Source: Gemmiger sp. An194
Lineage (GTDB): Bacteria > Bacillota > Clostridia > Oscillospirales > Ruminococcaceae
Direction: 5' to 3'
Length of the DNA stretch: 64,000 nucleotides
Assembly: GCF_002160145.1 (NCBI RefSeq)
Contig: NZ_NFKA01000004.1
Span: 1-64,000, forward strand
Position numbers and translations under genes: made by a program. Every line of letters begins with the position of its first letter. The first letter of the stretch is position 1. Shown here piece after piece: positions 1 through 64,000 of this stretch. A model generated the notes under the pieces. That model was not told the origin of the DNA and did not search any database. It was given only the letters and a program-made list of their open reading frames with translations.

Positions 1-141
1 TTCGGCGACGGTGAGATCTCGGCCCGGGGCGAGATGCAGATCTCTGTCGGGCAGACGATCACCCTGACCATCCCGGATGCGGGCGACATCTACTGGCGGG
101 ACATGAAATGCGGCGGCATGGTGATTCTGTATCTGCCCTGA
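1..141 (+). CDS. C-terminal end of a phage structural or tail-associated protein (partial)
   Basis: An open frame runs in from the left edge and ends with TGA at 139-141, giving 46 residues (start FGDGEISARGEMQIS, end GGMVILYLP). The window edge removes the rest. The short beta-rich tail carries no motif I recognise. It lies just upstream of the lysozyme gene in a prophage lysis region, where late tail or baseplate genes usually sit, so a phage structural role is inferred from position only. Confidence 0.5.
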   Translation, partial: FGDGEISARGEMQISVGQTITLTIPDAGDIYWRDMKCGGMVILYLP

Positions 142-168
142 GCCGCGCAACAGGAAGGGAGAAACGAA

Positions 169-1182
169 ATGGCATTGAAGTATGAAACCAAAGACCCGAT
201 TTTGGGCATCGACGTGAGCAAGTATCAGGGCCGGGTGGACTGGCTCCGGGTGAAGGCGGCGGGCTATGCCTTCGCCTTCGTGCGGCTGGGCTACGCCAAC
301 GGTGACGGCAGCATTGTGACCGACCCTTATTTTGAGCAGAACCTGAGCGGCGCGGCAGCTGCCGGGCTGGATGTGGGCGTGTATCTGTACAGCTACATCG
401 ACAGCGAGGACCACGCCCGCATCGCCGCCGCCCGGGCGCTGGAGCTGCTGGCGGGCCGGGCGCTGAGCCTGCCTCTGGTGCTGGACTACGAGCACGCGGC
501 CAAGTACGCCGCCTTCAGCCGGGCGAAGAATACCGCCATCTGCAACGCCTTTATGGAGGTGGTGGCCGCGGCGGGCTATCTGCCCATGTTCTACAGCTAC
601 ACCAGCTTTGTGAACAGCTACATGGACATGGCGGCCCTCGATCCGTACGAGGGGTTGTGGATCGCCAACTACACCGGCAAGATCGGGGTGGACAACGCCG
701 CCGTCTGGCAGCACTCCAGCAGCGGGTCGGTGCCCGGCGTTGCGGGCCGGTGCGATCTGAACCGGATGTACTGTGACCTGCCCCGGATCATCCGGGAATA
801 CTACACCCCGGGCAAGGTGGAGTTCCAGCCGCTGACCGGCAAGCAGCTGGAGGTGTTCGATGCCAGCCGCTGCGAATACTTCACCGCGCCGGACATCAAC
901 GCGGTGGTGATGAACCCGGACGGAAAAACGGACAAGCTGCCGGAGGGTACTTATCCGGTTCTTACTCTGGCGGATGGTCTGGTGGACGGCTACCCCATGG
1001 TGCAGCTTGCGTACAAGGGCGAAACCGTGTACGCCGCCCTTCTGGACGACCGATGCCGCATCATCGACGCGCCGGAGGAAGGCCTGGAGCTGCGCCTGTG
1101 CCCGGTGCCCAACGAGGGCGACCGGCACAGCATTGAGAACTACTGCAAGGGGCTGGGCTTTTCAGCGGAGTTTATCTGGTGA
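169..1182 (+). CDS. Prophage endolysin, GH25 family lysozyme (N-acetylmuramidase)
   Basis: The 337-residue product should cleave the MurNAc-GlcNAc bond of peptidoglycan at the end of the phage lytic cycle. Residues about 11-205 form a GH25 barrel: the first strand carries GIDVSKYQG with Asp15, and the catalytic pair sits in LVLDYEH (Asp106, Glu108). Residues about 220-337 form a separate domain that is not a recognisable LysM, SH3 or choline-binding repeat and may bind the wall. No signal peptide is seen, as expected for holin-dependent release. A GGAAGGGAG ribosome site precedes the ATG. The stop overlaps the ribosome site of the next gene, so the lysis genes look co-transcribed. Confidence 0.93.
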   Translation: MALKYETKDPILGIDVSKYQGRVDWLRVKAAGYAFAFVRLGYANGDGSIVTDPYFEQNLSGAAAAGLDVGVYLYSYIDSEDHARIAAARALELLAGRALSLPLVLDYEHAAKYAAFSRAKNTAICNAFMEVVAAAGYLPMFYSYTSFVNSYMDMAALDPYEGLWIANYTGKIGVDNAAVWQHSSSGSVPGVAGRCDLNRMYCDLPRIIREYYTPGKVEFQPLTGKQLEVFDASRCEYFTAPDINAVVMNPDGKTDKLPEGTYPVLTLADGLVDGYPMVQLAYKGETVYAALLDDRCRIIDAPEEGLELRLCPVPNEGDRHSIENYCKGLGFSAEFIW

Positions 1183-1193
1183 GGAGGATGAAT

Positions 1194-1445
1194 ATGAATG
1201 AATGGAATGTGGTCGGGGTGCTGGTGGTGGTGGCCGGGTTGTTTTTGTCGGTGGGGGCGCCGGTGATCCGGCTGAACAGCACCATTACCAAGCTCTCCAC
1301 GCTGGTAGAGGGACTGCGGGACCGGCAGGTCCAGCAGGAGCAAAATAATAGCGACAGCCACCGGCGTATCTGGAAACACAACGAAGAACAGGACGCGGTT
1401 CTTAACGACCATGAGACCCGCATCACGATTTTGGAAAGGAAGTAA
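1194..1445 (+). CDS. Small phage membrane/coiled-coil protein (haemolysin XhlA-like)
   Basis: About 83 residues: one N-terminal hydrophobic segment (NVVGVLVVVAGLFLSVGAPV) followed by a polar helix with heptad character that runs to the C-terminus and ends in ITILERK. This resembles XhlA-type accessory lysis proteins, with the membrane segment at the opposite end from classic XhlA. The start was placed at ATG 1194 because AGGAGG at 1182-1187 gives it 6-nt spacing; GTG 1179 and ATG 1188 would overlap that ribosome site. It lies between endolysin and holin, so a lysis-accessory role is inferred. A phage protein of other function remains possible. Confidence 0.6.
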   Translation: MNEWNVVGVLVVVAGLFLSVGAPVIRLNSTITKLSTLVEGLRDRQVQQEQNNSDSHRRIWKHNEEQDAVLNDHETRITILERK

Positions 1446-1452
1446 TGAGAAG

Positions 1453-1719
1453 ATGAAGAACATCAACTGGAAAGTGCGCTTGACGAATAAGACCTTCTGG
1501 CTGAGCCTGATTCCGGCGGTGCTGCTGCTGATTCAGGTGGTGGCGGCGGTGTTCGGTTACGCTCTGGACCTGGGCGAGCTGGGCAACCGGCTGCTGGCGG
1601 TAGTGAACGCCCTTTTCGCCGTGCTTGCGATCCTGGGCGTGGTGAACGACCCCACCACCCAGGGTGTGGCTGATAGCAAGCAGGCGCTTACTTATGTGAC
1701 CCCCAAAGCGAAAGAGTAA
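1453..1719 (+). CDS. Phage holin, phiLC3 family
   Basis: An 88-residue protein starting MKNINWKVRLTNKTFW, with two hydrophobic segments (about residues 17-36 and 45-62) and the tail DPTTQGVADSKQALTYVTPK. The N-terminal INWKVRLTNKTFW block and the DPTT-G-DSKQALTY ending are typical of the phiLC3 holin family, which permeabilises the membrane so that the endolysin reaches the wall. ATG 1453 was chosen because family members begin at this residue and an AAAGGAAG ribosome-site-like stretch lies upstream. It is the last gene before the attachment site. Confidence 0.92.
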   Translation: MKNINWKVRLTNKTFWLSLIPAVLLLIQVVAAVFGYALDLGELGNRLLAVVNALFAVLAILGVVNDPTTQGVADSKQALTYVTPKAKE

Positions 1720-1725
1720 GGGAAA

Positions 1726-1770
1726 GCCCCCGAACCGTCCGGAAATTCCGGATAGTTCGGGGGCCTTTTT
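1726..1770 (+). terminator. Rho-independent terminator closing the prophage lysis operon
   Basis: GCCCCCGAAC (1726-1735) pairs with GTTCGGGGGC (1755-1764); an inner TCCGGA/TCCGGA hairpin fills the loop and a T-run follows at 1766-1770. It begins 6 nt after the holin stop codon. Confidence 0.9.
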
Positions 1771-1778
1771 GCGTTGTA

Positions 1779-1800
1779 GGTACACACATAAGGTACACAC
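1779..1800 (+). repeat. Two GGTACACAC direct repeats near attR
   Basis: GGTACACAC occurs at 1779-1787 and again at 1792-1800, a 13-bp period, at the edge of the AT-rich interval between the holin terminator and the tRNA tail. Short direct repeats beside the crossover are typical of arm-type sites for a tyrosine integrase. That role is inferred from position; the integrase gene is not in the window. The rest of 1801-1910 is AT-rich and shows no gene. Confidence 0.4.
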
Positions 1801-1910
1801 TTTTATTTTTCTATCTGCATAATTGTTTGCATATTGCAAAGTTTATTCAATTTTAAGCAAGTATTTTCTCTATAAAAGCATATTATTTCGCATAAAAAAA
1901 TAAGCGCGGT

Positions 1911-1935
1911 GGTTCGAATCCCTCTCTTTCCGCCA
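1911..1935 (+). other. tRNA-Ser-like 3' tail acting as prophage attR
   Basis: The 25 bases begin GGTTCGAATCCC and end TTTCCGCCA. This is the T-loop, 3' half of the T-stem, acceptor 3' strand (TCTTTCC), discriminator G and encoded CCA of a tRNA. A partner acceptor strand would be GGAAAGA with discriminator G, which fits tRNA-Ser. Bases upstream do not continue the tRNA (no anticodon or D-arm), and position 51 of the T-stem is already mispaired. This is therefore the tail fragment left when an element recombines into the 3' end of a tRNA gene; the intact copy should lie beyond the left edge of the prophage. Confidence 0.8.
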
Positions 1936-1941
1936 AAGAAG

Positions 1942-1980
1942 AGAACCGATCGAGCAATTGCTCTTTCGGTTCTTTCTTTT
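1942..1980 (+). terminator. Terminator of the interrupted tRNA gene
   Basis: AGAACCGA (1942-1949) pairs with TCGGTTCT (1965-1972), with GAGCAATTGCTC inside, followed by TTCTTTTT. It starts 7 nt after the tRNA tail and was probably the native terminator of that tRNA before phage insertion. Confidence 0.85.
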
Positions 1981-1992
1981 TGCAGTAGAGTA

Positions 1993-2136
1993 GAGAAGGG
2001 ATTCGAACCCGAAAGGGTGATTGCCGTGAAGAAAACCTGCCGGCGGCAGGTTTTCAGGCGATCTGCGCGCCGGGGCGATGCCCCAAGCGCGGGAAGCTTT
2101 GCGGAGCAAAGATTTCCAAATCCCTCTTTTTCCGCA
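1993..2136. repeat. Foldback element with tRNA-tail-like inverted ends
   Basis: The left end (1993-2007, GAGAAGGGATTCGAA) is close to an inverted copy of the right end (2114-2126, TTCCAAATCCCTC). Both resemble the tRNA tail at 1911-1935; the right end continues TTTTTCCGCA, like the tRNA acceptor. Inside lie nested hairpins: a 12-base perfect arm pair GAAAACCTGCCG / CGGCAGGTTTTC (2031-2042 and 2044-2055) closed by GATTGCC/GGCGATC, then GGGGC-GAT-GCCCC within GCGCG arms, then CTTTGC-GGA-GCAAAG. No coding frame is credible. It reads as a small non-autonomous repeat or a structured RNA, not phage coding DNA. Confidence 0.6.
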
Positions 2137-2140
2137 AAAA

Positions 2141-2172
2141 AATCCGCAAGCTGAAGGGCTTGCGGATTTTTT
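2141..2172. terminator. Terminator-like hairpin after the foldback element
   Basis: AATCCGCAAGC (2141-2151) pairs with GCTTGCGGATT (2158-2168), with A-run on the left and T-run on the right, so it could work in both directions. It separates the repeat region from the ridA locus. Confidence 0.75.
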
Positions 2173-2216
2173 CATTTTGCAAAGATCTAAACGGGGAATA
2201 AACCCCGAAACAGTAT

Positions 2217-2252
2217 AAAAAATCCCCCGGCTGCAAAACCGGGGGATTTTTA
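2217..2252 (-). terminator. Terminator of ridA
   Basis: AATCCCCCGG (2221-2230) pairs with CCGGGGGATT (2239-2248). On the minus strand the hairpin is followed by a T-run (A-run 2217-2220 on the plus strand). It lies 12 bases beyond the ridA stop codon. Confidence 0.88.
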
Positions 2253-2263
2253 AACGGCAGAGA

Positions 2264-2632
2264 TTACTTCTCAGCGATGGCTTCGATCTCGCACAGGGCG
2301 CCCTTGGGCAGGTCCTTTACAGCCACGCAGCTGCGGGCGGGCTTGGAGGTGAAGTACTTGGCGTACACCTCGTTGAAGGCAGCGAAGTCGCTCATGTTAG
2401 CCAGGAAGCAGGTGGTCTTCACAACCTTGTCCAGGCTGGAGCCGGCAGCATCCAGAATAGCGCCAACGTTTTTGCAGCTCCACTCAGCCTGAGCGGCGAT
2501 GCCTTCGGGCATGGTGCCGGTCGCGGGGTCAACGGGCAGCTGGCCGGAGGTGAATACCAGATCACCCACTACGAAGCCCTGAGAGTAGGGACCGATGGCG
2601 CCGGGAGCGTTTTTGGTATCGATGATAGTCAT
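2264..2632 (-). CDS. ridA: RidA family reactive-intermediate deaminase
   Basis: A 122-residue Rid protein. The family hydrolyses 2-aminoacrylate and related enamines/imines released by PLP enzymes to keto acids plus ammonia, which protects other PLP enzymes. The sequence has the family start (NAPGAIGPYSQGFVVGDLVFTSGQLPVDP), the active-site arginine in KPARSCVAV and the C-terminal ALCEIEAIA. A GGAGGA ribosome site precedes ATG 2632. It has its own sigma-70-type promoter and terminator but sits just downstream of a C-S lyase and symporter. The lyase and the nearby cysteine desulfidase would both generate 2-aminoacrylate, so the location is functionally sensible. Confidence 0.93.
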   Translation of the reverse strand: MTIIDTKNAPGAIGPYSQGFVVGDLVFTSGQLPVDPATGTMPEGIAAQAEWSCKNVGAILDAAGSSLDKVVKTTCFLANMSDFAAFNEVYAKYFTSKPARSCVAVKDLPKGALCEIEAIAEK

Positions 2633-2716
2633 GATAGAAGTCCTCCTTGGATCGAATCTTGACGCAGTTCACTGTGTGCGTGTGCACAATAATGAAGCTG
2701 CTTAACTACGTCTATA

Positions 2717-2745
2717 ACTATAGCAATTTTGCATGGAAAATGCAA
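2717..2745 (-). promoter_or_regulatory. Sigma-70-type promoter of ridA
   Basis: On the minus strand TTGCAT (2740-2745) is separated by 17 bases from TATAGT (2717-2722), about 85 bases before the ridA start. ridA therefore probably has expression independent of the sigma-54 operon upstream. Confidence 0.7.
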
Positions 2746-2765
2746 TGGGGATTTTCTCTGCTGTT

Positions 2766-4031
2766 TCAGGCAGCATTGCCCTTCGCCTTTACGGCATTTA
2801 CCAGCCAATCCTTGCCCTCGACCATACGAGCCACCATCATGGAAGCGATGGTGTCGCCGGAGGCGTTCAGGCAGGTAGCGGCAGGGTCAAACAGGAAGCC
2901 CAAAGTAGCAATCAGGGGGAAGGCCTCAGCGGGGAAGCCGAACATGCTTACGATGAGCATTTCACCCACCAGGCCGCCGCCGGGCGCGCCGGACAGAACA
3001 AAAGCGGACAAAATAGCAACCACAATGGCCATGGCATAGGTGCTCGCGCCGGTAAAGGGCATATTGAACACGCCGAAGAGGAAGGCGATCTTGGTGATGG
3101 AGCTCAGCACCGAGCCGTCCATGTGCATGGTGCAGCCCATGGGCAGAACCAGGTCACTCACATCCTTGGGAACGCCGATTTTATCGCAGGTTTCCTTGTT
3201 GACGGGCAGGGTGGCGGCGGAGCTCTGGGTGGCAAAGGCGGTCACAGCGGGGGTGAAGATATACTTCAGCATCCGTTTCACACCCAGTGCACCACCGGCG
3301 AACAGTGCATACAAGGGGAAGAAAACAACCACATACAGCAGGCACAGGGGGTAATATACTGCCATGGATCGGCCGTAGTCGCCAATGATTTCAGGACCGT
3401 ATTCGGCTACCAGATTGGCAAAGTAAGCACCCAGACCAATGGGGGCAATGTTCATAATAAGACCAACGAATTTCATGATGATGTCGTTCAGGTTGGCCAG
3501 CAGCTTGCCCACAGGGCTCTCATCACCGCCGCAGGCGGAAACGCAGAAGCCGAACAGAATGGCAAAAATGATCAGCGGCAGCATGTTGCTCTTGCTCAGC
3601 AGGCCGGAGAAATCATCCACGGTAAGAGAGCCGACGATCATGTCGCTCACACTCTGCATTTCGCCCATTTCACTGGTGCCTATCTGGATATTGGTTCCGG
3701 CAGAGGGGCTGAACAGATTGACCCATACCAGCACGCAGACGCCTGCAATGATGCCGGTGGCAAGAAAGCTGAAAATGGTGCTGCCCAGAATCTTGCCCAG
3801 GCGTTTCATATTGGCCATGCTGCCCACAGCGGAAGCGATGGACACAAACACCAGAGGCACAACGATGGTGAACATCAGGTTCAGGAAGATCTGCCCCACG
3901 GGCTTGAGGGTCTGCCCAAGGCTGGGGGAGACCACACCGATGATGGAGCCGATAGCAATGCCGCCCAGCAGCAGGATGGGAAGCTTGTACTGCTGCCACA
4001 AGGACGATTTCTTGGTGGTAGTGTTAGACAT
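2766..4031 (-). CDS. Dicarboxylate/amino acid:cation symporter (DAACS family)
   Basis: A 421-residue integral membrane protein of the sodium/proton-coupled glutamate-aspartate-serine symporter fold (SDF family). N-terminal hydrophobic helices (about residues 14-100) are followed by the serine-rich re-entrant motif TQSSAATLPVN and the substrate-binding region ending NASGDTIASMMVARM. Its length is normal for bacterial GltP/SstT relatives. It is the second gene of a minus-strand operon, 52 bases after the C-S lyase gene, so a sulfur-containing or C3/C4 amino acid is a reasonable substrate. Sequence alone cannot say which. A GGAGAG ribosome site precedes ATG 4031. Confidence 0.9.
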   Translation of the reverse strand: MSNTTTKKSSLWQQYKLPILLLGGIAIGSIIGVVSPSLGQTLKPVGQIFLNLMFTIVVPLVFVSIASAVGSMANMKRLGKILGSTIFSFLATGIIAGVCVLVWVNLFSPSAGTNIQIGTSEMGEMQSVSDMIVGSLTVDDFSGLLSKSNMLPLIIFAILFGFCVSACGGDESPVGKLLANLNDIIMKFVGLIMNIAPIGLGAYFANLVAEYGPEIIGDYGRSMAVYYPLCLLYVVVFFPLYALFAGGALGVKRMLKYIFTPAVTAFATQSSAATLPVNKETCDKIGVPKDVSDLVLPMGCTMHMDGSVLSSITKIAFLFGVFNMPFTGASTYAMAIVVAILSAFVLSGAPGGGLVGEMLIVSMFGFPAEAFPLIATLGFLFDPAATCLNASGDTIASMMVARMVEGKDWLVNAVKAKGNAA

Positions 4032-4083
4032 GATGACTCTCCTTTTCCTTTATCGCTCCGTCCGCACGAGACGGTATTCCTGT

Positions 4084-5253
4084 TTATAATGCTTTCACAG
4101 CCTCTTCCAGCTGTTTCATGGCCTGTTCCAGAACCTTGCGGGAGCAGGCGGCGTTCAGACGCATGAATCCGTTCAGGCTGCGCCCGAAGCTCCATCCCTC
4201 GTTCAGGCCAAGCCCGGCCTTTTCGATCATGAAACGGCGCAGCTCCTCATTGCTCAAGCCCAGCTCCCGGCAGTCCAGCCAGACCAGATAGGTGGCATCC
4301 GGCAGGTTGGGCTTGATTTGGGGAATATGAGCGGCGCAGTAATCCCGGATGAAGTTGAAGTTGCCGTCGATGTATTCCAGCAGCTGATCCAGCCACTCCT
4401 CACCCTCGTTGAAGGCGGCTTCCATAGCGGTCAGGCTGAAGGCGTTGTTGCGGTGGATATCCATGTTCATCCAGGCTTTGTCATACAGTTCCTTCATCCG
4501 CATATTGGGGAAGACGGTGGTGGAAGCCTGCAGGCCTGCCAGATTGAAGGTTTTGGTACCGGAAATGCAGCTGATTACTTCGCCGGCAACCTGCTCAGAC
4601 AGGCTGGCGGTGGGGATATGGGTTTTGCCGTGGAACACCAGATCCGAGTGGATCTCGTCCGAAACCATCAGCACACCGTATTTTCGGCACAGGTCAGTCA
4701 TGCGGGTCAGCTCCTCGCGCGTCCACACGATGCCCAGAGGATTGTGAGGGCTGCACAGCAGGAACATGCTCACCTGGGGCAGCTTGGCTTCAAAGTCCTC
4801 CCAGTCCACGGTCCACTTGCCATCCTTTTCCACCAGTTGGTTCTCAACCACAGTGCGGTTCCAGGCTTCGGTCACGTCGTAGAACTCGCCGTAAACCGGG
4901 GTCTGGATCAACACCTTGCTGCCTTCCGGAGTGAACAGCTTCACCAGCATGCTCAGCGCGGGCACAACGCCCAGGCTCCAGCTCACCAGGCTGCGGTCGA
5001 TGGTCCAGCCGTTGCGGCGCTTCTGCCAGTTGCAGATGGCCTCAAAGTAGCTGGCCGGGCGGCTGGTGTAGCCCCAGATGCCCTCCTGTGCCCGGGCAGT
5101 CAGCGCATCGATCACCGGCTGGGGGGCTTTGAAGTCCATGTCCGCGATCCACAGAGGAATCACCTTGTCAGTGCCGAACTTCTTAATCCGCTCGTCGTAC
5201 TTGGCGGCATTGTTTTTGCTGCGGTCCACAACGGTGTCAAAATCGTATTTCAT
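4084..5253 (-). CDS. PLP-dependent C-S lyase / aminotransferase, MalY/PatB family
   Basis: 389 residues from MKYDFDTVVDR, the usual start of this family. ATG 5253 is preferred over an in-frame start 13 codons upstream because an AGGCAGGA ribosome site lies just before it. Fold-type I PLP enzyme: the Schiff-base lysine is in SGTKTFNLAGL, the pyridine-binding Asp is in VSDEIHSDL, and the C-terminal arginine region is FMRLNAACSRKVLEQA. MalY/PatB proteins act as cystathionine or cysteine beta-lyases, giving pyruvate (through 2-aminoacrylate), ammonia and a thiol or sulfide. The gene heads an operon with the symporter and is preceded by a canonical sigma-54 promoter, which supports a sulfur amino acid catabolic role. 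Confidence 0.88.
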   Translation of the reverse strand: MKYDFDTVVDRSKNNAAKYDERIKKFGTDKVIPLWIADMDFKAPQPVIDALTARAQEGIWGYTSRPASYFEAICNWQKRRNGWTIDRSLVSWSLGVVPALSMLVKLFTPEGSKVLIQTPVYGEFYDVTEAWNRTVVENQLVEKDGKWTVDWEDFEAKLPQVSMFLLCSPHNPLGIVWTREELTRMTDLCRKYGVLMVSDEIHSDLVFHGKTHIPTASLSEQVAGEVISCISGTKTFNLAGLQASTTVFPNMRMKELYDKAWMNMDIHRNNAFSLTAMEAAFNEGEEWLDQLLEYIDGNFNFIRDYCAAHIPQIKPNLPDATYLVWLDCRELGLSNEELRRFMIEKAGLGLNEGWSFGRSLNGFMRLNAACSRKVLEQAMKQLEEAVKAL

Positions 5254-5311
5254 AAAATCGGTTCCTGCCTTTCTGTTTGGGCGCTTGCCCACGTTTCTCT
5301 GCCCAGATTAT

Positions 5312-5328
5312 AGCAAAGAGTGTGCCAA
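5312..5328 (-). promoter_or_regulatory. Sigma-54 (-24/-12) promoter of the C-S lyase-symporter operon
   Basis: Read on the minus strand: TTGGCAC, then ACTCT, then TTGCT. The invariant GG and GC are 10 bases apart, the canonical spacing, and every consensus base of TGGCAC-N5-TTGCW is present. The start point would be near 5301, about 48 bases before the lyase ATG at 5253. Confidence 0.9.
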
Positions 5329-5365
5329 AAGCGAAGAGGTGGGTGACGTTACCATCCATTTCGGC

Positions 5366-5380
5366 GTTTTAACGGTTTTG
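5366..5380 (+). promoter_or_regulatory. Putative activator box A (upstream activating sequence)
   Basis: GTTTTAACGGTTTTG lies about 40-55 bases upstream of the -24 element of the lyase promoter. The same motif recurs at 5513-5527 (inverted) and 7739-7754. Its restriction to the flanks of the sigma-54 regulator gene and its two target promoters suggests it is that regulator's binding site. Confidence 0.65.
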
Positions 5381-5440
5381 ATTGTTTGCGTTGCAGCAGA
5401 TTGACGGTAAAATCTGGATGTAGTCAATTGCATGGAAAAA

Positions 5441-5487
5441 GAAAAACAGGCCGGTCCGCAGAAGAAAGCACGCGGTACCGGCCTGTT
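5441..5487 (-). terminator. Terminator of the sigma-54 regulator gene
   Basis: AACAGGCCGGT (5445-5455) pairs with ACCGGCCTGTT (5477-5487). On the minus strand TTTTTC and further T-rich bases follow. It separates the regulator transcript from the C-S lyase operon. The rest of the 5254-5573 gap holds the sigma-54 promoter and two operator-like boxes, with no gene. Confidence 0.85.
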
Positions 5488-5512
5488 CCTTATATATAAG
5501 GAAATCGACGAT

Positions 5513-5527
5513 CAAAAACGGTTAACC
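5513..5527 (-). promoter_or_regulatory. Putative activator box B
   Basis: CAAAAACGGTTAACC on the plus strand; its complement GGTTAACCGTTTTTG matches boxes A and C. It is about 190 bases upstream of the lyase -24 element, within the usual range for enhancer-like sites, and just past the 3' end of the regulator gene. Confidence 0.6.
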
Positions 5528-5573
5528 AATAAATGAAAATGGTTGATTTCGGATGAACTACAGGTTAAATTGG

Positions 5574-7685
5574 TCATAACTGGTTGTCTGTGGTATGGGC
5601 GGTCAACAGCTGAAGTCCCTCTTCGGTCAGGTGACTGCCACCGCGCCCCCGCTCAATGCGCAGATAACCCAGTTGAGCCAGCTCACTCATCAGGCGGCGG
5701 ACTTGCTGCTGGGAAAGCGGACGGTGTATCTGTCGAGCGGCAGAAAGCAAACTGTCCCGCCCGGCGGAGCGGCCCTGGCGCGCGGCCTGATAAATTAATT
5801 GCAGAACCATCCACTGTTCTTCGTTCAGCTGAGGCGGGGAAGAGGACGAGTCCGGTAAAGATGTCAGAGCCGCAGCCGCTACGCTCACCGGCGGGGTGAG
5901 TCTGCCGCCAGTGCTTTCTGCAGGCAGATAGTGGAAGGTAGGCGGCAGATCCTCTGGTGTAATGACCTGGCTGCCGGTGTAGCTGAAATATTCCACCACA
6001 TTGCGCAGCTCCCGGATGTTTCCCCGCCACTGATGGGCCAGAAGCATCTGCTCCAGCTCCGGAGAAAGGGTGAATTCTACGCCACTTTTCTTTCGGAAAT
6101 ACTCGATGAGCAGCAGCAGGTCACCCTCACGCTGGCGCAGAGGTGGGATGAGGGCGGGCAGGGTGTTCAACCGGTAGTACAGGTCCCGACGGAAGCTGCC
6201 CTGCTCCACAAGCTCCTCCAGATCCTCATTGGTGGCGGCTACGATGCGCACATCTACCCGAATGATCCGGTTGCCGCCCACCGGCATGATCTCGTGCTCC
6301 TGCAGCACCCGCAGCAGCTTGCACTGCAGTGCCGGACTCATACCCTCAACCTCGTCCAGAAACAGGGTGCCCTGATGGGCAAATTCAAACAGACCGGGCT
6401 TGCCGCCCCGCCGTGCTCCGGTGAAGGCGCCGTCCTCATAACCGAAAAGTTCGCTTTCGAGCAGGTTTTCTGGCATGGCTGCACAGTTAATGGCCACAAA
6501 GGTGCCCTGGGCCCGGGGCGATGCGTTGTGTACCGCATGGGCAAACAGCTCCTTGCCGGTGCCTGTTTCGCCGATCAGCAGAACCGGCAAGGAGGTGGCC
6601 GCCATCTTTTTCAGAATCTCGATGGTGCGCCGGATCGCAGGGGACTCGCCGATTACATTTTCAAAGGTGTATTTGGCCCGGTATCCCTTGGGACTCAACT
6701 GGCTGCGCAGTTCATTCTGGCGCTGCTCTGCGTCGCTGAAGCGCTGGACTGTGGCAAAAGCGCCCAGGCAGACCCCGCCTCGCAGCACCGGGGCGACGGT
6801 TACGGTCAGGTTGGTACCGCCTGCCCGTACTACCTTGGCGGGGATTGCCTCCTTGCTCTTCAAGCATTGCTTGAAGGGGATATAGGGATACACATCACTG
6901 GCCCGGCGATGCAGCGCCAGGGCATTGCTTACCAGGGTAATTTGCTCCAGCTTTTTGTTGCAGGCAAATACCTCGCCCTTCTCGTTCACACCTACCAATC
7001 CTTCATCCAAAATGTCCATCAGAATATCGAACTGGCTTTCCAGACGGCGGCTGCGGTTGAACAGCCGGTCAAAGCTGTAGGTGTTGGTGGCCACGATCTC
7101 CTGATAATGGTGGAACCGGGGCGTTTCCAGCAGATCCTCCAGACCCAGCTTCAAAGCGGCTTCGGTCATGGTGGCGCTGGTGCAGACGCGCTGGCCGATG
7201 TCAATAATCTCCTTCGCGCCTTCCGGCACATAACGCTGCTCGCTGGGAGTGATCACATAATCATAAAGCGACATGTCCGGTTCCGGGCAGCCTGGATGAT
7301 ACAGATCAAACTGCAGCTGATTTACGCCCAGCTGGTTCAGCCGGCTCACCGCTTCGCGGCTCATCTTATCGCTCAGGTTTACGAACAGTACCCGGCTTCC
7401 GGCGGGAAGCTTCTGCAGGCGGCGCACCACATCCCACAAAAAGGTCAACTCGATCTCGGTGATTTCCGCATCCAGGGGCAGGTACTGCCGCAGATCGCTG
7501 CCCGATTCAAAGGCATCGGTGGAGGTCATATACAAATCATAGCGTCGCCTGGGCAGCTGATTCACCGATCCATCCCGCACACTGTAGACCTGAACGGTTA
7601 CCTGGTCGGCAAACAGGTCCTTTACCTGCTTGCCGTAAAACCGCCCTGCCAGCGGGTCCCAGGAAATTACAGCAATATTTTTCAT
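5574..7685 (-). CDS. Sigma-54-dependent transcriptional activator of cysteine catabolism (CdsR-like)
   Basis: 703 residues from MKNIAVISWD (AGGAGA ribosome site; an in-frame start 14 codons upstream lacks one). Order: N-terminal sensory region 1-205, PAS-like region 215-320, AAA+ domain about 340-575 with Walker A GETGTGKE (372-379), the sigma-54 contact loop GAFTGA (419-424) and Walker B LFLDEVE (441-447). The C-terminal 85 residues resemble a winged helix (QQVRRLMSELAQLGYLRIER) rather than the usual Fis-type helix-turn-helix. It is divergent from a cysteine desulfidase gene and next to a C-S lyase operon, both with sigma-54 promoters. A comparable activator-desulfidase pair (CdsR-CdsB) is known in Clostridioides difficile. 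The effector is unknown. Confidence 0.9.
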   Translation of the reverse strand: MKNIAVISWDPLAGRFYGKQVKDLFADQVTVQVYSVRDGSVNQLPRRRYDLYMTSTDAFESGSDLRQYLPLDAEITEIELTFLWDVVRRLQKLPAGSRVLFVNLSDKMSREAVSRLNQLGVNQLQFDLYHPGCPEPDMSLYDYVITPSEQRYVPEGAKEIIDIGQRVCTSATMTEAALKLGLEDLLETPRFHHYQEIVATNTYSFDRLFNRSRRLESQFDILMDILDEGLVGVNEKGEVFACNKKLEQITLVSNALALHRRASDVYPYIPFKQCLKSKEAIPAKVVRAGGTNLTVTVAPVLRGGVCLGAFATVQRFSDAEQRQNELRSQLSPKGYRAKYTFENVIGESPAIRRTIEILKKMAATSLPVLLIGETGTGKELFAHAVHNASPRAQGTFVAINCAAMPENLLESELFGYEDGAFTGARRGGKPGLFEFAHQGTLFLDEVEGMSPALQCKLLRVLQEHEIMPVGGNRIIRVDVRIVAATNEDLEELVEQGSFRRDLYYRLNTLPALIPPLRQREGDLLLLIEYFRKKSGVEFTLSPELEQMLLAHQWRGNIRELRNVVEYFSYTGSQVITPEDLPPTFHYLPAESTGGRLTPPVSVAAAALTSLPDSSSSPPQLNEEQWMVLQLIYQAARQGRSAGRDSLLSAARQIHRPLSQQQVRRLMSELAQLGYLRIERGRGGSHLTEEGLQLLTAHTTDNQL

Positions 7686-7738
7686 AAACAATTCTCCTGC
7701 AACCAGTTTTGATAACCAATAACCCAATTATAATCTCA

Positions 7739-7754
7739 GTTTTAACCGTTTTTG
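7739..7754 (+). promoter_or_regulatory. Putative activator box C, overlapping a possible regulator promoter
   Basis: GTTTTAACCGTTTTTG lies about 60 bases upstream of the -24 element of the desulfidase promoter and matches boxes A and B. On the minus strand TTGACA (7762-7767) stands 17 bases from TAAAAC (7739-7744). If that is the regulator's own promoter, bound activator would cover it, implying negative autoregulation. Confidence 0.6.
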
Positions 7755-7811
7755 TTTCTCTTGTCAAGGAAAAAAAGCCCCATAAAAATATTTCTCGGCG
7801 TACTGGTGATG

Positions 7812-7828
7812 TTGGCACAGTTCTTGCT
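7812..7828 (+). promoter_or_regulatory. Sigma-54 (-24/-12) promoter of the cysteine desulfidase gene
   Basis: TTGGCAC, then AGTTC, then TTGCT. GG and GC are 10 bases apart, a full match to TGGCAC-N5-TTGCW. The predicted start is near 7839, leaving a 60-base leader before ATG 7899. Confidence 0.92.
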
Positions 7829-7898
7829 GCAATGGAGGCAGAAGAAACAATGCCGCGCATTGCGGCAGAGCATAACAGGAAAAAGGAGAGCGAATAAC

Positions 7899-9185
7899 AT
7901 GCTTACAAAACAGGAAATGCTGGATCTTCTTCATCAGGAAGTGGTGCCCGCTCTGGGCTGCACCGAGCCGGTGTGCGTGGCGCTGGCCGCCGCGGATGCC
8001 TATCATGCCATCGGCGGGCAGATCGTATCGGTAAAGATGCAGGTAAACCCCGGTGTATATAAAAACGGTATGTCGGTGGGTATCCCCGGGTTTGACCGGG
8101 TCGGCCTGAAATATGCCGCTGCACTGGGCGCCTGTCTGGGCAATCCGGAAAAGGGTCTGCAGCTGTTGGAGGAGATCACCCCCATTGTGAGCAAGGAAGC
8201 TACCCGCCTGGTGGAGGAAAAGCAGGTGAGCGTGACCATCGCGGAAGAGGAGACCCAGCTGTATGCCCACGCCGAGATCATCACCACCCGGGGCATCGGT
8301 ATCAGTACCATCCGTAACACCCATTCCAACATTGTTTACACCAGCGCCAACAATCAGGTGCTGTTTGAAAAGGAATACACCGTAGGCGGTGAGGATGAGC
8401 TGCACGAGAAGCTGAAGACCATGACCGTGGCCCAGATTCGTGAGCTGGTGGACAGTGCCGCTGAGGAGGAGCTGGCCTTCATGATGGACGGTGCCAAGAT
8501 GAACGAGACCCTGGCGGACTACGGCCTGGAAAACCGGCTGGGCATCGGCATTGCCGACACTCTGAAGACCCAGCTGAATGGCGCCATGGGTGACAATCTG
8601 TTCAGCAACACTATGGTCCGTGTGGCCTCCAGCGCGGAGGGACGCATGTCCGGCTGCCCTTACGCAGTCATGAGCAGCGCCGGCAGCGGCAACCATGGCA
8701 TTACCGCCATCATTCCGGTCATGGAGATGGCCAAGCACCTGAACGCCAGCCAGGAAGCGACTGTAAAGGCACTGGCCTTTTCACATATGCTGAACGTTTA
8801 CATCAAGCTGTTCACCGGCAAGCTCAGCGCCACCTGTGGCTGCGGCGTGTCGGCTGCGGCTGCTTCCGCCGCCGCTATGGTCTGGCTGATGGGCGGCAAC
8901 GATGCCCAGATGGGCGCTGCCATCATCAACATGAGCGGCAACCTGACCGGTATGATCTGTGACGGCGGTAAGATCGGCTGCGCGCTGAAGCTGGCTACCG
9001 CATCCAACGCGGCCCTCATGAGCGCCTATCTGGCCATGGGCGGCGTTGTGGTCAGCGCCAGCGACGGCATTTGCGACACCACCCCGGAAAAGGCCATCCG
9101 CAACATGGGCCGTATCAGCAACCCCGGCATGACCGCTACCGACAAAACCATCCTGGACATCATGATGGAAAAGGACCGGAGTTAA
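7899..9185 (+). CDS. cyuA: L-cysteine desulfidase, CyuA/CdsB family (UPF0597, serine dehydratase alpha-like)
   Basis: 428 residues; ATG 7899 has GGAGAG at 7885-7890. The family uses an oxygen-sensitive [4Fe-4S] cluster to convert cysteine to pyruvate, ammonia and sulfide. Conserved blocks are [13 protein letters not shown] near the N-terminus, [30 protein letters not shown] and [18 protein letters not shown], which carry the family cysteines. Transcription from a perfect sigma-54 promoter with an activator box upstream, next to the activator gene, indicates induction by a sensed amino acid signal. Upstream frame 7752-7898 is open but contains the promoter, so it is not part of the protein. 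Confidence 0.92.
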
Positions 9186-9231
9186 ATCCTTCTTTTTGAT
9201 TATTTCTTTTTCCTTTCTCTCTTCTCATAAG

Positions 9232-9271
9232 AAAAACTGCCGCATCGACCAAAACAGATGCGGCAGTTTTT
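9232..9271. terminator. Bidirectional terminator between cyuA and bcp
   Basis: AAAAACTGCCGCATC (9232-9246) pairs with GATGCGGCAGTTTTT (9257-9271). The A- and T-runs on either side suit termination of both the plus-strand cyuA and minus-strand bcp transcripts. Confidence 0.92.
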
Positions 9272-9305
9272 CGTTTCATCAATAGAGCGTTTTTCAGCGA
9301 TAGAA

Positions 9306-9770
9306 TCAGCCTTCCTGCTCCAGCAAAGCCAGCAGCTCACCAGCGTTCTCATCCGGCTTGACCTTTTCCTTGGCCCAGCGGATCACGCCCTCCTCGTCGA
9401 TCAGGTAGGTGGTGCGTACCACGCCCATGCTCACCTTGCCGTAGAGCTTTTTCTCCTTCCACACATCATAAGCCTGAATGGCCTGCAGCTCCGGGTCGGA
9501 AAGCAGCACAAAGGGCAGGTCGTATTTCTGGGCGAATTTCAGGTGAGAGGTGGCGCTGTCCTTGCTGACGCCGATTACCACAGTGTTCTTGGCGGAAAAA
9601 TCCGCATGACGGGCCGCGAAGACGCAGGCCTGACGGGTGCAGCCAGGAGTATTGTCCCGGGGATAGAAATACAGCACCACCTTTTTGCCTTGGAAGTCCG
9701 CAAGGCTTACGGTGTTGCCGTCCTTGTCGGTCAGGGTGAAGGCAGGGGCTTGGGTTCCGATTTGCAGCAT
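9306..9770 (-). CDS. bcp: Thioredoxin-dependent peroxiredoxin, Bcp/PrxQ type
   Basis: 154 residues from MLQIGTQAPAFTL (AAGGAG ribosome site before ATG 9770). It reduces hydrogen peroxide and organic peroxides with thioredoxin. The peroxidatic Cys is in YFYPRDNTPGCTRQACVF, and the second Cys five residues later gives the PrxQ C-X4-C arrangement. The C-terminal half keeps VVRTTYLIDEEGVIRWA. It lies 47 bases downstream of yaaA on the same strand, so the two are probably a small peroxide-defence operon. Confidence 0.93.
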   Translation of the reverse strand: MLQIGTQAPAFTLTDKDGNTVSLADFQGKKVVLYFYPRDNTPGCTRQACVFAARHADFSAKNTVVIGVSKDSATSHLKFAQKYDLPFVLLSDPELQAIQAYDVWKEKKLYGKVSMGVVRTTYLIDEEGVIRWAKEKVKPDENAGELLALLEQEG

Positions 9771-9817
9771 AAACAATCGCTCCTTTTTTATTTGGAAAAT
9801 TAAATGGTTAGAATTGG

Positions 9818-10579
9818 TCAGTTGGACTTCCAATTGGGGTCCTGTACAAAGACCAAATGGTCAGGGGAGGAGTGCTCAAGGGAATAGGCGAAGCCGAACC
9901 GGCAGAAGGAACGCAGCTCCTCCGGAGTTTTGCAGTTCTGTTCCGCCGCATGGCGTACCATCGCGCCCCGGGCCATCTTGGCAAAGGTGGCCTTTTCCTT
10001 CAGCTTGCCGCCGGTTTCCTGAGCGAAGGTCACCTGCACCCGCCGCACGGAATCGGGCAGCTTGCCCAGCACACATTTGCTGTACTCCTTGGAGGCCAAG
10101 TCCACCAGGCAGTCAGTCTCTTCGGCCAGAGTGTCCGCCAGCAGGGTGCCCCAGAATTCATACAGGGTTTTGCAGCGAAAGTCCACCGGTTTTGCCTGCA
10201 TCTCCAGCCGGTAGGGGGTCACGCCATCCATGGGGCGCAGCAGACCGTATAAACCGGATAAGATCCGCAGATTCTCCTGCACATAGGCAAGTTCCTCCCG
10301 GGTGAACACACCGGGGGCCATGTACTGGTACTGAATGCCCTCGTAGGCGAAAAGGGCTGGGGTCAGCGCCCGGCGCAGGTCCATCCTCTGCAGGCGTTCA
10401 AAGTTCGGCTCTGCCAGTGCGTCGCTGCAATTCCAAAGAGCCTTACAGGCAGCATAGTCCAGACTTTGCAGATAGTCCTTCAGTTCCTCGGCCTGCTCCA
10501 GAAAGCGGGGCAAGTCCTGGGGAGCGAAGGAATCGGTATCCACATTCATGGTTTTTGCGGGAGAGATGATGAACTTCAT
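9818..10579 (-). CDS. yaaA: Peroxide stress protein YaaA (UPF0246)
   Basis: 253 residues with the family opening MKFIISPAKTMN and conserved blocks ILSGLYGLLRPMDGVTPYRLEM, NLASKEYSK-like DLASKEYSKCVLG and the C-terminal GFAYSLEHSSPDHLVF. YaaA proteins limit peroxide damage by lowering free intracellular iron in E. coli and bind DNA. A strong AAAAGGAGG ribosome site precedes ATG 10579 and a TACAAT -10-like hexamer lies upstream. Pairing with the peroxiredoxin supports an oxidative-stress role in an anaerobe. Confidence 0.93.
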   Translation of the reverse strand: MKFIISPAKTMNVDTDSFAPQDLPRFLEQAEELKDYLQSLDYAACKALWNCSDALAEPNFERLQRMDLRRALTPALFAYEGIQYQYMAPGVFTREELAYVQENLRILSGLYGLLRPMDGVTPYRLEMQAKPVDFRCKTLYEFWGTLLADTLAEETDCLVDLASKEYSKCVLGKLPDSVRRVQVTFAQETGGKLKEKATFAKMARGAMVRHAAEQNCKTPEELRSFCRFGFAYSLEHSSPDHLVFVQDPNWKSN

Positions 10580-10645
10580 GGCAGAGCCTCCTTTTCGTTC
10601 CTATTGTAGCAGAGGTGCGCAAGGTAAAATGTTGCCGCGGCAAAA

Positions 10646-11128
10646 TCAGAAGCGCAGCCGCATATCATACCAGACCGCGCCCCCGTGCTGGGAGGCGGAA
10701 ACGCCCTCGTTTTCAAAGCCAAACCGACGGTAAAAATCCAGCAGCTCCTGCTTGCAGGTAAGCACCACGCCCTGACGGCCCTGGGCCTTGGCGTCGGCGA
10801 TCATCCGGTGCATCAGTGCGCTGGCGTAGCCCTTGCCCTGGGCGGCGGGATGCGTCTCCACGCCAAAAAGCATCTGCCAGGCTCCCTGTTCGTTGTGCAG
10901 GCCTGCATCTTTGAACATTTCATCCTGCAAAAGGGGCGAATCGCTCACGCAGCCGTTCACACAGGCCAGAATCAGCCCATCCTCCTCCGCCAGCCAGAAG
11001 TGCTCCGGGAATGCAGCCAGCCGCTGAACAAAGGCTGCACGGGTGGCCGCCTCCTCCGGCGGAAAGCACTGCTGCTCCAGGGCATCCAGAGCATCTAGAT
11101 CGGTGGGGCGGGCGTGTCGAATGGTCAT
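10646..11128 (-). CDS. GNAT family N-acetyltransferase
   Basis: 160 residues starting MTIRHARPTDLDALDALEQQCFP, with the acetyl-CoA loop VETHPAAQGKGYASALM and the C-terminal FYRRFGFENEG strand-helix typical of the GNAT fold. The spacing and wording resemble the arylalkylamine-like subgroup, but the acyl acceptor cannot be told from sequence. It is 66 bases upstream of yaaA on the same strand and could read into it. Confidence 0.88.
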   Translation of the reverse strand: MTIRHARPTDLDALDALEQQCFPPEEAATRAAFVQRLAAFPEHFWLAEEDGLILACVNGCVSDSPLLQDEMFKDAGLHNEQGAWQMLFGVETHPAAQGKGYASALMHRMIADAKAQGRQGVVLTCKQELLDFYRRFGFENEGVSASQHGGAVWYDMRLRF

Positions 11129-11218
11129 AACAGGTCAATCCTTTCGGTTAATATCGATACCAGTATACTACAAAACGGCGGCCAGGGGCAGGCCCTGCTG
11201 CCGCTTTTTCATGGGCTG

Positions 11219-11227
11219 TGGTATAAT
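11219..11227 (+). promoter_or_regulatory. Extended -10 promoter of the ArsC-like gene
   Basis: TGG directly precedes TATAAT at 11222-11227 (TGn extended -10). No good -35 element is visible. It lies about 35 bases before ATG 11265, in the divergent region with the GNAT gene. Confidence 0.55.
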
Positions 11228-11264
11228 ATTGGCTGTGAACAAACAAAAATAGGGAGAGTAAACC

Positions 11265-11606
11265 ATGAACATCCAGATTTTCGGAACGAACAAAAGCTTC
11301 GATACCAAAAAGGCCCAGCGCTGGTTCAAGGAGCGGGGCATCAAATTCCAGATGATCGACCTGAAGGAAAAGGGAATGAGCCGGGGTGAGTTCGACAACG
11401 TGTGCCGTGCGCTGGGCGGCTGGCAAAGCCTGGTGGATGAAAACGCAAAGGACAAGGACACTCTGACTCTGCTGCGTTTTCTCTCCCCGGAGCAGCAGGC
11501 GGACAAGCTGTTCGAAAACCAGCAGCTGATCCGCCAGCCCATCGTGCGTAATGGCCGGCAGGCCACCGTGGGCTGCTGCCCGGAGGTCTGGCAGACCTGG
11601 GAATGA
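11265..11606 (+). CDS. ArsC/Spx/YffB-like thioredoxin-fold protein without the active cysteine
   Basis: 113 residues of the ArsC-related fold (MNIQIFGTNKSFDTKKAQRWFKERGIKFQMIDL; later RQPIVRNGRQATVGCCPEVW). Relatives carry a redox Cys at the position where this protein has Ser13 within GTNKSFDTKK, so arsenate reductase chemistry through that residue is not expected. Remaining cysteines (DNVCRAL and GCCPEVW) are elsewhere. It may be a binding or regulatory member of the family. A GGGAGAG ribosome site precedes ATG 11265. Confidence 0.82.
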   Translation: MNIQIFGTNKSFDTKKAQRWFKERGIKFQMIDLKEKGMSRGEFDNVCRALGGWQSLVDENAKDKDTLTLLRFLSPEQQADKLFENQQLIRQPIVRNGRQATVGCCPEVWQTWE

Positions 11607-11712
11607 ACCATCAGATGCCCAAAGCTTTTTGGTGTTTCGCACAAGGAAGTGGGGGCTTTCTTGGTGGTTTCGCCGTTCCCTTTTCGGTCCGATTTTTGGT
11701 ATCATGAAAGAA

Positions 11713-11747
11713 AAGAGCCCGCGACGGACATAGAACGCACGGGCTTT
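11713..11747 (+). other. Leader hairpin upstream of glgX
   Basis: AAGAGCCCG (11713-11721) pairs with CGGGCTTT (11740-11747). It is not followed by a T-run, so it looks like a leader stem close to the glgX ribosome site (GAGGGG) more than a terminator. The rest of the 11607-11767 gap shows nothing else convincing. Confidence 0.4.
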
Positions 11748-11767
11748 CGGGAAGAGGGGAAATACTC

Positions 11768-13876
11768 ATGTCCAGAACACCGCATTCCGGTTCGCTGCTG
11801 CCCGGGCGGCTGCATGCCACCGGCGAGGTGAACGGTTTTCAGATTCGCCCGGGCCTGTTTTTGTCCAATGGGGCCACGCTGGTGCCGGGCGGCGTCAGTT
11901 TTACCATTCATTCCTTCAACGGTACCGACTGCGAGCTGTGCCTGTTTCATCAGGCCGATCAGGAGCCCTTCGCGGTGCTGCCCTTCCCGGAGGAGTGCCG
12001 CATGGGCGGAACCTATTCCATGATCGTGTTTGATCTGGACATTCAGGACATCGAATACGCCTACCGGATGGATGGTCCCTGCGACCCTGCCCGGGGACTG
12101 ATTTTTGACCGGACCAAATTCCTGCTGGACCCCTATGCCCGGGCGGTCACGGTGCAGAGCATCTGGGCGGGCGGCGAGCGGCTGGGCCGCACCTACCATG
12201 CCCGGGTGGTGGAGGATACCTTCGACTGGGGGCCGGTCCGCAATCCGCGCATCCCGTTCTCGGACATGATCATCTATGAGATGCACGTGCGCGGCTTCAC
12301 AAAGCACGCCAGCTCCCAGGTGAAATTCCCTGGTACCTTTGCGGGGCTTGAGGAAAAAATCCCCTATTTGCTGGAGCTGGGGGTGAACGCGGTGGAGCTG
12401 ATGCCCATTTTCGAGTTCGACGAAAAGGCCGAGGAGCGGGTGGTAAACGGCCAGAAGCTGCGCAACTACTGGGGCTACAACCCCATCTGCTTTTTTGCGC
12501 CCAACATGGACTACACCGCCGAGCCGGAGCTGAATCGGGAGAGCATGGAGCTCAAACGACTGATCCGAAGCCTGAACGAAAACGGCATCGAAGTCATACT
12601 GGATGTGGTGTTCAACCACACCGCCGAGGGCGACGAGACCGGTCCGTTCTTTTCCTTCAAGGGCCTGGACAACAACATCTACTACATGCTCACGCCGGAC
12701 GGCCGGTACTACAATTTCTCCGGGGTGGGCAATACCCTGAACTGCAATCACCCCCAGGTGCGTCAGTTCATTCTGGACTGTCTGCGCTACTGGACGGTGG
12801 AATACCGGGTGGATGGCTTCCGCTTTGATCTGGCCTCCATTCTGGGCCGGGATGAGACCGGCAGCCCGTTGTCCAAGCCGCCGCTGCTGGAAAGTTTGGC
12901 CTTTGACCCGGTGCTCAGCCACGTGAAGCTCATCGCTGAGGCATGGGACGCGGGCGGATTGTATCAGGTGGGCAGCTTTCCCTCCTGGAACCGGTGGAGC
13001 GAGTGGAACGGCAAATACCGGGACGACCTGCGTAAATTCTTAAAGGGCGACGCAGGTCTGGCCGAAGCAGCGGTGCAGCGCATTTGCGGCTCGCCGGACC
13101 TCTATCCGCCGGACAAGCGCCCCAACGCCACAGTGAACTTCATCACCTGCCATGACGGCTTCACGCTGTATGATCTGTACGCCTACAATGCAAAACACAA
13201 CGAGGCCAACGGCTGGAACAACACCGACGGCTTTGACGACAACAACAGCTGGAACTGCGGGGAGGAAGGACCCAGCCAAAACCCGGAGGTGAACGCCCTG
13301 CGGGACCGGCTGCGCATGAATGCGCTCACGGTGCTGCTGTGCAGCCGGGGCGCAGCAATGTTCCTGGCAGGAGACGAATTCGGCAACAGCCAGAGCGGCA
13401 ACAACAACGCCTATTGCCAGGACAATGAAATCTCCTGGCTGAACTGGGAACAGCTGGAGCAAAACCGGCCCTTCTTTGACTTTGTGCGGCAGCTGATCGC
13501 GCTGCGCAAGGCGCACCCGGTGCTGCGGGCGGCCACTGCACCCAGCCGCTGTGGCTGGAAGGATCTTTCGCTGCACAACAACGGCAAAGCCTGGAATAGC
13601 GAATTTCTGTCCGAGACCCGCCAGATCGGCGTGCTGTTTGCAGGGCGGGACGCAGCGGACGAAAACGACGACATCCTGCTGCTGGCGCTGAACATGCACT
13701 GGGAGCCTCATCCTCAGCATCTGCCCGCGCCGCCCAAGGGGCTTTGCTGGCAGCTGGTGCTGTACACCGCTGCGGCAGACCCCTTCGCAGCCGGTCCCTT
13801 GAACGGCCTTTCGCTGGAAATGGGGCCCCGCAGCGCGGCGGTGTTCCGTCTGGTTCCTACGGGCGGCGGAATTTGA
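11768..13876 (+). CDS. glgX: Glycogen debranching enzyme, isoamylase/GlgX type (GH13)
   Basis: 702 residues. It hydrolyses alpha-1,6 branch linkages of glycogen or limit dextrin. An N-terminal CBM48-like beta domain (about 20-130) precedes the GH13 barrel: DVVFNHTAEGD, nucleophile Asp in VDGFRFDLAS, acid/base Glu in LIAEAWDAGG and the transition-state Asp in ITCHDGFTLYDL. The GNNNAYCQDNEISWLNW block is typical of GlgX/TreX. A C-terminal beta domain follows. ATG 11768 has GAGGGG upstream. No other glycogen gene is adjacent here. Confidence 0.94.
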   Translation: MSRTPHSGSLLPGRLHATGEVNGFQIRPGLFLSNGATLVPGGVSFTIHSFNGTDCELCLFHQADQEPFAVLPFPEECRMGGTYSMIVFDLDIQDIEYAYRMDGPCDPARGLIFDRTKFLLDPYARAVTVQSIWAGGERLGRTYHARVVEDTFDWGPVRNPRIPFSDMIIYEMHVRGFTKHASSQVKFPGTFAGLEEKIPYLLELGVNAVELMPIFEFDEKAEERVVNGQKLRNYWGYNPICFFAPNMDYTAEPELNRESMELKRLIRSLNENGIEVILDVVFNHTAEGDETGPFFSFKGLDNNIYYMLTPDGRYYNFSGVGNTLNCNHPQVRQFILDCLRYWTVEYRVDGFRFDLASILGRDETGSPLSKPPLLESLAFDPVLSHVKLIAEAWDAGGLYQVGSFPSWNRWSEWNGKYRDDLRKFLKGDAGLAEAAVQRICGSPDLYPPDKRPNATVNFITCHDGFTLYDLYAYNAKHNEANGWNNTDGFDDNNSWNCGEEGPSQNPEVNALRDRLRMNALTVLLCSRGAAMFLAGDEFGNSQSGNNNAYCQDNEISWLNWEQLEQNRPFFDFVRQLIALRKAHPVLRAATAPSRCGWKDLSLHNNGKAWNSEFLSETRQIGVLFAGRDAADENDDILLLALNMHWEPHPQHLPAPPKGLCWQLVLYTAAADPFAAGPLNGLSLEMGPRSAAVFRLVPTGGGI

Positions 13877-13901
13877 TGCCGGCGGGGAAATGGTGTATAC
13901 T
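13873..13901 (+). promoter_or_regulatory. Promoter of the PIN-like gene
   Basis: TTGATG (13873-13878) is separated by 17 bases from TATACT (13896-13901). The -35 overlaps the glgX stop codon. Confidence 0.65.
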
Positions 13902-13923
13902 ATACCATTGAGGTGAAAATTAA

Positions 13924-14592
13924 ATGGCAACTTATCTGGTTGATACCGAAAACGTGGGTACCGCCTGGCTGGCCGTGGCGGAACAGATGCGCCCCGAGGA
14001 TAAAATGTGCGTGTTCGCCTTTTCCGGCGACGCAAAGCTGAGCATCAATTTTTCCATGCTGGAGACCTGCATGCGGGCCGCAGGGCAGATCGAGATCGTC
14101 TGGTGCGGCGAGAAGGTCCGCACCAAAAACGCAATGGATTTTGCCATCGCGTCCTATGTGGGCCTGTGCGCCGCCGGAGGCGAGGGCGAAATCTGCATCG
14201 TCTCCAACGACAGCGACTACGAGGTGCTGTCCGGCTTCTGGGCCCAGCGGGGTGTGACAGTGGAGAAGCTGGCGGTGGGCCAGGGCTATGCTTACGCCAA
14301 GGAGATGACCTCCCGTCAGGCCCAGCCGGTGCGTGAGCCGGAGCTGAACCCCCGCAAAAAGCGCATCCGGGTGCTGCTGAACGGCGACAGCGAGGCCGCC
14401 GAGCTGGTTTACCGGGTGTGCGAAACGATCCCGGAAAACGCCAAGAAGAAGGGAAAGCGCTTTTTGGAGGCGCTGGAAAAGGAACCCCGCTTTAAAAAGA
14501 TGGCCGAGAAGAAGAAAAAGAGCATCGTGGAAAAGGCCAACGGTGTCACCGGCATCTACTTCGACCGGCAGGAAAAGCTGCGGGAGCCCTGA
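13924..14592 (+). CDS. PIN-like domain protein, possible nuclease
   Basis: 222 residues. The N-terminal 125 residues have PIN-like features: the first strand MATYLVDTENVG ends in acidic Asp7/Glu9, a middle block VRTKNAMDFAIASYVG carries another Asp, and ICIVSNDSDYEVL supplies the last acidic pair. This four-acid pattern is shared with metal-dependent PIN/NYN ribonucleases. The C-terminal 95 residues are Lys-rich (NAKKKGKRFLEALEK, AEKKKKSIVEKA) and suit nucleic-acid binding. No antitoxin-like partner is adjacent. GAGGTG precedes ATG 13924. Confidence 0.72.
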   Translation: MATYLVDTENVGTAWLAVAEQMRPEDKMCVFAFSGDAKLSINFSMLETCMRAAGQIEIVWCGEKVRTKNAMDFAIASYVGLCAAGGEGEICIVSNDSDYEVLSGFWAQRGVTVEKLAVGQGYAYAKEMTSRQAQPVREPELNPRKKRIRVLLNGDSEAAELVYRVCETIPENAKKKGKRFLEALEKEPRFKKMAEKKKKSIVEKANGVTGIYFDRQEKLREP

Positions 14593-14618
14593 GCAGGCCT
14601 TCCCGCCCTATACAACAG

Positions 14619-14655
14619 AAAAGGACCGGCAGTATAATCGCTGTCGGTCCTTTTT
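14619..14655. terminator. Bidirectional terminator
   Basis: AAAAGGACCGGCAG (14619-14632) pairs with CTGTCGGTCCTTTTT (14641-14655). It ends the PIN-like gene and the convergent electron-transfer operon. Confidence 0.88.
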
Positions 14656-14664
14656 CTGTATGGA

Positions 14665-15048
14665 TCAGAATCCCAGGCAGTCCGGGCATTCGGCCCACAG
14701 GCGGGGCAGAATGGCGGCCAGATTGGAGAATTCCTTGATGTTATGGGCAAACAGGCCCTGGGGCACAATCTCGGGCAGACGCACGCCCTCCGGCAGAATC
14801 TTTTTGTAAACGCCGTCGATCAGCGCGTAGCCGATCCAGAACCGGGAGCAGAACATTACGCCATCCTTGTAGGGGTACCACTTGTGGGTCATGGCGGCGG
14901 CGCAGTTGCCCTCGCCGATGGCGCACACCAGCGACTGGCACTGTTCGCTGCCCACCAGAGCCGAATCATAGCCGAAGTCCGCCGGGCTCTTGAAGCACAG
15001 CTTCAGAAATTCCGGGCCGGGGCCCACATCCTCCAGGATGTAGTGGTC
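14665..15048 (-). pseudogene. C-terminal remnant of a DAPG/phloretin hydrolase-like gene
   Basis: About 127 codons survive, reading DHYILEDVGPGPEFLKLCFKSP at the broken end and FWIGYALIDGVYKKILPEGV then HNIKEFSNLAAILPRLWAE near the end. These blocks match my memory of the PhlG-like hydrolases that cut C-C bonds between a phloroglucinol ring and an acyl group (DAPG hydrolase, phloretin hydrolase). The N-terminal half is missing. Upstream the frame runs without its own start into the coding start of a different gene, so this is the downstream part of a deletion. Confidence 0.7.
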
Positions 15049-15137
15049 ACGTTCAGGTAGGGCGCTGCCACCGCCCAGATGGGCGGCAGCAGCGCGATGC
15101 AGAATGCAAGGGTCAGAGTTTGTGCTTTGTTATGCAT
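15003..15137 (-). pseudogene. N-terminal remnant of a small membrane protein gene, fused out of frame to the hydrolase remnant
   Basis: With a GGAGAGGG ribosome site, ATG 15137 opens MHNKAQTLTLAFCIALLPPI WAVAAPYLNV, a hydrophobic first helix. After about 30 codons the frame enters hydrolase DNA out of phase and stops at TGA 15003-15005 (44 residues). The junction is near 15046-15050, where the membrane reading frame loses sense and the hydrolase frame begins to make sense. It starts 15 bases after the flavoprotein stop, so it was the next gene in the operon. Confidence 0.65.
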
Positions 15138-15152
15138 GCCGGCCCTCTCCGG

Positions 15153-17891
15153 TTACTGGCAGTCGGCAATGTACTGAGCAGCACTTTCGCCCGCCATACG
15201 GCCGGTGTTCACCGCGAAGCCCATGGAGTTGCCGGGCAGGGTGAAGTTGTAGCTGTCGCCGTAGATGGTGTTGGCATCGGAACCGGCGCTGTACAGGCCC
15301 TCGATGGGCATATGGTTCTTATCCAGAACCTCGCAGTACCGGTTGATGCGCACGCCGCCCACGGTGCCGTAGGCGCCCAGGTAGTATTTACCCACCAGGT
15401 ACTTACCCTTTCCGGTGATGGGGTGCAGGTACTTTTGGGACTTGTGGAACTTGCTGTCCATGCCGCAGCGGCACATGGCGTTGTACTCGTCGATGGTGTT
15501 CTGCAGCACGTCCGGGTCAATGCCCAGCTTCTCGGCCAGCTCGGGCACAGTGGAAGCCTCGAAGTAAGCCTCGTAGCCCTGCTCCACAGCCTGTGCGGCC
15601 TGACCCTCGAAGGCCAGGAAGGCCTCGGCGGGATGCACGATGTCCACAATGTCAGGACCGTTCTTCTTGTACTCCTTCAAAATGCCCTCATCCATGATGC
15701 AGTAGCCGTAGTTGCCGGGCTGCAGGGCCAGGGCATTGCCCGCATAGGTGGTGTTGCCCAGATCACCCTCGTTCATGAAGCGCTCGCCCAGCTGGTTCAC
15801 CATCAGGTTGGGCTGACGCAGCACGGCGTCCAGAAGGAACCAGTTCAGGTTATCGGGCAGCTGATAGATGGCTTCGATGTTGGCGCCGAACTTCTCTGCG
15901 CCCACTTCCCACATCATCTTCAGGCCGTCGCCGGTGATGCCGGGAATGCGGAAGGGGAAGTAGTCCTGGCCGATGTGCAGGCCGAATTCCTTCTCGATCA
16001 TCTCGGGGTTGTTGCCGAAGCCGCCGGTGGCCACGATCACAGCCTTGCCGCGCACCTCCAGGCCGTTGCCGTCCTTGTCCACAGCTACCGCGCCGCAGAC
16101 CTTTCCCTTTTCGGTAATCAGAGAGGTGGCAGCGGTCTCCAGCAGGATCTCACAGCCCAGCTCCTTGGCGCGCTGGGTCATGGCCCTTACCATGGCGCTG
16201 GCGGCACGGGGACCGATCACGCCGTTTTCCGGCTTGACGATGTGCCAGGTTGCTTCGGATTCCTTGAAGTAGCGGAAGGCGCCGGTGAATTCCACGCCCA
16301 TCTCCTCCAGCCATTCAATGGTGTCGGCGCTCTTGTGGAAGTAAGCCTGCACCAGATCCTCGTCCACCCGGTAGTGGGTGTATTCCATGTGCATCTGGAT
16401 GGCCTTGTCCGCGCCCAGGTTGTTGAAGGCTGCCTTCTGGATCTTGGTGTCGATGCCCAGGGGGCCCATGCCCATGTTGGCAGCGCCGCCGGTGGCGCTG
16501 GATTTCTCCAGGATTACAGTCTTCATGCCCTGCTCGCCTGCAGCGATGGCAGCGGCCAGACCGGCGGGGCCGCCGGCCACGATGACGATATCGGTTTCGA
16601 TGGTTTTCATGATATTCACCTCAACATGTTTGGGTTGGTTGACGGGAGCTGCCGGAGTCTCCACCGGGGCGGGCTGGAGCTTGGCGGGGCGGGCGAATAC
16701 CCGCTTGCGCTTGGCGGCAGGCAGAGGAGCGGCTTCGCTTTCCGCCTGTGCGGCGGGAGTTGCTCCCTTCACGGGAACAGGGGAGGAGGGCAGCTTGGGC
16801 AGGCGGCCGCTGGTGCGCTTGATGGCCTGCTGTTCGCAGACGGTCAAGCATTCGCCGCAGCGGCTGCAGTCGAAGCTGTCGATCACGGCTACCAGTCCCT
16901 CGCCGCCCTCGATGCACTGCTTGGGGCAGGCGGGCAGGCACTTGTCGCAGCCATTGCACAGCTGCGAGTCTACGTAGAACTGGGTCAGCGCCAGGCAGGC
17001 ATTGGCGGCGCATTCCTTGCGGCGTACATGAGCCTGGGTTTCGGCGGCAAAAGCATCTATTGCGCTGAGGGCAGGCAGAGCGGCCTCTTCACCCAGTGTG
17101 CAGTTGCAGGAAACGGTCATTGCCCGGCCGATCTCCTCTGCCAGATCCAGATCACCGGCCTTTGCGCGGCCCAGCGAAATGCGCTCGAAAATTTCATTCA
17201 GCTGATACAGGCCCTCCCGGCAGAAGGTGCACTTGCCGCAGCTCTGGCGGCGCAGGGTGAGCATCTCCTTTTTGGCCAGGTCCACCGGGCAGTCCCGGTC
17301 GGTCATGGGACGCAGCACACCGCTGCGGCTGGAAAGGCTGGACAGCGTCATGCCCTCCAGCTGCTGGGCGGAATAGAACCGGTGATCGGCCAGCAGACCC
17401 TTGCCGGCGGGAATGATTTCAGTCAACAGGGTATCGGCGGGAAATTCAGCGGGGGTGGCATCACCCACCGCCGCGAGAAGGCCGGGCTGTGCGCCGGTCA
17501 GCCGGTCGGCCATGGCGGCCAGCCGCTCCAGATCCAAAAGCAGGTCGGTCTTGTGTAGTGCCTTGTTCACCAGTGCCGCCTGGGTGATTTCCAGCGGCAG
17601 ATCCACCGTGCCCGCGTTGGCCAGCAGGGTCTGGCGGTCCACCTCACATCGAACCACCAGCTCAGCGCCGGAGGCTCCGGTGAGCAGGGCGGCGATCTTC
17701 AAACCGGCCACCACACCGGCGGGATTGGTGTGCAGCAGCATGTTCTTCATGCCTTCGGTGTCCGCATTGTACAGTGCGCCAACCACCCGGCCGGATACCG
17801 GGGCCATGGTGCCGAACAGCTCCTCCAGCCGGGCGCGGTCGCAGCCGCGCAGTTGAACCAGAGCGTCGGTGTTGTTCATCAGCAGGCTCAT
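15153..17891 (-). CDS. NuoF-like / ferredoxin / fumarate-reductase-type flavoprotein fusion
   Basis: 912 residues in three parts. Residues 1-300 resemble the C-terminal half of NuoF: a degenerate NADE-like region (ALYNADTEG) and the [4Fe-4S] motif SCGKCTFCREG (217-227), without the GRGGAGF segment that binds FMN/NADH. Residues 305-360 carry two [4Fe-4S] sites (C312/315/318/322 and C342/345/348/352). A Pro/Ala-rich linker (365-425) leads to an FAD-binding-2 reductase domain with GGPAGLAAA near 440 and TGGFGNN. GAGGTG (16617-16622) lies 6 bases before internal ATG 16610 (MKTIETDIVIVAGG), so a separate 485-residue flavoprotein may also be made. Likely role: reduction of an unsaturated organic acceptor; substrate unknown. 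Confidence 0.85.
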   Translation of the reverse strand: MSLLMNNTDALVQLRGCDRARLEELFGTMAPVSGRVVGALYNADTEGMKNMLLHTNPAGVVAGLKIAALLTGASGAELVVRCEVDRQTLLANAGTVDLPLEITQAALVNKALHKTDLLLDLERLAAMADRLTGAQPGLLAAVGDATPAEFPADTLLTEIIPAGKGLLADHRFYSAQQLEGMTLSSLSSRSGVLRPMTDRDCPVDLAKKEMLTLRRQSCGKCTFCREGLYQLNEIFERISLGRAKAGDLDLAEEIGRAMTVSCNCTLGEEAALPALSAIDAFAAETQAHVRRKECAANACLALTQFYVDSQLCNGCDKCLPACPKQCIEGGEGLVAVIDSFDCSRCGECLTVCEQQAIKRTSGRLPKLPSSPVPVKGATPAAQAESEAAPLPAAKRKRVFARPAKLQPAPVETPAAPVNQPKHVEVNIMKTIETDIVIVAGGPAGLAAAIAAGEQGMKTVILEKSSATGGAANMGMGPLGIDTKIQKAAFNNLGADKAIQMHMEYTHYRVDEDLVQAYFHKSADTIEWLEEMGVEFTGAFRYFKESEATWHIVKPENGVIGPRAASAMVRAMTQRAKELGCEILLETAATSLITEKGKVCGAVAVDKDGNGLEVRGKAVIVATGGFGNNPEMIEKEFGLHIGQDYFPFRIPGITGDGLKMMWEVGAEKFGANIEAIYQLPDNLNWFLLDAVLRQPNLMVNQLGERFMNEGDLGNTTYAGNALALQPGNYGYCIMDEGILKEYKKNGPDIVDIVHPAEAFLAFEGQAAQAVEQGYEAYFEASTVPELAEKLGIDPDVLQNTIDEYNAMCRCGMDSKFHKSQKYLHPITGKGKYLVGKYYLGAYGTVGGVRINRYCEVLDKNHMPIEGLYSAGSDANTIYGDSYNFTLPGNSMGFAVNTGRMAGESAAQYIADCQ

Positions 17892-20017
17892 TGCTGTGCC
17901 TCCTTTCCGTTCTGATCGTAATCGCTCCAGATGCGGAGCGGGGTAATGGTGAACCGCAGGTCACACTGCAGGCAGCGGCCCGCCTCCTGGCGCACGCTGT
18001 CATCGGCCAGACCAAAGCTCACTGCGTCGAAATTGTTCTCGCGCAGCGCCGCCTCACGCACAACCTCGGGCTGGCGGGTCTGATGGCCGAAGCCCTCGAT
18101 CCGGCCCAGGAAGGCATCGGGCATCTCCACCGCAGCAAGCACCTCGGAGATATCGCCGCTGCCACCCAGCGCCTTGTCGATCTCGCTGGCGGCATCACGG
18201 CCGGCGGCAACCGCCTGAATCACGGTGCGGGTGCCGTATACCGCGTCGCCGCAGGCGTAGATGCCGGGCACGCTGGTGCGCAGGCTGCCGGGCTGCACGG
18301 CGATGGAATTGCCGCGGCCCAGCTCCAGGCCTGCCTCGGGGCTGATCTGGGTGCGCTGGCCCACCGCGAAGATCACGGTGTCGGCCTCGATCACATGCTC
18401 GGAATTTTCTTCCTTTTCAATCACCGCACGGCGGTTTTCATCAAAGGTAAAGGATTTTACATTGCAGAACCGAACGCCGGAAACCCGATCCGGGCCCAGA
18501 ATGGCCTCGAAGGTGTGGGCGGGATGAATCCGGATGCCCTCCTCCTGGGCCTGTTCGATCTCTTCCTCGTCGGCGGTCATCTTCTCACGGGCTTCCAGGC
18601 AGGCCAGGTGAATTTCCTCGGCGCCCAGGCGGCGGGCGGTGCGGGCGCAGTCGAAGGCAACGTTGCCGCCGCCCAGCACGATGACCCGCTTGCCCATGCC
18701 GGTCTCCACGCCCATGGAGGCGTCCCGCAGGAAATCGCTGTTCAGCAGTACGCCCGGCAACTCACTGCCCTCCATGGGCAGGCGAACCCCCTGATGGGTG
18801 CCCAGCGCCAGCAGTACGGCGTCATATTCCGCGGCCAGTGCCTTGAAATCGCTCACGCGGCAGCCGGTCTCCACCGAAACGCCCACGTCGTTCAAATAGG
18901 CAGCTTCCTTCGCCACTACCTCGCGGGGCAGACGATAGGAGGGAATGCCATAGGCCATCTGGCCACCCAGGGTGGGGTAGGCCTCCTTCAGGGTCACGCT
19001 ATGGTTCTGCTTCGCCAGGTAATAGGCAGCGGTCATACCGGCAGGACCACCGCCCACCACGCAGACCCGCTTGCCGGTGGCGGGCAGATGCTTGCTGTTC
19101 TTCTTCCAGAGCTCGCCGCCCGCATGTTCGGCAGCGTAGCGCTTGATGTTCCGGATGGAAACCGGCTCGTTCACCTCACCGCGGCGGCAGTTGCTCTCAC
19201 AGGGATGAGCGCATACGCGGCCCAGGCACTCGGGGAAGGGCAGCCGCTCGTGCACCACGGCCAGTGCCTCTTCCCAGCGGCCCTCCTTGGCCAGACGCAC
19301 ATAGCGGGGTACATCGATATGAGCCGGGCAGGTGGCCTGACAGGGGATCAGGGTGTCCTTTTTCTCCACAGGGGTGAACTCCACCAGATCCCGGATGGTA
19401 CCGGTGGGGCAGACCTCGGCGCAGGCACCGCAGAAGCGGCAGTCCGCGTCGGTGAGCAGCTTGTCGTGCAGGGTGCCCACATAGGTCTCCAGCTCATTTT
19501 TGTTGTACTGCAGCACACCCACGCCCCGCAGATCACCGCAGGCGCGTACACAGCGGCCGCACAGCACGCAGCGGTTCATATCGTGGATCAGCAACGGGTT
19601 TTTGCCGTTCTGGGCAAAGCCCTTGATGCGGGTGCTCATGCGGGTGGCGGAAACGCCCATGTACTGAATTAGGGTCTGCAGCTCGCACCGGCCGTATTTG
19701 GGGCAGGTGGAGCAGTCCTCCGGATGAGCGGCCAGCAGCAGCTCCATGGCCAGCTTGCGCAGGTCGTGGATACGGGGGCTGTCGGTAGTGAGCTTCATAC
19801 CCTCGGTTGCCTTCAGCTTGCAGGAGGGCTGCACGCCCTCCATGCCCTCCATGCCCTCCACCTCAACAATGCACAACCGGCAGGAGACCCGGTCCGGCAG
19901 GTCGGGGTGATGGCACAGATGGGGAATATAGATCCCGTTCTGCAGAGCGGCCTCCAGCAGATTCATGCCCTCGGGCACGGTCAGCTGTTTGCCGTCGATC
20001 TCGATCGTAACGCTCAT
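17888..20017 (-). CDS. NuoG-like ferredoxin domains fused to GltD-like NAD(P)H oxidoreductase
   Basis: 709 residues from MSVTIEIDGKQLTVPEG (AAGGAG before ATG 20017). An N-terminal [2Fe-2S] domain (CHHPDLPDRVSCRLC) and a His/Cys cluster site (HPEDCSTCPKYGRCELQ) precede two [4Fe-4S] motifs (CVLCGRCVRAC, CRFCGACAEVCPTG). A GltD-like part follows, with its own Cys-rich entry, FAD motif VVGGGPAGMTAA and NAD(P)H motif VLGGGNVAFDCARTARR. It should oxidise NAD(P)H and pass electrons to iron-sulfur centres. Stop and start overlap by 4 bases with the next gene, so the two proteins probably form one complex. A short EGM-EGM-EG repeat sits at about residue 53. Confidence 0.88.
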   Translation of the reverse strand: MSVTIEIDGKQLTVPEGMNLLEAALQNGIYIPHLCHHPDLPDRVSCRLCIVEVEGMEGMEGVQPSCKLKATEGMKLTTDSPRIHDLRKLAMELLLAAHPEDCSTCPKYGRCELQTLIQYMGVSATRMSTRIKGFAQNGKNPLLIHDMNRCVLCGRCVRACGDLRGVGVLQYNKNELETYVGTLHDKLLTDADCRFCGACAEVCPTGTIRDLVEFTPVEKKDTLIPCQATCPAHIDVPRYVRLAKEGRWEEALAVVHERLPFPECLGRVCAHPCESNCRRGEVNEPVSIRNIKRYAAEHAGGELWKKNSKHLPATGKRVCVVGGGPAGMTAAYYLAKQNHSVTLKEAYPTLGGQMAYGIPSYRLPREVVAKEAAYLNDVGVSVETGCRVSDFKALAAEYDAVLLALGTHQGVRLPMEGSELPGVLLNSDFLRDASMGVETGMGKRVIVLGGGNVAFDCARTARRLGAEEIHLACLEAREKMTADEEEIEQAQEEGIRIHPAHTFEAILGPDRVSGVRFCNVKSFTFDENRRAVIEKEENSEHVIEADTVIFAVGQRTQISPEAGLELGRGNSIAVQPGSLRTSVPGIYACGDAVYGTRTVIQAVAAGRDAASEIDKALGGSGDISEVLAAVEMPDAFLGRIEGFGHQTRQPEVVREAALRENNFDAVSFGLADDSVRQEAGRCLQCDLRFTITPLRIWSDYDQNGKEAQQ

Positions 20018-20039
20018 GTTCGGCGCTCCTTTCCAGGGC

Positions 20040-20987
20040 TCAGTCGATGCCCTTGAATTTCTTTTCCACGTACTTCTGCTTGCGCTGCTGTACCAGCTGG
20101 ATCTTGGCAGGATCAGAGAAGAAGCCACCCTGGGTCTGTGCGATCTCCTCCAGATGTTTGGCTCGTCCGGCTACGGTGGTGCGGTCCTTCAGCAGGCCGT
20201 CCTTCTGGATCACAAACTTCCACTTGCCGTCCTCGGTCTGCTCCAGGGTGCCGCCCGCGCCGCACACCTGGCACTCGATGGGATAGTGCAGGCCGTCCCA
20301 CTGCTTTTCGCCCAGAACCAGGGCGTTGCAGTGGCAGTTGGGGCACCAGCCCATGTCTTCCTCGCCCAGCCACTTGCGCTCCTCAGCGGGAGTGGCGGCA
20401 GCCTGCATGATGTGCTCACCCAGCAGGCGGGCGCGGGCCATCAGCTCATCGTCCAGCAGGCACTGGGCGGGAGCGGGAACGCGGGTGGCCAGAACCATGT
20501 CCACAACCTTCATGTCGGTGGTGAACATGGTGGCCTGCAGGCCCTCCAGCGCCATGGACTGCCAGGCGCGGGTGGAACCGCCCACCGAGATCAGACCGGC
20601 CACACGGTCGCGGTGCTCAATGGCGCCGATGGTCTCCAGGAAGGAGGTTTCGTAGCTCAGGCTGCGGTGAGCAAAGGTCAGGTAGGCGGAAGCGGGCATC
20701 AGGTCATAGGTGGGCACCGAAAAGATCACCGCGTCCTGGGCGAGCATCACGTCCATGATCTTCTTCTTGTCGTCCTTGGCGCCCAGGGTGCAGCCTACGT
20801 ATTTGCCCTGAGACATGGCCTTGGTGCAGGCGGTGCAGCCGGTGCAGTCCAGGATATTGAAATCACGCAGGTTGATCATGGTCACCTCAGCGCCGGCCTC
20901 CTCGCAGGCGGTGAGGGCTTCCTTCAGCAGAATTTCGCTGTTGCCGTTTTTGCGGCCGGCGGTGATTCCCATTACTTTGATACTCAT
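20040..20987 (-). CDS. Flavodoxin-fold NAD(P)H:FMN reductase with C-terminal zinc-ribbon/rubredoxin-like domain
   Basis: 315 residues from MSIKVMGITAGRKNGNSEILLKEAL, the FMN-phosphate loop of the NADPH-dependent FMN reductase family, with the iron-sulfur-flavoprotein-like cysteines DCTGCTACTKAM. The C-terminal part has two Cys pairs, CPNC and CQVC, spaced like a rubredoxin or zinc ribbon. It is the first gene of the minus-strand operon, 22 bases before the GltD-like gene, and probably shuttles electrons or supplies reduced flavin to the complex. GGAG lies upstream of ATG 20987. Confidence 0.85.
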   Translation of the reverse strand: MSIKVMGITAGRKNGNSEILLKEALTACEEAGAEVTMINLRDFNILDCTGCTACTKAMSQGKYVGCTLGAKDDKKKIMDVMLAQDAVIFSVPTYDLMPASAYLTFAHRSLSYETSFLETIGAIEHRDRVAGLISVGGSTRAWQSMALEGLQATMFTTDMKVVDMVLATRVPAPAQCLLDDELMARARLLGEHIMQAAATPAEERKWLGEEDMGWCPNCHCNALVLGEKQWDGLHYPIECQVCGAGGTLEQTEDGKWKFVIQKDGLLKDRTTVAGRAKHLEEIAQTQGGFFSDPAKIQLVQQRKQKYVEKKFKGID

Positions 20988-21204
20988 TGGTGGTGGTTCT
21001 CCTTTCTCTTTCCTCAAACACAGGACGGCAAAAAAACGAAAATATGCTATACTGAATACAGTTGCACAGCATCTTTGCGATTATTTTAACAGCATTTTTT
21101 CGCTTGAATACCATTAAAATCTGAGGCTTTGCTGCTTATCCAACAAATGCCTGCCGGATGTTGTTTATCTCGAAAAAAGCCCGAAGAAAGAGGTCGGATC
21201 GCTC

Positions 21205-21831
21205 ATGAACAAAACGGATTTGCGCTTGGTCAAAACACTGGCACAGATCGATCAGGCGCTGCTGGAATGCCTGGAGCAAACACCTCTGCAAAAGCTCACG
21301 GTGGACCAGCTGTGCCAGCAGGCACTGATCAACCGGTCCACCTTTTACAAGTATTATCAGGATAAATACGACCTGATGGATCAGTATCTGGCCCGCACCC
21401 TGCAGGAGTTCCGCCGCCAGATGGATGTGGCCTTTGTGGAGGCCTCGTCCCAGAACATTCACAGTCTGGTGTACCAGAAGAATTTTGAGCGGGCGCTGCA
21501 ATATCTGCACAAAAACAAGGCCCGCTATACGCTTTTGTGGCGCGGGGCCATCAACCGGCCTGTTCTTACGGAAATGGTACGGGTCATCCACGACAATATT
21601 CTGGAAAAGCTGTGCTCCTGCGGGCTTGAGGGTGCACAGGAACGGTATGTGGACCTGTATGCCCAGATGTTCGCCTCCAATACCATGACGCTGGTGCGCT
21701 GGTGGTTCCAATATGAGAGTGAGATCAGCATGGAGGAAGTGCAGCAGATCATGGTGAACAACATGAAGGAGGGAATTTTCGGCGCGTTCCGCCAAACGCT
21801 GGACAATGCGCAGAAAAAGCCGAAGAAGTAA
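21205..21831 (+). CDS. TetR family transcriptional regulator
   Basis: 208 residues. The helix-turn-helix is LTVDQLCQQALINRSTFYKYYQDKYDLMDQYL (about 32-63), a close match to the TetR pattern. The ligand-binding C-terminal region is unassigned. It is divergent from the electron-transfer operon across 217 bases (20988-21204) and is probably its regulator. That gap shows A/T-rich sequence and a short ACTG-AATA-CAGT dyad, but I could not place a convincing promoter in it. Confidence 0.88.
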   Translation: MNKTDLRLVKTLAQIDQALLECLEQTPLQKLTVDQLCQQALINRSTFYKYYQDKYDLMDQYLARTLQEFRRQMDVAFVEASSQNIHSLVYQKNFERALQYLHKNKARYTLLWRGAINRPVLTEMVRVIHDNILEKLCSCGLEGAQERYVDLYAQMFASNTMTLVRWWFQYESEISMEEVQQIMVNNMKEGIFGAFRQTLDNAQKKPKK

Positions 21832-21833
21832 AC

Positions 21834-21881
21834 AAAAACCAGAGCCGCACTGCGATATTCGCAATGCGGCTCTGGTTTTTT
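21834..21881. terminator. Bidirectional terminator after the TetR gene
   Basis: AAAAACCAGAGCCGCA (21834-21849) pairs with TGCGGCTCTGGTTTTTT (21865-21881). The minus-strand histidine kinase gene ends on the other side. Confidence 0.92.
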
Positions 21882-21920
21882 ATCTGAGTTATATCTGAGT
21901 TAGAAATAAAAATAAGATTG

Positions 21921-23501
21921 TCAAGCCAGCGGCAGCGTGAGCCGGAACTGGGTGCTGCGCCCGGGCGGGGGCGGCTGCACCAGCTGGATGGTACCTCCGT
22001 GTGCACTCACAATCTTGTGGCTGATGGCAAGGCCAAGGCCGGAACCCTGGCGGGTATTGCGCGATTCGTCTCCCACAACAAAGGGATCGAAGATCTGCCC
22101 GGCAATTTCCGACGGGATTCCTACGCCATTATCCGCCAGCGTTAACACAGCGTGGCCGTCCTGTCTCTGAAGCTCAAAAAACAGGGCAGTGCCGGCAGGA
22201 TTGTGTTTTACAGCATTAGACACAATATTTTCCAGTACCCGCAGGAAGGTCGTTTTGTCCAGCATACACCAGATGGATTCATCCGGAATTTCGATTTCCG
22301 GTACAAAGCCGCCAAGCTCCAGTTCATTGTACTTGGAGGCAAGATATTCCCGCAGTACCTTGCACAGATCCAGCCGTTTGGTTTGCAGCGTAAACTGAGG
22401 ATGCTCCAGCTTACTGTATTCATGGAAGGTGTCGATCAGACCGGTAAGCCGGTTGGATTTCTGGTAGATGGTGTCCAGATATTCCGGTACCTTTTCCGGA
22501 GGAATTAGCCCGTCGCAGATGGCCTTTGCATAGCCCTGGATTACAGTAATGGGGGTCTTCAGGTCGTGGGAAATATCTGCCAGCAGCTTCTGCCGGTTGT
22601 CCTCCAGGGCCTTGCGCTGGCGCTCACTTTCGGCCAGCTGGGCGGAGAGCTGGTTGAAGGCACTGCAGATCTGTTCAAATTCCCGTGGCCCCCGGCAATG
22701 AATGGGCTCGGGGTCATTCTGCTGGGCCAGCTCGGTGAAGCCTCGCTCCAGTCGCTTCAGTGGGCCGCACACCTTTCGGCTGAGCCAGAGTGCCATTGCC
22801 AGCAGCACCAGAATATACAGGCCCAGAAACAGAAGAAGGGTACGGCTCCAGATCATACTCAAATGAGCATATTCCTCGTTGCGCAGGATCTGCTCGTACA
22901 AGATTAACCAGCGGGACTGACCGTCCGCGCTTTGAAATGGATGTTTCCAAATATAGTAACCATAGGGCAGCGTTTGGGTCAGATATCCGTAGGCCTCATC
23001 ACTTAGGGTGTCAGTGTTCACACCGGGAATAGAACCGTAAAGAATGTTATGTTCCGAATCAAGGACCACAGGTGTCTGATACAATATGCCGGAATAACCA
23101 TCGCTTGCCACCAGCGTCATCTGGCGACCCTGTTTATCATACCAATGGGTGACTGTGGGGTAAACATACTGTCCTTGCAGCGGAATACAGGCCAATGCTT
23201 CCGGAGAAATATCTTTGTGGGCTTTTCCATACAAAACCCGACCAGCATCGTCCACCACTACAATGCTTCCGGTCCGCCCCAGTAAGGTGTGTACCGGGAA
23301 CTGATCGTATCGCTCCGCCTGCAGCAGCTCGTCATATTCGTTCAGATCCCGCTCGGAAAGGCTGATCACCGTGGTACTGCTTTCCATTAGCGCCCAAAAA
23401 AGCAAGGCGATCGCTGCGATTACAAGGAATAAGGTATATACCCCAAAGCATCGCAGCAGGACTGAAAAATAACTGGATTTAGTGCGTTTCCACCGCTTCA
23501 A
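21921..23501 (-). CDS. Membrane sensor histidine kinase
   Basis: 526 residues: transmembrane helix about 14-39, an extracytoplasmic sensor of about 175 residues, a second helix 219-240, HAMP linker, then HisKA with phospho-acceptor His312 in ADISHDLKTPIT, and HATPase_c with NAVKHN, DNGVGIP and GSGLGLAI. It overlaps the response regulator gene by 23 bases. Position next to a MacAB-like exporter suggests it senses a compound that the exporter removes. Confidence 0.93.
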   Translation of the reverse strand: MKRWKRTKSSYFSVLLRCFGVYTLFLVIAAIALLFWALMESSTTVISLSERDLNEYDELLQAERYDQFPVHTLLGRTGSIVVVDDAGRVLYGKAHKDISPEALACIPLQGQYVYPTVTHWYDKQGRQMTLVASDGYSGILYQTPVVLDSEHNILYGSIPGVNTDTLSDEAYGYLTQTLPYGYYIWKHPFQSADGQSRWLILYEQILRNEEYAHLSMIWSRTLLLFLGLYILVLLAMALWLSRKVCGPLKRLERGFTELAQQNDPEPIHCRGPREFEQICSAFNQLSAQLAESERQRKALEDNRQKLLADISHDLKTPITVIQGYAKAICDGLIPPEKVPEYLDTIYQKSNRLTGLIDTFHEYSKLEHPQFTLQTKRLDLCKVLREYLASKYNELELGGFVPEIEIPDESIWCMLDKTTFLRVLENIVSNAVKHNPAGTALFFELQRQDGHAVLTLADNGVGIPSEIAGQIFDPFVVGDESRNTRQGSGLGLAISHKIVSAHGGTIQLVQPPPPGRSTQFRLTLPLA

Positions 23502-24189
23502 TTTTATACCCCAATCCTCTCACAGTTTTGATGAAGCACGGATGCCGCGGGTCATCTTCGACCTTGTCCCGCAGCTTGGAGATGTGCACCATCATTGTGT
23601 TTTCGTCGCTTTCAAAATAGGCTCCGCTCACTGCCTCGTAAAGCTGGACCTTGGTGAAGATTCGCCCCGGCGAGCGCATCAGGCAGCAGAGAATTTTGTA
23701 CTCGGTGGGAGTCAGGGCGATGGGCAGGCCGTTTTTTGTCAGGGTCATGGCGTCCAGGTCCAGCCGCAGCGGTCCCAGCGCAAGTACATTGCTGCCGGAA
23801 AGGGCAGGGGAGACAGGATTCAGCTGATAAAACCGTCGCAAATTTGCTTTGACCCGGGCGATGATCTCCAGCGGATTGAAGGGCTTGGTCAGGTAGTCGT
23901 CCGCCCCCAGCTCAAGGCCCAGAATCTTGTCGTTATCGGTGTTTTTGGCCGAAAGGATCAGAATCGGCATATTACTGATAGCCCGCAGTTCGCGGGTGAG
24001 CTCGTAGCCGTTCATGCGGGGCATCATGATATCCAGCACCGCCATATCGATGGATTCGGTGCGGGCCAACTCCAGAGCGGTAGCACCGTCCGGGGCACAA
24101 AGTACCCGATAACCGCTGCTTTCCAGATACAGCTTGACCAGGTTGGTGATGTCCTGATCGTCTTCCGCAATCAAAATGGTGTGCGGCAT
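23479..24189 (-). CDS. OmpR/PhoB family response regulator
   Basis: 236 residues: receiver domain with Asp53 in AVLDIMMP and the usual acidic pair EDD near the N-terminus, then a winged-helix output domain (PTEYKILCCLMRSPGRIFTKVQLYEAV, HISKLRDKVEDDP, RTVRGLGYKIE). GGAGG precedes ATG 24189. A terminator upstream separates it partly from the exporter genes, so it may have its own promoter. Confidence 0.94.
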   Translation of the reverse strand: MPHTILIAEDDQDITNLVKLYLESSGYRVLCAPDGATALELARTESIDMAVLDIMMPRMNGYELTRELRAISNMPILILSAKNTDNDKILGLELGADDYLTKPFNPLEIIARVKANLRRFYQLNPVSPALSGSNVLALGPLRLDLDAMTLTKNGLPIALTPTEYKILCCLMRSPGRIFTKVQLYEAVSGAYFESDENTMMVHISKLRDKVEDDPRHPCFIKTVRGLGYKIEAVETH

Positions 24190-24205
24190 AAATCTTGACC
24201 TCCGT

Positions 24206-24241
24206 TTAAAAATCGGGCCGGAGCCATTGCTCCGGCCCGTT
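24206..24241 (-). terminator. Terminator between the exporter genes and the two-component system
   Basis: On the minus strand ACGGGCCGGAGC pairs with GCTCCGGCCCG (plus positions 24229-24240 and 24214-24224), followed by ATTTTTAAA. It lies 43 bases past the permease stop. Confidence 0.8.
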
Positions 24242-24283
24242 GTCTTTATTGTACATCAGACAGGCGCCTATGAAAAGAAAAAC

Positions 24284-25594
24284 TTATTCGTAGCGCAGCG
24301 CTTCGATGGGGTCCAGCCGAGCTGCACGCTTAGCGGGGTAATAGCCAAAGAACACGCCGATGGCCATGGAGAACAGTACAGCTACCAAAGCGGCAGTGAG
24401 CGAGGGTTTGACCGGATAGTGCATCATCATAGCGCCGGCACTGCCAAGTCCCACCCCCAGAATTACACCAATCATTCCTCCGATTAAACAGATAATGATT
24501 GCTTCCACGATGAACTGGAACAGGATTACCCGGCTTTTTGCACCCAATGCCATGCGAATGCCAATTTCCCGGGTGCGCTCGGTCACCGAGACCATCATGA
24601 TGTTCATCACACCGATGCCGCCCACCAGAAGGCTGATGGCCGCAATGGCACTGATACCAAGCTTCACGCTCTGCGTCATCTTATTCATGGATTTTACGAT
24701 ATCATCCAGGCTGGAAACCGAGACACTGAAGTTGGAATTATGGCTGTAGAAGCTATTGAAGAACTCTCGGGTGCGATCCATAAAAATTTGGTTGTTCACA
24801 TCCTCCCGGGATTGCAAGGTCACGGTTTGATAACCACTGTCTCGCTGCAGCAGCTGAAAACCACTGCCCACCGGGATATAGATGTTAGTATCGAGATTTC
24901 GAGTTACGGTCTGGCCTGCCGGTGGTTTGTACTCATAGACTCCTATAATATAAAGGCGAAGGGGAATACCGGAAGCATCGGTTTTAAAGCTTTTTCCCAA
25001 CGCATTCTCAGGAGTGGTCTTGTTGCCGAAATACTGAGCAACAAACCGGTCACTTACCACGGCAACTGCTCGATGATTGGTACTGTCTGCATCGGTAACA
25101 AAGCGACCGGCCAACAATGTAATTTTGTCCAGGGTTTGTTGCCCGGGGGAAACGCCCATCAGCTGCCCGGACGCTTTGTGGCGACCAGAAACGACACTGA
25201 TGTTGCCAAAGCTCTCGCTTACAGCCAACGCTTGCAGCTGGTCAGAAAATTTCTTCTGATACTCCTGCAGCATGGCGTCACTGATGCGGTCACTGGCAGA
25301 AGGCTCCTTATATTCAAATGATTCCAACGCCTTGTCCAGTTCTTCACTGTCTTCCAATGTGTTAAAAGAGCCAAACGCAAAGGGATCATCTTTCTGAACG
25401 ACAGACAGAGTCACGTTCCGTGCACCGAAACCAGACATTTCTTCAGCCAGCGAACCGGAAAGAGAATCACCCACCGTGATGATAGCAATTACGGCACTAA
25501 TGCCGATAATGATTCCCAGCATAGTGAGCAAAGCGCGCAGCTTGTTGGCACGTAGACTGGTAAGGGCCAGTCGCACATTTTCAAGGATCGACAT
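24284..25594 (-). CDS. MacB-like ABC transporter permease (FtsX domain)
   Basis: 436 residues from MSILENVRLALTSLRANKLRALLTMLGIIIG, the standard MacB/FtsX opening (GGAGG before ATG 25594). One N-terminal helix is followed by a large extracytoplasmic domain (about 45-300) and three C-terminal helices (GISAIAAISLLVGGIGVMNIM, IIICLIGGMIGVILG, ALVAVLFSMAIGVFFGYYPA). It ends with the typical ARLDPIEALRYE. Translation is coupled to the ATPase gene (14-base overlap). Confidence 0.93.
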   Translation of the reverse strand: MSILENVRLALTSLRANKLRALLTMLGIIIGISAVIAIITVGDSLSGSLAEEMSGFGARNVTLSVVQKDDPFAFGSFNTLEDSEELDKALESFEYKEPSASDRISDAMLQEYQKKFSDQLQALAVSESFGNISVVSGRHKASGQLMGVSPGQQTLDKITLLAGRFVTDADSTNHRAVAVVSDRFVAQYFGNKTTPENALGKSFKTDASGIPLRLYIIGVYEYKPPAGQTVTRNLDTNIYIPVGSGFQLLQRDSGYQTVTLQSREDVNNQIFMDRTREFFNSFYSHNSNFSVSVSSLDDIVKSMNKMTQSVKLGISAIAAISLLVGGIGVMNIMMVSVTERTREIGIRMALGAKSRVILFQFIVEAIIICLIGGMIGVILGVGLGSAGAMMMHYPVKPSLTAALVAVLFSMAIGVFFGYYPAKRAARLDPIEALRYE

Positions 25595-26309
25595 GGCTGT
25601 TTGCCTCCTTTCTCCGGTCGGAAATAATGTTGCCATCTTTCAGGGTGATCACCCGAGGACACTCTGCGGCAAGTTCCTGACTGTGAGTGATCAGAACGAT
25701 GGTCTTGCCCTGCTGGCGGTGCAGGGTGTGGAAAATATCCATCACATGACGGCTGGTCTCGGAATCCAGCGCACCGGTGGGCTCGTCTGCCAACAGGATC
25801 GCCGGATCATTTACCAGACTGCGAGCAATGGCCACCCGCTGTTTCTGACCGCCGGAAAGCTCATTGGGTTGGTGAAAACGCCGCTGCTCCATGCCTACCA
25901 TGGCAAGAAGTTCCCGGGCCCGCTGTTCCCGCTGCCGGGCACCAACTCCGGCATACAGCATGGGAAGCTCCACGTTCCGTTGGGCGGTGGTGCGGCCGAT
26001 CAGATTGAAGTTCTGAAACACAAAGCCGATCTTTTTATTTCGCACCTCACTCATCTCATCCCTACCGGCCCGCTGAACGTCCACACCATCCAGCCGGTAG
26101 CTGCCCGCGGTAGGCTGATCCAGCACCCCGATGATGTTCATCAGGGTGGACTTGCCGCTGCCGGATTCACCGACAATGGCAACAAATTCACCGGGATAAA
26201 CGGTCAGATCGATGCCATGCAGAATCTCCAGCTCATTTTCCTTGCCCACGTTATAGGTTTTTACAATGCCCTGCATCTCGATCAGCGGGGCCTGGAAGGA
26301 CTGGTTCAT
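25581..26309 (-). CDS. MacB/LolD-type ABC transporter ATP-binding protein
   Basis: 242 residues with Walker A GESGSGKST, Q-loop FQNFNLI, signature LSGGQKQR and Walker B ILLADEPTGALD followed by the H-loop LITHSQEL. It powers the adjacent FtsX-type permease. Its stop overlaps the permease start and its start overlaps the adaptor stop (4 bases), so the three genes are translated together. Confidence 0.94.
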   Translation of the reverse strand: MNQSFQAPLIEMQGIVKTYNVGKENELEILHGIDLTVYPGEFVAIVGESGSGKSTLMNIIGVLDQPTAGSYRLDGVDVQRAGRDEMSEVRNKKIGFVFQNFNLIGRTTAQRNVELPMLYAGVGARQREQRARELLAMVGMEQRRFHQPNELSGGQKQRVAIARSLVNDPAILLADEPTGALDSETSRHVMDIFHTLHRQQGKTIVLITHSQELAAECPRVITLKDGNIISDRRKEANSHVDP

Positions 26310-27934
26310 TCCGCCACCTCCCCGGTGGAAGTACTTTCGGTACCGGCGCTGGCCGCATCACCCATGGGGATGGAAGTACCATTATCCGGCATCTGGGAGG
26401 CATCCGCCAGAATTTCCATACCGTCCTGCAAAGAAGCGCCGTCGACCTCTACCGCGTAGTCGTTTTTCATGCCAGTGGTCACAGTCACAGGGGTGAAGGC
26501 CCCCTCACCCTGGCGCACATAAATCACATCCTGGCCATCATCACCGGGAGCCACTGCATCCAGCGGAACAGAATACACGTTGCTCTTGGAAGCAAGAATG
26601 ATTTCGGCTTTGGCCTTGCTGCCGATGAAGATATTTTCCGGGGTCTGGATGGCGATGTCCGCTGCAAATCCGGCAGAGGAGCCGCTGCTTTCTCCGTCAC
26701 CGCTTCCGGCAGTGGGGGAAATGCGGGATACCGTGCCCCGGATCTCTCCGCTGGCGGCGTCACTGGTGATGGAAGCGGTCATACCGACCTGTACTTTGTT
26801 GATGGCATATTCCGGAATGCTAACCGAAAGAACCAGCTGATCCGTAGACTGAATGGTGGCCACATCACCCTTGCAGATGCTGCCCACATTCACCTTCAGA
26901 TCGGTGATTTTGCCACTGGTCTCAGCCTTTAAAACCGTGTCTTCCAGACTTTTCTTCAGGTCATCCAGCGCTTTGCTTTCCACGCCTTTTTTCAGCTGCT
27001 TGTCTGCCTCCTGCAAAGCGGTGAGAGCCGTATTGATCGTGGTGTCACAGGCATCCAGTGCCTGGTAACGAGCTGCGTCCGCCTGTTTATAGGCGCTTTC
27101 TGCAGTATCGCGTTCCGCCGCCGCCGCGTCATAAGCCTGTTTGGCGGTGTTGTAGGCTTGGGTATAGCTGTCGTAGCTATACAGGGTACGGGCACTTTCC
27201 AGCGCAGAATTCTTCTCGTTAAGTACTGCATCGGCATTCTGATAGGCAAGGTAGGCATCGCCTTCGGTGGTGCCGCCCGCAGCAATCCAGGCATCGTAGG
27301 CTTTCTGACGGGCATCTGCCGCTGCATCTACGGCACTCTGTGCGCTGGATACGGCCTGCTCCATTACCTGATAGTTTGCCTTGGCCGTTTCATAAGCAGG
27401 GGTCACAGCACTCAATGCGCTGGCAGCCTTATCACGGGCGGCACGAGCCGCCTCTACCAGTGTATCCTGGTTTTTCTTTTCGTTATCCTTGGCGCGGCGG
27501 GCCTCTTCCACCTGAGCAGATGCTTTGTTATACGCGTCCTGCAGGCGCTGCTTCTCTTCGCCCATCTCTTTTTCTTTGTCCTGAATAGCGCGGCGGATAT
27601 CGGTATCATCCAGAGTACAGATCACATCGCCCTTGTTTACATGGTCACCAACCTTCACATTCAGTGCGGTGACCTTATTGCTCAGGCTGGTGGTTACCGA
27701 GGAAACCTTGGCGCTTTGTACGATTCCGGAAACATTCACCGACTCGTTCAGATCCTCTTTTTTCAGAAATACCGTGCGCGCATACGCCAGGTTTTCTTCA
27801 GCGGTATTTTTGGAAGAGGCAGACATCCGGCTCTTCAGTGCGACCGCACCGCCAGCCGCAAGAATAGCCACCACCAGAATAGCGGCTGCTGCACGCTTGT
27901 GTTTTAAAACAGGGGAAAATATCTTGATCGCCAT
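26306..27934 (-). CDS. MacA/HlyD-like membrane fusion (adaptor) protein
   Basis: 542 residues from MAIKIFSPVLKHKRAAAAILVVAILAAGG, with one N-terminal membrane anchor. A lipoyl-like half motif (VKVGDHVNKGDVICTLDD) precedes a very long Ala/Lys/Glu-rich helical hairpin (about 125-350); the second lipoyl half (KVNVGSICKGDVATIQS) and beta-barrel domains follow. In a Gram-positive cell the adaptor would bridge the wall beside the MacB-like ABC pair. AAAAGGAG precedes ATG 27934. Exported substrate unknown; peptides or amphiphilic drugs are typical. Confidence 0.9.
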   Translation of the reverse strand: MAIKIFSPVLKHKRAAAAILVVAILAAGGAVALKSRMSASSKNTAEENLAYARTVFLKKEDLNESVNVSGIVQSAKVSSVTTSLSNKVTALNVKVGDHVNKGDVICTLDDTDIRRAIQDKEKEMGEEKQRLQDAYNKASAQVEEARRAKDNEKKNQDTLVEAARAARDKAASALSAVTPAYETAKANYQVMEQAVSSAQSAVDAAADARQKAYDAWIAAGGTTEGDAYLAYQNADAVLNEKNSALESARTLYSYDSYTQAYNTAKQAYDAAAAERDTAESAYKQADAARYQALDACDTTINTALTALQEADKQLKKGVESKALDDLKKSLEDTVLKAETSGKITDLKVNVGSICKGDVATIQSTDQLVLSVSIPEYAINKVQVGMTASITSDAASGEIRGTVSRISPTAGSGDGESSGSSAGFAADIAIQTPENIFIGSKAKAEIILASKSNVYSVPLDAVAPGDDGQDVIYVRQGEGAFTPVTVTTGMKNDYAVEVDGASLQDGMEILADASQMPDNGTSIPMGDAASAGTESTSTGEVAE

Positions 27935-27992
27935 ATCGCTTCGACTCCTTTTTGTGTGGTGTTGTCTACAGCAAAAAGGATAGCGCAGCAAT

Positions 27993-28020
27993 CTTTAGTG
28001 TGCCTTTAAAGAAAGCTTAA
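27993..28020 (-). promoter_or_regulatory. Candidate response-regulator binding site upstream of the exporter operon
   Basis: On the plus strand CTTTA (27993), CTTTA (28004) and CTTAA (28016) are spaced 11-12 bases, one helical turn, as in OmpR/PhoB-family direct-repeat boxes. The site is about 60-85 bases before the adaptor start and overlaps the last codon(s) of the LysR gene. Confidence 0.5.
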
Positions 28021-28907
28021 GATTCATAAAGATTTCGTTTTTGCCGGTCTTCCTGTGTGAATGCAATAAAATTCTGCACCGCTGCACCAATATAGTGCCC
28101 CTGAAGAGTCACAGCGCAAATCTCGCTGTAAAGCTCCTTTGCCTGCAGCGGATGCGTCTGTGCGCCAGGCCAAAGATCCCGCGCAGCGGAAAGCGGTGCG
28201 CATGCAACCCCAAGCCCCTCCTGTGCCAGCCGAAGAGCTGTGCGGGAGTCCTCGCTGCAGCAAAATACAGCAGGTTCAAACCCAAGCTCAGCGAAATAAC
28301 GCAGCAACACCGGCTCCCAGCGGCGGTAGAGAATCAGCGGCAGATCACTCAGAACCGTTGGGTCGATCGGACCGCATAGCCCCTCGAAAAAGTGCGCTTG
28401 CCCCACAGCGCACATGGGTTCACTGCAGATGGGATGGATCTCCAATCCCTGGCCGGAAAAAGGGCGGCGAACCAGAGCCAGGTCGATACGCTGACTGCGA
28501 ATCGGCTCTAACAGCTGATAGGAATCCCGCTCGGTCAGTTCCAGCCGTACATGGGGGTATCGAGTATGAAAACGGGCCACCCAATGGGGCAGAAGACTTG
28601 TACTCAGGGATGAGACCGACCCAATACGCAGCAGCCCCCGACCACCGGCCTGAAGATCCGCCATCTCTCGCTTCAGATCGGCATACTGCTGCAGAATACC
28701 CTGTGCCCGTTCATAAAAAAGCTCTCCGGCCTGTGTCATATGCAGGTGACGGGTATCCCGCTCAAACAACGGGCAGCCCAGCTCATCCTCCAGCTTTTGC
28801 AGCTGCAAACTGAGTGGCGGCTGCGACATGTGCAGCTTTTGCGCAGCGGCAGTGATGGTTCCCGACTGGGCAATGGCAACAAAATAAGTGAGCTGACGCA
28901 GTTCCAT
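28017..28907 (-). CDS. LysR family transcriptional regulator
   Basis: 296 residues. The N-terminal winged helix (MELRQLTYFVAIAQSGTITAAAQKLHMSQPPLSLQLQKLEDELG) is standard, followed by a substrate-binding domain from about residue 90 (GLLRIGSVSSLSTSLLPHWV). It is divergent from the chromate transporter pair with a palindromic box between them, which makes it their probable regulator. The effector is unknown. Confidence 0.93.
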   Translation of the reverse strand: MELRQLTYFVAIAQSGTITAAAQKLHMSQPPLSLQLQKLEDELGCPLFERDTRHLHMTQAGELFYERAQGILQQYADLKREMADLQAGGRGLLRIGSVSSLSTSLLPHWVARFHTRYPHVRLELTERDSYQLLEPIRSQRIDLALVRRPFSGQGLEIHPICSEPMCAVGQAHFFEGLCGPIDPTVLSDLPLILYRRWEPVLLRYFAELGFEPAVFCCSEDSRTALRLAQEGLGVACAPLSAARDLWPGAQTHPLQAKELYSEICAVTLQGHYIGAAVQNFIAFTQEDRQKRNLYES

Positions 28908-28922
28908 AAAGCACCTCTCTAT

Positions 28923-28941
28923 TTATATGGATAACATATAA
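28923..28941. promoter_or_regulatory. LysR-type operator
   Basis: TTATATG-GATAA-CATATAA is a perfect 7-base inverted repeat with a 5-base spacer and contains the T-N11-A pattern of LysR regulators. It starts 16 bases before the LysR start and lies about 85 bases from the chrA start. Confidence 0.7.
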
Positions 28942-29026
28942 AAATCACACAAACAAAATGTTTTCAATATCGTTTGAGATGTGCTATTATGATACCGTAA
29001 AAAAGAACAAGGGAGGCTTCTTTTCG

Positions 29027-29602
29027 ATGAGGAACATGAAGATCCTGGGCGATCTGTTTCTGACCTTTATGCAGGTGGGCGGCCTGACCTTTGGCGGCGG
29101 TTATGCCATGCTGCCGATCCTGCAGCGTGAGGTGGTGGAAAAACGGAACTGGGCCACCGACGAGGAACTCACTGACTATTTTGCGGTAGGGCAGTGTACT
29201 CCTGGCATCATTGCGGTGAATACTGCCACCTTTGTGGGGCAGAAGCAGGCAGGTGTGCTGGGTGGTATTGTAGCGACTCTTGGAATCGTGGCTCCTTCGC
29301 TGGTGATCATCTCTATTCTGGCCGGTTTCATCAACACCTTTGCAGAGCTGGCTGTGATCAAAAATGCTTTCGCAGGTATTCGGGTTTGCGTTTGTGTGCT
29401 GATTTTCAACGCGGTGTGCAAGCTGTGGAAGAGCTCGGTGAAAAACAAGCTGGCACTGGCGATTTTTGCAGTGGTCACACTGGGCTCGCTGTTTTTTGAC
29501 CTTTCTCCGGTATTCTTTGTCGTAGTAGCCGCCGTGCTGGGCATTGCGCTGGAACAGTTTGCTCCGGCAGCTCGCAAAGACAAGAAGGAGGGAGAAGTAT
29601 GA
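29027..29602 (+). CDS. Chromate transporter, half-size CHR protein (first subunit)
   Basis: 191 residues from MRNMKILGDLFLTFMQVGGLTFGGGYAMLPILQREVV, the CHR-domain signature; GGGAGG precedes ATG 29027. Further motifs are the central DYFAVGQCTPGIIAVNTATFVG and C-terminal helices. Short CHR proteins occur as adjacent pairs that work together in chromate efflux. The natural substrate may be another oxyanion such as sulfate. The stop overlaps the next start by 4 bases. Confidence 0.93.
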   Translation: MRNMKILGDLFLTFMQVGGLTFGGGYAMLPILQREVVEKRNWATDEELTDYFAVGQCTPGIIAVNTATFVGQKQAGVLGGIVATLGIVAPSLVIISILAGFINTFAELAVIKNAFAGIRVCVCVLIFNAVCKLWKSSVKNKLALAIFAVVTLGSLFFDLSPVFFVVVAAVLGIALEQFAPAARKDKKEGEV

Positions 29603-30174
29603 TCCTGCTGCTTCGTCTTTATTGGGAGTTTTTCAAGACCGGTCTCTTTGCGGTGGGCGGAGGACTTGCCACGCTGCCGTTCCTTTCCCGGATGGCGGAT
29701 AAAACGGGCTGGTTCACTCAAAGCCAGCTGATGGATATGGTGGCAGTGTCGGAGTCCACTCCTGGTCCCATCGGCATCAACACGGCCACCTATGTGGGAT
29801 TTACCACCAGCGGTGTTCCCGGTGCATTGACAGCTACGCTGGGGCTCGTCACACCATCCATTCTGATCATTCTGGTCATTGCCTCTTTCCTGAAAGCATT
29901 TCGTTCCAACCGCTATGTGGATGCTGTGTTCCGCTGCCTGCGTCCGGCTTCCACCGGGTTGATTGCAGCGTCCGGCCTTTCGGTGGCAGCCATCACCTTT
30001 TATGCGGCTGTTCCGGCGGGAATTCCGGCAGGGATTCAGTGGAAGGCTGTGGCCCTGGCGGCTTTGCTGGTGCTGGCTACAAGAGCGATTCCTCAGACCA
30101 AAAAACTTCATCCTGTAGTTTGGATTGTTTTGTCTGCATTGGCGGGGATCGTGTTCTCCTTTGCGGGAGTATAA
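29599..30174 (+). CDS. Chromate transporter, half-size CHR protein (second subunit)
   Basis: 191 residues with a second copy of the CHR domain (LLRLYWEFFKTGLFAVGGGLATLPFL; DMVAVSESTPGPIGINTATYVG). The start ATG overlaps the preceding TGA, so the two halves are translationally coupled, as expected for a heterodimer with opposed membrane orientation. Confidence 0.93.
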   Translation: MILLLRLYWEFFKTGLFAVGGGLATLPFLSRMADKTGWFTQSQLMDMVAVSESTPGPIGINTATYVGFTTSGVPGALTATLGLVTPSILIILVIASFLKAFRSNRYVDAVFRCLRPASTGLIAASGLSVAAITFYAAVPAGIPAGIQWKAVALAALLVLATRAIPQTKKLHPVVWIVLSALAGIVFSFAGV

Positions 30175-30183
30175 TACGAAATA

Positions 30184-30221
30184 AAAAAATGCGCAGCTTT
30201 TTAGAAAGCTGCGCATTTTTT
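30184..30221. terminator. Bidirectional terminator after the chromate transporter pair
   Basis: AAAAAATGCGCAGCTTT pairs with AAAGCTGCGCATTTTTT around a TTAG loop. The DUF1904 gene ends on the other strand 12 bases beyond. Confidence 0.92.
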
Positions 30222-30232
30222 CTCGGCCCGGA

Positions 30233-30553
30233 TCAGGCCTCAAACTCATAAAAGCGGTCCGGCTGCAGGGTAGTGAAGATCACCTGCACCAGCGTGTACC
30301 CCAATTCAAAAGCGGTATCCCGCAGAATCGCGGCCACCTCTTCCCGAACCTCATCGGTCCGGTCAAACCAGGAGACCTCAATGATAGGGAATCCGGCAGT
30401 CTGCTGGCCACCCGCATAGAAGGTAGTGGGAACAAGTTCAAAAATCAGCCAGTCCTCCGGGCAGCCAATGGCGGCGGAAAGCTTTTGGCCCAAAGCGGGG
30501 GTAACGTTTTTCATCTGCTGGTCAGTGAATCCTTTTACAGTAATCTGCGGCAT
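30233..30553 (-). CDS. DUF1904 family protein (tautomerase-like)
   Basis: 106 residues beginning MPQITVKGF, so Pro2 would be N-terminal after Met removal, as in the tautomerase superfamily. The FELVPTTFY and IIEVSWFDRTDEVREEVA blocks fit DUF1904. No substrate is known for this family. AGGAGCG precedes ATG 30553. It stands 35 bases upstream of the symporter 3' end on the same strand. Confidence 0.8.
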   Translation of the reverse strand: MPQITVKGFTDQQMKNVTPALGQKLSAAIGCPEDWLIFELVPTTFYAGGQQTAGFPIIEVSWFDRTDEVREEVAAILRDTAFELGYTLVQVIFTTLQPDRFYEFEA

Positions 30554-30588
30554 AACAGATCGCTCCTTTGTGCTTTTTTCCTATTTTA

Positions 30589-32028
30589 TCACACAGTTGC
30601 TTCCTTCGTACAGCATGAGGTTCCTTTTGCATGGAAAAAACGCCGCGTTTCCCGGAACACCTGGGGTGACAGCCAGAGTACGGCCAGCAGGTTTGGCAGT
30701 ACCATCAGCCCGTTAAAGGTATCGCTAATCTGCCAGACCAGATCCAGCCGGGTCACACAGCCAATTACAATACAGCTCAGATACAGCAATTTATAGGGAA
30801 CAAGTGCACCCGGCCCGAACAGATATTCCACCGCACGCTCGCCGTAATAACTCCAGCCCAGCAGGGTAGAGAAGGCGAACAGCATCAGGCTGACCGCGAT
30901 CAGTGCCCCGCCGCCCGGGCCGAAAACCGAGCGAAACGCATCAGCAGTAAGTGCAGCTCCGTTGGGCAGAGCAGAAAAAGCATTTGTTCCAAGGGCGGCG
31001 GCGTAGCGGGCGGGATCGTATACGCCGGAGCAGAGGATTGCAAGGGCGGTGAGGGTGCACATAAGCAACGTGTCCACCGCCACCTCAAAAACGCCCCACA
31101 TGCCCTGAACCACCGGCGGGCTTCCGGCGGCAGAGTTGGCCATGACCGAGGAGCCCAGCCCGGCCTCGTTGCTGCTGACCCCACGGGCAACGCCTACCTG
31201 CAGGGCCTGCTTCATGCCGTAACCTGCCAGCCCGCCGAGCCCCGCCTGAAGGTTGAAGGCCTGCTGCAGGATGCTGTTCAGAACCATGGGCACCTGACGC
31301 CAGTTTGCAAGAATTACACACACCGCCGCCGCGGTGTACCCAATGGCCATGAAGGGAACCAGACGCTCAGTGATCTGTCCCATACGCTGAATGCCGCCCA
31401 GCATGGCAAAACCCACTGCGCCCGCAACGGCCAGACCGGTGAGCAGCGGAGGAACACCAAAGGCATCCTGCAGACCGGTGGCAATAGAATTTGCCTGGGC
31501 CATATCTCCCATACCCAGAGAGCCTAAAATGCAGAAGAACGAGAACAGCAGAGCCAGCCAGCGACAGCCCAGGCCCTGCTCGATGTAAAACATCGCCCCG
31601 CCAATGGGTTCACCCTTGGCATTTTTACCTCGATAAAGCCCGGCCAGCAGATTTTCCGCGTAGCCGGTCATGGTGCCGAAAAAGGCCGAGATCCACATCC
31701 AGAACACCGCACCCGGCCCTCCGGCAGCGATGGCCGTGGCCACGCCTGCAATGTTGCCGGTGCCCAGTGTGGCGGCCAGCGCGGTACAGGCAGACTGAAA
31801 CCCGGTGATGCCGCCTGTTTTCTGTGACTTGCCACGGAACGCGGACCCAAATGTGCTGCGCCACCACAGACGTATATGGCGCAGCTGAAAAAAGCCGGTT
31901 CCGAAGCTGAACAAAAACCCGGATAATGCCAGCAAAAACAAGGTGACCGGCCCCCAGGCAAATCGGCTCAGCAGATCGTTGCACCAGCTCAGCCACCCGG
32001 AAAAATATCCCATGATAAGATTCCCCAT
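30589..32028 (-). CDS. Sodium:alanine/glycine symporter (AGCS family)
   Basis: 479 residues from MGNLIMGYFSGWLSWCND (GAGGAG before ATG 32028). It is an integral membrane protein with about 10-11 helices and the family signature GGPGAVFWMWISAFFG plus GTGNIAGVATA, ARGVSSNEAGLGSSVMANSAA and LGWSYYGERAVEYLFG. It takes up alanine or glycine with sodium. Confidence 0.95.
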   Translation of the reverse strand: MGNLIMGYFSGWLSWCNDLLSRFAWGPVTLFLLALSGFLFSFGTGFFQLRHIRLWWRSTFGSAFRGKSQKTGGITGFQSACTALAATLGTGNIAGVATAIAAGGPGAVFWMWISAFFGTMTGYAENLLAGLYRGKNAKGEPIGGAMFYIEQGLGCRWLALLFSFFCILGSLGMGDMAQANSIATGLQDAFGVPPLLTGLAVAGAVGFAMLGGIQRMGQITERLVPFMAIGYTAAAVCVILANWRQVPMVLNSILQQAFNLQAGLGGLAGYGMKQALQVGVARGVSSNEAGLGSSVMANSAAGSPPVVQGMWGVFEVAVDTLLMCTLTALAILCSGVYDPARYAAALGTNAFSALPNGAALTADAFRSVFGPGGGALIAVSLMLFAFSTLLGWSYYGERAVEYLFGPGALVPYKLLYLSCIVIGCVTRLDLVWQISDTFNGLMVLPNLLAVLWLSPQVFRETRRFFHAKGTSCCTKEATV

Positions 32029-32118
32029 ACAGCGCTCCTCTTTTGCGGATTCTGCTAGAATATATGCACAGTTTTGCCCAAAGCAGAACCCAAAACCGGC
32101 AAAAAGGCGGCTGGTGGA

Positions 32119-32147
32119 TTGTAGCGGCGGCATTTTGGTGGTATAAT
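32119..32147 (+). promoter_or_regulatory. Promoter of the HAD phosphatase gene
   Basis: TTGTAG (32119-32124) is separated by 17 bases from TATAAT (32142-32147). Its position argues against translation from GTG 32158, which would leave almost no leader. Confidence 0.75.
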
Positions 32148-32178
32148 AGATAAAATTGTGTTTAAGGATGGTGCAATC

Positions 32179-32826
32179 GTGGCACGATATGACGCAGTAT
32201 TATTCGATGTGGATGGAACTTTGATTCATTCCAGCCCGGGCATTCTGGCAACAATGGAATATACGTTCCGGCAGATGGGCATCGACCCGGCCGGTGTTGA
32301 TCTGACCCGTTATCTTGGCCCGCCACTGCGGCGCAGCTTCGGTGAGCATTTTTCCGATGAGGCCATGGTGGAAAAGATGGTGGACATCTACCGTGCCCGC
32401 TATGCAGAGGACGGCTGTCACCGCTGCCAGGTGTTTGAAGGTGTGCGCCCCATGCTGGAGCGGCTGAAGGCTGCCGGTATCCGGCTGTATACCGCCACCT
32501 CCAAGCCTACAGTGGTTGTCACGCCGATTCTGGAGGAGCAAGGCCTGGCCGAATACTTCGATTTCATCGGCGGCGCCAGCGAAGATAAAAGCGTGGACAC
32601 TAAAACTGCTGTGATGCGTCTGGTGCTTGCCCGGCCGGAACTGCAGGGGGCCCGTGTGCTGATGGTGGGCGACCGGAGCGATGATATGAAGGGCGCTGCA
32701 GACTGCGGCGTTCCCGTAGCAGCAGTGATGTACGGCTACGGCAGTGAACAGGAGCTTGCTCCCTTCGCGCCGACGCTGATGGCGAAGGATTGCCAGCAGC
32801 TGGCCGATTACATATTAAATGACTGA
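32179..32826 (+). CDS. HAD superfamily phosphatase (phosphoglycolate phosphatase-like)
   Basis: 215 residues from GTG 32179 (VARYDAVLFDVDGTLIHSSPG), chosen because AAGGATGG gives 8-base spacing. Motif I is DVDGTL, motif II a Ser/Thr in YTATSKP, motif III and IV are in KSVDTKTA and MVGDRSDDMKGA. A helical cap lies between motifs I and II. The overall pattern resembles Gph/PpaX-type phosphatases; the substrate is not certain. The stop is 34 bases before the SGNH gene start. Confidence 0.88.
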   Translation: MARYDAVLFDVDGTLIHSSPGILATMEYTFRQMGIDPAGVDLTRYLGPPLRRSFGEHFSDEAMVEKMVDIYRARYAEDGCHRCQVFEGVRPMLERLKAAGIRLYTATSKPTVVVTPILEEQGLAEYFDFIGGASEDKSVDTKTAVMRLVLARPELQGARVLMVGDRSDDMKGAADCGVPVAAVMYGYGSEQELAPFAPTLMAKDCQQLADYILND

Positions 32827-32860
32827 TAAAAGACCTTGTAACCAAAAAGGAGGCAGACCC

Positions 32861-34474
32861 ATGGCTAAGAAAAGAAGAAAGTCTTCTAATCTCAGCTTAA
32901 CCCCCAAGCAGAAGCAGGCAGCCCTTGTGCTGGCCATCTGCGCGTTGGTGCTGATCGTAACAATCGTGGCAGTGGTGATTATCGTAAACACCTCTCACAA
33001 AACGAAAGATCCTTCCAGCAGTTCCGGCAGCACTTCCCAGGCGGTGCTGGATTCCGGCTTTGACGCAAGCGCTTACGGCGATACTGTTTTGGGCGAAACC
33101 GATGATGCTGGCCAGTCTTACATCGATGAGACCATCTTTGTGGGCGATTCCAACACCTACCGTTACTACCAGAACGGCCTGCTGTCGCTGGATCAGGTGA
33201 TGGCGGTGGAAGGCCTTGGCATCCAGCAGCTCACTACCGATAAGTCCATCTACTTCAAGAACGACAGTACCGCTTATTCCATTCCCGAAGCTCTGGCGAA
33301 GATGAAACCCCGCCGGATCATCGTGATGATGGGTACCAACAATGCGGACGGCAGCATGAGCGCCGACAGCTTCGCCAGCAGCTATGAATCGGCTCTGAAC
33401 GAGATTGTAACCGCGTATCCCTACTGCGATGTAATCGTAGCCGCAGTTCCTCCCATTCCGGAGGACCACAGCAATTATCCCAACATGAGTCAGGAAACCA
33501 TCAATGAGTTCAATCTGGCTCTGGTAGAGATGTGCAAAAAGAACGGCTATAAGTTCCTGAACATCTCCGAGCTGCTGATGGGCGAGAACGGCTATGGTCA
33601 GGACCGCTACTTCCAGCAGGGTGATATTCATTTGAAGAAGGATGCCCTCAACGGCATCATGGACTATGCCCGCACCCATGCCTGGACCGGCACCGAGGAT
33701 CGCCGTCCCGATACAAGCAATATTCCCACCCGGGTACGCAACGGCAATACCTCCGGCAACTCCAGCCAGGCAACTGCAACTCCGGACCCGAATGAAACCT
33801 TCACCGCTCAGTACAACGTGGACAAAAATGTTGGCGGTACTCTCACCAGTGGGGATATCTCCGGCAAAACCACTTTGAAGTTTGAAGATCTGACCAAGAA
33901 CGACAGCGTTACCGTAAAGGCGGTCGCCGCCGACGGTTATGAGTTTGTGAAGTGGAGCGACGGCAATACCAGCCCCACCCGAACCGACAAGAACTTCAAG
34001 CAGAACGTGAACGTGACCGCCATGTTCAGTGCCAAGCTGAGCATTTCCTTCAAGGAAGGCAGCTCCGCCACCATCAAGGAAGGTGAGAGCTACACCCTTC
34101 ACATCAATGCGGTTGGCGGTGATGTGACCGACGATAACGTACAGTGGACCCTGAATGGTGAGAAGGTCAAGACCGGCTACAGCTACGGCCAGAGCAGCTG
34201 GAAGGCGGGCACCTACGATATTACCGCCTCCATTAATGTGAACGGTAAGCTTTCTTCCGCAAGCTTCAAGCTGGTGGTAGAGGCAGCACCCACACCGGTT
34301 CCCACAGAAGCGCCTACTCCGGTACCCACGGCGGCACCTACTCCGGCACCTACGGCGGCACCTACTCCAGCCCCCACAGCGGTTCCCACTCCGGACCCCA
34401 CCGCTGCGCCGACTGAGGCACCTACTGCCACCCCGACTGATGTTCCGCCTGCTTCTTCCGAAGTCACCGGCTGA
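32861..34474 (+). CDS. Membrane-anchored SGNH/GDSL hydrolase with Pro/Thr-rich tail
   Basis: 537 residues from MAKKRRKSSNLSLTPKQKQ (AAAAGGAGG before ATG 32861). One N-terminal transmembrane helix (about 21-43) leaves the rest outside. SGNH blocks: nucleophile Ser in FVGDSNTYR, Asn in MMGTNNAD and the Asp-His pair in GDIHLKKDA. A beta-rich part follows (about 300-480) with a bacterial repeat-like WSDGNTSPTRT motif, then a PTPVPTEAP-type tail of about 55 residues with no LPXTG. It is likely a surface esterase, for example an O-acetyl esterase of wall or capsule sugars. Substrate is inferred. Confidence 0.85.
   Translation: MAKKRRKSSNLSLTPKQKQAALVLAICALVLIVTIVAVVIIVNTSHKTKDPSSSSGSTSQAVLDSGFDASAYGDTVLGETDDAGQSYIDETIFVGDSNTYRYYQNGLLSLDQVMAVEGLGIQQLTTDKSIYFKNDSTAYSIPEALAKMKPRRIIVMMGTNNADGSMSADSFASSYESALNEIVTAYPYCDVIVAAVPPIPEDHSNYPNMSQETINEFNLALVEMCKKNGYKFLNISELLMGENGYGQDRYFQQGDIHLKKDALNGIMDYARTHAWTGTEDRRPDTSNIPTRVRNGNTSGNSSQATATPDPNETFTAQYNVDKNVGGTLTSGDISGKTTLKFEDLTKNDSVTVKAVAADGYEFVKWSDGNTSPTRTDKNFKQNVNVTAMFSAKLSISFKEGSSATIKEGESYTLHINAVGGDVTDDNVQWTLNGEKVKTGYSYGQSSWKAGTYDITASINVNGKLSSASFKLVVEAAPTPVPTEAPTPVPTAAPTPAPTAAPTPAPTAVPTPDPTAAPTEAPTATPTDVPPASSEVTG
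34289..34450 (+). repeat. In-frame Pro/Thr/Ala codon repeats
   Basis: Degenerate 12-18 base units encode PTPVPT, APTPAPT and similar blocks in the C-terminal tail of the SGNH hydrolase. The repeats are tandem and could vary in number between strains. Confidence 0.85.
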
Positions 34475-34521
34475 ACATAAAATAAATACCGGTAAGAGCA
34501 CCGTTCTTGCCATGGAAAATC

Positions 34522-34557
34522 AAAGGACCCGCTCTGCCCGGCAGGGCGGGCCTTTTC
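34522..34557 (+). terminator. Terminator after the SGNH hydrolase gene
   Basis: AAAGGACCCGCTCTGCC pairs imperfectly with GGGCGGGCCTTTT, followed by CC. It lies 34 bases before gpsA. Confidence 0.6.
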
Positions 34558-34590
34558 CTATGAAAATTCAAAACGAAAGGACGCTCTGTT

Positions 34591-35553
34591 ATGAAACTGA
34601 CTGTATTGGGCTGCGGCCGCTGGGGCACATTCCTGGCCTGCTATCACAGCGCACGCAATGAAGTGATGCTCTGGGGCCGCCCCGGCTCCCGGGCAATGGC
34701 ACAGCTGAAGGCCGAGCGCAAAAACTCCTATATCGAGCTGCCGGAGCAGCTGCAGCTCACAGAAGACCTGACCGGTGCGCTGGAATTTGCCGAGGCGGTG
34801 ATCATCTCCATCAGCGCTCAGCAGCTGCGGGATCTGGCCAAAAAGATTCAGGCCCTGCCGGTGGCGGGCAAAACCTTCATTCTCTGCATGAAGGGCATCG
34901 AGGTGGAAAGCGGCAAACGCCTGACCCAGGTGTTCCGGGAAGAGGTGACCCAGCCGGTTCGTCTGGCCGTTTGGGTTGGCCCCGGCCATGTGCAGGATTT
35001 CTCTGCCGGTATTCCCAACTGTATGGTGGTGGACTCGGATGAACCGGAGACTACCGACTATGTGGTGGAGAATCTGAGCAGCGATTTGATTCGCCTGTAC
35101 AAAGGGCGGGACCTGATCGGCACCGAGGTGGGTGCCGCGGCCAAAAACGTGATTGGCATCGCCGCCGGCATGCTGGACGGTATCGGCTATTCCAGCCTGA
35201 AGGGTGCGCTGATGGCCCGCGGTGCCCGGGAGATCGCCCGGCTGATTCGCGCCATGGGCGGCAATGAGCTGTCGGCCTATGGCCTGTGCCATCTGGGCGA
35301 CTACGAAGCCACCCTGTTTTCGACCCACAGCCACAACCGCCAGTTTGGCGAAAGCTTTGTGAAGGGCGAGCATTTCGATTGTCTGGCCGAGGGTGCTCCC
35401 ACGGTCAAAGCATTGGTAAAACTGGGCGAAGAATACGGGGTCGACCTGCCCATCTGCCAGACCATCCATAGCATGCTGTATGAGGGCTGCAGTGCCAAGG
35501 ACGCGCTGCCCCGCCTGTTCCAGCGCACCGTAAAGGGCGAGTTCGATTATTGA
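34591..35553 (+). CDS. gpsA: NAD(P)H-dependent glycerol-3-phosphate dehydrogenase
   Basis: 320 residues. It reduces dihydroxyacetone phosphate to sn-glycerol 3-phosphate for phospholipid synthesis. The Rossmann motif is VLGCGRWGTFLA, with CMKGIEVESGKRL, GPGHVQDFSAGIP, the active-site lysine in EVGAAAKNVIGIAAG and GLCHLGDYEAT. Slightly short against the usual 330-340. AAAGGA precedes ATG 34591. Confidence 0.93.
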   Translation: MKLTVLGCGRWGTFLACYHSARNEVMLWGRPGSRAMAQLKAERKNSYIELPEQLQLTEDLTGALEFAEAVIISISAQQLRDLAKKIQALPVAGKTFILCMKGIEVESGKRLTQVFREEVTQPVRLAVWVGPGHVQDFSAGIPNCMVVDSDEPETTDYVVENLSSDLIRLYKGRDLIGTEVGAAAKNVIGIAAGMLDGIGYSSLKGALMARGAREIARLIRAMGGNELSAYGLCHLGDYEATLFSTHSHNRQFGESFVKGEHFDCLAEGAPTVKALVKLGEEYGVDLPICQTIHSMLYEGCSAKDALPRLFQRTVKGEFDY

Positions 35554-35623
35554 GTTTGCCGCTCCATGCACAGGGCCAGCCTCCGCCGCATACAATGGCG
35601 AAAAAGGGGAGGTGCTTTGTAGC

Positions 35624-35848
35624 ATGACCAGTTGTTTTGATATCAGCATCATCGATGCCTGGAACACCGGCGACGAAGACGTGACCAACGGCAGTGTGGA
35701 TAATTACGACTTCGATTGGGGCGGCAGTACACCGCCCTGTGGTTGCCGCAGAACCTGCTGCACCCAGCCGCCGGTCGATGAGGACACATGTACAGCAGAG
35801 GAAGAATATGCCGAAGGCGAAGAGGACTATCCGGTAGTTCAGCTGTAA
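35624..35848 (+). CDS. Small acidic cysteine-rich protein of unknown function
   Basis: 74 residues from ATG 35624, which has AAAGGGGAGG 11 bases upstream; GTG 35612 overlaps that ribosome site. The sequence is very acidic (about 19 Asp/Glu) and holds a cysteine cluster TPPCGCRRTCCTQPP with two further cysteines at each side. No signal peptide or membrane segment. Its own ribosome site and strong terminator argue that it is real. It may bind metal through the CxC and CC pairs or be a precursor peptide; I recognise no family. Confidence 0.65.
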   Translation: MTSCFDISIIDAWNTGDEDVTNGSVDNYDFDWGGSTPPCGCRRTCCTQPPVDEDTCTAEEEYAEGEEDYPVVQL

Positions 35849-35856
35849 CAGAACGA

Positions 35857-35891
35857 ACCAAAAGGGCAGAGCCTGGCTCTGCCCTTTTGGT
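35857..35891 (+). terminator. Terminator after the cysteine-rich protein gene
   Basis: ACCAAAAGGGCAGAG pairs perfectly with CTCTGCCCTTTTGGT around a short loop (CCTGG). Confidence 0.88.
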
Positions 35892-35900
35892 GTGTATTGC

Positions 35901-35929
35901 TTGACGAAGCGGTTAGAATAAGGGATAAT
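35901..35929 (+). promoter_or_regulatory. Promoter of the YjjG-like gene
   Basis: TTGACG (35901-35906) is separated by 17 bases from GATAAT (35924-35929), about 80 bases before ATG 36009. Confidence 0.7.
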
Positions 35930-36008
35930 AAAAGGAACGATACATCGGCAGCCCGCCAAACAAACGGCAGGGCTCAAGGCCGAACTTTATAAAGGGAGAA
36001 AACGACCC

Positions 36009-36749
36009 ATGGCACATTATTATTGTTTGTTATTGGATATGGATGGCACGCTGCTGGATTTTGAAGCAGCGGAGCATAAGGCAATCCAGGAGACGCTGGA
36101 GCATTTCGAACTGCCCAGCGATCACGAGACCGAGATGCTCTATGTGGAGATCAACAAGGAGCTCTGGGCGGCGCTGGAAAAGGGCCAGATCAAGCGGGAC
36201 AAGCTGGTGGTGGAGCGATTTGCACGCCTTTTGAAAAAGCTGGAGCGAAAAGGCTCTGCTGCCGAAATGAGCGCCTATTATCTGGATCGCCTGGGCAGTC
36301 ATCCGGATCTGATTCCGGGCGCCCTGGAAGCTGTGCGTGAGCTTTCTGAAGTGGCAACCCTGGCCATTGCTTCCAACGGCGTGGCCAAAGTACAGGCCAG
36401 CCGCCTGCGGGATTCCGGCCTGGAGTCCTATATGGACGAGGTGTTCGTCTCCGAGAAGATGGGCGTGGAAAAGCCCAATCGCCGTTTCTTTGAGCAGGCC
36501 ATTCGTGCTTTGGGCATCGAGCATCGGGACCGGGTCCTGGTGGTGGGCGACAGCCTGAGCGCGGACATCAAGGGAGGCCAGAATGCCGGGCTGGCCACCT
36601 GCTGGTGCAACTTCCACCAGCAGCCGGAACCGGAAGAGGGCAATAAGCCTACTTATACCATCCATAATTGGCAGGAGCTGTATTCCATTGTAATGGAGGA
36701 GGATGAGCTGCAAAATGTCGGACTTAAAAACCGAAAGCATCAGTTTTAA
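36009..36749 (+). CDS. HAD hydrolase, YjjG family 5'-nucleotidase-like
   Basis: 246 residues: motif I LLLDMDGTLLDFEAAE, motif II in LAIASNGV, motif III Lys in GVEKPNRRFFEQA and motif IV VLVVGDSLSADIKGGQNAG. The DFEAAE cap entry and length match YjjG/YfnB-type noncanonical nucleotidases. GGGAGAA precedes ATG 36009. Its end overlaps the following hydrolase gene. Confidence 0.9.
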   Translation: MAHYYCLLLDMDGTLLDFEAAEHKAIQETLEHFELPSDHETEMLYVEINKELWAALEKGQIKRDKLVVERFARLLKKLERKGSAAEMSAYYLDRLGSHPDLIPGALEAVRELSEVATLAIASNGVAKVQASRLRDSGLESYMDEVFVSEKMGVEKPNRRFFEQAIRALGIEHRDRVLVVGDSLSADIKGGQNAGLATCWCNFHQQPEPEEGNKPTYTIHNWQELYSIVMEEDELQNVGLKNRKHQF

Positions 36750-37662
36750 ATCCAGCAACGGCAAAGACACCATCGCCGGATACTTCTACACTATGCCGGA
36801 TATCGCCCCCAAGGCAATCCTGCAAATCAGCCACGGCATGTGCGAGCACATCGAGCGCTACCGGGAATTTGCCGAATTTATGGCACAGCATGGCTTTGTG
36901 GTATGCGGCAACGACCACTTGGGTCACGGAAAAACCAGCGGGGAAGAGGGCATTGACGGATATTTTGGCGAGAAGGATGGGCGCTTTTATGTGCTGCGTG
37001 ACCTGCACACCATGAACCTGCTCGCCCGCAAAAAGTACCCGGATCTTCCGTTGATCCTTCTGGGGCACAGCATGGGCAGTTTCTTCGCCCGATGGTTCGC
37101 CGCAGAGTATCCGGACGCAATGGACGCACTGATCATCAGCGGAACCGGAGGACCAAACCCGCTGGTGAATGCAGGAATCGGCATCAGCGGCTGGATTTCT
37201 TCCGTAAAGGGATCTTCCTTTACATCAAAGCTGGTGAACAAATTGGCCTTCGGTACCTATCTAAAAAAGGTGCCGAAACCCCGTACCCCCTACGATTGGA
37301 TCAGTCGGGATGAACAGATCGTGGACCGCTACAGCGCAGACCCTAAATGCACCTTCGTGTTTACGGTAAGCGCCTTTCATGAGCTGTTTTCCACTCTGAA
37401 GCAGGTGAGCAACCTGCAATGGGCACAAAAAATTCGCCGGGATCTGCCCATCTGGCTCTTCTCCGGCGACATGGACCCGGTGGGCGATTACGGCAAAGGC
37501 GTGAAAAAGGTGGCAGAAATGCTGCGGCAATCCGGTGTAAAGGATGTTCGCCTTACACTGTATCCGGGCGGCCGTCACGAGATGCTGAACGAAACAAATC
37601 GCCAACAGGTCTATCAGGATCTGTTGGCCTGGGCAGAAAAGAGCCTGGAACGGAAGGAATAA
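36715..37662 (+). CDS. Alpha/beta hydrolase (monoacylglycerol lipase/serine aminopeptidase-like)
   Basis: 315 residues from MSDLKTESISFKSSNGKDTIAGYFY. The nucleophile elbow is LLGHSMGS, the oxyanion region is QISHGMCEHIERYREFAEFM and the late acid/His are in FSGDMDPVGDYG and YPGGRHEMLNE. ATG 36715 was chosen because ATG 36703 touches the GGAGGAGG ribosome site. It overlaps the 3' end of the YjjG-like gene by 35 bases, so translation is coupled. Confidence 0.9.
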   Translation: MSDLKTESISFKSSNGKDTIAGYFYTMPDIAPKAILQISHGMCEHIERYREFAEFMAQHGFVVCGNDHLGHGKTSGEEGIDGYFGEKDGRFYVLRDLHTMNLLARKKYPDLPLILLGHSMGSFFARWFAAEYPDAMDALIISGTGGPNPLVNAGIGISGWISSVKGSSFTSKLVNKLAFGTYLKKVPKPRTPYDWISRDEQIVDRYSADPKCTFVFTVSAFHELFSTLKQVSNLQWAQKIRRDLPIWLFSGDMDPVGDYGKGVKKVAEMLRQSGVKDVRLTLYPGGRHEMLNETNRQQVYQDLLAWAEKSLERKE

Positions 37663-37693
37663 ACAAGAGTAGTTAAGAGTAATAAGGAATCAT

Positions 37694-39586
37694 ATGCTCA
37701 TATCGTTACAAAATTTAGGAAAAAGCTTTGGCGACGCCGTTGTCCTGCACGCCATCAACGCCACAGTGGAAAAGGGTGAGCGCATTGGCATCGTAGGCGA
37801 AAACGGTGCCGGTAAAACTACCCTGCTCAAGGTGCTTTGCGGCGAGTACCAGCCCGACGAAGGCGAGTACCAGATCAGCCGCGGGGTAACTCTGGGCTAC
37901 CTGGAACAGAACAGCAAGCTGGACCCAACCCTGGATGTATATGGTGAGATGCGCAGCGCATTTGCGCCGGTGCTCAGCGCCATGGAACAGATGCAGGTGC
38001 TGGAAAACAAGCTGGAAAAGAACCCTGGCGACGAACAGCTGCTTGCAAAGCATGCGGAGCTTTCGGCAGTGATCGACGCGGCGGATGGCTATCATATGGA
38101 TATCCAGATCAAGAAGGTTCTCAGTGGTATGGCCTTTGGCCCCGAAACCTACACCAAAGGCGTGGCGGTGCTCTCCGGCGGTGAGCACACCCGCCTGCGA
38201 CTGGCAAAGCTTCTGCTGCAGCGGCCGGATCTTCTGATTCTGGACGAGCCTACCAACCATCTGGACTTTGCCACCATGGAATGGCTGGAGGAATACCTGA
38301 AGGCCTATTCCGGTGCAGTGCTGGTGGTCAGCCACGACCGTTACTTCCTGGACTCGGTATGTACCCGGATCTGGGAAGTAGAGGACCATCAGCTCACCAG
38401 CTATAAGGGCAATTACTCCGCCTACCTGCCCCAGAAGGAGGCAGCAGTAGCATTGCAGCAGAAGCAGCACGATGCCGATGTGGCCAAGGCGCAAAAGCTG
38501 GAGGACTACATTGCCCGGAATCTTGTGCGTGCTTCCACCACAAAGATGGCTCAGAGTCGCCGCAAGCAGCTGGAAAAGATGGAGATCACCGAAAAGCCCC
38601 GCAGCGGGCCCCAGCAGCTGAACTTCAATTTTGAATTCGATGTTACTCCCTACAAAGAGCTGCTTACCATCAAGAATCTGAGCGTAAAGATCGGTGAGCG
38701 GGTACTGCTGCATCCCTTCGATCTGCAGGTGCTGCGTGGCGAGCGGCTGGTAATCGCTGGTCCCAACGGCGCGGGCAAATCTACCCTGATGCAGGTGCTG
38801 GACGGCAAGCGCAAGCCCTCCGGCGGCATGGTACGGCTGGGCGCGGGCGCAAAGGCCAGCGTTTTTGAGCAGCAGCAGATGCGCCGGGGTGGCCGTGTGA
38901 TCGATGCCATCTGGGATAAATGGCCCCGTTATACCGAGCTGGAGGTGCGCAATCATCTGGCCCGCTTCGGATTCCGGGGCGAAGAGGTGTTCAAAAGCTG
39001 CAGCGCCCTGTCCGGCGGCGAGTTGGCCCGGTTGCGCTTTTCCGAGATCGTGCTGGAGCGGCCCAACCTGCTGTTCCTGGACGAGCCCACCAACCATCTG
39101 GACATCTACACCCGTGAGAGCCTGACCCAAGCATTGATGGCTTACGAGGGTACATTGCTGCTTATCACCCATGACAGGTATCTGATGAACAGCCTGGAAT
39201 GCCCCATCCTGTATGTGGAGGATGGAAACGCCACCCTTTATCCCAGCTACGAGCGGATGATGCACCGGGAAGACCCGGCAGCCGCCGCTCCCAGGGAGGA
39301 GAAAGAGAAGGCGCCCGCAGGCAAAGCGGCTTATGGCAAAGAGCAGCGCCGCCGCAAAGCGGAGCTGCGTACCCGTATCAAAGCAGTGGAGGACGAGATC
39401 GAAACTCTGGGCGCACACATTGTGGAACTGGAAAACGAGATCGCCAGCCCCGAGGTATTGCGCGACCATGTTCTGCTGCGGGATAAATGCGACGAGCTGG
39501 AAGACAGCCGCTTTCATCAGCAGGAACTGTTCGACGAGTGGGAAAAGCTGCTGGAAGAACAGGAGCAGTATGAACAGGCCGAGTAA
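37694..39586 (+). CDS. ABC-F family ATPase (translation factor/Uup-like)
   Basis: 630 residues with two ABC modules and no membrane segment: Walker A GENGAGKTT and GPNGAGKST, signatures LSGGEHTRLRLAKLL and LSGGELARLRFSEIV, and Walker B LLILDEPTNHLDF and LLFLDEPTNHLDI. The inter-domain linker is about 80 residues, and the C-terminal 100 residues are a charged coiled coil as in Uup. Such proteins act on the ribosome; some give antibiotic protection, but no evidence for that is seen here. The ribosome site is weak (AAGGAAT). Confidence 0.93.
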   Translation: MLISLQNLGKSFGDAVVLHAINATVEKGERIGIVGENGAGKTTLLKVLCGEYQPDEGEYQISRGVTLGYLEQNSKLDPTLDVYGEMRSAFAPVLSAMEQMQVLENKLEKNPGDEQLLAKHAELSAVIDAADGYHMDIQIKKVLSGMAFGPETYTKGVAVLSGGEHTRLRLAKLLLQRPDLLILDEPTNHLDFATMEWLEEYLKAYSGAVLVVSHDRYFLDSVCTRIWEVEDHQLTSYKGNYSAYLPQKEAAVALQQKQHDADVAKAQKLEDYIARNLVRASTTKMAQSRRKQLEKMEITEKPRSGPQQLNFNFEFDVTPYKELLTIKNLSVKIGERVLLHPFDLQVLRGERLVIAGPNGAGKSTLMQVLDGKRKPSGGMVRLGAGAKASVFEQQQMRRGGRVIDAIWDKWPRYTELEVRNHLARFGFRGEEVFKSCSALSGGELARLRFSEIVLERPNLLFLDEPTNHLDIYTRESLTQALMAYEGTLLLITHDRYLMNSLECPILYVEDGNATLYPSYERMMHREDPAAAAPREEKEKAPAGKAAYGKEQRRRKAELRTRIKAVEDEIETLGAHIVELENEIASPEVLRDHVLLRDKCDELEDSRFHQQELFDEWEKLLEEQEQYEQAE

Positions 39587-39616
39587 GCCATTCCGCTTCT
39601 AGAAAACCATAAGATG

Positions 39617-39652
39617 AAAAAGGCTCACGGCAGATATGCCGTGAGCCTTTTT
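39617..39652. terminator. Bidirectional terminator
   Basis: AAAAAGGCTCACGGCA pairs with TGCCGTGAGCCTTTTT around GATA. It serves the ABC-F gene and the convergent histidine kinase gene. Confidence 0.93.
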
Positions 39653-39662
39653 ACGTTTGTTT

Positions 39663-41339
39663 TCAAGTCTGGCTATGGATTTCCCGTCCGGGAGGGAAGA
39701 TCAGGCGGATGCAGGTACCTTTGCCCGGAGCACTTTCCAGTTCGATGCGGGCGTTGTGATAGGCCGCACTGTGCTTTACGATGGAAAGTCCCAAACCGGT
39801 GCCGCCAATGGCCTTGGAATGGCTCTTGTCCACACGGTAGAACCGTTCAAATACGCGCTCGTGGTCTTCTGCGGGGATGCCAATGCCATCATCCTTTACC
39901 GCAATGGCGGGACCATCCGGTGTGTGCTTTACGCTCACCCATACATGACCGCCTGGCTTGTTGTATTTGATGGCGTTGTCGCACAGGTTGAACAGCATCT
40001 CATCCAGCACCGGAAGCACGCCCTCAATCACCACCGGTTCGCCCTCCACCTGCAGCGTTACCTGCTGTTTTGCAGCGGGATTTTCCAGCTGGATGCGGGT
40101 GTTCTGCGCCAGCTCCAGAAGATCCACCGGAGCGGCAGTATAGGGAATGGAGTTTTCGTCCAGCTGCGACAGCTTGATGATATCACCCACCAGATGAATC
40201 AGCCGCTGGGATTCGTCGTAAATCTTCCCAGCAAAGTGGGGCACATCGTTGGGATCAATCAGGCCGCTTTTCATGATTTCTGCAATGCCGGAGATGGAGG
40301 TCAGCGGTGTTTTCAGCTCGTGGGAAACATTAGCACTGAACTCCCGGCGAAGCGTCTCACGTTCCTGCTTTTCGGTCACATCCAGCAGTACGATCACCGT
40401 ACCGGTAAGCTGGTCCTGCTGGTAGACCGGGTTGGCAAACAGCTGACACATCCGGCCGAACAGAGGAATCAGTGTTTCAGTGTGCTGACCCTCCAGAGCA
40501 TCCCGAATGGCGCTGTTCAGCTCTTCAATGGGGCTATGGGTCATATCCCGGCCCATCAGAGGTGCTTCTGCATGAAGCAGCTGCCCAGCGCTGGTGTTAT
40601 GGGAAAGCACCGTACCGGTGCGGTCCAGCACCAGAAAACCCTCTTTCATATTTTCAGTAATGGAGGCGAAGCGCTCCTGCTGTTCGCCCAGCTCCATCAG
40701 CTGTGCCTTGATCTGCCGGTTCTGATGGTTTAACCGGCGCAGAAGAGGAGTGAGTTCCTCGTAGTCCTCCGGCACCTGAGGGTGCTCCAGATCAATTTCG
40801 TTCAACGGGCGGGTCAGCCGGTGAGATACCTTGTAGGAGATCACTGCCGAAAGCACCGCGCCGAAGGTCAGAATCAAAAGGATGGGCTGAATCAGCAGCA
40901 GGAAAATGCCCATGCTGGAATAATGGGTACAGGCAATGCGCAGCACATCACCGCTGGGCAGCAACAATGCCCGATAGAGTGTCTTTTCCTGCAGAGTGGT
41001 GGAATAACGCACGCTTTCGCCGCTGCCGGTCGCAAGCGCCTGCTTTACCTCTTCCCGGTCTGCGTGATTTTCCAGCGTGGAAGCGTCCAGGGAACTGTCA
41101 TACAAAACCGTACCGTCGGCGTCGATCAAGGTGATCCGACTGCTTCCCGGGTCGATGGTGGAAAGGAAATCTTCCCCATATTGGGATACCCCGCGGGAAA
41201 GATATCCCAGTTCAGTGGTAAGCTCAGTGGCCAACTGCTGCTCAAAATAGGGCATCAGAATGGCGATCAGGATGATCATGCCCACCAGAAGGGTGGAGAG
41301 GGTAACAGTAAGGATGGCGCTGAAAAGCCGTTTTGTCAT
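39663..41339 (-). CDS. PhoR-like sensor histidine kinase
   Basis: 558 residues: transmembrane helices about 8-30 and 143-168 flank an extracytoplasmic domain; HAMP-like linker, a PAS domain (about 222-320, FASITENMKEGFLVLDRTG), then HisKA with His340 in FSANVSHELKTPLTSISG and a full HATPase_c (NLCDNAIKYN, DDGIGIP, GTGLGLSI). The arrangement is that of PhoR. It overlaps the regulator stop by 4 bases. No pst or phoU gene is in the window, so a phosphate signal is only an inference. Confidence 0.92.
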   Translation of the reverse strand: MTKRLFSAILTVTLSTLLVGMIILIAILMPYFEQQLATELTTELGYLSRGVSQYGEDFLSTIDPGSSRITLIDADGTVLYDSSLDASTLENHADREEVKQALATGSGESVRYSTTLQEKTLYRALLLPSGDVLRIACTHYSSMGIFLLLIQPILLILTFGAVLSAVISYKVSHRLTRPLNEIDLEHPQVPEDYEELTPLLRRLNHQNRQIKAQLMELGEQQERFASITENMKEGFLVLDRTGTVLSHNTSAGQLLHAEAPLMGRDMTHSPIEELNSAIRDALEGQHTETLIPLFGRMCQLFANPVYQQDQLTGTVIVLLDVTEKQERETLRREFSANVSHELKTPLTSISGIAEIMKSGLIDPNDVPHFAGKIYDESQRLIHLVGDIIKLSQLDENSIPYTAAPVDLLELAQNTRIQLENPAAKQQVTLQVEGEPVVIEGVLPVLDEMLFNLCDNAIKYNKPGGHVWVSVKHTPDGPAIAVKDDGIGIPAEDHERVFERFYRVDKSHSKAIGGTGLGLSIVKHSAAYHNARIELESAPGKGTCIRLIFPPGREIHSQT

Positions 41340-42013
41340 ACGCCATTCTCCCGAATCCGATATCCGGTCCCGCGCACGGTCTCAATATAGCTGCCGCATT
41401 CGCCCAGCTTCTGGCGCAGAGTCCGGATATGTACGTCCACTGTGCGGCTTTCCGCCTCGAAGGTGTAGCCCCAGATCTGATTGAGCAGCTTTTCCCGGGT
41501 AAAGACGATGCCCGGCTGCTGGATCAGAACACTGAGCAGTTCAAATTCCTTGTGCGTCAGCGAGATTTCTTCTTTGTTCACAAGCACCTGATGGCGGGCA
41601 GGGAAGAGCTGAATTTCACCCACTTGATACTCGTCCGGAGCGGTCTGAGGCTTGGCACGGCGCAGCAGAGCGTTCACCCGGGCCACCAGCTCCATCATGC
41701 CGAAAGGCTTCGGAATATAGTCGTCGGCACCGCTGTCCAGGCCGGTCACCCGGTCGTACTCACTGCCCTTGGCCGTGAGCATAATCACCGGCAGTTGGCT
41801 TGTGGTGGAGTTGGCTCGCAGACGCTTCAGAATATGAATGCCATCCTCTTCCGGCAGCATGATATCCAGCAACAGCAGATCCGGCATCTGTTTTTCCATC
41901 TCGGCCCAGAACAGCGAGGGCAGGTCAAAGCCCTTCGCTTCGTAGCCGGAACGATTCAGGGTATAGGTAACCAGCTCTCGGATGCTGTTGTCGTCTTCCA
42001 GAATATAAATCAT
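41336..42013 (-). CDS. PhoB-like response regulator
   Basis: 225 residues from MIYILEDDNSIRELV, the normal start of the receiver domain (AGGAGG upstream of ATG 42013). Phospho-acceptor Asp50 is in LLLLDIMLPEEDG. The winged-helix output domain includes LTHKEFELLSVLIQQPGIVFTREKLLNQIWGY and VDVHIRTLRQKLGECGSYIETVRGTGYRI. It pairs with the PhoR-like kinase. Confidence 0.93.
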   Translation of the reverse strand: MIYILEDDNSIRELVTYTLNRSGYEAKGFDLPSLFWAEMEKQMPDLLLLDIMLPEEDGIHILKRLRANSTTSQLPVIMLTAKGSEYDRVTGLDSGADDYIPKPFGMMELVARVNALLRRAKPQTAPDEYQVGEIQLFPARHQVLVNKEEISLTHKEFELLSVLIQQPGIVFTREKLLNQIWGYTFEAESRTVDVHIRTLRQKLGECGSYIETVRGTGYRIRENGV

Positions 42014-42151
42014 AGGTTTCAAGGCCTCCTCAAAATCGTTGCTCATTTTAAGTATAAAACATCTGAAAGCGCTTTTCACTAGTTCAATGTAAAAACTACG
42101 TAAAAACGGAGGGGCGTTTTGCCCCTCCGCTCATAAGATGATACAGCTTTG

Positions 42152-43309
42152 TCAGTTGGTAATGTTCAGGCAGCTCAGGAAGGTGCTTTCCTTGAAGGAC
42201 TGGAAGTTGAACAGCAGCAGTACCTCATCGTAGCCTTCCTGCTGGGCAAAGTCCGCCACACTCAGGCCAAAACCACGGGGATCAATTACGCCGATGCGGG
42301 CATAATTTGCAGTCAGATAGGGAATGAAACTGTTGGCGTAGCTGTCCTTCACCACCAGAATGCTGCCTTCACCGTCGCCTTCAATGGTGGAGTAGCCGTT
42401 GTTGCCATACAGGAACATGGCATACTTGTCGTCTGTCTCCAGCTTGGACTTATCATACATGGTGGCGGTGAAATTTTCGGTCAGCTCAAAGGTGGGAGAA
42501 ACATTCCATACAGTCATGGCGTTGGGCAGGTCCCGATACGCGATGGTATCCGGTTTGCTCTTCCAGTACAGCGCCTTGGAATAGGTGGTGCCATAGAAGC
42601 CGGGCACGGTGGTGTAGTCGCTCTCGCTTACCTCCATGGGGGTAAGACTACGCATCTGACAGAACTGCTGATAGGCAAGATAGGCGCCGTAGCTGGTCCA
42701 GTGATGGTCGGTGTCGTAATACAGCTGCACATCGTCCTTGGCCGCGGTAAAAGGCTCCCGCAGATCCAGACTGTTGGCCTCGCCCACGGTGGAGAAGATT
42801 GTATCCAAGCGGGCGTTTTCGTCCAGCATGGGGGTGTTGGCAGGCAGCTCCTCAGCGTTGATTACACTGGAGGAAGGAGCCAGCAGGAACGTGACCTGAC
42901 CGGGGAATTTTTCAATAAACTGCTGCACCAGAGTGGTGTTCTTCTGCAGCAGCTTTTCTTCGGTGGGGGTCAGAGCGAACATCTTGGTAAACAGCGCGTC
43001 GTTTTTGCCGATCATCGCGCCGCCAATCTCTTCCTTCTGGAACAGCAGGCTTTCGCACAGGCTCTGAGCCTTCAGCCAGCTGTCGCGCACGATCACCTGA
43101 TCCTTGGTGTACTCACCGTATTTGGCGGTCCATTCATTTTTCACCAGGCTGGAGAAGCTGAAGTCAGGGAATTGAGCAAGCGGCCGACGCTCCAGCTCGG
43201 ATTCCGCACGCTTGGGCCAGAGCCCGTCAGCAATCATAAAGCAGAAAATAAACAGGAAAAACAGCACCAGCAGGGGATACTGCTTCAACTCTTTCAATTT
43301 TTCTTTCAT
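42152..43309 (-). CDS. DHHW family surface protein, AlgX/AlgJ-like O-acetylation partner
   Basis: 385 residues from MKEKLKELKQYPLLVLFFLFIFCFMI (GAGGGG before ATG 43309), with one N-terminal anchor. The DHHW motif DTDHHWTSYGAYLAY is the AlgJ/AlgX-type SGNH signature (Asp-His pair), and LLAPSSSVIN plus VKDSYANSFIPYL supply the serine regions. It sits directly downstream of an MBOAT acyltransferase gene (gap 13 bases). The pair should move acetyl groups across the membrane and place them on a surface polysaccharide. Confidence 0.88.
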   Translation of the reverse strand: MKEKLKELKQYPLLVLFFLFIFCFMIADGLWPKRAESELERRPLAQFPDFSFSSLVKNEWTAKYGEYTKDQVIVRDSWLKAQSLCESLLFQKEEIGGAMIGKNDALFTKMFALTPTEEKLLQKNTTLVQQFIEKFPGQVTFLLAPSSSVINAEELPANTPMLDENARLDTIFSTVGEANSLDLREPFTAAKDDVQLYYDTDHHWTSYGAYLAYQQFCQMRSLTPMEVSESDYTTVPGFYGTTYSKALYWKSKPDTIAYRDLPNAMTVWNVSPTFELTENFTATMYDKSKLETDDKYAMFLYGNNGYSTIEGDGEGSILVVKDSYANSFIPYLTANYARIGVIDPRGFGLSVADFAQQEGYDEVLLLFNFQSFKESTFLSCLNITN

Positions 43310-43322
43310 GCGATCCCCTCCC

Positions 43323-44750
43323 TTAGAAACGGAAATACAGGAACGGGCTGTTGGTGGATGCCACAATATAGGCGATACACATCAGCAGCAGGGCGAATAC
43401 TACAACGATCTTGAGTACAGTATGCTTTTTCAGCCAGTCGTAGATGCGCAGGGGCACCGGAGTGCAGCAAATGATCGCCACCACCAGCAGCACGCCGTAG
43501 TTGCGCAGGAAATACAGGCAGGAAACACCGCCGGAGGGAATGAACAGCTTCTGCATCAGCAGAGCCAGGCCCACGCCGTCCTCGTTACCCACGAACAGCG
43601 CCCAGCCCACAGCCACCAGCAGCAAGGTATAAATGTGAGGCCAGATACGCCCGGTCTGGAGCTTTTTCAAAAGGAAGATTTTCTCGATGGCCAGCAGAAT
43701 GAAATAATAAATGCCCCAGAAAATAAAGTTCCAGTCCGCACCATGCCAAATGCCGGTCAGGGTCCAGACCACGAACATGTTGAAGATCTGGCGCTTCAGG
43801 CCCCGGCGGTTGCCGCCCAGGGGGATGTACACATATTCCCGGAACCAGCCGGACAGCGTCATATGCCAGCGCCGCCAGAAATCGGTGATGCTGCGGGCGA
43901 TGTAGGGCATGTTAAAGTTCATGGGGAAATCGAAGCCCAGCATCTTGCCCATACCGATGCCCATCAGCGAGTAGCCGGAGAAGTCAAAATACAGCTGCAG
44001 GGAATAGGCCAGCAGACCCAGCCAGACCAGCGGGGTGCTCGCATTCGCCAAACCCACACCAGCCGAGGTAAGAACATGCTGATCGTTGTAGGTGCCGATG
44101 ATATCATACCACAGCTTGCTTACGGTATCCGCAATCAGGACCTTTTTCGCCAGGCCGAATACAAACAGGCAGATGCCCTCTTCGATCTGCTTGAGGCGGT
44201 AGCGGTCCTTGTACACGTGAAGCTGCGCGGCCACATCCCGGTATTTCACGATGGGACCGGCAATCAGCTGGGGGAACATAACCACATATGCACCGAAATC
44301 AATGATGTTGTGCTCAGCCTGCACATCCCGACGGTATACGTCGATGGAGTAGCTCATGGTCTGGAAGGTATAGAAGCTGATGCCCAGGGGCAGCACGGTG
44401 GCTGCTTCCACCATGCCGATGGAAAGCCCGGTAACCGCATTGATGGTGCTGATGATGAAGTTGGTGTATTTGAAAAACACCAGCATGGACAGGCTGCCCA
44501 CAATGGAAATAATCAGAAAGACCCGGCGCATCTTGTCTGAATGATCGAATCGTTCAATTGCAAGGCCGGAGAAGTAGTTGATGAGGATCAGCACGACCAT
44601 CACCGGGAAGAAGCGTACCTCGCCCCAGGAATAGAACACCAGGCTGCAAACAAACAGAGCCAGGTTTTTCAGCTTGTAGGGGGCAATGTAGTACAGCGCC
44701 AGTGTGATCGGCAGAAAGCGGAATAAAAACAGAATGGTACTGAACAGCAA
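43323..44750 (-). CDS. MBOAT family O-acyltransferase, AlgI-like
   Basis: 475 residues, about 10-12 transmembrane helices. Hallmarks are PQLIAGPIVKYRDVA, SYSLMGIGMGKMLGFDFPMNFNMPY, SITDFWRRWHMTLSGWFREYVYIPLGG and the catalytic His in GIWHGADWNFIFWG. Start is TTG 44750, with AAGGAG 10 bases upstream and the family-typical MLFSTILFLFRFLP beginning; no in-frame ATG is available. Acts with the DHHW protein in polysaccharide O-acetylation. Confidence 0.92.
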   Translation of the reverse strand: MLFSTILFLFRFLPITLALYYIAPYKLKNLALFVCSLVFYSWGEVRFFPVMVVLILINYFSGLAIERFDHSDKMRRVFLIISIVGSLSMLVFFKYTNFIISTINAVTGLSIGMVEAATVLPLGISFYTFQTMSYSIDVYRRDVQAEHNIIDFGAYVVMFPQLIAGPIVKYRDVAAQLHVYKDRYRLKQIEEGICLFVFGLAKKVLIADTVSKLWYDIIGTYNDQHVLTSAGVGLANASTPLVWLGLLAYSLQLYFDFSGYSLMGIGMGKMLGFDFPMNFNMPYIARSITDFWRRWHMTLSGWFREYVYIPLGGNRRGLKRQIFNMFVVWTLTGIWHGADWNFIFWGIYYFILLAIEKIFLLKKLQTGRIWPHIYTLLLVAVGWALFVGNEDGVGLALLMQKLFIPSGGVSCLYFLRNYGVLLVVAIICCTPVPLRIYDWLKKHTVLKIVVVFALLLMCIAYIVASTNSPFLYFRF

Positions 44751-44768
44751 GCTTGCGACACTCCTTTA

Positions 44769-44809
44769 CAAAAAAGGCCGGTACCGCCGTCTGGTGGTAC
44801 CGGCCAAAA
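44769..44809 (-). terminator. Terminator/attenuator between the lipoprotein and MBOAT genes
   Basis: On the minus strand GGCCGGTACC pairs with GGTACCGGCC and is followed by a T-run (plus-strand A-run 44769-44775). Only 19 bases separate it from the TTG start, so MBOAT expression probably depends on read-through. Confidence 0.75.
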
Positions 44810-44828
44810 GCATTGTCTTGGTGGGGGA

Positions 44829-45314
44829 TTATTTCAGTGCTTCATCCAGAGCGGTGTCGATGGCACTGTAATCTGCACCGTTGGTGTTGGCAACCACCAT
44901 CACAACGTAGTCGCCCTGCTGAACGATACGGGCATCCTTGGCAGCGGCTTCCTTATCGGCAAACTCTGCATACAGGCCGCCGGTGGAGATGCTGGTCTTG
45001 TAGGCTTCCATATCGCTCTTGACCGCGTCGCCCTTGCCTTCCACAGCCTTCACGGCAACAATCAGAGCGCTGTCGGCCTGATCGTTGGAAACCTTGCCGG
45101 CGTATTCTTCGATGTCATTCTTGTCAAGCATCATGTCCAGAGTAATGAAGTTGTCGTCCACATCGCGGGGATTGGCAACGGGGTTTGCGCTCTCCACGGC
45201 GGTAACGATGTCGTTCAGGTTATATGCTTTGCTGCTGCTTTCCTGGCCGCCACAGCCGACCAGCCCAAGAGCGAAAACAGCGGCAGACAGAGCAATCGCG
45301 ATGAGTTTTTTCAT
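44829..45314 (-). CDS. DUF4358 family lipoprotein
   Basis: 161 residues with a lipoprotein signal MKKLIAIALSAAVFALGLVGCGG; Cys21 would be lipidated. The mature part has the DUF4358 blocks NLNDIVTAVE, FITLDMMLDKNDIEEYAG and YVVMVVAN. DUF4358 genes are often seen beside MBOAT-DHHW pairs, as here, but their role is unknown. AAGGAAGAAG precedes ATG 45314. Confidence 0.88.
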   Translation of the reverse strand: MKKLIAIALSAAVFALGLVGCGGQESSSKAYNLNDIVTAVESANPVANPRDVDDNFITLDMMLDKNDIEEYAGKVSNDQADSALIVAVKAVEGKGDAVKSDMEAYKTSISTGGLYAEFADKEAAAKDARIVQQGDYVVMVVANTNGADYSAIDTALDEALK

Positions 45315-45350
45315 AGATTCTTCTTCCTTTCCTGGAAAGTTATGTAATTG

Positions 45351-45379
45351 ATTTTATACTATATCAAATGGAAATGCAA
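45351..45379 (-). promoter_or_regulatory. Promoter of the DUF4358-MBOAT-DHHW genes
   Basis: On the minus strand TTGCAT (45374-45379) is separated by 17 bases from TAAAAT (45351-45356), about 37 bases before the lipoprotein start. Confidence 0.72.
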
Positions 45380-45442
45380 GCTGTACCGGTAGCATTGACA
45401 GAAAATTTACACTTTATTCACCGGAGCCATAAGCGGATGCGC

Positions 45443-45471
45443 TTGACAGAACCGCCCGGGCATTTTACAAT
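45443..45471 (+). promoter_or_regulatory. Promoter of the Gx transporter gene
   Basis: TTGACA (45443-45448) is separated by 17 bases from TACAAT (45466-45471), about 58 bases before ATG 45529. Confidence 0.78.
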
Positions 45472-45528
45472 CAAACTGGATTGTTATCGCCTCAAACAGG
45501 CACTATATTATAAGGAGAGTTTGAATTC

Positions 45529-46059
45529 ATGCGTTTTTCGCAAAACAAAACAAGACAGATTGCGCTGTCCGGCCTTCTGTTCGCTTTGGCGATGGCGCTT
45601 TCCTTTGCGGAATCCGCCATTGCACCCATGCTGGGCCTTATGCCCGGTGTAAAGATCGGTCTGGCCAACATCGTGGTTATGTATGCGCTGTTTTTCATGG
45701 GGGCAAAGCAGGCACTGAGCCTGGCGCTGCTGAAGTCCTTCTTTGTCATGCTTACCCGCGGCGTGGTGGCCGGGTTTTTGTCACTGTGCGGGGGATTGCT
45801 GTCTCTGCTGGTCATGTGGGTGCTGTTCCGTTTGTTCGGCAAGCACATCACCTATTTTATTCTTTCGGTCTGCGGAGCTCTGGCCCACAACATCGGGCAG
45901 CTCATCGGTGCCAGCATTGTGCTCAGCAGCACATTGGCCCTGACCTACGCCCCGGTGCTCATCGTTTCCGGCCTTGCCATGGGGCTTGTGACCAGCTCCA
46001 GTCTGTCCGCTTTGCTGCCTGCACTGGGCCGGATGGGCTTTAATATTAAGAAATTGTAA
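45529..46059 (+). CDS. Gx transporter family membrane protein
   Basis: 176 residues with five or six hydrophobic segments. The N-terminal LSGLLFALAMALSFAESAIAPMLGLMPGVKIGLANIVVMYALF and the GGLLSLLVMW / AHNIGQLIGA blocks fit the Gx transporter (HepI-like) family, S-component-like proteins. Family annotations as heptaprenyl diphosphate synthase component I are historical. The usual FMN-binding partner gene is not adjacent. AAGGAGAG precedes ATG 45529. Confidence 0.82.
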   Translation: MRFSQNKTRQIALSGLLFALAMALSFAESAIAPMLGLMPGVKIGLANIVVMYALFFMGAKQALSLALLKSFFVMLTRGVVAGFLSLCGGLLSLLVMWVLFRLFGKHITYFILSVCGALAHNIGQLIGASIVLSSTLALTYAPVLIVSGLAMGLVTSSSLSALLPALGRMGFNIKKL

Positions 46060-46087
46060 TTTTTTCAAAATAATCTGAAAATAGTGC

Positions 46088-46116
46088 TTGACGAAACTAT
46101 ACTTTGATGCTATACT
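46088..46116 (+). promoter_or_regulatory. Promoter of the rubrerythrin gene
   Basis: TTGACG (46088-46093) is separated by 17 bases from TATACT (46111-46116). An untranslated leader of about 75 bases follows. Confidence 0.82.
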
Positions 46117-46200
46117 TTAGCTATAACAAAGAACGGTTCCTATTTACGAGCCGCTTCTGAGTCAATGAGCTGAAATTTAAAATATTGGAGGATGAATACT

Positions 46201-46740
46201 ATGTCCAAGTTTGTTTGCACCGTATGTGGTTACATCGCCGAGGGCGCTGCTCCCGATTTCTGCCCCGTTTGCAAGGCTCCCAAGGATAAGTTCGTTGAGA
46301 AGACCGAGAACACCTACGTGACCGAGCACGTGGTTGGCATCGCCAAGGAGGGCGTTCCCGAGGAGATCATCGAGGGCCTGCGCATGAACTTCAACGGTGA
46401 GTGCAGCGAGGTTGGCATGTACCTGGCTATGAGCCGCGTTGCTGATCGTGAGGGCTACCCCGAGATCGCTGAGGCCTGGAAGCGCTACGCTTTCGAAGAG
46501 GCTGAGCATGCTGCCAAGTTCGCCGAGCTGCTGGGCGAGGTTCTGACCGACAGCACCCAGAAGAACCTGCAGATGCGTGTTGACGCCGAGTGCGGCGCTT
46601 GCTCCGGCAAGATGGACCTGGCCAAGAAGGCTAAGGAGCTGGGCCTGGATGCTATCCACGACACCGTTCACGAGATGGCTAAGGACGAGGCTCGTCACGG
46701 CCGCGGCATGCAGGGCCTGCTGAACCGTTACTTCAAGTAA
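46201..46740 (+). CDS. Reverse-type rubrerythrin
   Basis: 179 residues from [18 protein letters not shown] 46201 is placed 9 bases after GGAGG; the upstream ATG 46192 touches that site. The rubredoxin domain is N-terminal (CTVCGY and CPVCKAP), opposite to classical rubrerythrin, followed by the diiron four-helix domain ([46 protein letters not shown]). Such proteins reduce hydrogen peroxide and oxygen in clostridia. GCT/GTT-rich codon use, a strong promoter and terminator suggest high expression. Confidence 0.93.
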
Positions 46741-46768
46741 TTGGTTCCCGGTTACTGACCGAATACAC

Positions 46769-46805
46769 AAAGGAGCGTGCAGCTTGTGCTGTACGCTCCT
46801 TTTTC
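46769..46805. terminator. Bidirectional terminator
   Basis: AAAGGAGCGTGCAGC pairs with GCTGTACGCTCCTTTTT around TTGT. It ends the rubrerythrin gene and the convergent DUF421 gene. Confidence 0.9.
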
Positions 46806-47517
46806 ATTCAAACCAATCCCGTTCCGGGCGGCACTGTCTGGGATAGAGCGTCAGTTGCCCCTGCGGGCCGTACATGGCCAGAAATATTTCTTTCGAGCTT
46901 TTGTAGCCGCGGGCCGTCAGCTGCTCCTGCAGCCAGGCGGAATTGTGCCCGATGGCTTCCAGGTTATCCATAAGAGGAGAACCGTCCAGAACCAGCGCGC
47001 ACCAAAGCCCTTCCGGCTGCGGAGAAAGCTGAAGATCCGACGGCGTGGCTGGACGAAATTGTGAGGAGGGAAGGAAGCTGATCTGCCCGTTGGTTTCCAG
47101 AACGGCGGATTCCAGCTGGTTCAGGTCAAAATAACCGGCCACTCGGCATTGGCTCAAAAACTCGTTCAGATCCAGTCGGGCACGCAGCAGGTTTTTGGGA
47201 TAAAGCCTCCCGTTTTGATAAAGCACCACCGGACGTCCATTGAAAAAGCGACGCAGGGCGATGGATTTGCAGGTGAACCAATCAATGCACAGAGCAGCAA
47301 TTCCGTAAACCACCGTGGCGGTTAGCGGCTGCCACCAGGCCTCCAGATCGGTGGCCAGCTCCGCGGCAATGGACCCGATGGTGATGCTGGTTACGTAATC
47401 AAACAGACTCATCTGGCCAATCTGACGCTGCCCCACCAGCTTGCACAGGCCAAACAAGACTACGATGGAAACCAGGCTTGTGATGGCGATTTTTCCAACT
47501 TCGCTATAAATCTGCAT
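46804..47517 (-). CDS. DUF421 (YetF-like) membrane protein
   Basis: 237 residues from MQIYSEVGKIAITSLVSIVVLFGLCKLVGQRQIGQMSLFDYVTSITIGSIAAE, the YetF/YcaP signature, with three N-terminal helices and a cytosolic alpha/beta domain (PVVLYQNGRLYPKNLLRARLDLNEFLSQCR). Function unknown; relatives are spore- or stress-associated. AAAGG precedes ATG 47517. Confidence 0.9.
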   Translation of the reverse strand: MQIYSEVGKIAITSLVSIVVLFGLCKLVGQRQIGQMSLFDYVTSITIGSIAAELATDLEAWWQPLTATVVYGIAALCIDWFTCKSIALRRFFNGRPVVLYQNGRLYPKNLLRARLDLNEFLSQCRVAGYFDLNQLESAVLETNGQISFLPSSQFRPATPSDLQLSPQPEGLWCALVLDGSPLMDNLEAIGHNSAWLQEQLTARGYKSSKEIFLAMYGPQGQLTLYPRQCRPERDWFE

Positions 47518-47607
47518 AATATCCGGCCTTTCTTGCGGCAAGGCGGCCGCGGTATCCTGTTGTAAGGATGAACAAATCCTCCGTGATTTATTCATGAAAA
47601 GCAAGGC

Positions 47608-47636
47608 TTGGCGAATCTGGCTGAATTATGTATAAT
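47608..47636 (+). promoter_or_regulatory. Promoter of the lipid kinase gene
   Basis: TTGGCG (47608-47613) is separated by 17 bases from TATAAT (47631-47636), about 50 bases before the start codon. Confidence 0.78.
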
Positions 47637-47688
47637 GGGTCCATCATATCAAAGTGCGCGGCAGCGCGCTGACAGGAGGGCATAGCCG

Positions 47689-48657
47689 TTGCGGCATGTT
47701 TTTATTGTAAATCCCGTTTCCGGCAAAGCGGACGCCAGCGGAGTGCTGGTTCCCAAGATCATTCAGGCGGCAGCCCGGCAAGGAGTGGCGTACGAGATCC
47801 TTCTGACTGAGCGGCCTGGTCATGGAGTGGAGCTGGCACGGCAGCAGGCAGAATCAGGGGAGTCTGTTCGTCTGTATGCTTGCGGAGGCGATGGGACTCT
47901 AAATGAGGTACTGCGGGGTGCTTACGGTTATAAAAATGCCCTGGTGGCTTGCGTTCCCTGCGGCAGCGGCAACGACTTTGTGCGCAATTTCGGGGGCAGC
48001 GCGCCGTTTCTGGATCTGGAAAACCTGATTCAGGGCGAAGCGGTCACCATGGATCTGATCGAGACTGATCAGGGTCTGGCAGCCGCCATCTGCTCTGCCG
48101 GTCTGGACGCCCAGGTTGCCTACGGAATCCCGAAGTTCCGACGGATTCCTCTGTGCGGTGGCTCCATGGCTTATAAACTCTCCATATTGCAGGCGGTCAG
48201 CGGGCATCTGGGTCACCGGCTGCGGATCTGCGCGGATGACGAAACCATTACCGGCGACTTCTTGATGCTGGCTCTCTGCAACGGCTCCACCTATGGAGGC
48301 GGCTTTTGGGCTGCGCCGCAGGCCTGCATGAACGATGGCCTGCTGGACCTGGTTCTGGTGCGAAAGATCGGTCGGCTGCAGATTGCCCGCCTGATCGGCG
48401 ACTACCAGAAAGGCCTGCACATGCAGGGTGACCAGGTCGCTCCAGCCTACCGCGATATTATACTGGCAAGAAAAGTGCACCGCTTGCAGTTGGACACCCT
48501 GGATGGCAATCCCATCGTCGTGACAAGAGACGGGGAATGTGCCCCGTATACCAGCCTGCAGGCCCATGTGCTGCCTGCCGCGGTGCAAATCGTGTTGCCG
48601 CGTTCCGTACTGAATGCGGAGCTGCCCGCGCTGCGCAGAGATGCTGCCCATAATTAA
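47689..48657 (+). CDS. Diacylglycerol kinase catalytic-domain lipid kinase (YegS/DagK-like)
   Basis: 322 residues starting at TTG 47689 (RHVFIVNPVSGKADASG, with GGAGGG upstream). The nucleotide-binding GGDGTLNEVLRG motif and PCGSGNDFVRNFG are diagnostic. The C-terminal half holds LALCNGSTYGGGFWAAPQACMNDGLLDLVLV. The enzyme phosphorylates diacylglycerol or a related lipid. Confidence 0.93.
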   Translation: MRHVFIVNPVSGKADASGVLVPKIIQAAARQGVAYEILLTERPGHGVELARQQAESGESVRLYACGGDGTLNEVLRGAYGYKNALVACVPCGSGNDFVRNFGGSAPFLDLENLIQGEAVTMDLIETDQGLAAAICSAGLDAQVAYGIPKFRRIPLCGGSMAYKLSILQAVSGHLGHRLRICADDETITGDFLMLALCNGSTYGGGFWAAPQACMNDGLLDLVLVRKIGRLQIARLIGDYQKGLHMQGDQVAPAYRDIILARKVHRLQLDTLDGNPIVVTRDGECAPYTSLQAHVLPAAVQIVLPRSVLNAELPALRRDAAHN

Positions 48658-48660
48658 ATG

Positions 48661-48708
48661 AAAAAGGCAGTGGGAAGGAATCAGAGGATTTCGGCCCGCT
48701 GCCTTTTC
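48661..48708 (+). terminator. Terminator of the lipid kinase gene
   Basis: AAAAAGGCAG (48661-48670) pairs with CTGCCTTTT (48699-48707). The gap 48709-48865 holds nothing I can identify apart from AT-rich DNA before the groES promoter. Confidence 0.75.
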
Positions 48709-48865
48709 TTTGTGCGGAACAAAAAGCAAAACCAATCAGCAAAGCAGATGTCGATATTGCTAACAAAGAAAAGGAAGTGTGCCGAAAAAGCTTGCAGAAC
48801 GCAGAACAAAGAGATCAAGTAGGTAAAATCATGGTTTGTTCACAAAAATTTTTTTATTTATCCAC

Positions 48866-48894
48866 TTGATTTTTCCGGGAAGAGCGACTAAAAT
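48866..48894 (+). promoter_or_regulatory. Vegetative promoter of groES-groEL
   Basis: TTGATT (48866-48871) is separated by 17 bases from TAAAAT (48889-48894); the start point falls on the CIRCE element. Confidence 0.85.
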
Positions 48895-48899
48895 ATACA

Positions 48900-49264
<365 letters not shown>

Positions 49265-49290
49265 TTTCCATCATCCGTTTTCAAAACTGA

Positions 49291-51004
<1,714 letters not shown>

Positions 51005-51034
51005 GCCATACCATAACCCCATAACCCAAACAGC

Positions 51035-51069
51035 AAAGGCCTGCATGCAATGCGCATGCAGGCCTTTTT
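51035..51069 (+). terminator. Terminator of the groESL operon
   Basis: AAAGGCCTGCATGC pairs with GCATGCAGGCCTTTTT around AATGC, 31 bases after the groEL stop codon. Confidence 0.92.
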
Positions 51070-51173
51070 GCGTAAAGCAGCTTTCTGCCGAGCGGGCCCG
51101 GTTCGGTGTTTTCCGGTGCTCCACGGAATGAACTCCGATTCATCTGCCCAAACTGAAAGCGGAGGTGGAGAGA

Positions 51174-52850
51174 ATGACGCAGAAACGTCTTGCTGCACTG
51201 TTTGGTGCAATGCTCTTGGCATTTTCCGTAGTAATGGGCAGGCTATATCTGCTGGCGCAAAACCGGGAGTACGCCCGGACGGCACAGGCGCAAACAGTGA
51301 CCACGCTCACGCTGGAAAACAGCCGGGGCAACTTATATGACTGCAACGGAACGCCTTTGACCGGGTACGGGCAGCAGTATTATGCATTGTCCATCCCGGG
51401 AGAGAGCAGCTACGCGGAACTGTTTCAATACGTCCCCTACAGCGAACAGGCCTATCTCTATGAAAAACGAAATGCACTGGCTCCTTTTCTGGTTCAGGTG
51501 GACCGGGATCTTACCGATCAGGGAATCTATACCTATTCCGTACCCAACCGCTATTGCCCGCTGCCTCTAGCGGAGCACCTGATCGGTTATTTAAATGGGG
51601 ATGGCAGCGGCGTGGCTGGTCTGGAGCAGGCGTTTGACGAGTTGCTCACCAGTGGCCGGTCCGCCCGCGAGGTGCAGTGTGTGACCACAGCACAGGGTTC
51701 ATTGCTTGCAGGCAGCGAACCCCAACTGCTGGAGCAACAGGAGGAAGGGCAGGGGGTGATGCTTACCCTGGATACCGCCACCCAACGGGTGTGCGAGGCC
51801 ATTGCTCAAACATCCATGAGTACCGGCTGTATATTGGTCCTGGATGTGGCCACCGCAAAGGTCCGTGCCAGTGTAAGCATGCCGGAATTCGACCCGGAGA
51901 ACATTCAGGCCAGTCTGCAAAACGAGAACTCGCCGTTTTTGAATCGGGTACTATGCCAATACAATGTGGGGTCTGTGTTCAAGCCGGTCCTGGCTGCCGC
52001 TGCACTGGAGCGGGGCATCGGCTGGTACAGCATGGAGTGCGAGGGTGTGATTACCATCAGCGATCACGACTACCACTGTGCCCTGGACCGAGCCCACGGG
52101 CTGATGAACATCCGCGGAGCACTGGAAAAAAGCTGCAACTGCTTTTTCATCGATCTGGGTATGCAGCTGGGCGGCAGCCGCGTGGCAGAACTGGCCCGGC
52201 AATTCGGCTTCGGGCAGACCATCTATCTGGCGGGCGGGCTGAAAAGCGCCGAGGGAGTGGTGCCGGAGGAGGAAACGCTGGAAGATCTGGGCCAGCTGGC
52301 AAACTTCAGCTTCGGCCAGGGCCAGCTGATGGCCGCGCCGGTCCAACTGGCCGCTGCCTACAATGCTCTTGCGGCCGACGGAGTCTACCGCAGCCCCAGC
52401 TTTCTGGAAGCGGTGATCGATGAGACCACCGGCGAGATGGTCCGCCAGCTGTATCAGCCGGATACCCGTCAGGTGGTGAGCACATCCACCGCCGAAACAC
52501 TGTGCGACATGCTGGCCGGAGTGGTGAATGAGGGCATCGGTGCACAGGCTGCCCCGCAAAACGGTACAGCCGCTGGCAAAACCGGAACCGCCCAAACTGC
52601 CGTGTTCGATGAAGAGGGCAGGGAAGAGATGAACTATTGGTTTGCGGGTTTTTATCCGGCAGAGGACCCACTGTATACCATCGTGGTACTGCAGGACGGC
52701 ACGCCGGAACCGGAAACAAGCTCTGCTGCCATTTTTGCCCAGGTATGCGATGGATTGTTCTGGCTGCAAAGCGAGGAGACCCGTGCACAGATCTTTGAAC
52801 AGCAGGAGCAGCTGAAAGAAGAACAGGCAAAATCCACCGCCGACAGTTGA
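51174..52850 (+). CDS. Penicillin-binding protein, class B transpeptidase-like
   Basis: 558 residues from ATG 51174 (GGAGG 8 bases upstream; a GTG three codons earlier lies on that site). N-terminal membrane anchor (about 8-27), dimerisation-type domain, then transpeptidase: nucleophile Ser267 in GSVFKP (SxxK), SCN at 320-322 and KTGTAQ at 469-474. It cross-links peptidoglycan peptides. It is shorter than typical FtsI or SpoVD, and has no PASTA domain. A role in growth, division or sporulation cannot be decided. Confidence 0.88.
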   Translation: MTQKRLAALFGAMLLAFSVVMGRLYLLAQNREYARTAQAQTVTTLTLENSRGNLYDCNGTPLTGYGQQYYALSIPGESSYAELFQYVPYSEQAYLYEKRNALAPFLVQVDRDLTDQGIYTYSVPNRYCPLPLAEHLIGYLNGDGSGVAGLEQAFDELLTSGRSAREVQCVTTAQGSLLAGSEPQLLEQQEEGQGVMLTLDTATQRVCEAIAQTSMSTGCILVLDVATAKVRASVSMPEFDPENIQASLQNENSPFLNRVLCQYNVGSVFKPVLAAAALERGIGWYSMECEGVITISDHDYHCALDRAHGLMNIRGALEKSCNCFFIDLGMQLGGSRVAELARQFGFGQTIYLAGGLKSAEGVVPEEETLEDLGQLANFSFGQGQLMAAPVQLAAAYNALAADGVYRSPSFLEAVIDETTGEMVRQLYQPDTRQVVSTSTAETLCDMLAGVVNEGIGAQAAPQNGTAAGKTGTAQTAVFDEEGREEMNYWFAGFYPAEDPLYTIVVLQDGTPEPETSSAAIFAQVCDGLFWLQSEETRAQIFEQQEQLKEEQAKSTADS

Positions 52851-52873
52851 CAAGCGGTACGGCACGCGCTATA
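52845..52873 (+). promoter_or_regulatory. Consensus promoter of alaS
   Basis: TTGACA (52845-52850) is separated by 17 bases from TATACT (52868-52873). The -35 element overlaps the stop codon of the penicillin-binding protein gene. Confidence 0.9.
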
Positions 52874-52879
52874 CTTGTA

Positions 52880-53137
52880 AAGTAAACGATTATGATAATG
52901 GCTGTGATAGGGCCAATGGCGGGCAGATAGCCACAGAGAGGAGATCATTCGGTGCAAGATCTCTGCTTATACTCCCGCCCCATGCCACCCTTGAGCCCCC
53001 GGTGATGAATCGGGCGTAACGCGGCGTTAACGCGCGAAAAGCGGTGGTTTCGAAGCATCGAAGCCACAATCTGGGTGGTACCACGGAGAGTTTTTTAGCC
53101 TTCGTCCCTGTTTGGGGGCGAGGGCTATTCTTTTTTC
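52880..53137 (+). ncRNA. T-box leader of alaS (tRNA-Ala sensing)
   Basis: The leader shows a Stem I with AGAGAG and the distal-loop motif CGGTGCAAG, a specifier-position GCT (52967-52969, alanine codon) in the 3' side, and the conserved T-box TGGGTGGTACCACGG (53072-53086) that pairs with uncharged tRNA-Ala. A terminator follows: AGCCTTCGTCCC pairs with GGGGGCGAGGGCT, then TTCTTTTTT (to 53137). Uncharged tRNA-Ala should favour the antiterminator and raise alaS expression. Confidence 0.95.
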
Positions 53138-53203
53138 TCCGGCGATTGAGCAATTATCTGATCAGACGTTTTGTACACAACACATGTAGAGGAGTTATGA
53201 ACG

Positions 53204-55873
53204 ATGCAATGGACCGGTTTGAATGAACTGCGTGAAAAGTATCTTTCGTTTTTCGAGAGCAAGGGCCACCTGCGGCTGGACAGCTTCCCCCTGGTACCGA
53301 AGAACGACAACAGCCTGCTGCTGATCAACAGCGGCATGGCCCCCATGAAGAAGTGGTTCCTGGGTCAGGAGGAGCCTCCCCGTCATCGGGTGACCACCTG
53401 CCAGAAGTGCATCCGTACCCCGGATATCGAGCGCGTGGGCATCACTGCCCGTCACGGCACCTACTTCGAGATGTTGGGCAACTTCAGCTTCCAGGATTAC
53501 TTCAAGAAGGAAGCCACTGCCTGGGCCTGGGAGTTCCTGACCAAGGTTCTGGAGATCCCCGCCGAACTGCTGTACATCTCGGTTTACGAGGACGACGACG
53601 AGGCCTGGGACATCTGGACCAAGGACATCGGCATTGCTGAGGACCACATGGTTCGCTTCGGCAAGGAAGACAACTTCTGGGAGCACGGCTCCGGCCCCTG
53701 CGGCCCCTGCAGTGAGATCTACTTTGACCGCGGCCCCGAGCACGGCTGCGGCAAGCCCGACTGCAATGTTGGCTGCGACTGCGACCGCTACATGGAGGTC
53801 TGGAACCTGGTGTTCAGCCAGTTCGACTCCGACGGCAAGGGCAACTACACCCGCCTGGAGCGCCCCAACATCGATACCGGCATGGGTCTGGAGCGTCTGG
53901 CCTGCGTGATGCAGGGCGTGGGCAACCTGTTCGAGGTTGACACCGTTCGCGCTATCCTGAACCATGTGGAGAAGATCAGCGGCAAGACCTACGGTGAGGA
54001 TGCCAAGACCGACATCTCCATCCGCGTGATCACCGACCACATCCGCTCCACCACCTTCATGGTGAGCGACGGCATCATGCCCTCCAATGAGGGCCGCGGC
54101 TACGTGCTGCGCCGCCTGCTGCGCCGCGCCGCCCGTCACGGCCGGATGCTGGGCATCACCCGCCCCTTCCTGACCGAGCTGGTGGATACTGTTATCCATG
54201 AGAACAAGGCCGGCTACCCCGAGCTGGAGGAGCATGCCGACTACATCAAGAAGGTCATCGGTACCGAGGAAGAGCGCTTCTACAAAACCATCGACCAGGG
54301 CATGGCGATCCTGAACAACCTGATCGACAACATCACCAAGGCCGCCGTGGCCGGCAAGGAGAAGATCCTCTCCGGTATCGACGCCTTCAAGCTGAACGAC
54401 ACCTTCGGCTTCCCCCTGGATCTGACCCGCGAGATCGCTGCCGAGGCCGGCATCATCGTGGATGAGGAGAACTTCCACTCCGAGATGAAGAAGCAGAAGG
54501 AGAAAGCCCGTAAGGACCGTCTGTCCCGCGGCATCTCCGGCTGGGACTCCGACCTGTTCAGCGAGCTGACCGTGCCCGCCACTGTGTTCACCGGCTACGA
54601 GAAGCTGGAGGACAAGGGCCAAGTGATGGCTCTGTCTGATGGTGAGGAGCTGGAGGATGCCATCTCCACCGATGAGGGCGCCAAGGAAGGCGTTCTGGTG
54701 GTTCTGGATCAGACTCCCTTCTACGCTGAGAGCGGCGGACAGGTGGCCGACACCGGCTCCATCGTGACTGCCGACGGCGCCCGCCTGGAAGTGAAGGACG
54801 TGAAGAAGACCGGCAAGGGCTACTTCGTGCACACCTGCACCCTGGTGGAGGGCACCGTGAAGGTGGGTGACAGTGTGACCGCCGCTGTGTCCAAGGGCCG
54901 CCGGATGTCCATTGCCCGCAACCACACCAGCGCCCACCTGCTGCAGAAGGCTCTGCGCGAGGTGCTGGGCAGCCACGTGCATCAAGCCGGTTCCTACGAG
55001 GACGACGAGCGCGTGCGCTTCGACTTCACCCATTTCAGTGCTGTGACTCCCGAGGAGCTGGCTCTGGTGGAGCATATCGTAAACCAGAAGATCTTCGAGG
55101 CTTTGGATGTGAACATCCAGAACCTGCCCATTGCAGAGGCCAAGAAGATGGGTGCCATGGCTCTGTTTGGCGAGAAGTACGGCGACGTGGTCCGTGTTGT
55201 AGACGTAAATGGCTGGTCCACCGAGTTCTGCGGCGGTACTCATGTGAAGAATACCGCTCAGCTGGGCTGCTTCAAGATCCTGAGCGAATCCAGCGTAGCT
55301 GCCGGCATCCGCCGTATTGAAGGCACCACCGGCTACGGCGTGCTGAACCTGCTGGACGAGCGCACCGAGATGCTGCACAAGGTAGCAGACGCGCTGAAGG
55401 TCAATAACATGAAGGATCTGCCCCTGCGCGCTGTGGCTGTGGCCAGCGAAGTGAAGGCTCTGAGCAAGGAGCTGGATGCCGCCAAGGCTGCCGCCGCTGC
55501 CAGCAAGATCGACGGCCTGTTTGAGGCTGCCGAGGATGTGAACGGCATCAAGATCCTGACTGCTTACTTCTCCGGCACTGCTCCCGAGGCGCTGCGCAGC
55601 ATGGCGGAAAAGGTGCGCGACAAGGCTTCCAACACCGTGGCTGCTCTGGTGGGCTCCACCGATGGCAAGATCACTCTGGCTGTTTCCTGCGGCAAGGGCG
55701 CTCTGGATGCAGGCCTGAAGGCCGGCGTTCTGGTCAAGCAGATCGCGGTCATTGCCGGCGGCAACGGCGGCGGTAAGCCCGACTTCGCCATGGCTGGTCT
55801 GAAGGACGAGAACAAGATCGACGAGGCTCTGAACGCTGTCGCCGGTATTGTGAAGGGCATCCTGGAGGGCTGA
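53204..55873 (+). CDS. alaS: Alanine--tRNA ligase
   Basis: 889 residues, usual length. Charges tRNA-Ala. Class II core: FFESKGHLRLDSFPLVP, TTCQKCIRTPDIERVG and RLACVMQG. The editing domain zinc motif is HTSAHLLQKAL with CGGTH, and the C-terminal oligomerisation domain ends KPDFAMAGLKDENKIDEAL. GAGGAG precedes ATG 53204. Expression is controlled by the T-box leader. Confidence 0.98.
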   Translation: MQWTGLNELREKYLSFFESKGHLRLDSFPLVPKNDNSLLLINSGMAPMKKWFLGQEEPPRHRVTTCQKCIRTPDIERVGITARHGTYFEMLGNFSFQDYFKKEATAWAWEFLTKVLEIPAELLYISVYEDDDEAWDIWTKDIGIAEDHMVRFGKEDNFWEHGSGPCGPCSEIYFDRGPEHGCGKPDCNVGCDCDRYMEVWNLVFSQFDSDGKGNYTRLERPNIDTGMGLERLACVMQGVGNLFEVDTVRAILNHVEKISGKTYGEDAKTDISIRVITDHIRSTTFMVSDGIMPSNEGRGYVLRRLLRRAARHGRMLGITRPFLTELVDTVIHENKAGYPELEEHADYIKKVIGTEEERFYKTIDQGMAILNNLIDNITKAAVAGKEKILSGIDAFKLNDTFGFPLDLTREIAAEAGIIVDEENFHSEMKKQKEKARKDRLSRGISGWDSDLFSELTVPATVFTGYEKLEDKGQVMALSDGEELEDAISTDEGAKEGVLVVLDQTPFYAESGGQVADTGSIVTADGARLEVKDVKKTGKGYFVHTCTLVEGTVKVGDSVTAAVSKGRRMSIARNHTSAHLLQKALREVLGSHVHQAGSYEDDERVRFDFTHFSAVTPEELALVEHIVNQKIFEALDVNIQNLPIAEAKKMGAMALFGEKYGDVVRVVDVNGWSTEFCGGTHVKNTAQLGCFKILSESSVAAGIRRIEGTTGYGVLNLLDERTEMLHKVADALKVNNMKDLPLRAVAVASEVKALSKELDAAKAAAAASKIDGLFEAAEDVNGIKILTAYFSGTAPEALRSMAEKVRDKASNTVAALVGSTDGKITLAVSCGKGALDAGLKAGVLVKQIAVIAGGNGGGKPDFAMAGLKDENKIDEALNAVAGIVKGILEG

Positions 55874-55889
55874 TCCCATTTGTTTTTCA

Positions 55890-55926
55890 CTGCGAACACC
55901 GGGAGAAGGCATCCCGGTGTTCGCAG
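55890..55926 (+). terminator. Hairpin after alaS
   Basis: CTGCGAACACCGGG pairs with CCCGGTGTTCGCAG, a perfect 14-base arm. Only a weak T-run (TGTTTTG) follows, so it may be a partial terminator or an RNA-processing end. Confidence 0.65.
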
Positions 55927-55969
55927 CCTGTTTTGACGCATTGTTGGATTCTGGAAAGGAGATGTTTCA

Positions 55970-56308
55970 ATGGATTGCTTGTTCTGCAAAATCGCCCAGG
56001 GCCAGATCCCCTCGAATAAGCTGTTCGAGGACGACAAGATCCTTGCGTTTTACGACATTGATCCGCAGGCACCGGTTCACTTCCTGGTGATTCCCAAGCA
56101 ACATGTGGATTCTGCTGCCGCGCTCACCGAGCAGGATGGTGAGCTGCTGGCGCATATCTTTGCCACCATTGCTCGCCTGTGCAAGGAGCTGGGCTGCGAT
56201 AACGGTTACCGTGTGGTGACCAACGTGGGCGAGGACGGCGGCCAGAGTGTAAAGCATTTGCACTTTCATGTGCTGGCAAAGCGCAGCCTTGCCTGGCCTC
56301 CGGGCTGA
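55970..56308 (+). CDS. HIT family nucleotide-binding hydrolase
   Basis: 112 residues with the histidine triad HLHFHVL near the C-terminus and the MDCLFCKIAQGQIPSN start including CxxC. HIT proteins of this size hydrolyse nucleotide phosphoramidates such as AMP-lysine. AAAGGAG precedes ATG 55970. Confidence 0.95.
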   Translation: MDCLFCKIAQGQIPSNKLFEDDKILAFYDIDPQAPVHFLVIPKQHVDSAAALTEQDGELLAHIFATIARLCKELGCDNGYRVVTNVGEDGGQSVKHLHFHVLAKRSLAWPPG

Positions 56309-56355
56309 TGCGCGGGCTGTTCTGCGCTGTGTGAGAGAAAAGGAGATATCTGATT

Positions 56356-56895
56356 ATGAGTGAAACCTATACCCTGCATGTGGCAGGCGTGACCCGGGAA
56401 CTGCCCATCTGCGCCATCAACGAGCATCTTTCCATTGCTGCCTTCATTATGTTCAGCGATGTGGAGCTGACCGTTGCCTGCGCCAAAGCACTGCTTGAGA
56501 AGTGCCCGGAGTTTGATGTGATCGTCACTGCCGAGGCAAAAGGCATTCCTCTGGCCTACGAGATGAGCCGCCAGAGCGGAAAGCTGTATATCCCTGCCCG
56601 TAAAGGCGAAAAGCTTTACATGCAGAATCCGGTGGTTGTAGAGGATCAATCCATCACCACCAGCGCCCGCCAGAAGCTGGTGATTGACCAGAAGGATCTG
56701 GAGGCCATGAACGGCAAGCGGATTCTGATTGTGGACGACGTGATCAGCACCGGCGGCTCCCTGCATGCGCTGGAGACTCTGGTGGAAAAGAGCACCGGTA
56801 CGGTGGTAGGCCGTGCAGCTGCGCTGGCAGAAGGCGACGCAGCCGACCGCACCGATATCATTTTCCTGGAAAAACTGCCTCTGTTCACCCACTGA
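56356..56895 (+). CDS. Purine phosphoribosyltransferase-like protein (adenine PRTase family)
   Basis: 179 residues with the PRPP-binding motif RILIVDDVISTGGSL and the N-terminal DVIVTAEAKGIPLAYEMS block found in Apt/Xpt relatives. It may transfer phosphoribose to a purine base. The exact base is unassigned; some relatives act as regulators. AAGGAG precedes ATG 56356. Confidence 0.88.
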   Translation: MSETYTLHVAGVTRELPICAINEHLSIAAFIMFSDVELTVACAKALLEKCPEFDVIVTAEAKGIPLAYEMSRQSGKLYIPARKGEKLYMQNPVVVEDQSITTSARQKLVIDQKDLEAMNGKRILIVDDVISTGGSLHALETLVEKSTGTVVGRAAALAEGDAADRTDIIFLEKLPLFTH

Positions 56896-56908
56896 TCCCC
56901 GCACGCGA

Positions 56909-58996
56909 ATGAGACGGGTACTGGCAGCTTGCTGTTTTGTTTGGTTTGCCGCCAAACTCATCGCTGTGTATCTGCCGCCTGTGGCCCTTGGGCTGCTCGC
57001 GGCAGTTTTTGTATGCATATTCTGGTGTGCGTTGGCCCTGGGAAAGCGAAACTATAGTTTTCTGTTTCCACTGGTAGGGCTGGCTGCTATTTTCCTTCAC
57101 TCGCTGATGTACGACATTGTGGTGGCTCCTGCCTTTGATCTTGCAGGGGAGGAAGTGGAGGCGGTTGTGCTGGCCGAGCAGGTGGACCCGGGCTTTCAGG
57201 ATGGGACAGTGCGCGGGGAGTTCACTGTTCTGGAGCTGAACGGCAAGCAGCTCCCCGGCTGGAAACAGTTTCGGATTTCGACAGTGGCAATGCCGGAATG
57301 CGAGCGTGCAGATATCCTTCGCGGGACCTTTTCTGTGGAGCTTCTGGAGAAGGATGAATACTACTACGGCAATCTGGCGGACGGAGTGCTCTTGCAGGCA
57401 GTGACCGCAGAGGATGTGACACTGGAGGGGCAAAGCCGGGCGCCGCGCTTTTTCCTGCGGCAGCTGCAGGAAACCCTTGCCAGCAATTGCCGCCGCTATC
57501 TTGCGCCGGAGCTGGGCAGCGTGCTCTCCGCCATGGCGGTTGGGGACAAAAACCGCCTGACTGATGAGATCAGCGACGCCTACCGGGCAGCCGGTGTTTC
57601 CCATCTACTGGTGGTGTCCGGCCTTCACCTGACACTTTTGTGCAGCGCGTTTCTGGGCAACCGCCCTTGCAGCGGCCGGTTCCGACGCCAGAAGGCACTG
57701 GCCGCCATGGTTCTGGTGGTAGGCATGATGGCTCTGGTCGGCTTCACCCCATCGGTGACGCGGGCCGGAATGGGTGCACTGATCTTCTATGCTGGTGCAC
57801 TGTTTCTCCAACCGGCTGATTCCTTCACCTCGCTGGGAGTGGCTGCGGTGCTGCTCTCGCTGCAAAACTGCTATGCGGTGTGCGATCTGGGGCTGCAGCT
57901 TTCCTTTGCCGCCACGCTTGGGGTACTCTGTGCCGCCCGAATCTTTCCGCCCATGCGGCTGAGTGAACTGGAGGAGCATCCCTGGCGCTGCCGGATACGG
58001 CGCTGGTGCACTGTGCTGTTGGTTCCGATTCTGGCGGCACTTTTCACGCTGCCGCTTCAGCTGGTGCACGGTCTTTCAGTCAGCGGCGTTTCCGTGCTGA
58101 CCAATCTGCTGGTGATGCCTCTGGTGGGACCTATTGTCTGTCTGGGCCTGATCTGCGCGGTGACCGGGCTTGTTCCGGCTTTCTATCACATCACCCGGGC
58201 GGTGATGCTGCTGGCGGCGCTTCTGGTGAAGCTGCAGAACGCCATTGTGTTTTATACCTCGTCGCTTCCGGCCGCGCAGCTGGTGCTGCCCACGGCCTTC
58301 ACGGTGTTTGCCGTGCTTGTCTGCGGGGCAGTCCTTTGGTATGCCTGGAAAAAGTGCTGCCTGCGCTGGGCGCTTCCGGTTCTGTGCGTGGGACTTGGGT
58401 TGTCCTTTGGGCTTTTCACCCAGCTTGGGCGGGATGTGATCACAATCCGGCTGGTAGGCAGCACATCCAATCCCTGCGCGGTAGTAACAGTACAGCAGCA
58501 CGCAATGGTGTTGTTCCGGGGCGGAGAAAGCAACCGCCAGCAGGCACAAGCTGCACTGGAGGCACAGGGATTGGAGGAAGCGGAGCTCTGGGTGGACCTG
58601 CGCCAGGACCCGGGGAGTCTGAAAACTTCGGGCAGACAGCTTTCCGCAGAGGAGCTGCCGGAAGACGAACAATGGACCGAAGATTTTTATGGGATACGGC
58701 TTTCGCTGGTCAACCAGAGCGGTGCCAATCTGGCGCTTATGGAGATCGAGGGCTACCGGGTGGCTATGATCACCGGCCAGCTGGAGGCGGGTACGCCGCT
58801 GCAAACGGACCTGCTTCTGGCAGGCTCCTCCGATCCGGGGCTGGTGGAGCCGGTGCAGGTGCTCACCGCCAAGGCCTACGACTGGCACTCCGGCAAAACG
58901 GGCGTCCGTTGGCGCTATGCGCCTTTGGGCGGCACCGTGTACATCCGCCCCGGCAGGGCAATCACATTCGAGGGGGTAACCAATGCTGCATTCTGA
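56909..58996 (+). CDS. comEC: ComEC/Rec2-type competence membrane protein, catalytic domain degenerate
   Basis: 695 residues from ATG 56909. N-terminal helices and an OB-like region precede the Competence domain (MAVGDKNRLTDEISDAYRAAGVSHLLVVSGLHLTLL). Central helices include LGLQLSFAATLGVL and LPLQLVHGLSVSG. In ComEC the C-terminal metallo-beta-lactamase domain degrades the non-transferred DNA strand; here no HxHxDH motif is found after about residue 530, only a short degenerate region, so nuclease function is doubtful. No clear ribosome site is present, suggesting coupling to the upstream gene. Its end overlaps holA. Confidence 0.85.
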   Translation: MRRVLAACCFVWFAAKLIAVYLPPVALGLLAAVFVCIFWCALALGKRNYSFLFPLVGLAAIFLHSLMYDIVVAPAFDLAGEEVEAVVLAEQVDPGFQDGTVRGEFTVLELNGKQLPGWKQFRISTVAMPECERADILRGTFSVELLEKDEYYYGNLADGVLLQAVTAEDVTLEGQSRAPRFFLRQLQETLASNCRRYLAPELGSVLSAMAVGDKNRLTDEISDAYRAAGVSHLLVVSGLHLTLLCSAFLGNRPCSGRFRRQKALAAMVLVVGMMALVGFTPSVTRAGMGALIFYAGALFLQPADSFTSLGVAAVLLSLQNCYAVCDLGLQLSFAATLGVLCAARIFPPMRLSELEEHPWRCRIRRWCTVLLVPILAALFTLPLQLVHGLSVSGVSVLTNLLVMPLVGPIVCLGLICAVTGLVPAFYHITRAVMLLAALLVKLQNAIVFYTSSLPAAQLVLPTAFTVFAVLVCGAVLWYAWKKCCLRWALPVLCVGLGLSFGLFTQLGRDVITIRLVGSTSNPCAVVTVQQHAMVLFRGGESNRQQAQAALEAQGLEEAELWVDLRQDPGSLKTSGRQLSAEELPEDEQWTEDFYGIRLSLVNQSGANLALMEIEGYRVAMITGQLEAGTPLQTDLLLAGSSDPGLVEPVQVLTAKAYDWHSGKTGVRWRYAPLGGTVYIRPGRAITFEGVTNAAF

Positions 58997-60011
58997 GCAA
59001 AAACAGCAGGCCGCACTGAAAAAGGGCGTGCCGGTTTTTTATTACTATTCTTCCGACCCGTTTCTGGCGCGGGCAGCTGCGGAAAAGACGGCGGCCGCCC
59101 TTCTGCAGGAGGATGGGGAGAGCACCCGGCTGGATGGCCCTGCCCCCACGGTGGAGGAGTTGGTCATGGCGGCGGGCACTATATCCTTTTTCGGCACCCG
59201 CCGCATCGTGGAGCTGCCCATGCTGCAGCCCTCGGCCTATTCGGAAAAGGATATGGCTGAGTTCTGCGATGTGCTAGCCAGCACTGAAAATGCGGTGTTC
59301 GTTATCCACAGTGTATTCAGCGAGGAACGAGGCAAGCTGAAGCTGCCCAAGCAGGCCAAAAAGCTGATCGAGACCTGTGAGGCATTGGGCTATGCCGCCG
59401 AGGTGGCCCATCCCGGCGTGCAGGAGCTGCGCCTCATGCTGCGGCAGCGGGCGCAGGGCATGGATACTGCCATGAGCGAAAGCGCGGCGGGTCTTTTGCT
59501 GGAGCGCTGCGGGCAGGACCTGTTCCTGCTGGAAAACGAGGTGGACAAGTTGGCCGCTGCCAGCGGCTACACCGAGATCACCCCGGGTCTGATCGTGGAG
59601 ATGAGCACCCAGAACCTGGAGGCGGATGTCTTCGATATGGTCCGCCTGATCACCGGCAAGAACGCCGCCAAGGCCTGCGAAAAGCTAAACACGCTGCTTC
59701 GGCTGCAAAATGACCCCATCGCCATCACTGCCGCCATGATCGGCAGCTATGTGGACCTGTACCGGGTCAAGGCTGGCCTTTCCGTCAAGAAAAGCTACAG
59801 TCAGGTGCACAAGGACCTGGGCTACAAGGGCAGCGATTACCGGCTGAAAAAATCCGCCGAAACCGCCGCCCGGTATACCTTACCCCAGCTGGAGAAGTGC
59901 CTGGAGATTTTGCTGGAGCTGGATCAGGGGCTGAAGGGCTCCCCGGTGGACAGCGCCGTCTTGCTGCAAACCACACTTTGCCGTCTGGCAGCCGCGGGGG
60001 TGAGCCGATGA
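58983..60011 (+). CDS. holA: DNA polymerase III subunit delta
   Basis: 342 residues; the clamp-loader delta subunit that opens the sliding clamp. Blocks PVFYYYSSDPFLARAAAE, the Walker-A-free nucleotide domain, LMLRQRAQGMDTAMSESAAGLLLERCGQDLFLLENEVDKLA and the C-terminal LLRLQNDPIAITAAMIGSYVDLYRVK are typical. It overlaps comEC by 14 bases and rnmV by 4, an arrangement also seen as comEC-holA in other Firmicutes. Confidence 0.93.
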   Translation: MLHSEQKQQAALKKGVPVFYYYSSDPFLARAAAEKTAAALLQEDGESTRLDGPAPTVEELVMAAGTISFFGTRRIVELPMLQPSAYSEKDMAEFCDVLASTENAVFVIHSVFSEERGKLKLPKQAKKLIETCEALGYAAEVAHPGVQELRLMLRQRAQGMDTAMSESAAGLLLERCGQDLFLLENEVDKLAAASGYTEITPGLIVEMSTQNLEADVFDMVRLITGKNAAKACEKLNTLLRLQNDPIAITAAMIGSYVDLYRVKAGLSVKKSYSQVHKDLGYKGSDYRLKKSAETAARYTLPQLEKCLEILLELDQGLKGSPVDSAVLLQTTLCRLAAAGVSR

Positions 60012-60601
60012 ACGACAAGCTTCGCATTCAGCAGGTGATTGTGGTGGAGGGCCGGTACGATGCGGCCGCGCTCAGCGCGGTGGTGGATGGTCTGATTCTC
60101 ACCACCGACGGTTTCGCCATCTACAAGGATAAGCAGACCCAGGCCCTTCTCAAAGAGCTGGGCCGCCAGCGAGGCGTGATTCTGCTCACCGACCCGGACG
60201 CGGCGGGTTTCCGTATCCGGAACTTTTTGTCCAACCTGATCGGGCAGGAGTATGTACGGCAGGCCTATGTGCCCGCAATCCCGGGCAAGGAATCCCGCAA
60301 GGCGGTTCCCGGGAAAGAGGGCCTGCTGGGCGTGGAGGGCCTGCCGCCTGAGGCGCTGAAAAAGGCGCTGCTGGACGCAGGCGCCAGCGAAACCGCCGCC
60401 CGCAGCGGCCGGGCCATCACCTATACCGATCTGTACCAGTGGGGGCTTTCTGGCACCGCAGGCAGTCAGGAGCAGCGCTTTGCGTTTCTGCGAAGACTGG
60501 GCCTTCCGCCCCGTCTTTCCAAAAAGGCGCTGTGCCAGGTGCTCAATCAGCTGTACACCTATGAGGAGGCCCAGGTGCTGGCCGAGCAGACCGAAGAATA
60601 A
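60008..60601 (+). CDS. rnmV: Ribonuclease M5 (5S rRNA maturation), toprim family
   Basis: 197 residues from ATG 60008, which overlaps the holA stop. The toprim core gives VIVVEGRYDAAALSAVVDGLILTTDGF (catalytic Glu) and ILLTDPDAAGFRIRNFL (DxD). RNase M5 trims the 5S rRNA precursor. The C-terminal half (LSKKALCQVLNQLYTYEEAQ) is typical of RnmV rather than primase. Confidence 0.92.
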   Translation: MNDKLRIQQVIVVEGRYDAAALSAVVDGLILTTDGFAIYKDKQTQALLKELGRQRGVILLTDPDAAGFRIRNFLSNLIGQEYVRQAYVPAIPGKESRKAVPGKEGLLGVEGLPPEALKKALLDAGASETAARSGRAITYTDLYQWGLSGTAGSQEQRFAFLRRLGLPPRLSKKALCQVLNQLYTYEEAQVLAEQTEE

Positions 60602-60603
60602 TC

Positions 60604-60665
60604 AAAAAGGCCCGGGGCCGTGCGAAGAGCGATTTGCTCTGCTCACGACCTCGGGCCTTTTGTTT
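60604..60665. terminator. Terminator between rnmV and the RluA gene
   Basis: AAAAAGGCCCG pairs with CGGGCCTTT, with GAGCGATTTGCTC inside and TTGTTTTATTT after it. It suits both directions. Confidence 0.82.
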
Positions 60666-61615
60666 TATTTCAGCTTGCCCTCCAGCAGCTGCTGGTGCCA
60701 CCAGGGCTTTTCCGCCTGAAAGCTGCGTCCGCTCACACCCTGCAGCAGCGGATCGGTCAGGGTGGGGAAGGTGAGCTGCCAGGCACACAGGGCCTGGTAT
60801 TTCAGCTTCAGCTCCCGGTTGGCGGCATTGTTGCCGTATTTGCTGTCGCCCAGAATGGGGCAGCCGATGCTGGCCAGGTGCGCCCGGATCTGATGAGTCC
60901 GTCCGGTGATCAGCTCCACCTGCAGCAGGGCAAGACGGCCGCTGACTGCCAGCGTTTTGTAGCGGGTCTCGATCTCCTTGCCGCCGGGCGTGGGGCGTTC
61001 ACTCACCCGTACCAGGCCCTTGCCCGCGTCCTTGGTCAGATAGCCGCCCAGGGTGGCCTGTTCCGGCCGGGGCCGCCCGAAGGTCACGCAGAGATATTCC
61101 TTTCGAATCGCGCGTTCTCGAATCAAACTGGTAAGCAGCTGCTCGGTCTGCGGGTGCTTGGCGATCAGCACCAGACCGCTGGTGCCGGTGTCCAGCCGGT
61201 GACACAAAGCAGGGGCAGGGCCTTTGCCCGGCTCCCAGCCGTGCTCCTGATGCAGATACAGCATGGCCCGGTGGATCAGGGTGTCCGGCTCGGTATCATG
61301 AATCACCGGCAGACCGGCGGGCTTGTCCACCAAAAGAATGTGCTCGTCCTCATAAACCGGCTTTGCCGCAAAGCGGGCGCGCAGAAACGCAGGACCTTTC
61401 GTCTCTGCCGGAGCCAGCTGGTCATCCGACAGGAACAGCCGAATCTCGTCGCCGGTCTGCACCCGGGTGGAGAGAGGCTGCTTTTTTCCGTTCAGCTTGA
61501 TCTTGTTCTCCCGCAGTGCCTTGTTCAGCTTGCCGAAGGTCAGGGCAGGGAATTGCTCAGTGAGGTATTTGTCCAGCCTTACCGGGGTAAGACTTTTCAC
61601 GGGAATGATCTTCAT
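60665..61615 (-). CDS. RluA family pseudouridine synthase
   Basis: 316 residues from MKIIPVKSLTPVRLDKYL (GGAGG before ATG 61615): N-terminal S4 RNA-binding domain (LTFGKLNKALRENKIKLNG), then the synthase with the catalytic Asp in CHRLDTGTSGLVL and the later RTHQIRAHLASIGCPILGD. It isomerises uridine in rRNA or tRNA; the RluA/RluC/RluD target is not assignable. The start overlaps the upstream gene stop by 4 bases. Confidence 0.94.
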   Translation of the reverse strand: MKIIPVKSLTPVRLDKYLTEQFPALTFGKLNKALRENKIKLNGKKQPLSTRVQTGDEIRLFLSDDQLAPAETKGPAFLRARFAAKPVYEDEHILLVDKPAGLPVIHDTEPDTLIHRAMLYLHQEHGWEPGKGPAPALCHRLDTGTSGLVLIAKHPQTEQLLTSLIRERAIRKEYLCVTFGRPRPEQATLGGYLTKDAGKGLVRVSERPTPGGKEIETRYKTLAVSGRLALLQVELITGRTHQIRAHLASIGCPILGDSKYGNNAANRELKLKYQALCAWQLTFPTLTDPLLQGVSGRSFQAEKPWWHQQLLEGKLK

Positions 61616-63672
61616 GAAAGGACCTCCAAATCCTTGCACAGGCCATTTTCACGGTACAGCCGGTGTGCGTCGTCAATGTCCAGGGTGACCATCAGCCAAC
61701 CGGCATCCTGGTCGCTTACTTCAAGAATGGGATAAACACCGCCCTCCCCATCGGAAAGAGCAGCTGCGCCCTCCAGCTTTTGGCGGGCAAAGGGAGTATC
61801 ATAGAAGAGAATCACCTTGTTTGCATCCTCCTGCCGGTCGATACTCTCCAGATTCAGGCTCAGAATACCGCGATCCCAGAAATCATCGGAATAATCCGCC
61901 AGGTGAAGCGGGTAAGCCTCGCTGAACTCCTGCGCCAGCGGATGGGAAAATTCCTCCAGGCCGGGGGCAATCACATAAACCAGCGGAGCGCTGCTGCCAT
62001 CGCCGGTTTGCTGATACAGCACACCACACCAGGCACCTTGCTCCTGTGCAGTCTGTGCCACGGTCAGGAAAGTCTCCTCCTGCCCGGTGAAGAAGATGCT
62101 GTCCGCAGGCAGCTCGCCGCTGGTAATGGCCTGCAGAAACTCCTCCCGCCGCTGCTGGGCCTGCGCCTCATCATAGCGAGCGGTGAAAGAGGTGTCGCTG
62201 CTGGTCATTCCCGCATCAGCAGTGTAAATTGCCAGGCTCAGACCGCTGGTTTTCAGCGGGTCCAGCGCCACCAGATGCTGATATTTGCCCTCAGTCGCAT
62301 CCAGCAAGGCGGCAAGGCTGCTGTCCTCCTGGTTCAGCAGATTAAAGCCCGCATCGGAATAAGGGCGGAAGGAGCGAGCCTTCTCCAGCAGTGCCGGGCT
62401 CAGGTCCACCAGCTGCACCAGACAGAGAGCACCGATCACAGCGGTCTGTACCCACTGCTTTTGGTACTGCGTCAGTCGGATCAGCCCGACCACACAGCAC
62501 AGGAAGATCAGGTAATATACCGGCCAGAACAGCCGCCCGCTGGAACGCAGGGTGGTTGCCAGCTGCACCACAAAGCCAGGCAGAGGCAGGCGGGCGAGTA
62601 TGGCCCCGTTGGCGGTGATTACATTGCTGACCGCGAACACCGTCAGGCAAACCACAACAAACAGCAGGCCAAAACGGTTTTTCAGCCATCCGAACAGTCC
62701 ATCGCGGCGCCAGCGCAGCATTGCCAACACCACCGCCACGCTGCACAAAAGTATGCCAAGGCCCAGATAATTGAAGCCGTCGTAGTTGCCCAGTGTCTGG
62801 TTCTGTGCGGGAAGGAACAGACTCCAGTGGTCCATGCCCCGGCTAACCGGGTTCCAAAGCGCGTTCAGGTTCATGCAGAAATGCCCGTACTGCACGCCAC
62901 TACCGCCGGATGCAGACCCGCCGCTGAACAGACCGAACAGCCAGCCTATCAGGGCAGTGCAGCCCAGGTTAGCTACCAGAAGCGCGGCCGGTTTCGCGAT
63001 CTGTTTCTGGAACACCGCATGCTCCACCAGCAGTGCAAAGGTGAGCGCGTAGGTCATGGGGGCAAAGTACGGATGGATTGCCAGCGTCACACAGTTTACA
63101 AGAAACAATCCGGGGTAGAAAAAGCGTTTCTCTCTGCGGCCGCGGATGTAATAGTACAGCGCGGCCAGAATCAGAAACTGCGCCGCAAGGGCAGTGTGAC
63201 GAAAGGCTCGCTCCAGCAAAATGGGACTGAACACAAAAGGGACTGCCCCCAGCAGTACGACGGGCAAACGGCGGGTGAATAACCCCACCAGCAGGCAGGC
63301 AAAGCCTCCCTGCAGCACAAAACAAAGCAGCGTGAACAACCCGAAGTACTGGAACGTGGCGGGCAGCAGCGGCTCCAGCAGGCGGAACAGCGCCGCGAAC
63401 AGAGGAATGGAGTCGGTAAACGCCACGCTCAGGCCAAAGGGCCAGTTGATGAGCTCAGAAAAGCAGAAGGGTACCGACAGCTCTGACTGCCGGTAAAACA
63501 GCCAGCCAGCGTAATGCTGCAGGATATCCGCCTCAATGTATCCGCCGCGCAGCCATGCGTCGTTGGTCACATCCAGCGGGGCAAAGCCGTACAGCAAAAA
63601 GAAAACCGCCGCTCCCAGCAGGCAGCCCAGAGCAAACAATTTCCGGCGTTCGATTTTTTCAAAAACAGGCAT
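61612..63672 (-). CDS. DUF6311 large membrane protein
   Basis: 686 residues from ATG 63672 (MPVFEKIERRKLFALGC), with 11 or so transmembrane helices in the first 450 residues and a C-terminal extracytoplasmic domain of about 230. The conserved entry DAWLRGGYIEADILQHYAGWLFYRQSEL is typical of DUF6311 and recalls GT-C glycosyltransferase-like membrane proteins. ATG 63672 has only a weak, distant AAAGGA; TTG 63681 would give better spacing and cannot be excluded. A polysaccharide or lipid-sugar role is inferred. Confidence 0.82.
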   Translation of the reverse strand: MPVFEKIERRKLFALGCLLGAAVFFLLYGFAPLDVTNDAWLRGGYIEADILQHYAGWLFYRQSELSVPFCFSELINWPFGLSVAFTDSIPLFAALFRLLEPLLPATFQYFGLFTLLCFVLQGGFACLLVGLFTRRLPVVLLGAVPFVFSPILLERAFRHTALAAQFLILAALYYYIRGRREKRFFYPGLFLVNCVTLAIHPYFAPMTYALTFALLVEHAVFQKQIAKPAALLVANLGCTALIGWLFGLFSGGSASGGSGVQYGHFCMNLNALWNPVSRGMDHWSLFLPAQNQTLGNYDGFNYLGLGILLCSVAVVLAMLRWRRDGLFGWLKNRFGLLFVVVCLTVFAVSNVITANGAILARLPLPGFVVQLATTLRSSGRLFWPVYYLIFLCCVVGLIRLTQYQKQWVQTAVIGALCLVQLVDLSPALLEKARSFRPYSDAGFNLLNQEDSSLAALLDATEGKYQHLVALDPLKTSGLSLAIYTADAGMTSSDTSFTARYDEAQAQQRREEFLQAITSGELPADSIFFTGQEETFLTVAQTAQEQGAWCGVLYQQTGDGSSAPLVYVIAPGLEEFSHPLAQEFSEAYPLHLADYSDDFWDRGILSLNLESIDRQEDANKVILFYDTPFARQKLEGAAALSDGEGGVYPILEVSDQDAGWLMVTLDIDDAHRLYRENGLCKDLEVLS

Positions 63673-63822
63673 CTGAATCAAAGCCACGTCCTTTCCGTCC
63701 GCGCGAAGGTGCGAAGAAGGGCCATGCCTTGCGCGGGTATGGTTGCTTTGTTTATTATAAACGATCGCCTGCTTTCCTACAATTCCCCAGTTTCGGTTTG
63801 CAGCCATTGTCGGGGGAAAACG

Positions 63823-63851
63823 TTGACAAACCGGCATATTTGATGTATTAT
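63823..63851 (+). promoter_or_regulatory. Promoter of tRNA-Leu
   Basis: TTGACA (63823-63828) is separated by 17 bases from TATTAT (63846-63851), about 10 bases before the mature 5' end. Confidence 0.85.
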
Positions 63852-63861
63852 AATTAGGCTT

Positions 63862-63949
63862 GCCGCTGTGGCGGAACTGGCAGACGCAAGGGACTTAAAA
63901 TCCCTCGCCCTAATAAGGCGTACCGGTTCGATCCCGGTCAGCGGCACCA
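63862..63949 (+). tRNA. tRNA-Leu (anticodon TAA)
   Basis: Acceptor GCCGCTG (63862-63868) pairs with CAGCGGC (63939-63945), then A and encoded CCA. The anticodon loop CTTAAAA at 63894-63900 sits in the AGGGA/TCCCT stem with TAA at 63896-63898, reading UUA. A long variable arm CGCC-CTAATAA-GGCG and T-loop GGTTCGATCC complete a class II leucine tRNA of 88 bases. Confidence 0.97.
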
Positions 63950-63950
63950 A

Positions 63951-63985
63951 ACCGGAGCAAAGTTCGCTTTGCTCCGGTGTTTTTA
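63951..63985 (+). terminator. Terminator of tRNA-Leu
   Basis: ACCGGAGCAAAG pairs with CTTTGCTCCGGT around TTCG, followed by GTTTTTA. The final 15 bases of the window hold nothing identifiable. Confidence 0.9.
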
Positions 63986-64000
63986 TGTCCGGCAATCAGG

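Follow-up and report, generated by a model that had tools for sequence, protein, structure and literature searches.

We have identified in Gemmiger sp. An194 a gene in which a NuoF/BfuB-type iron-sulfur subunit is fused to a flavoprotein of the fumarate reductase (FRD) type, and which retains, at the junction, a Shine-Dalgarno (SD) sequence and an in-frame ATG. From comparisons of this gene, its neighbors and its relatives, we consider it fairly probable that the gene belongs to a soluble reductase in which the NuoF-like part serves as a wire, that the fusion arose by loss of a stop codon, and that selection has kept the old ribosome site so that two products are made. We lean, with less assurance, toward a broader proposal: that the retained start site would be under selection because it lets one mRNA set the ratio of tethered to free reductase, and that this dual-product gene would belong to an as yet undescribed class of Bfu-derived complexes that lack FMN, do not bifurcate, and wire NADH to flavoproteins of the fumarate reductase family in many Clostridia. 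The sequences themselves show the fusion, its direction from split to fused, its one origin in the tree, the loss of the FMN core and the conservation of the site. Complex formation, the electron path, the preference for NADH, ene-reductase activity and actual initiation at the internal site are what we infer here from the features set out below.

A fused gene and its parts

The features relevant to this work, all within the window (the whole stretch of 64,000 nucleotides that was analyzed), are as follows.

15153..17891, minus strand: fused gene, consisting of a NuoF/BfuB-type iron-sulfur subunit (residues 1 to ~397), a linker of formerly intergenic DNA and an FRD-type flavoprotein (residues 428-912)
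16763..17891, minus strand: NuoF/BfuB-like part (NF), with an FMN-domain stub (~1-105), a region aligning with the SLBB region of StnB, a [4Fe-4S] domain (205-288) and two ferredoxin motifs (306-357)
16611..16763, minus strand: linker, disordered, residues 377-427; variable, with the basic motif KRKR and a conserved last 12 nt
16701..16712, minus strand: KRKR, residues 394-397, aligned with the basic C-terminal tail of unfused NuoF-like relatives
16617..16622, minus strand: retained SD sequence GAGGTG, translated as Glu-Val within the fusion; AGGT is invariant in six representatives
15153..16610, minus strand: internal start ATG (16610-16608, residue 428) and predicted free flavoprotein (FP) of 485 aa
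17888..20017, minus strand: GD, a NuoG/HydA-type Fe-S N-terminus followed by a GltD-like FAD/NAD(P)H module, with a stop codon that overlaps the start of the fusion (ATGA)
20040..20987, minus strand: FR, an FMN_red-family protein, first gene of the cluster
21205..21831, plus strand: divergent TetR-type regulator, also beside the cluster in L048, L049, L050, L051, L053 and L054
15036..15149, minus strand: DUF1097 gene remnant; relatives have a longer gene
14668..15054, minus strand: remnant of a DAPG/phloretin-hydrolase-type gene, C-terminal half, cut by a ~850 bp deletion relative to L048

ORF reading of the window gave one open frame of 912 codons (17891-15153, minus strand), and the GAGGTG (16622-16617) and in-frame ATG (16610-16608) that a sequence-only reading of this DNA had described were confirmed at those coordinates. 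A Pfam scan of the fusion placed an NADH_4Fe-4S domain at residues 205-288, two 4Fe-4S motifs within ~306-357 and an FAD_binding_2 domain at 434-881; in the AlphaFold2 model, pLDDT falls below 50 at residues 377-423 of the linker. From its Met onward, the predicted flavoprotein is homologous, by sequence comparison, to separate genes in other genomes.

The fusion arose from adjoining genes

In L055, L065 and L071 the GD, NF and FP genes occur in that order as separate genes; in L055 and L065 a stop codon and a spacer (~90 and ~40 nt, respectively) lie between the NuoF-like and flavoprotein genes. The sequence-only reading had spoken of a fusion of two normally separate enzymes; the genes are indeed separate in split relatives, but the phrase is a loose one, as they are neighbors in one cluster in these three loci and NF itself lacks an FMN site. 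The two genes of the split relatives probably serve one complex.

A basic tail, such as KFKKR or RRRR, closes each of the seven unfused NuoF-like proteins examined, and the fusions carry KRKR or a similar motif in mid-linker (residues 394-397 in the window). The basic tail of split NF aligns in the middle of the linker; the first stop was therefore lost, and the former intergenic DNA with its ribosome site is now translated. The linker thus consists of the old NF tail plus ~30 translated codons of the former spacer. A search of relatives for split or fused forms, as the sequence-only reading had proposed, turned up both, the fused gene in eight genomes and an unfused flavoprotein in 16. The 18 unfused flavoproteins from these 16 genomes start at the residue homologous to Met428 (17 with ATG, one with GTG; the start codon nearest the homologous Met was chosen), and a purine-rich site lies upstream of each. 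The internal ATG therefore sits, as had been claimed, where the second protein would begin. Taken together, the sequences clearly indicate a change from split to fused. In the history that we propose, NF and FP would have been separate adjoining genes in the ancestor, the first stop would have been lost in frame so that old intergenic DNA joined NF to FP, and the old ribosome site would survive as the Glu-Val codons ahead of Met428. Much of this history is still legible, in the basic tail, the translated intergenic DNA, a live-looking ribosome site with its second start, and split relatives with the same gene order.

The full-length fusion was found in the genome of the window and in L047 (Fournierella massiliensis; 96% identity to the window), L048 (Gemmiger sp. 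An87; 97%), L049 (81%), L050 (80%), L051 (75%), L053 (71%) and L059 (68%). These eight genomes span at least two families, L059 belonging to another family of the same order. L052 (Gemmiger formicilis An723), in which the flavoprotein and junction site lie at a contig end with an inverted scrap of NF, was excluded from the eight. The fusion is sparsely distributed. In searches at E <= 1e-100, matches were found in 3 of 7 genomes of the genus (all fused), at least 7 of 396 of the family (six fused), at least 6 of 394 of the order (two fused), at least 7 of 391 of the class (one fused, the window's own) and 1 of 87 of the family of L059; the search sets partly coincide, and as two or three candidates were scored for each genome in the wide searches, the counts from those are lower bounds. 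The remaining matching genomes have a separate flavoprotein, and G265 carries both kinds.

In a flavoprotein tree that includes all 18 unfused flavoproteins (alignment A1 has 17, omitting the GTG-started L061), the contig-end copy L052 groups with the eight fusions in one clade with support of 100/99. This clade is nested among split genes, with L054 and then L055, both split, as its nearest relatives, which gives the fusion a single origin on the tree. Its spread across genomes, together with the tree, argues that the fusion is not recent: the earlier suggestion of a recent event does not hold for a single clade whose members are 68-97% identical to the window and occur in eight genomes, including one from a different family. 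The occurrence of the same frame in eight genomes likewise rules out a frameshift or assembly artefact, which had been named as the finding that would undo the continuous frame.

The internal start site looks maintained

The SD:anti-SD pairing energy at Met428 is -11.5 kcal/mol in six of the eight orthologues, including the window, and -9.6 and -8.4 in the others (mean -10.9). The six values of -11.5 are the lowest among the 217 in-frame internal Mets of the eight fusions, and among the 21 conserved Met columns of the fusion Met428 ranks second, the true start alone pairing better. For comparison, the cluster's own starts in the window give -11.7 (FR), -10.7 (GD), -14.4 (fusion) and -7.7 kcal/mol (DUF1097 remnant). 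Internal SD sequences are generally depleted in coding regions, according to the available text of PMC5100845.

Conservation points the same way. (Note that conservation and resampling were counted on six representatives; L047 and L048, being nearly identical to the window, were left out.) Between these representatives four-fold sites differ at 29-58%; they are thus diverged, short of full saturation. In the diverged linker AGGT is the longest invariant run, and 7 of the 12 columns before the ATG are invariant against 9 of 144 elsewhere (Fisher P 2e-5, the columns being linked to one another and to amino-acid conservation, and so not independent). When synonymous codons were resampled, the observed mean SD strength was reached in 0.7% of 3000 runs, the six representatives being treated as independent. 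RNA folding around the ATG lies within the weakest 1-9% of sequence windows in each of the six genes, with a mean of -5.0 at Met428 as compared with -5.9 at the fusion start and -7.8 at the GD start. Among the conserved Met columns of the fusion and GD, strong pairing and weak folding come together at just the two true starts and Met428. The internal site therefore looks maintained, and we regard initiation at Met428 as likely.

How far these signals can be read as those of a start depends on what else could conserve them. In five GD orthologues used as a control, 2 of 13 conserved internal Met columns, Met328 (mean -10.0) and Met59 (-9.7), also pair strongly, so strong SD pairing alone is no proof of a start; the RNA around both of these Mets is strongly folded (mean -22.6 and -17.7). 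It could be, then, that the 912-aa fusion is the sole product, that the ribosome site is a leftover, and that the EVxIM residues are conserved as the lead-in to the first strand of the flavoprotein. As GD Met328 suggests, an internal Met that is no start can be preceded by a conserved SD-like site of comparable strength. Moreover, the AlphaFold2 model has a strand at residues 427-432, Val and Ile are conserved before the Met in 6/6 representatives and Glu in 5/6, so that part of the junction signal could lie at the protein level, and the weak folding near Met428 comes mostly from amino-acid composition (P 0.045 for all six, 0.025 to 0.76 singly). However, the 18 unfused relatives begin at this Met without the EVxI residues, L059 has Gln for Glu and still keeps AGGT, and the resampling indicates that codon choice favors the SD sequence beyond what the amino acids demand. 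We therefore hold a fusion-only gene to be unlikely. The comparisons at the junction draw on six to eight related sequences.

SD-like codons are also a cause of ribosome pausing, and the stretch sits in a disordered linker immediately ahead of the second domain, where slowing of ribosomes could aid folding without any role in initiation. A pause site, however, needs no start codon, whereas here the ATG and its spacing from the SD sequence are kept in all eight fusions, and the pairing strength matches that of the real starts of FR, GD and the fusion itself. This explanation strikes us as very improbable. The sequence-only reading had raised the possibility that a fusion and a free flavoprotein are both made, and that suggestion gains comparative support from the conserved ATG and AGGT core, the strong SD sequence and the weak folding, tempered in its SD argument by the GD control. 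In the dual-product reading, selection would have retained the SD site so that the gene yields a tethered reductase of 912 aa and a free flavoprotein of 485 aa, and output of flavoprotein would probably exceed that of the wire. Why a fusion would retain its former start site is a question that can be tested on this gene.

A predicted soluble ene-reductase

NF resembles HydB, NfnB and StnB by profile (E 1e-60 to 9e-53), the match covering the C-terminal part of HydB/StnB. Because fold comparison with the full fusion model covered mostly the flavoprotein part, NF was modeled separately (residues 1-360); its predicted fold matches Caldicellulosiruptor NfnB (9bp5; Z 25.1, 4.6 A, 358 aligned) and residues 104-584 of StnB (8oh5; Z 22.9, 4.0 A, 360 aligned). 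The Pfam scan of NF gave no row for SLBB (IPR019554), yet the model aligns with StnB over residues 1-360. Relative to StnB, ~120 residues of the FMN/NADH domain (IPR011538) are missing and the FMN motif GxGGxGFP is absent from the NF sequence; the FMN/NADH segment is thus gone in large part, as had been noted earlier, but part of the FMN domain survives at the N-terminus as a stub. The NuoF-type [4Fe-4S] and C-terminal ferredoxin-type domains (IPR019575, IPR017896) are present (PF10589 at 76 bits, and Fer4 matches). In the first ferredoxin-type motif Ser replaces the second Cys in 3 of the 8 fused proteins, so that the clusters on the assumed electron path are not all conserved. These features indicate that NF is a BfuB/HydB-type subunit whose FMN/NADH domain has lost its core. 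As described in PMC9304861, what defines the Bfu family is an FMN-bearing BfuBC core; NF, which is without that core, is therefore not a Bfu member and probably derives from one.

Loss of the FMN/NADH core suggests that NF is a wire rather than a bifurcating site. The relation of GD and NF to StnABC/NfnABC subunits might instead mean that a separate NuoE/FMN unit, or ferredoxin, still binds to NF, and that the complex bifurcates like Stn/Bfu. This we consider most improbable, since the FMN motif is absent, no NuoE-type (BfuC) protein was found among the five cluster-region proteins scanned, and the NF frames of the split relatives L054, L058, L065 and L071 are shorter still (180-226 aa, with mechanically chosen starts).

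The GltD part of GD is nearest to NfnABC/StnC, matching 9bov_A, 8oh5_C and 9n5u_A at E <1e-107 with a different domain order. In all ten loci for which GD was aligned, the YRR of NfnABC/StnC is CLE. We take the Arg pair of YRR to be the site for the 2'-phosphate of NADPH, where an acidic residue usually favors NADH; as the pair is Leu-Glu here, GD probably prefers NADH. In StnC, as described in PMC10482914, the GltD-like module passes NADPH electrons along a chain of clusters to StnB.

FP has an FAD domain (PF00890, 8.2e-52), and in its AlphaFold2 model the fold of fumarate and urocanate reductases (1qo8, Z 39.0, 3.8 A, 447 aligned; 6t86, Z 38.4, 3.3 A, 444 aligned). Its GERFMNE contains the Arg of G-x-R-F-x-N-E, presumably the catalytic Arg (Arg402 in flavocytochrome c3), which is kept in 25/25 flavoprotein rows of alignment A1. 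When the FP sequence was aligned with 1d4c, HHTMGG fell opposite YGTVGG, and ANRLGGN fell against the SYNFTLPGN region; we assume that the His and Arg at those 1d4c sites bind the fumarate carboxylates. Fumarate was rejected as the substrate, the residues aligned with this His and Arg being different, as was an assignment to the vinylphenol reductase VprA (NF053717; 312 bits against a cut-off of 600).

Our best reading of the cluster FR-GD-[NF::FP] is a soluble, NAD(P)H-driven and probably NADH-linked ene-reductase. By homology, the likely path would have GD oxidize the nicotinamide (NADH or NADPH) at its FAD, electrons pass via the Fe-S clusters of GD to the [4Fe-4S] and ferredoxin-type clusters of NF, which would act as an iron-sulfur wire and not as a bifurcating site, and then reach the FAD of FP, which would reduce an activated C=C bond of an organic acceptor. 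These findings point to a route by which anaerobes could reduce a bifurcating NuoF module to a wire and join a reductase to it.

The neighborhood provides hints of the substrate. Downstream, a DUF1097 gene and a phloretin/DAPG-family hydrolase extend the cluster in most fused relatives; L051 has the hydrolase with no DUF1097 match, and the unfused L068 likewise has such a hydrolase adjoining. In the window both genes have been destroyed by the ~850 bp deletion, and the L047 hydrolase is interrupted by a stop at codon 108. Because the reductase frame is intact in the window and L047 despite the broken hydrolase, its upkeep seems independent of the hydrolase. The phloretin-hydrolase-type neighbor hints at polyphenols, and, as PMC10470551 presents it, flavonoid degradation proceeds by enoate reductase and then phloretin hydrolase; our guess is that a chalcone-type ketone would be reduced and then cleaved by C-C hydrolysis, in keeping with that order. 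Two other contexts were set aside. For the phloroglucinol pathway, an SDR gene flanks split L055 and L058 and L058 has a BKACE gene, with no BKACE match in the window's genome; for riboflavin degradation, as treated in the available text of PMC12934955, no link to the cluster was found. The cluster bears on how NAD(P)H electrons may be transferred to organic acceptors, possibly plant phenolics, in gut Clostridia.

Comparison with known systems

Among the matches listed in the open-access literature, whose titles and abstract openings were covered, there is no description of this fusion. The Stn/NfnABC (Nfn-Bfu) transhydrogenases, as described in the available text of PMC10482914 and PMC9304861, share with it a NuoF/BfuB subunit and a subunit with NuoG-type Fe-S and GltD-like FAD parts. 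Here, unlike in those enzymes, the BfuB FMN/NADH core is gone, the cluster's proteins include no NuoE/BfuC, the GltD module comes after the NuoG arm instead of interrupting it, and a reductase flavoprotein is attached; in contrast to StnC, GD is too short for an FdhF-like part and has CLE for YRR. The FRD-type reductases (flavocytochrome c fumarate reductase, urocanate reductase and VprA) share the fold, the FAD domain and the G-x-R-F Arg, whereas FP is joined to a NuoF-like wire and differs at the positions of the fumarate carboxylate-binding His and Arg. The gene downstream of the cluster in relatives belongs to the Pfam family of phloretin/DAPG hydrolase (5xe5, 3hwp; PF18089; in L053, 231 bits against a cut-off of 22.7), but stays well short of the mark for NF047887, the equivalog of DAPG hydrolase (67 against 600 bits), and in the window it is broken.

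For genes with two in-frame products there are precedents. An archaeal type I-B gene has, as presented in PMC11899642, an internal in-frame start that gives a separate subunit, Cas11b; this is no redox enzyme. In gene logic the nearest precedent is SctQ/YscQ of the injectisome, in which, according to the available text of PMC4295842, one gene corresponds to two flagellar genes (FliM and FliN) and an internal start yields the C-terminal protein. SctQ/YscQ is a structural ring protein, its internal product is proven and both products are needed, whereas in the fusion described here the internal product is predicted.

Conservation of the fused protein and its unfused relatives

The two halves of the fused protein (15153-17891 in the window) differ widely in conservation: among the fusions, the flavoprotein half stands at 81-99% to the window and the NuoF-like half, far less conserved, at 55-95%. 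In three of the eight fusions (those of L049, L051 and L059), Ser takes the place of the second Cys in the first ferredoxin-type motif, and therefore one cluster may be altered or lost.

In the split relative L055 (region 4049-5256), the NuoF-like N-terminal segment forms its own 80-aa frame, whereas in L056 (region 13244-14446) it is joined to the rest; either the gene was fused at a second point as well or a frameshift separates the two frames. In L054, also split, the unfused flavoprotein adjoins thiolase-like, ChsH2-type zinc-ribbon, acyl carrier and acetate-kinase-family genes (L054:3589-7968). The contig carrying the Gemmiger formicilis An723 copy ends, exactly at the junction, with a short piece of the NuoF-like gene in inverted orientation (L052:1-133), which is probably an assembly artefact.

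Gene remnants downstream of the fusion

Comparison with the fused relative Gemmiger sp. An87 (L048) revealed a deletion of ~850 bp near 15047 of the window, which has destroyed two genes by bringing the beginning of one, a DUF1097 gene, up against the C-terminal half of the other, which encodes a phloretin/DAPG-type hydrolase.

Remnants in the window
15149-15036, start of the DUF1097 gene
15054-14668, last half of the phloretin/DAPG-type hydrolase gene

The hydrolase gene of Fournierella massiliensis (L047) carries a stop at codon 108. A second, weak match to the hydrolase, with two internal stops, lies on contig 18 of the window's genome (12719-13231).

The upstream gene GD

In GD (17888-20017), the gene upstream of the fusion, a strong Shine-Dalgarno-like site precedes the internal Met328 and is conserved in five orthologues; the RNA around it is strongly folded. 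This site is probably a chance product of a glycine-rich FAD motif. In all ten aligned rows (GD and nine relatives), CLE replaces the YRR of NADPH-binding GltD-like modules, a substitution that suggests the use of NADH.
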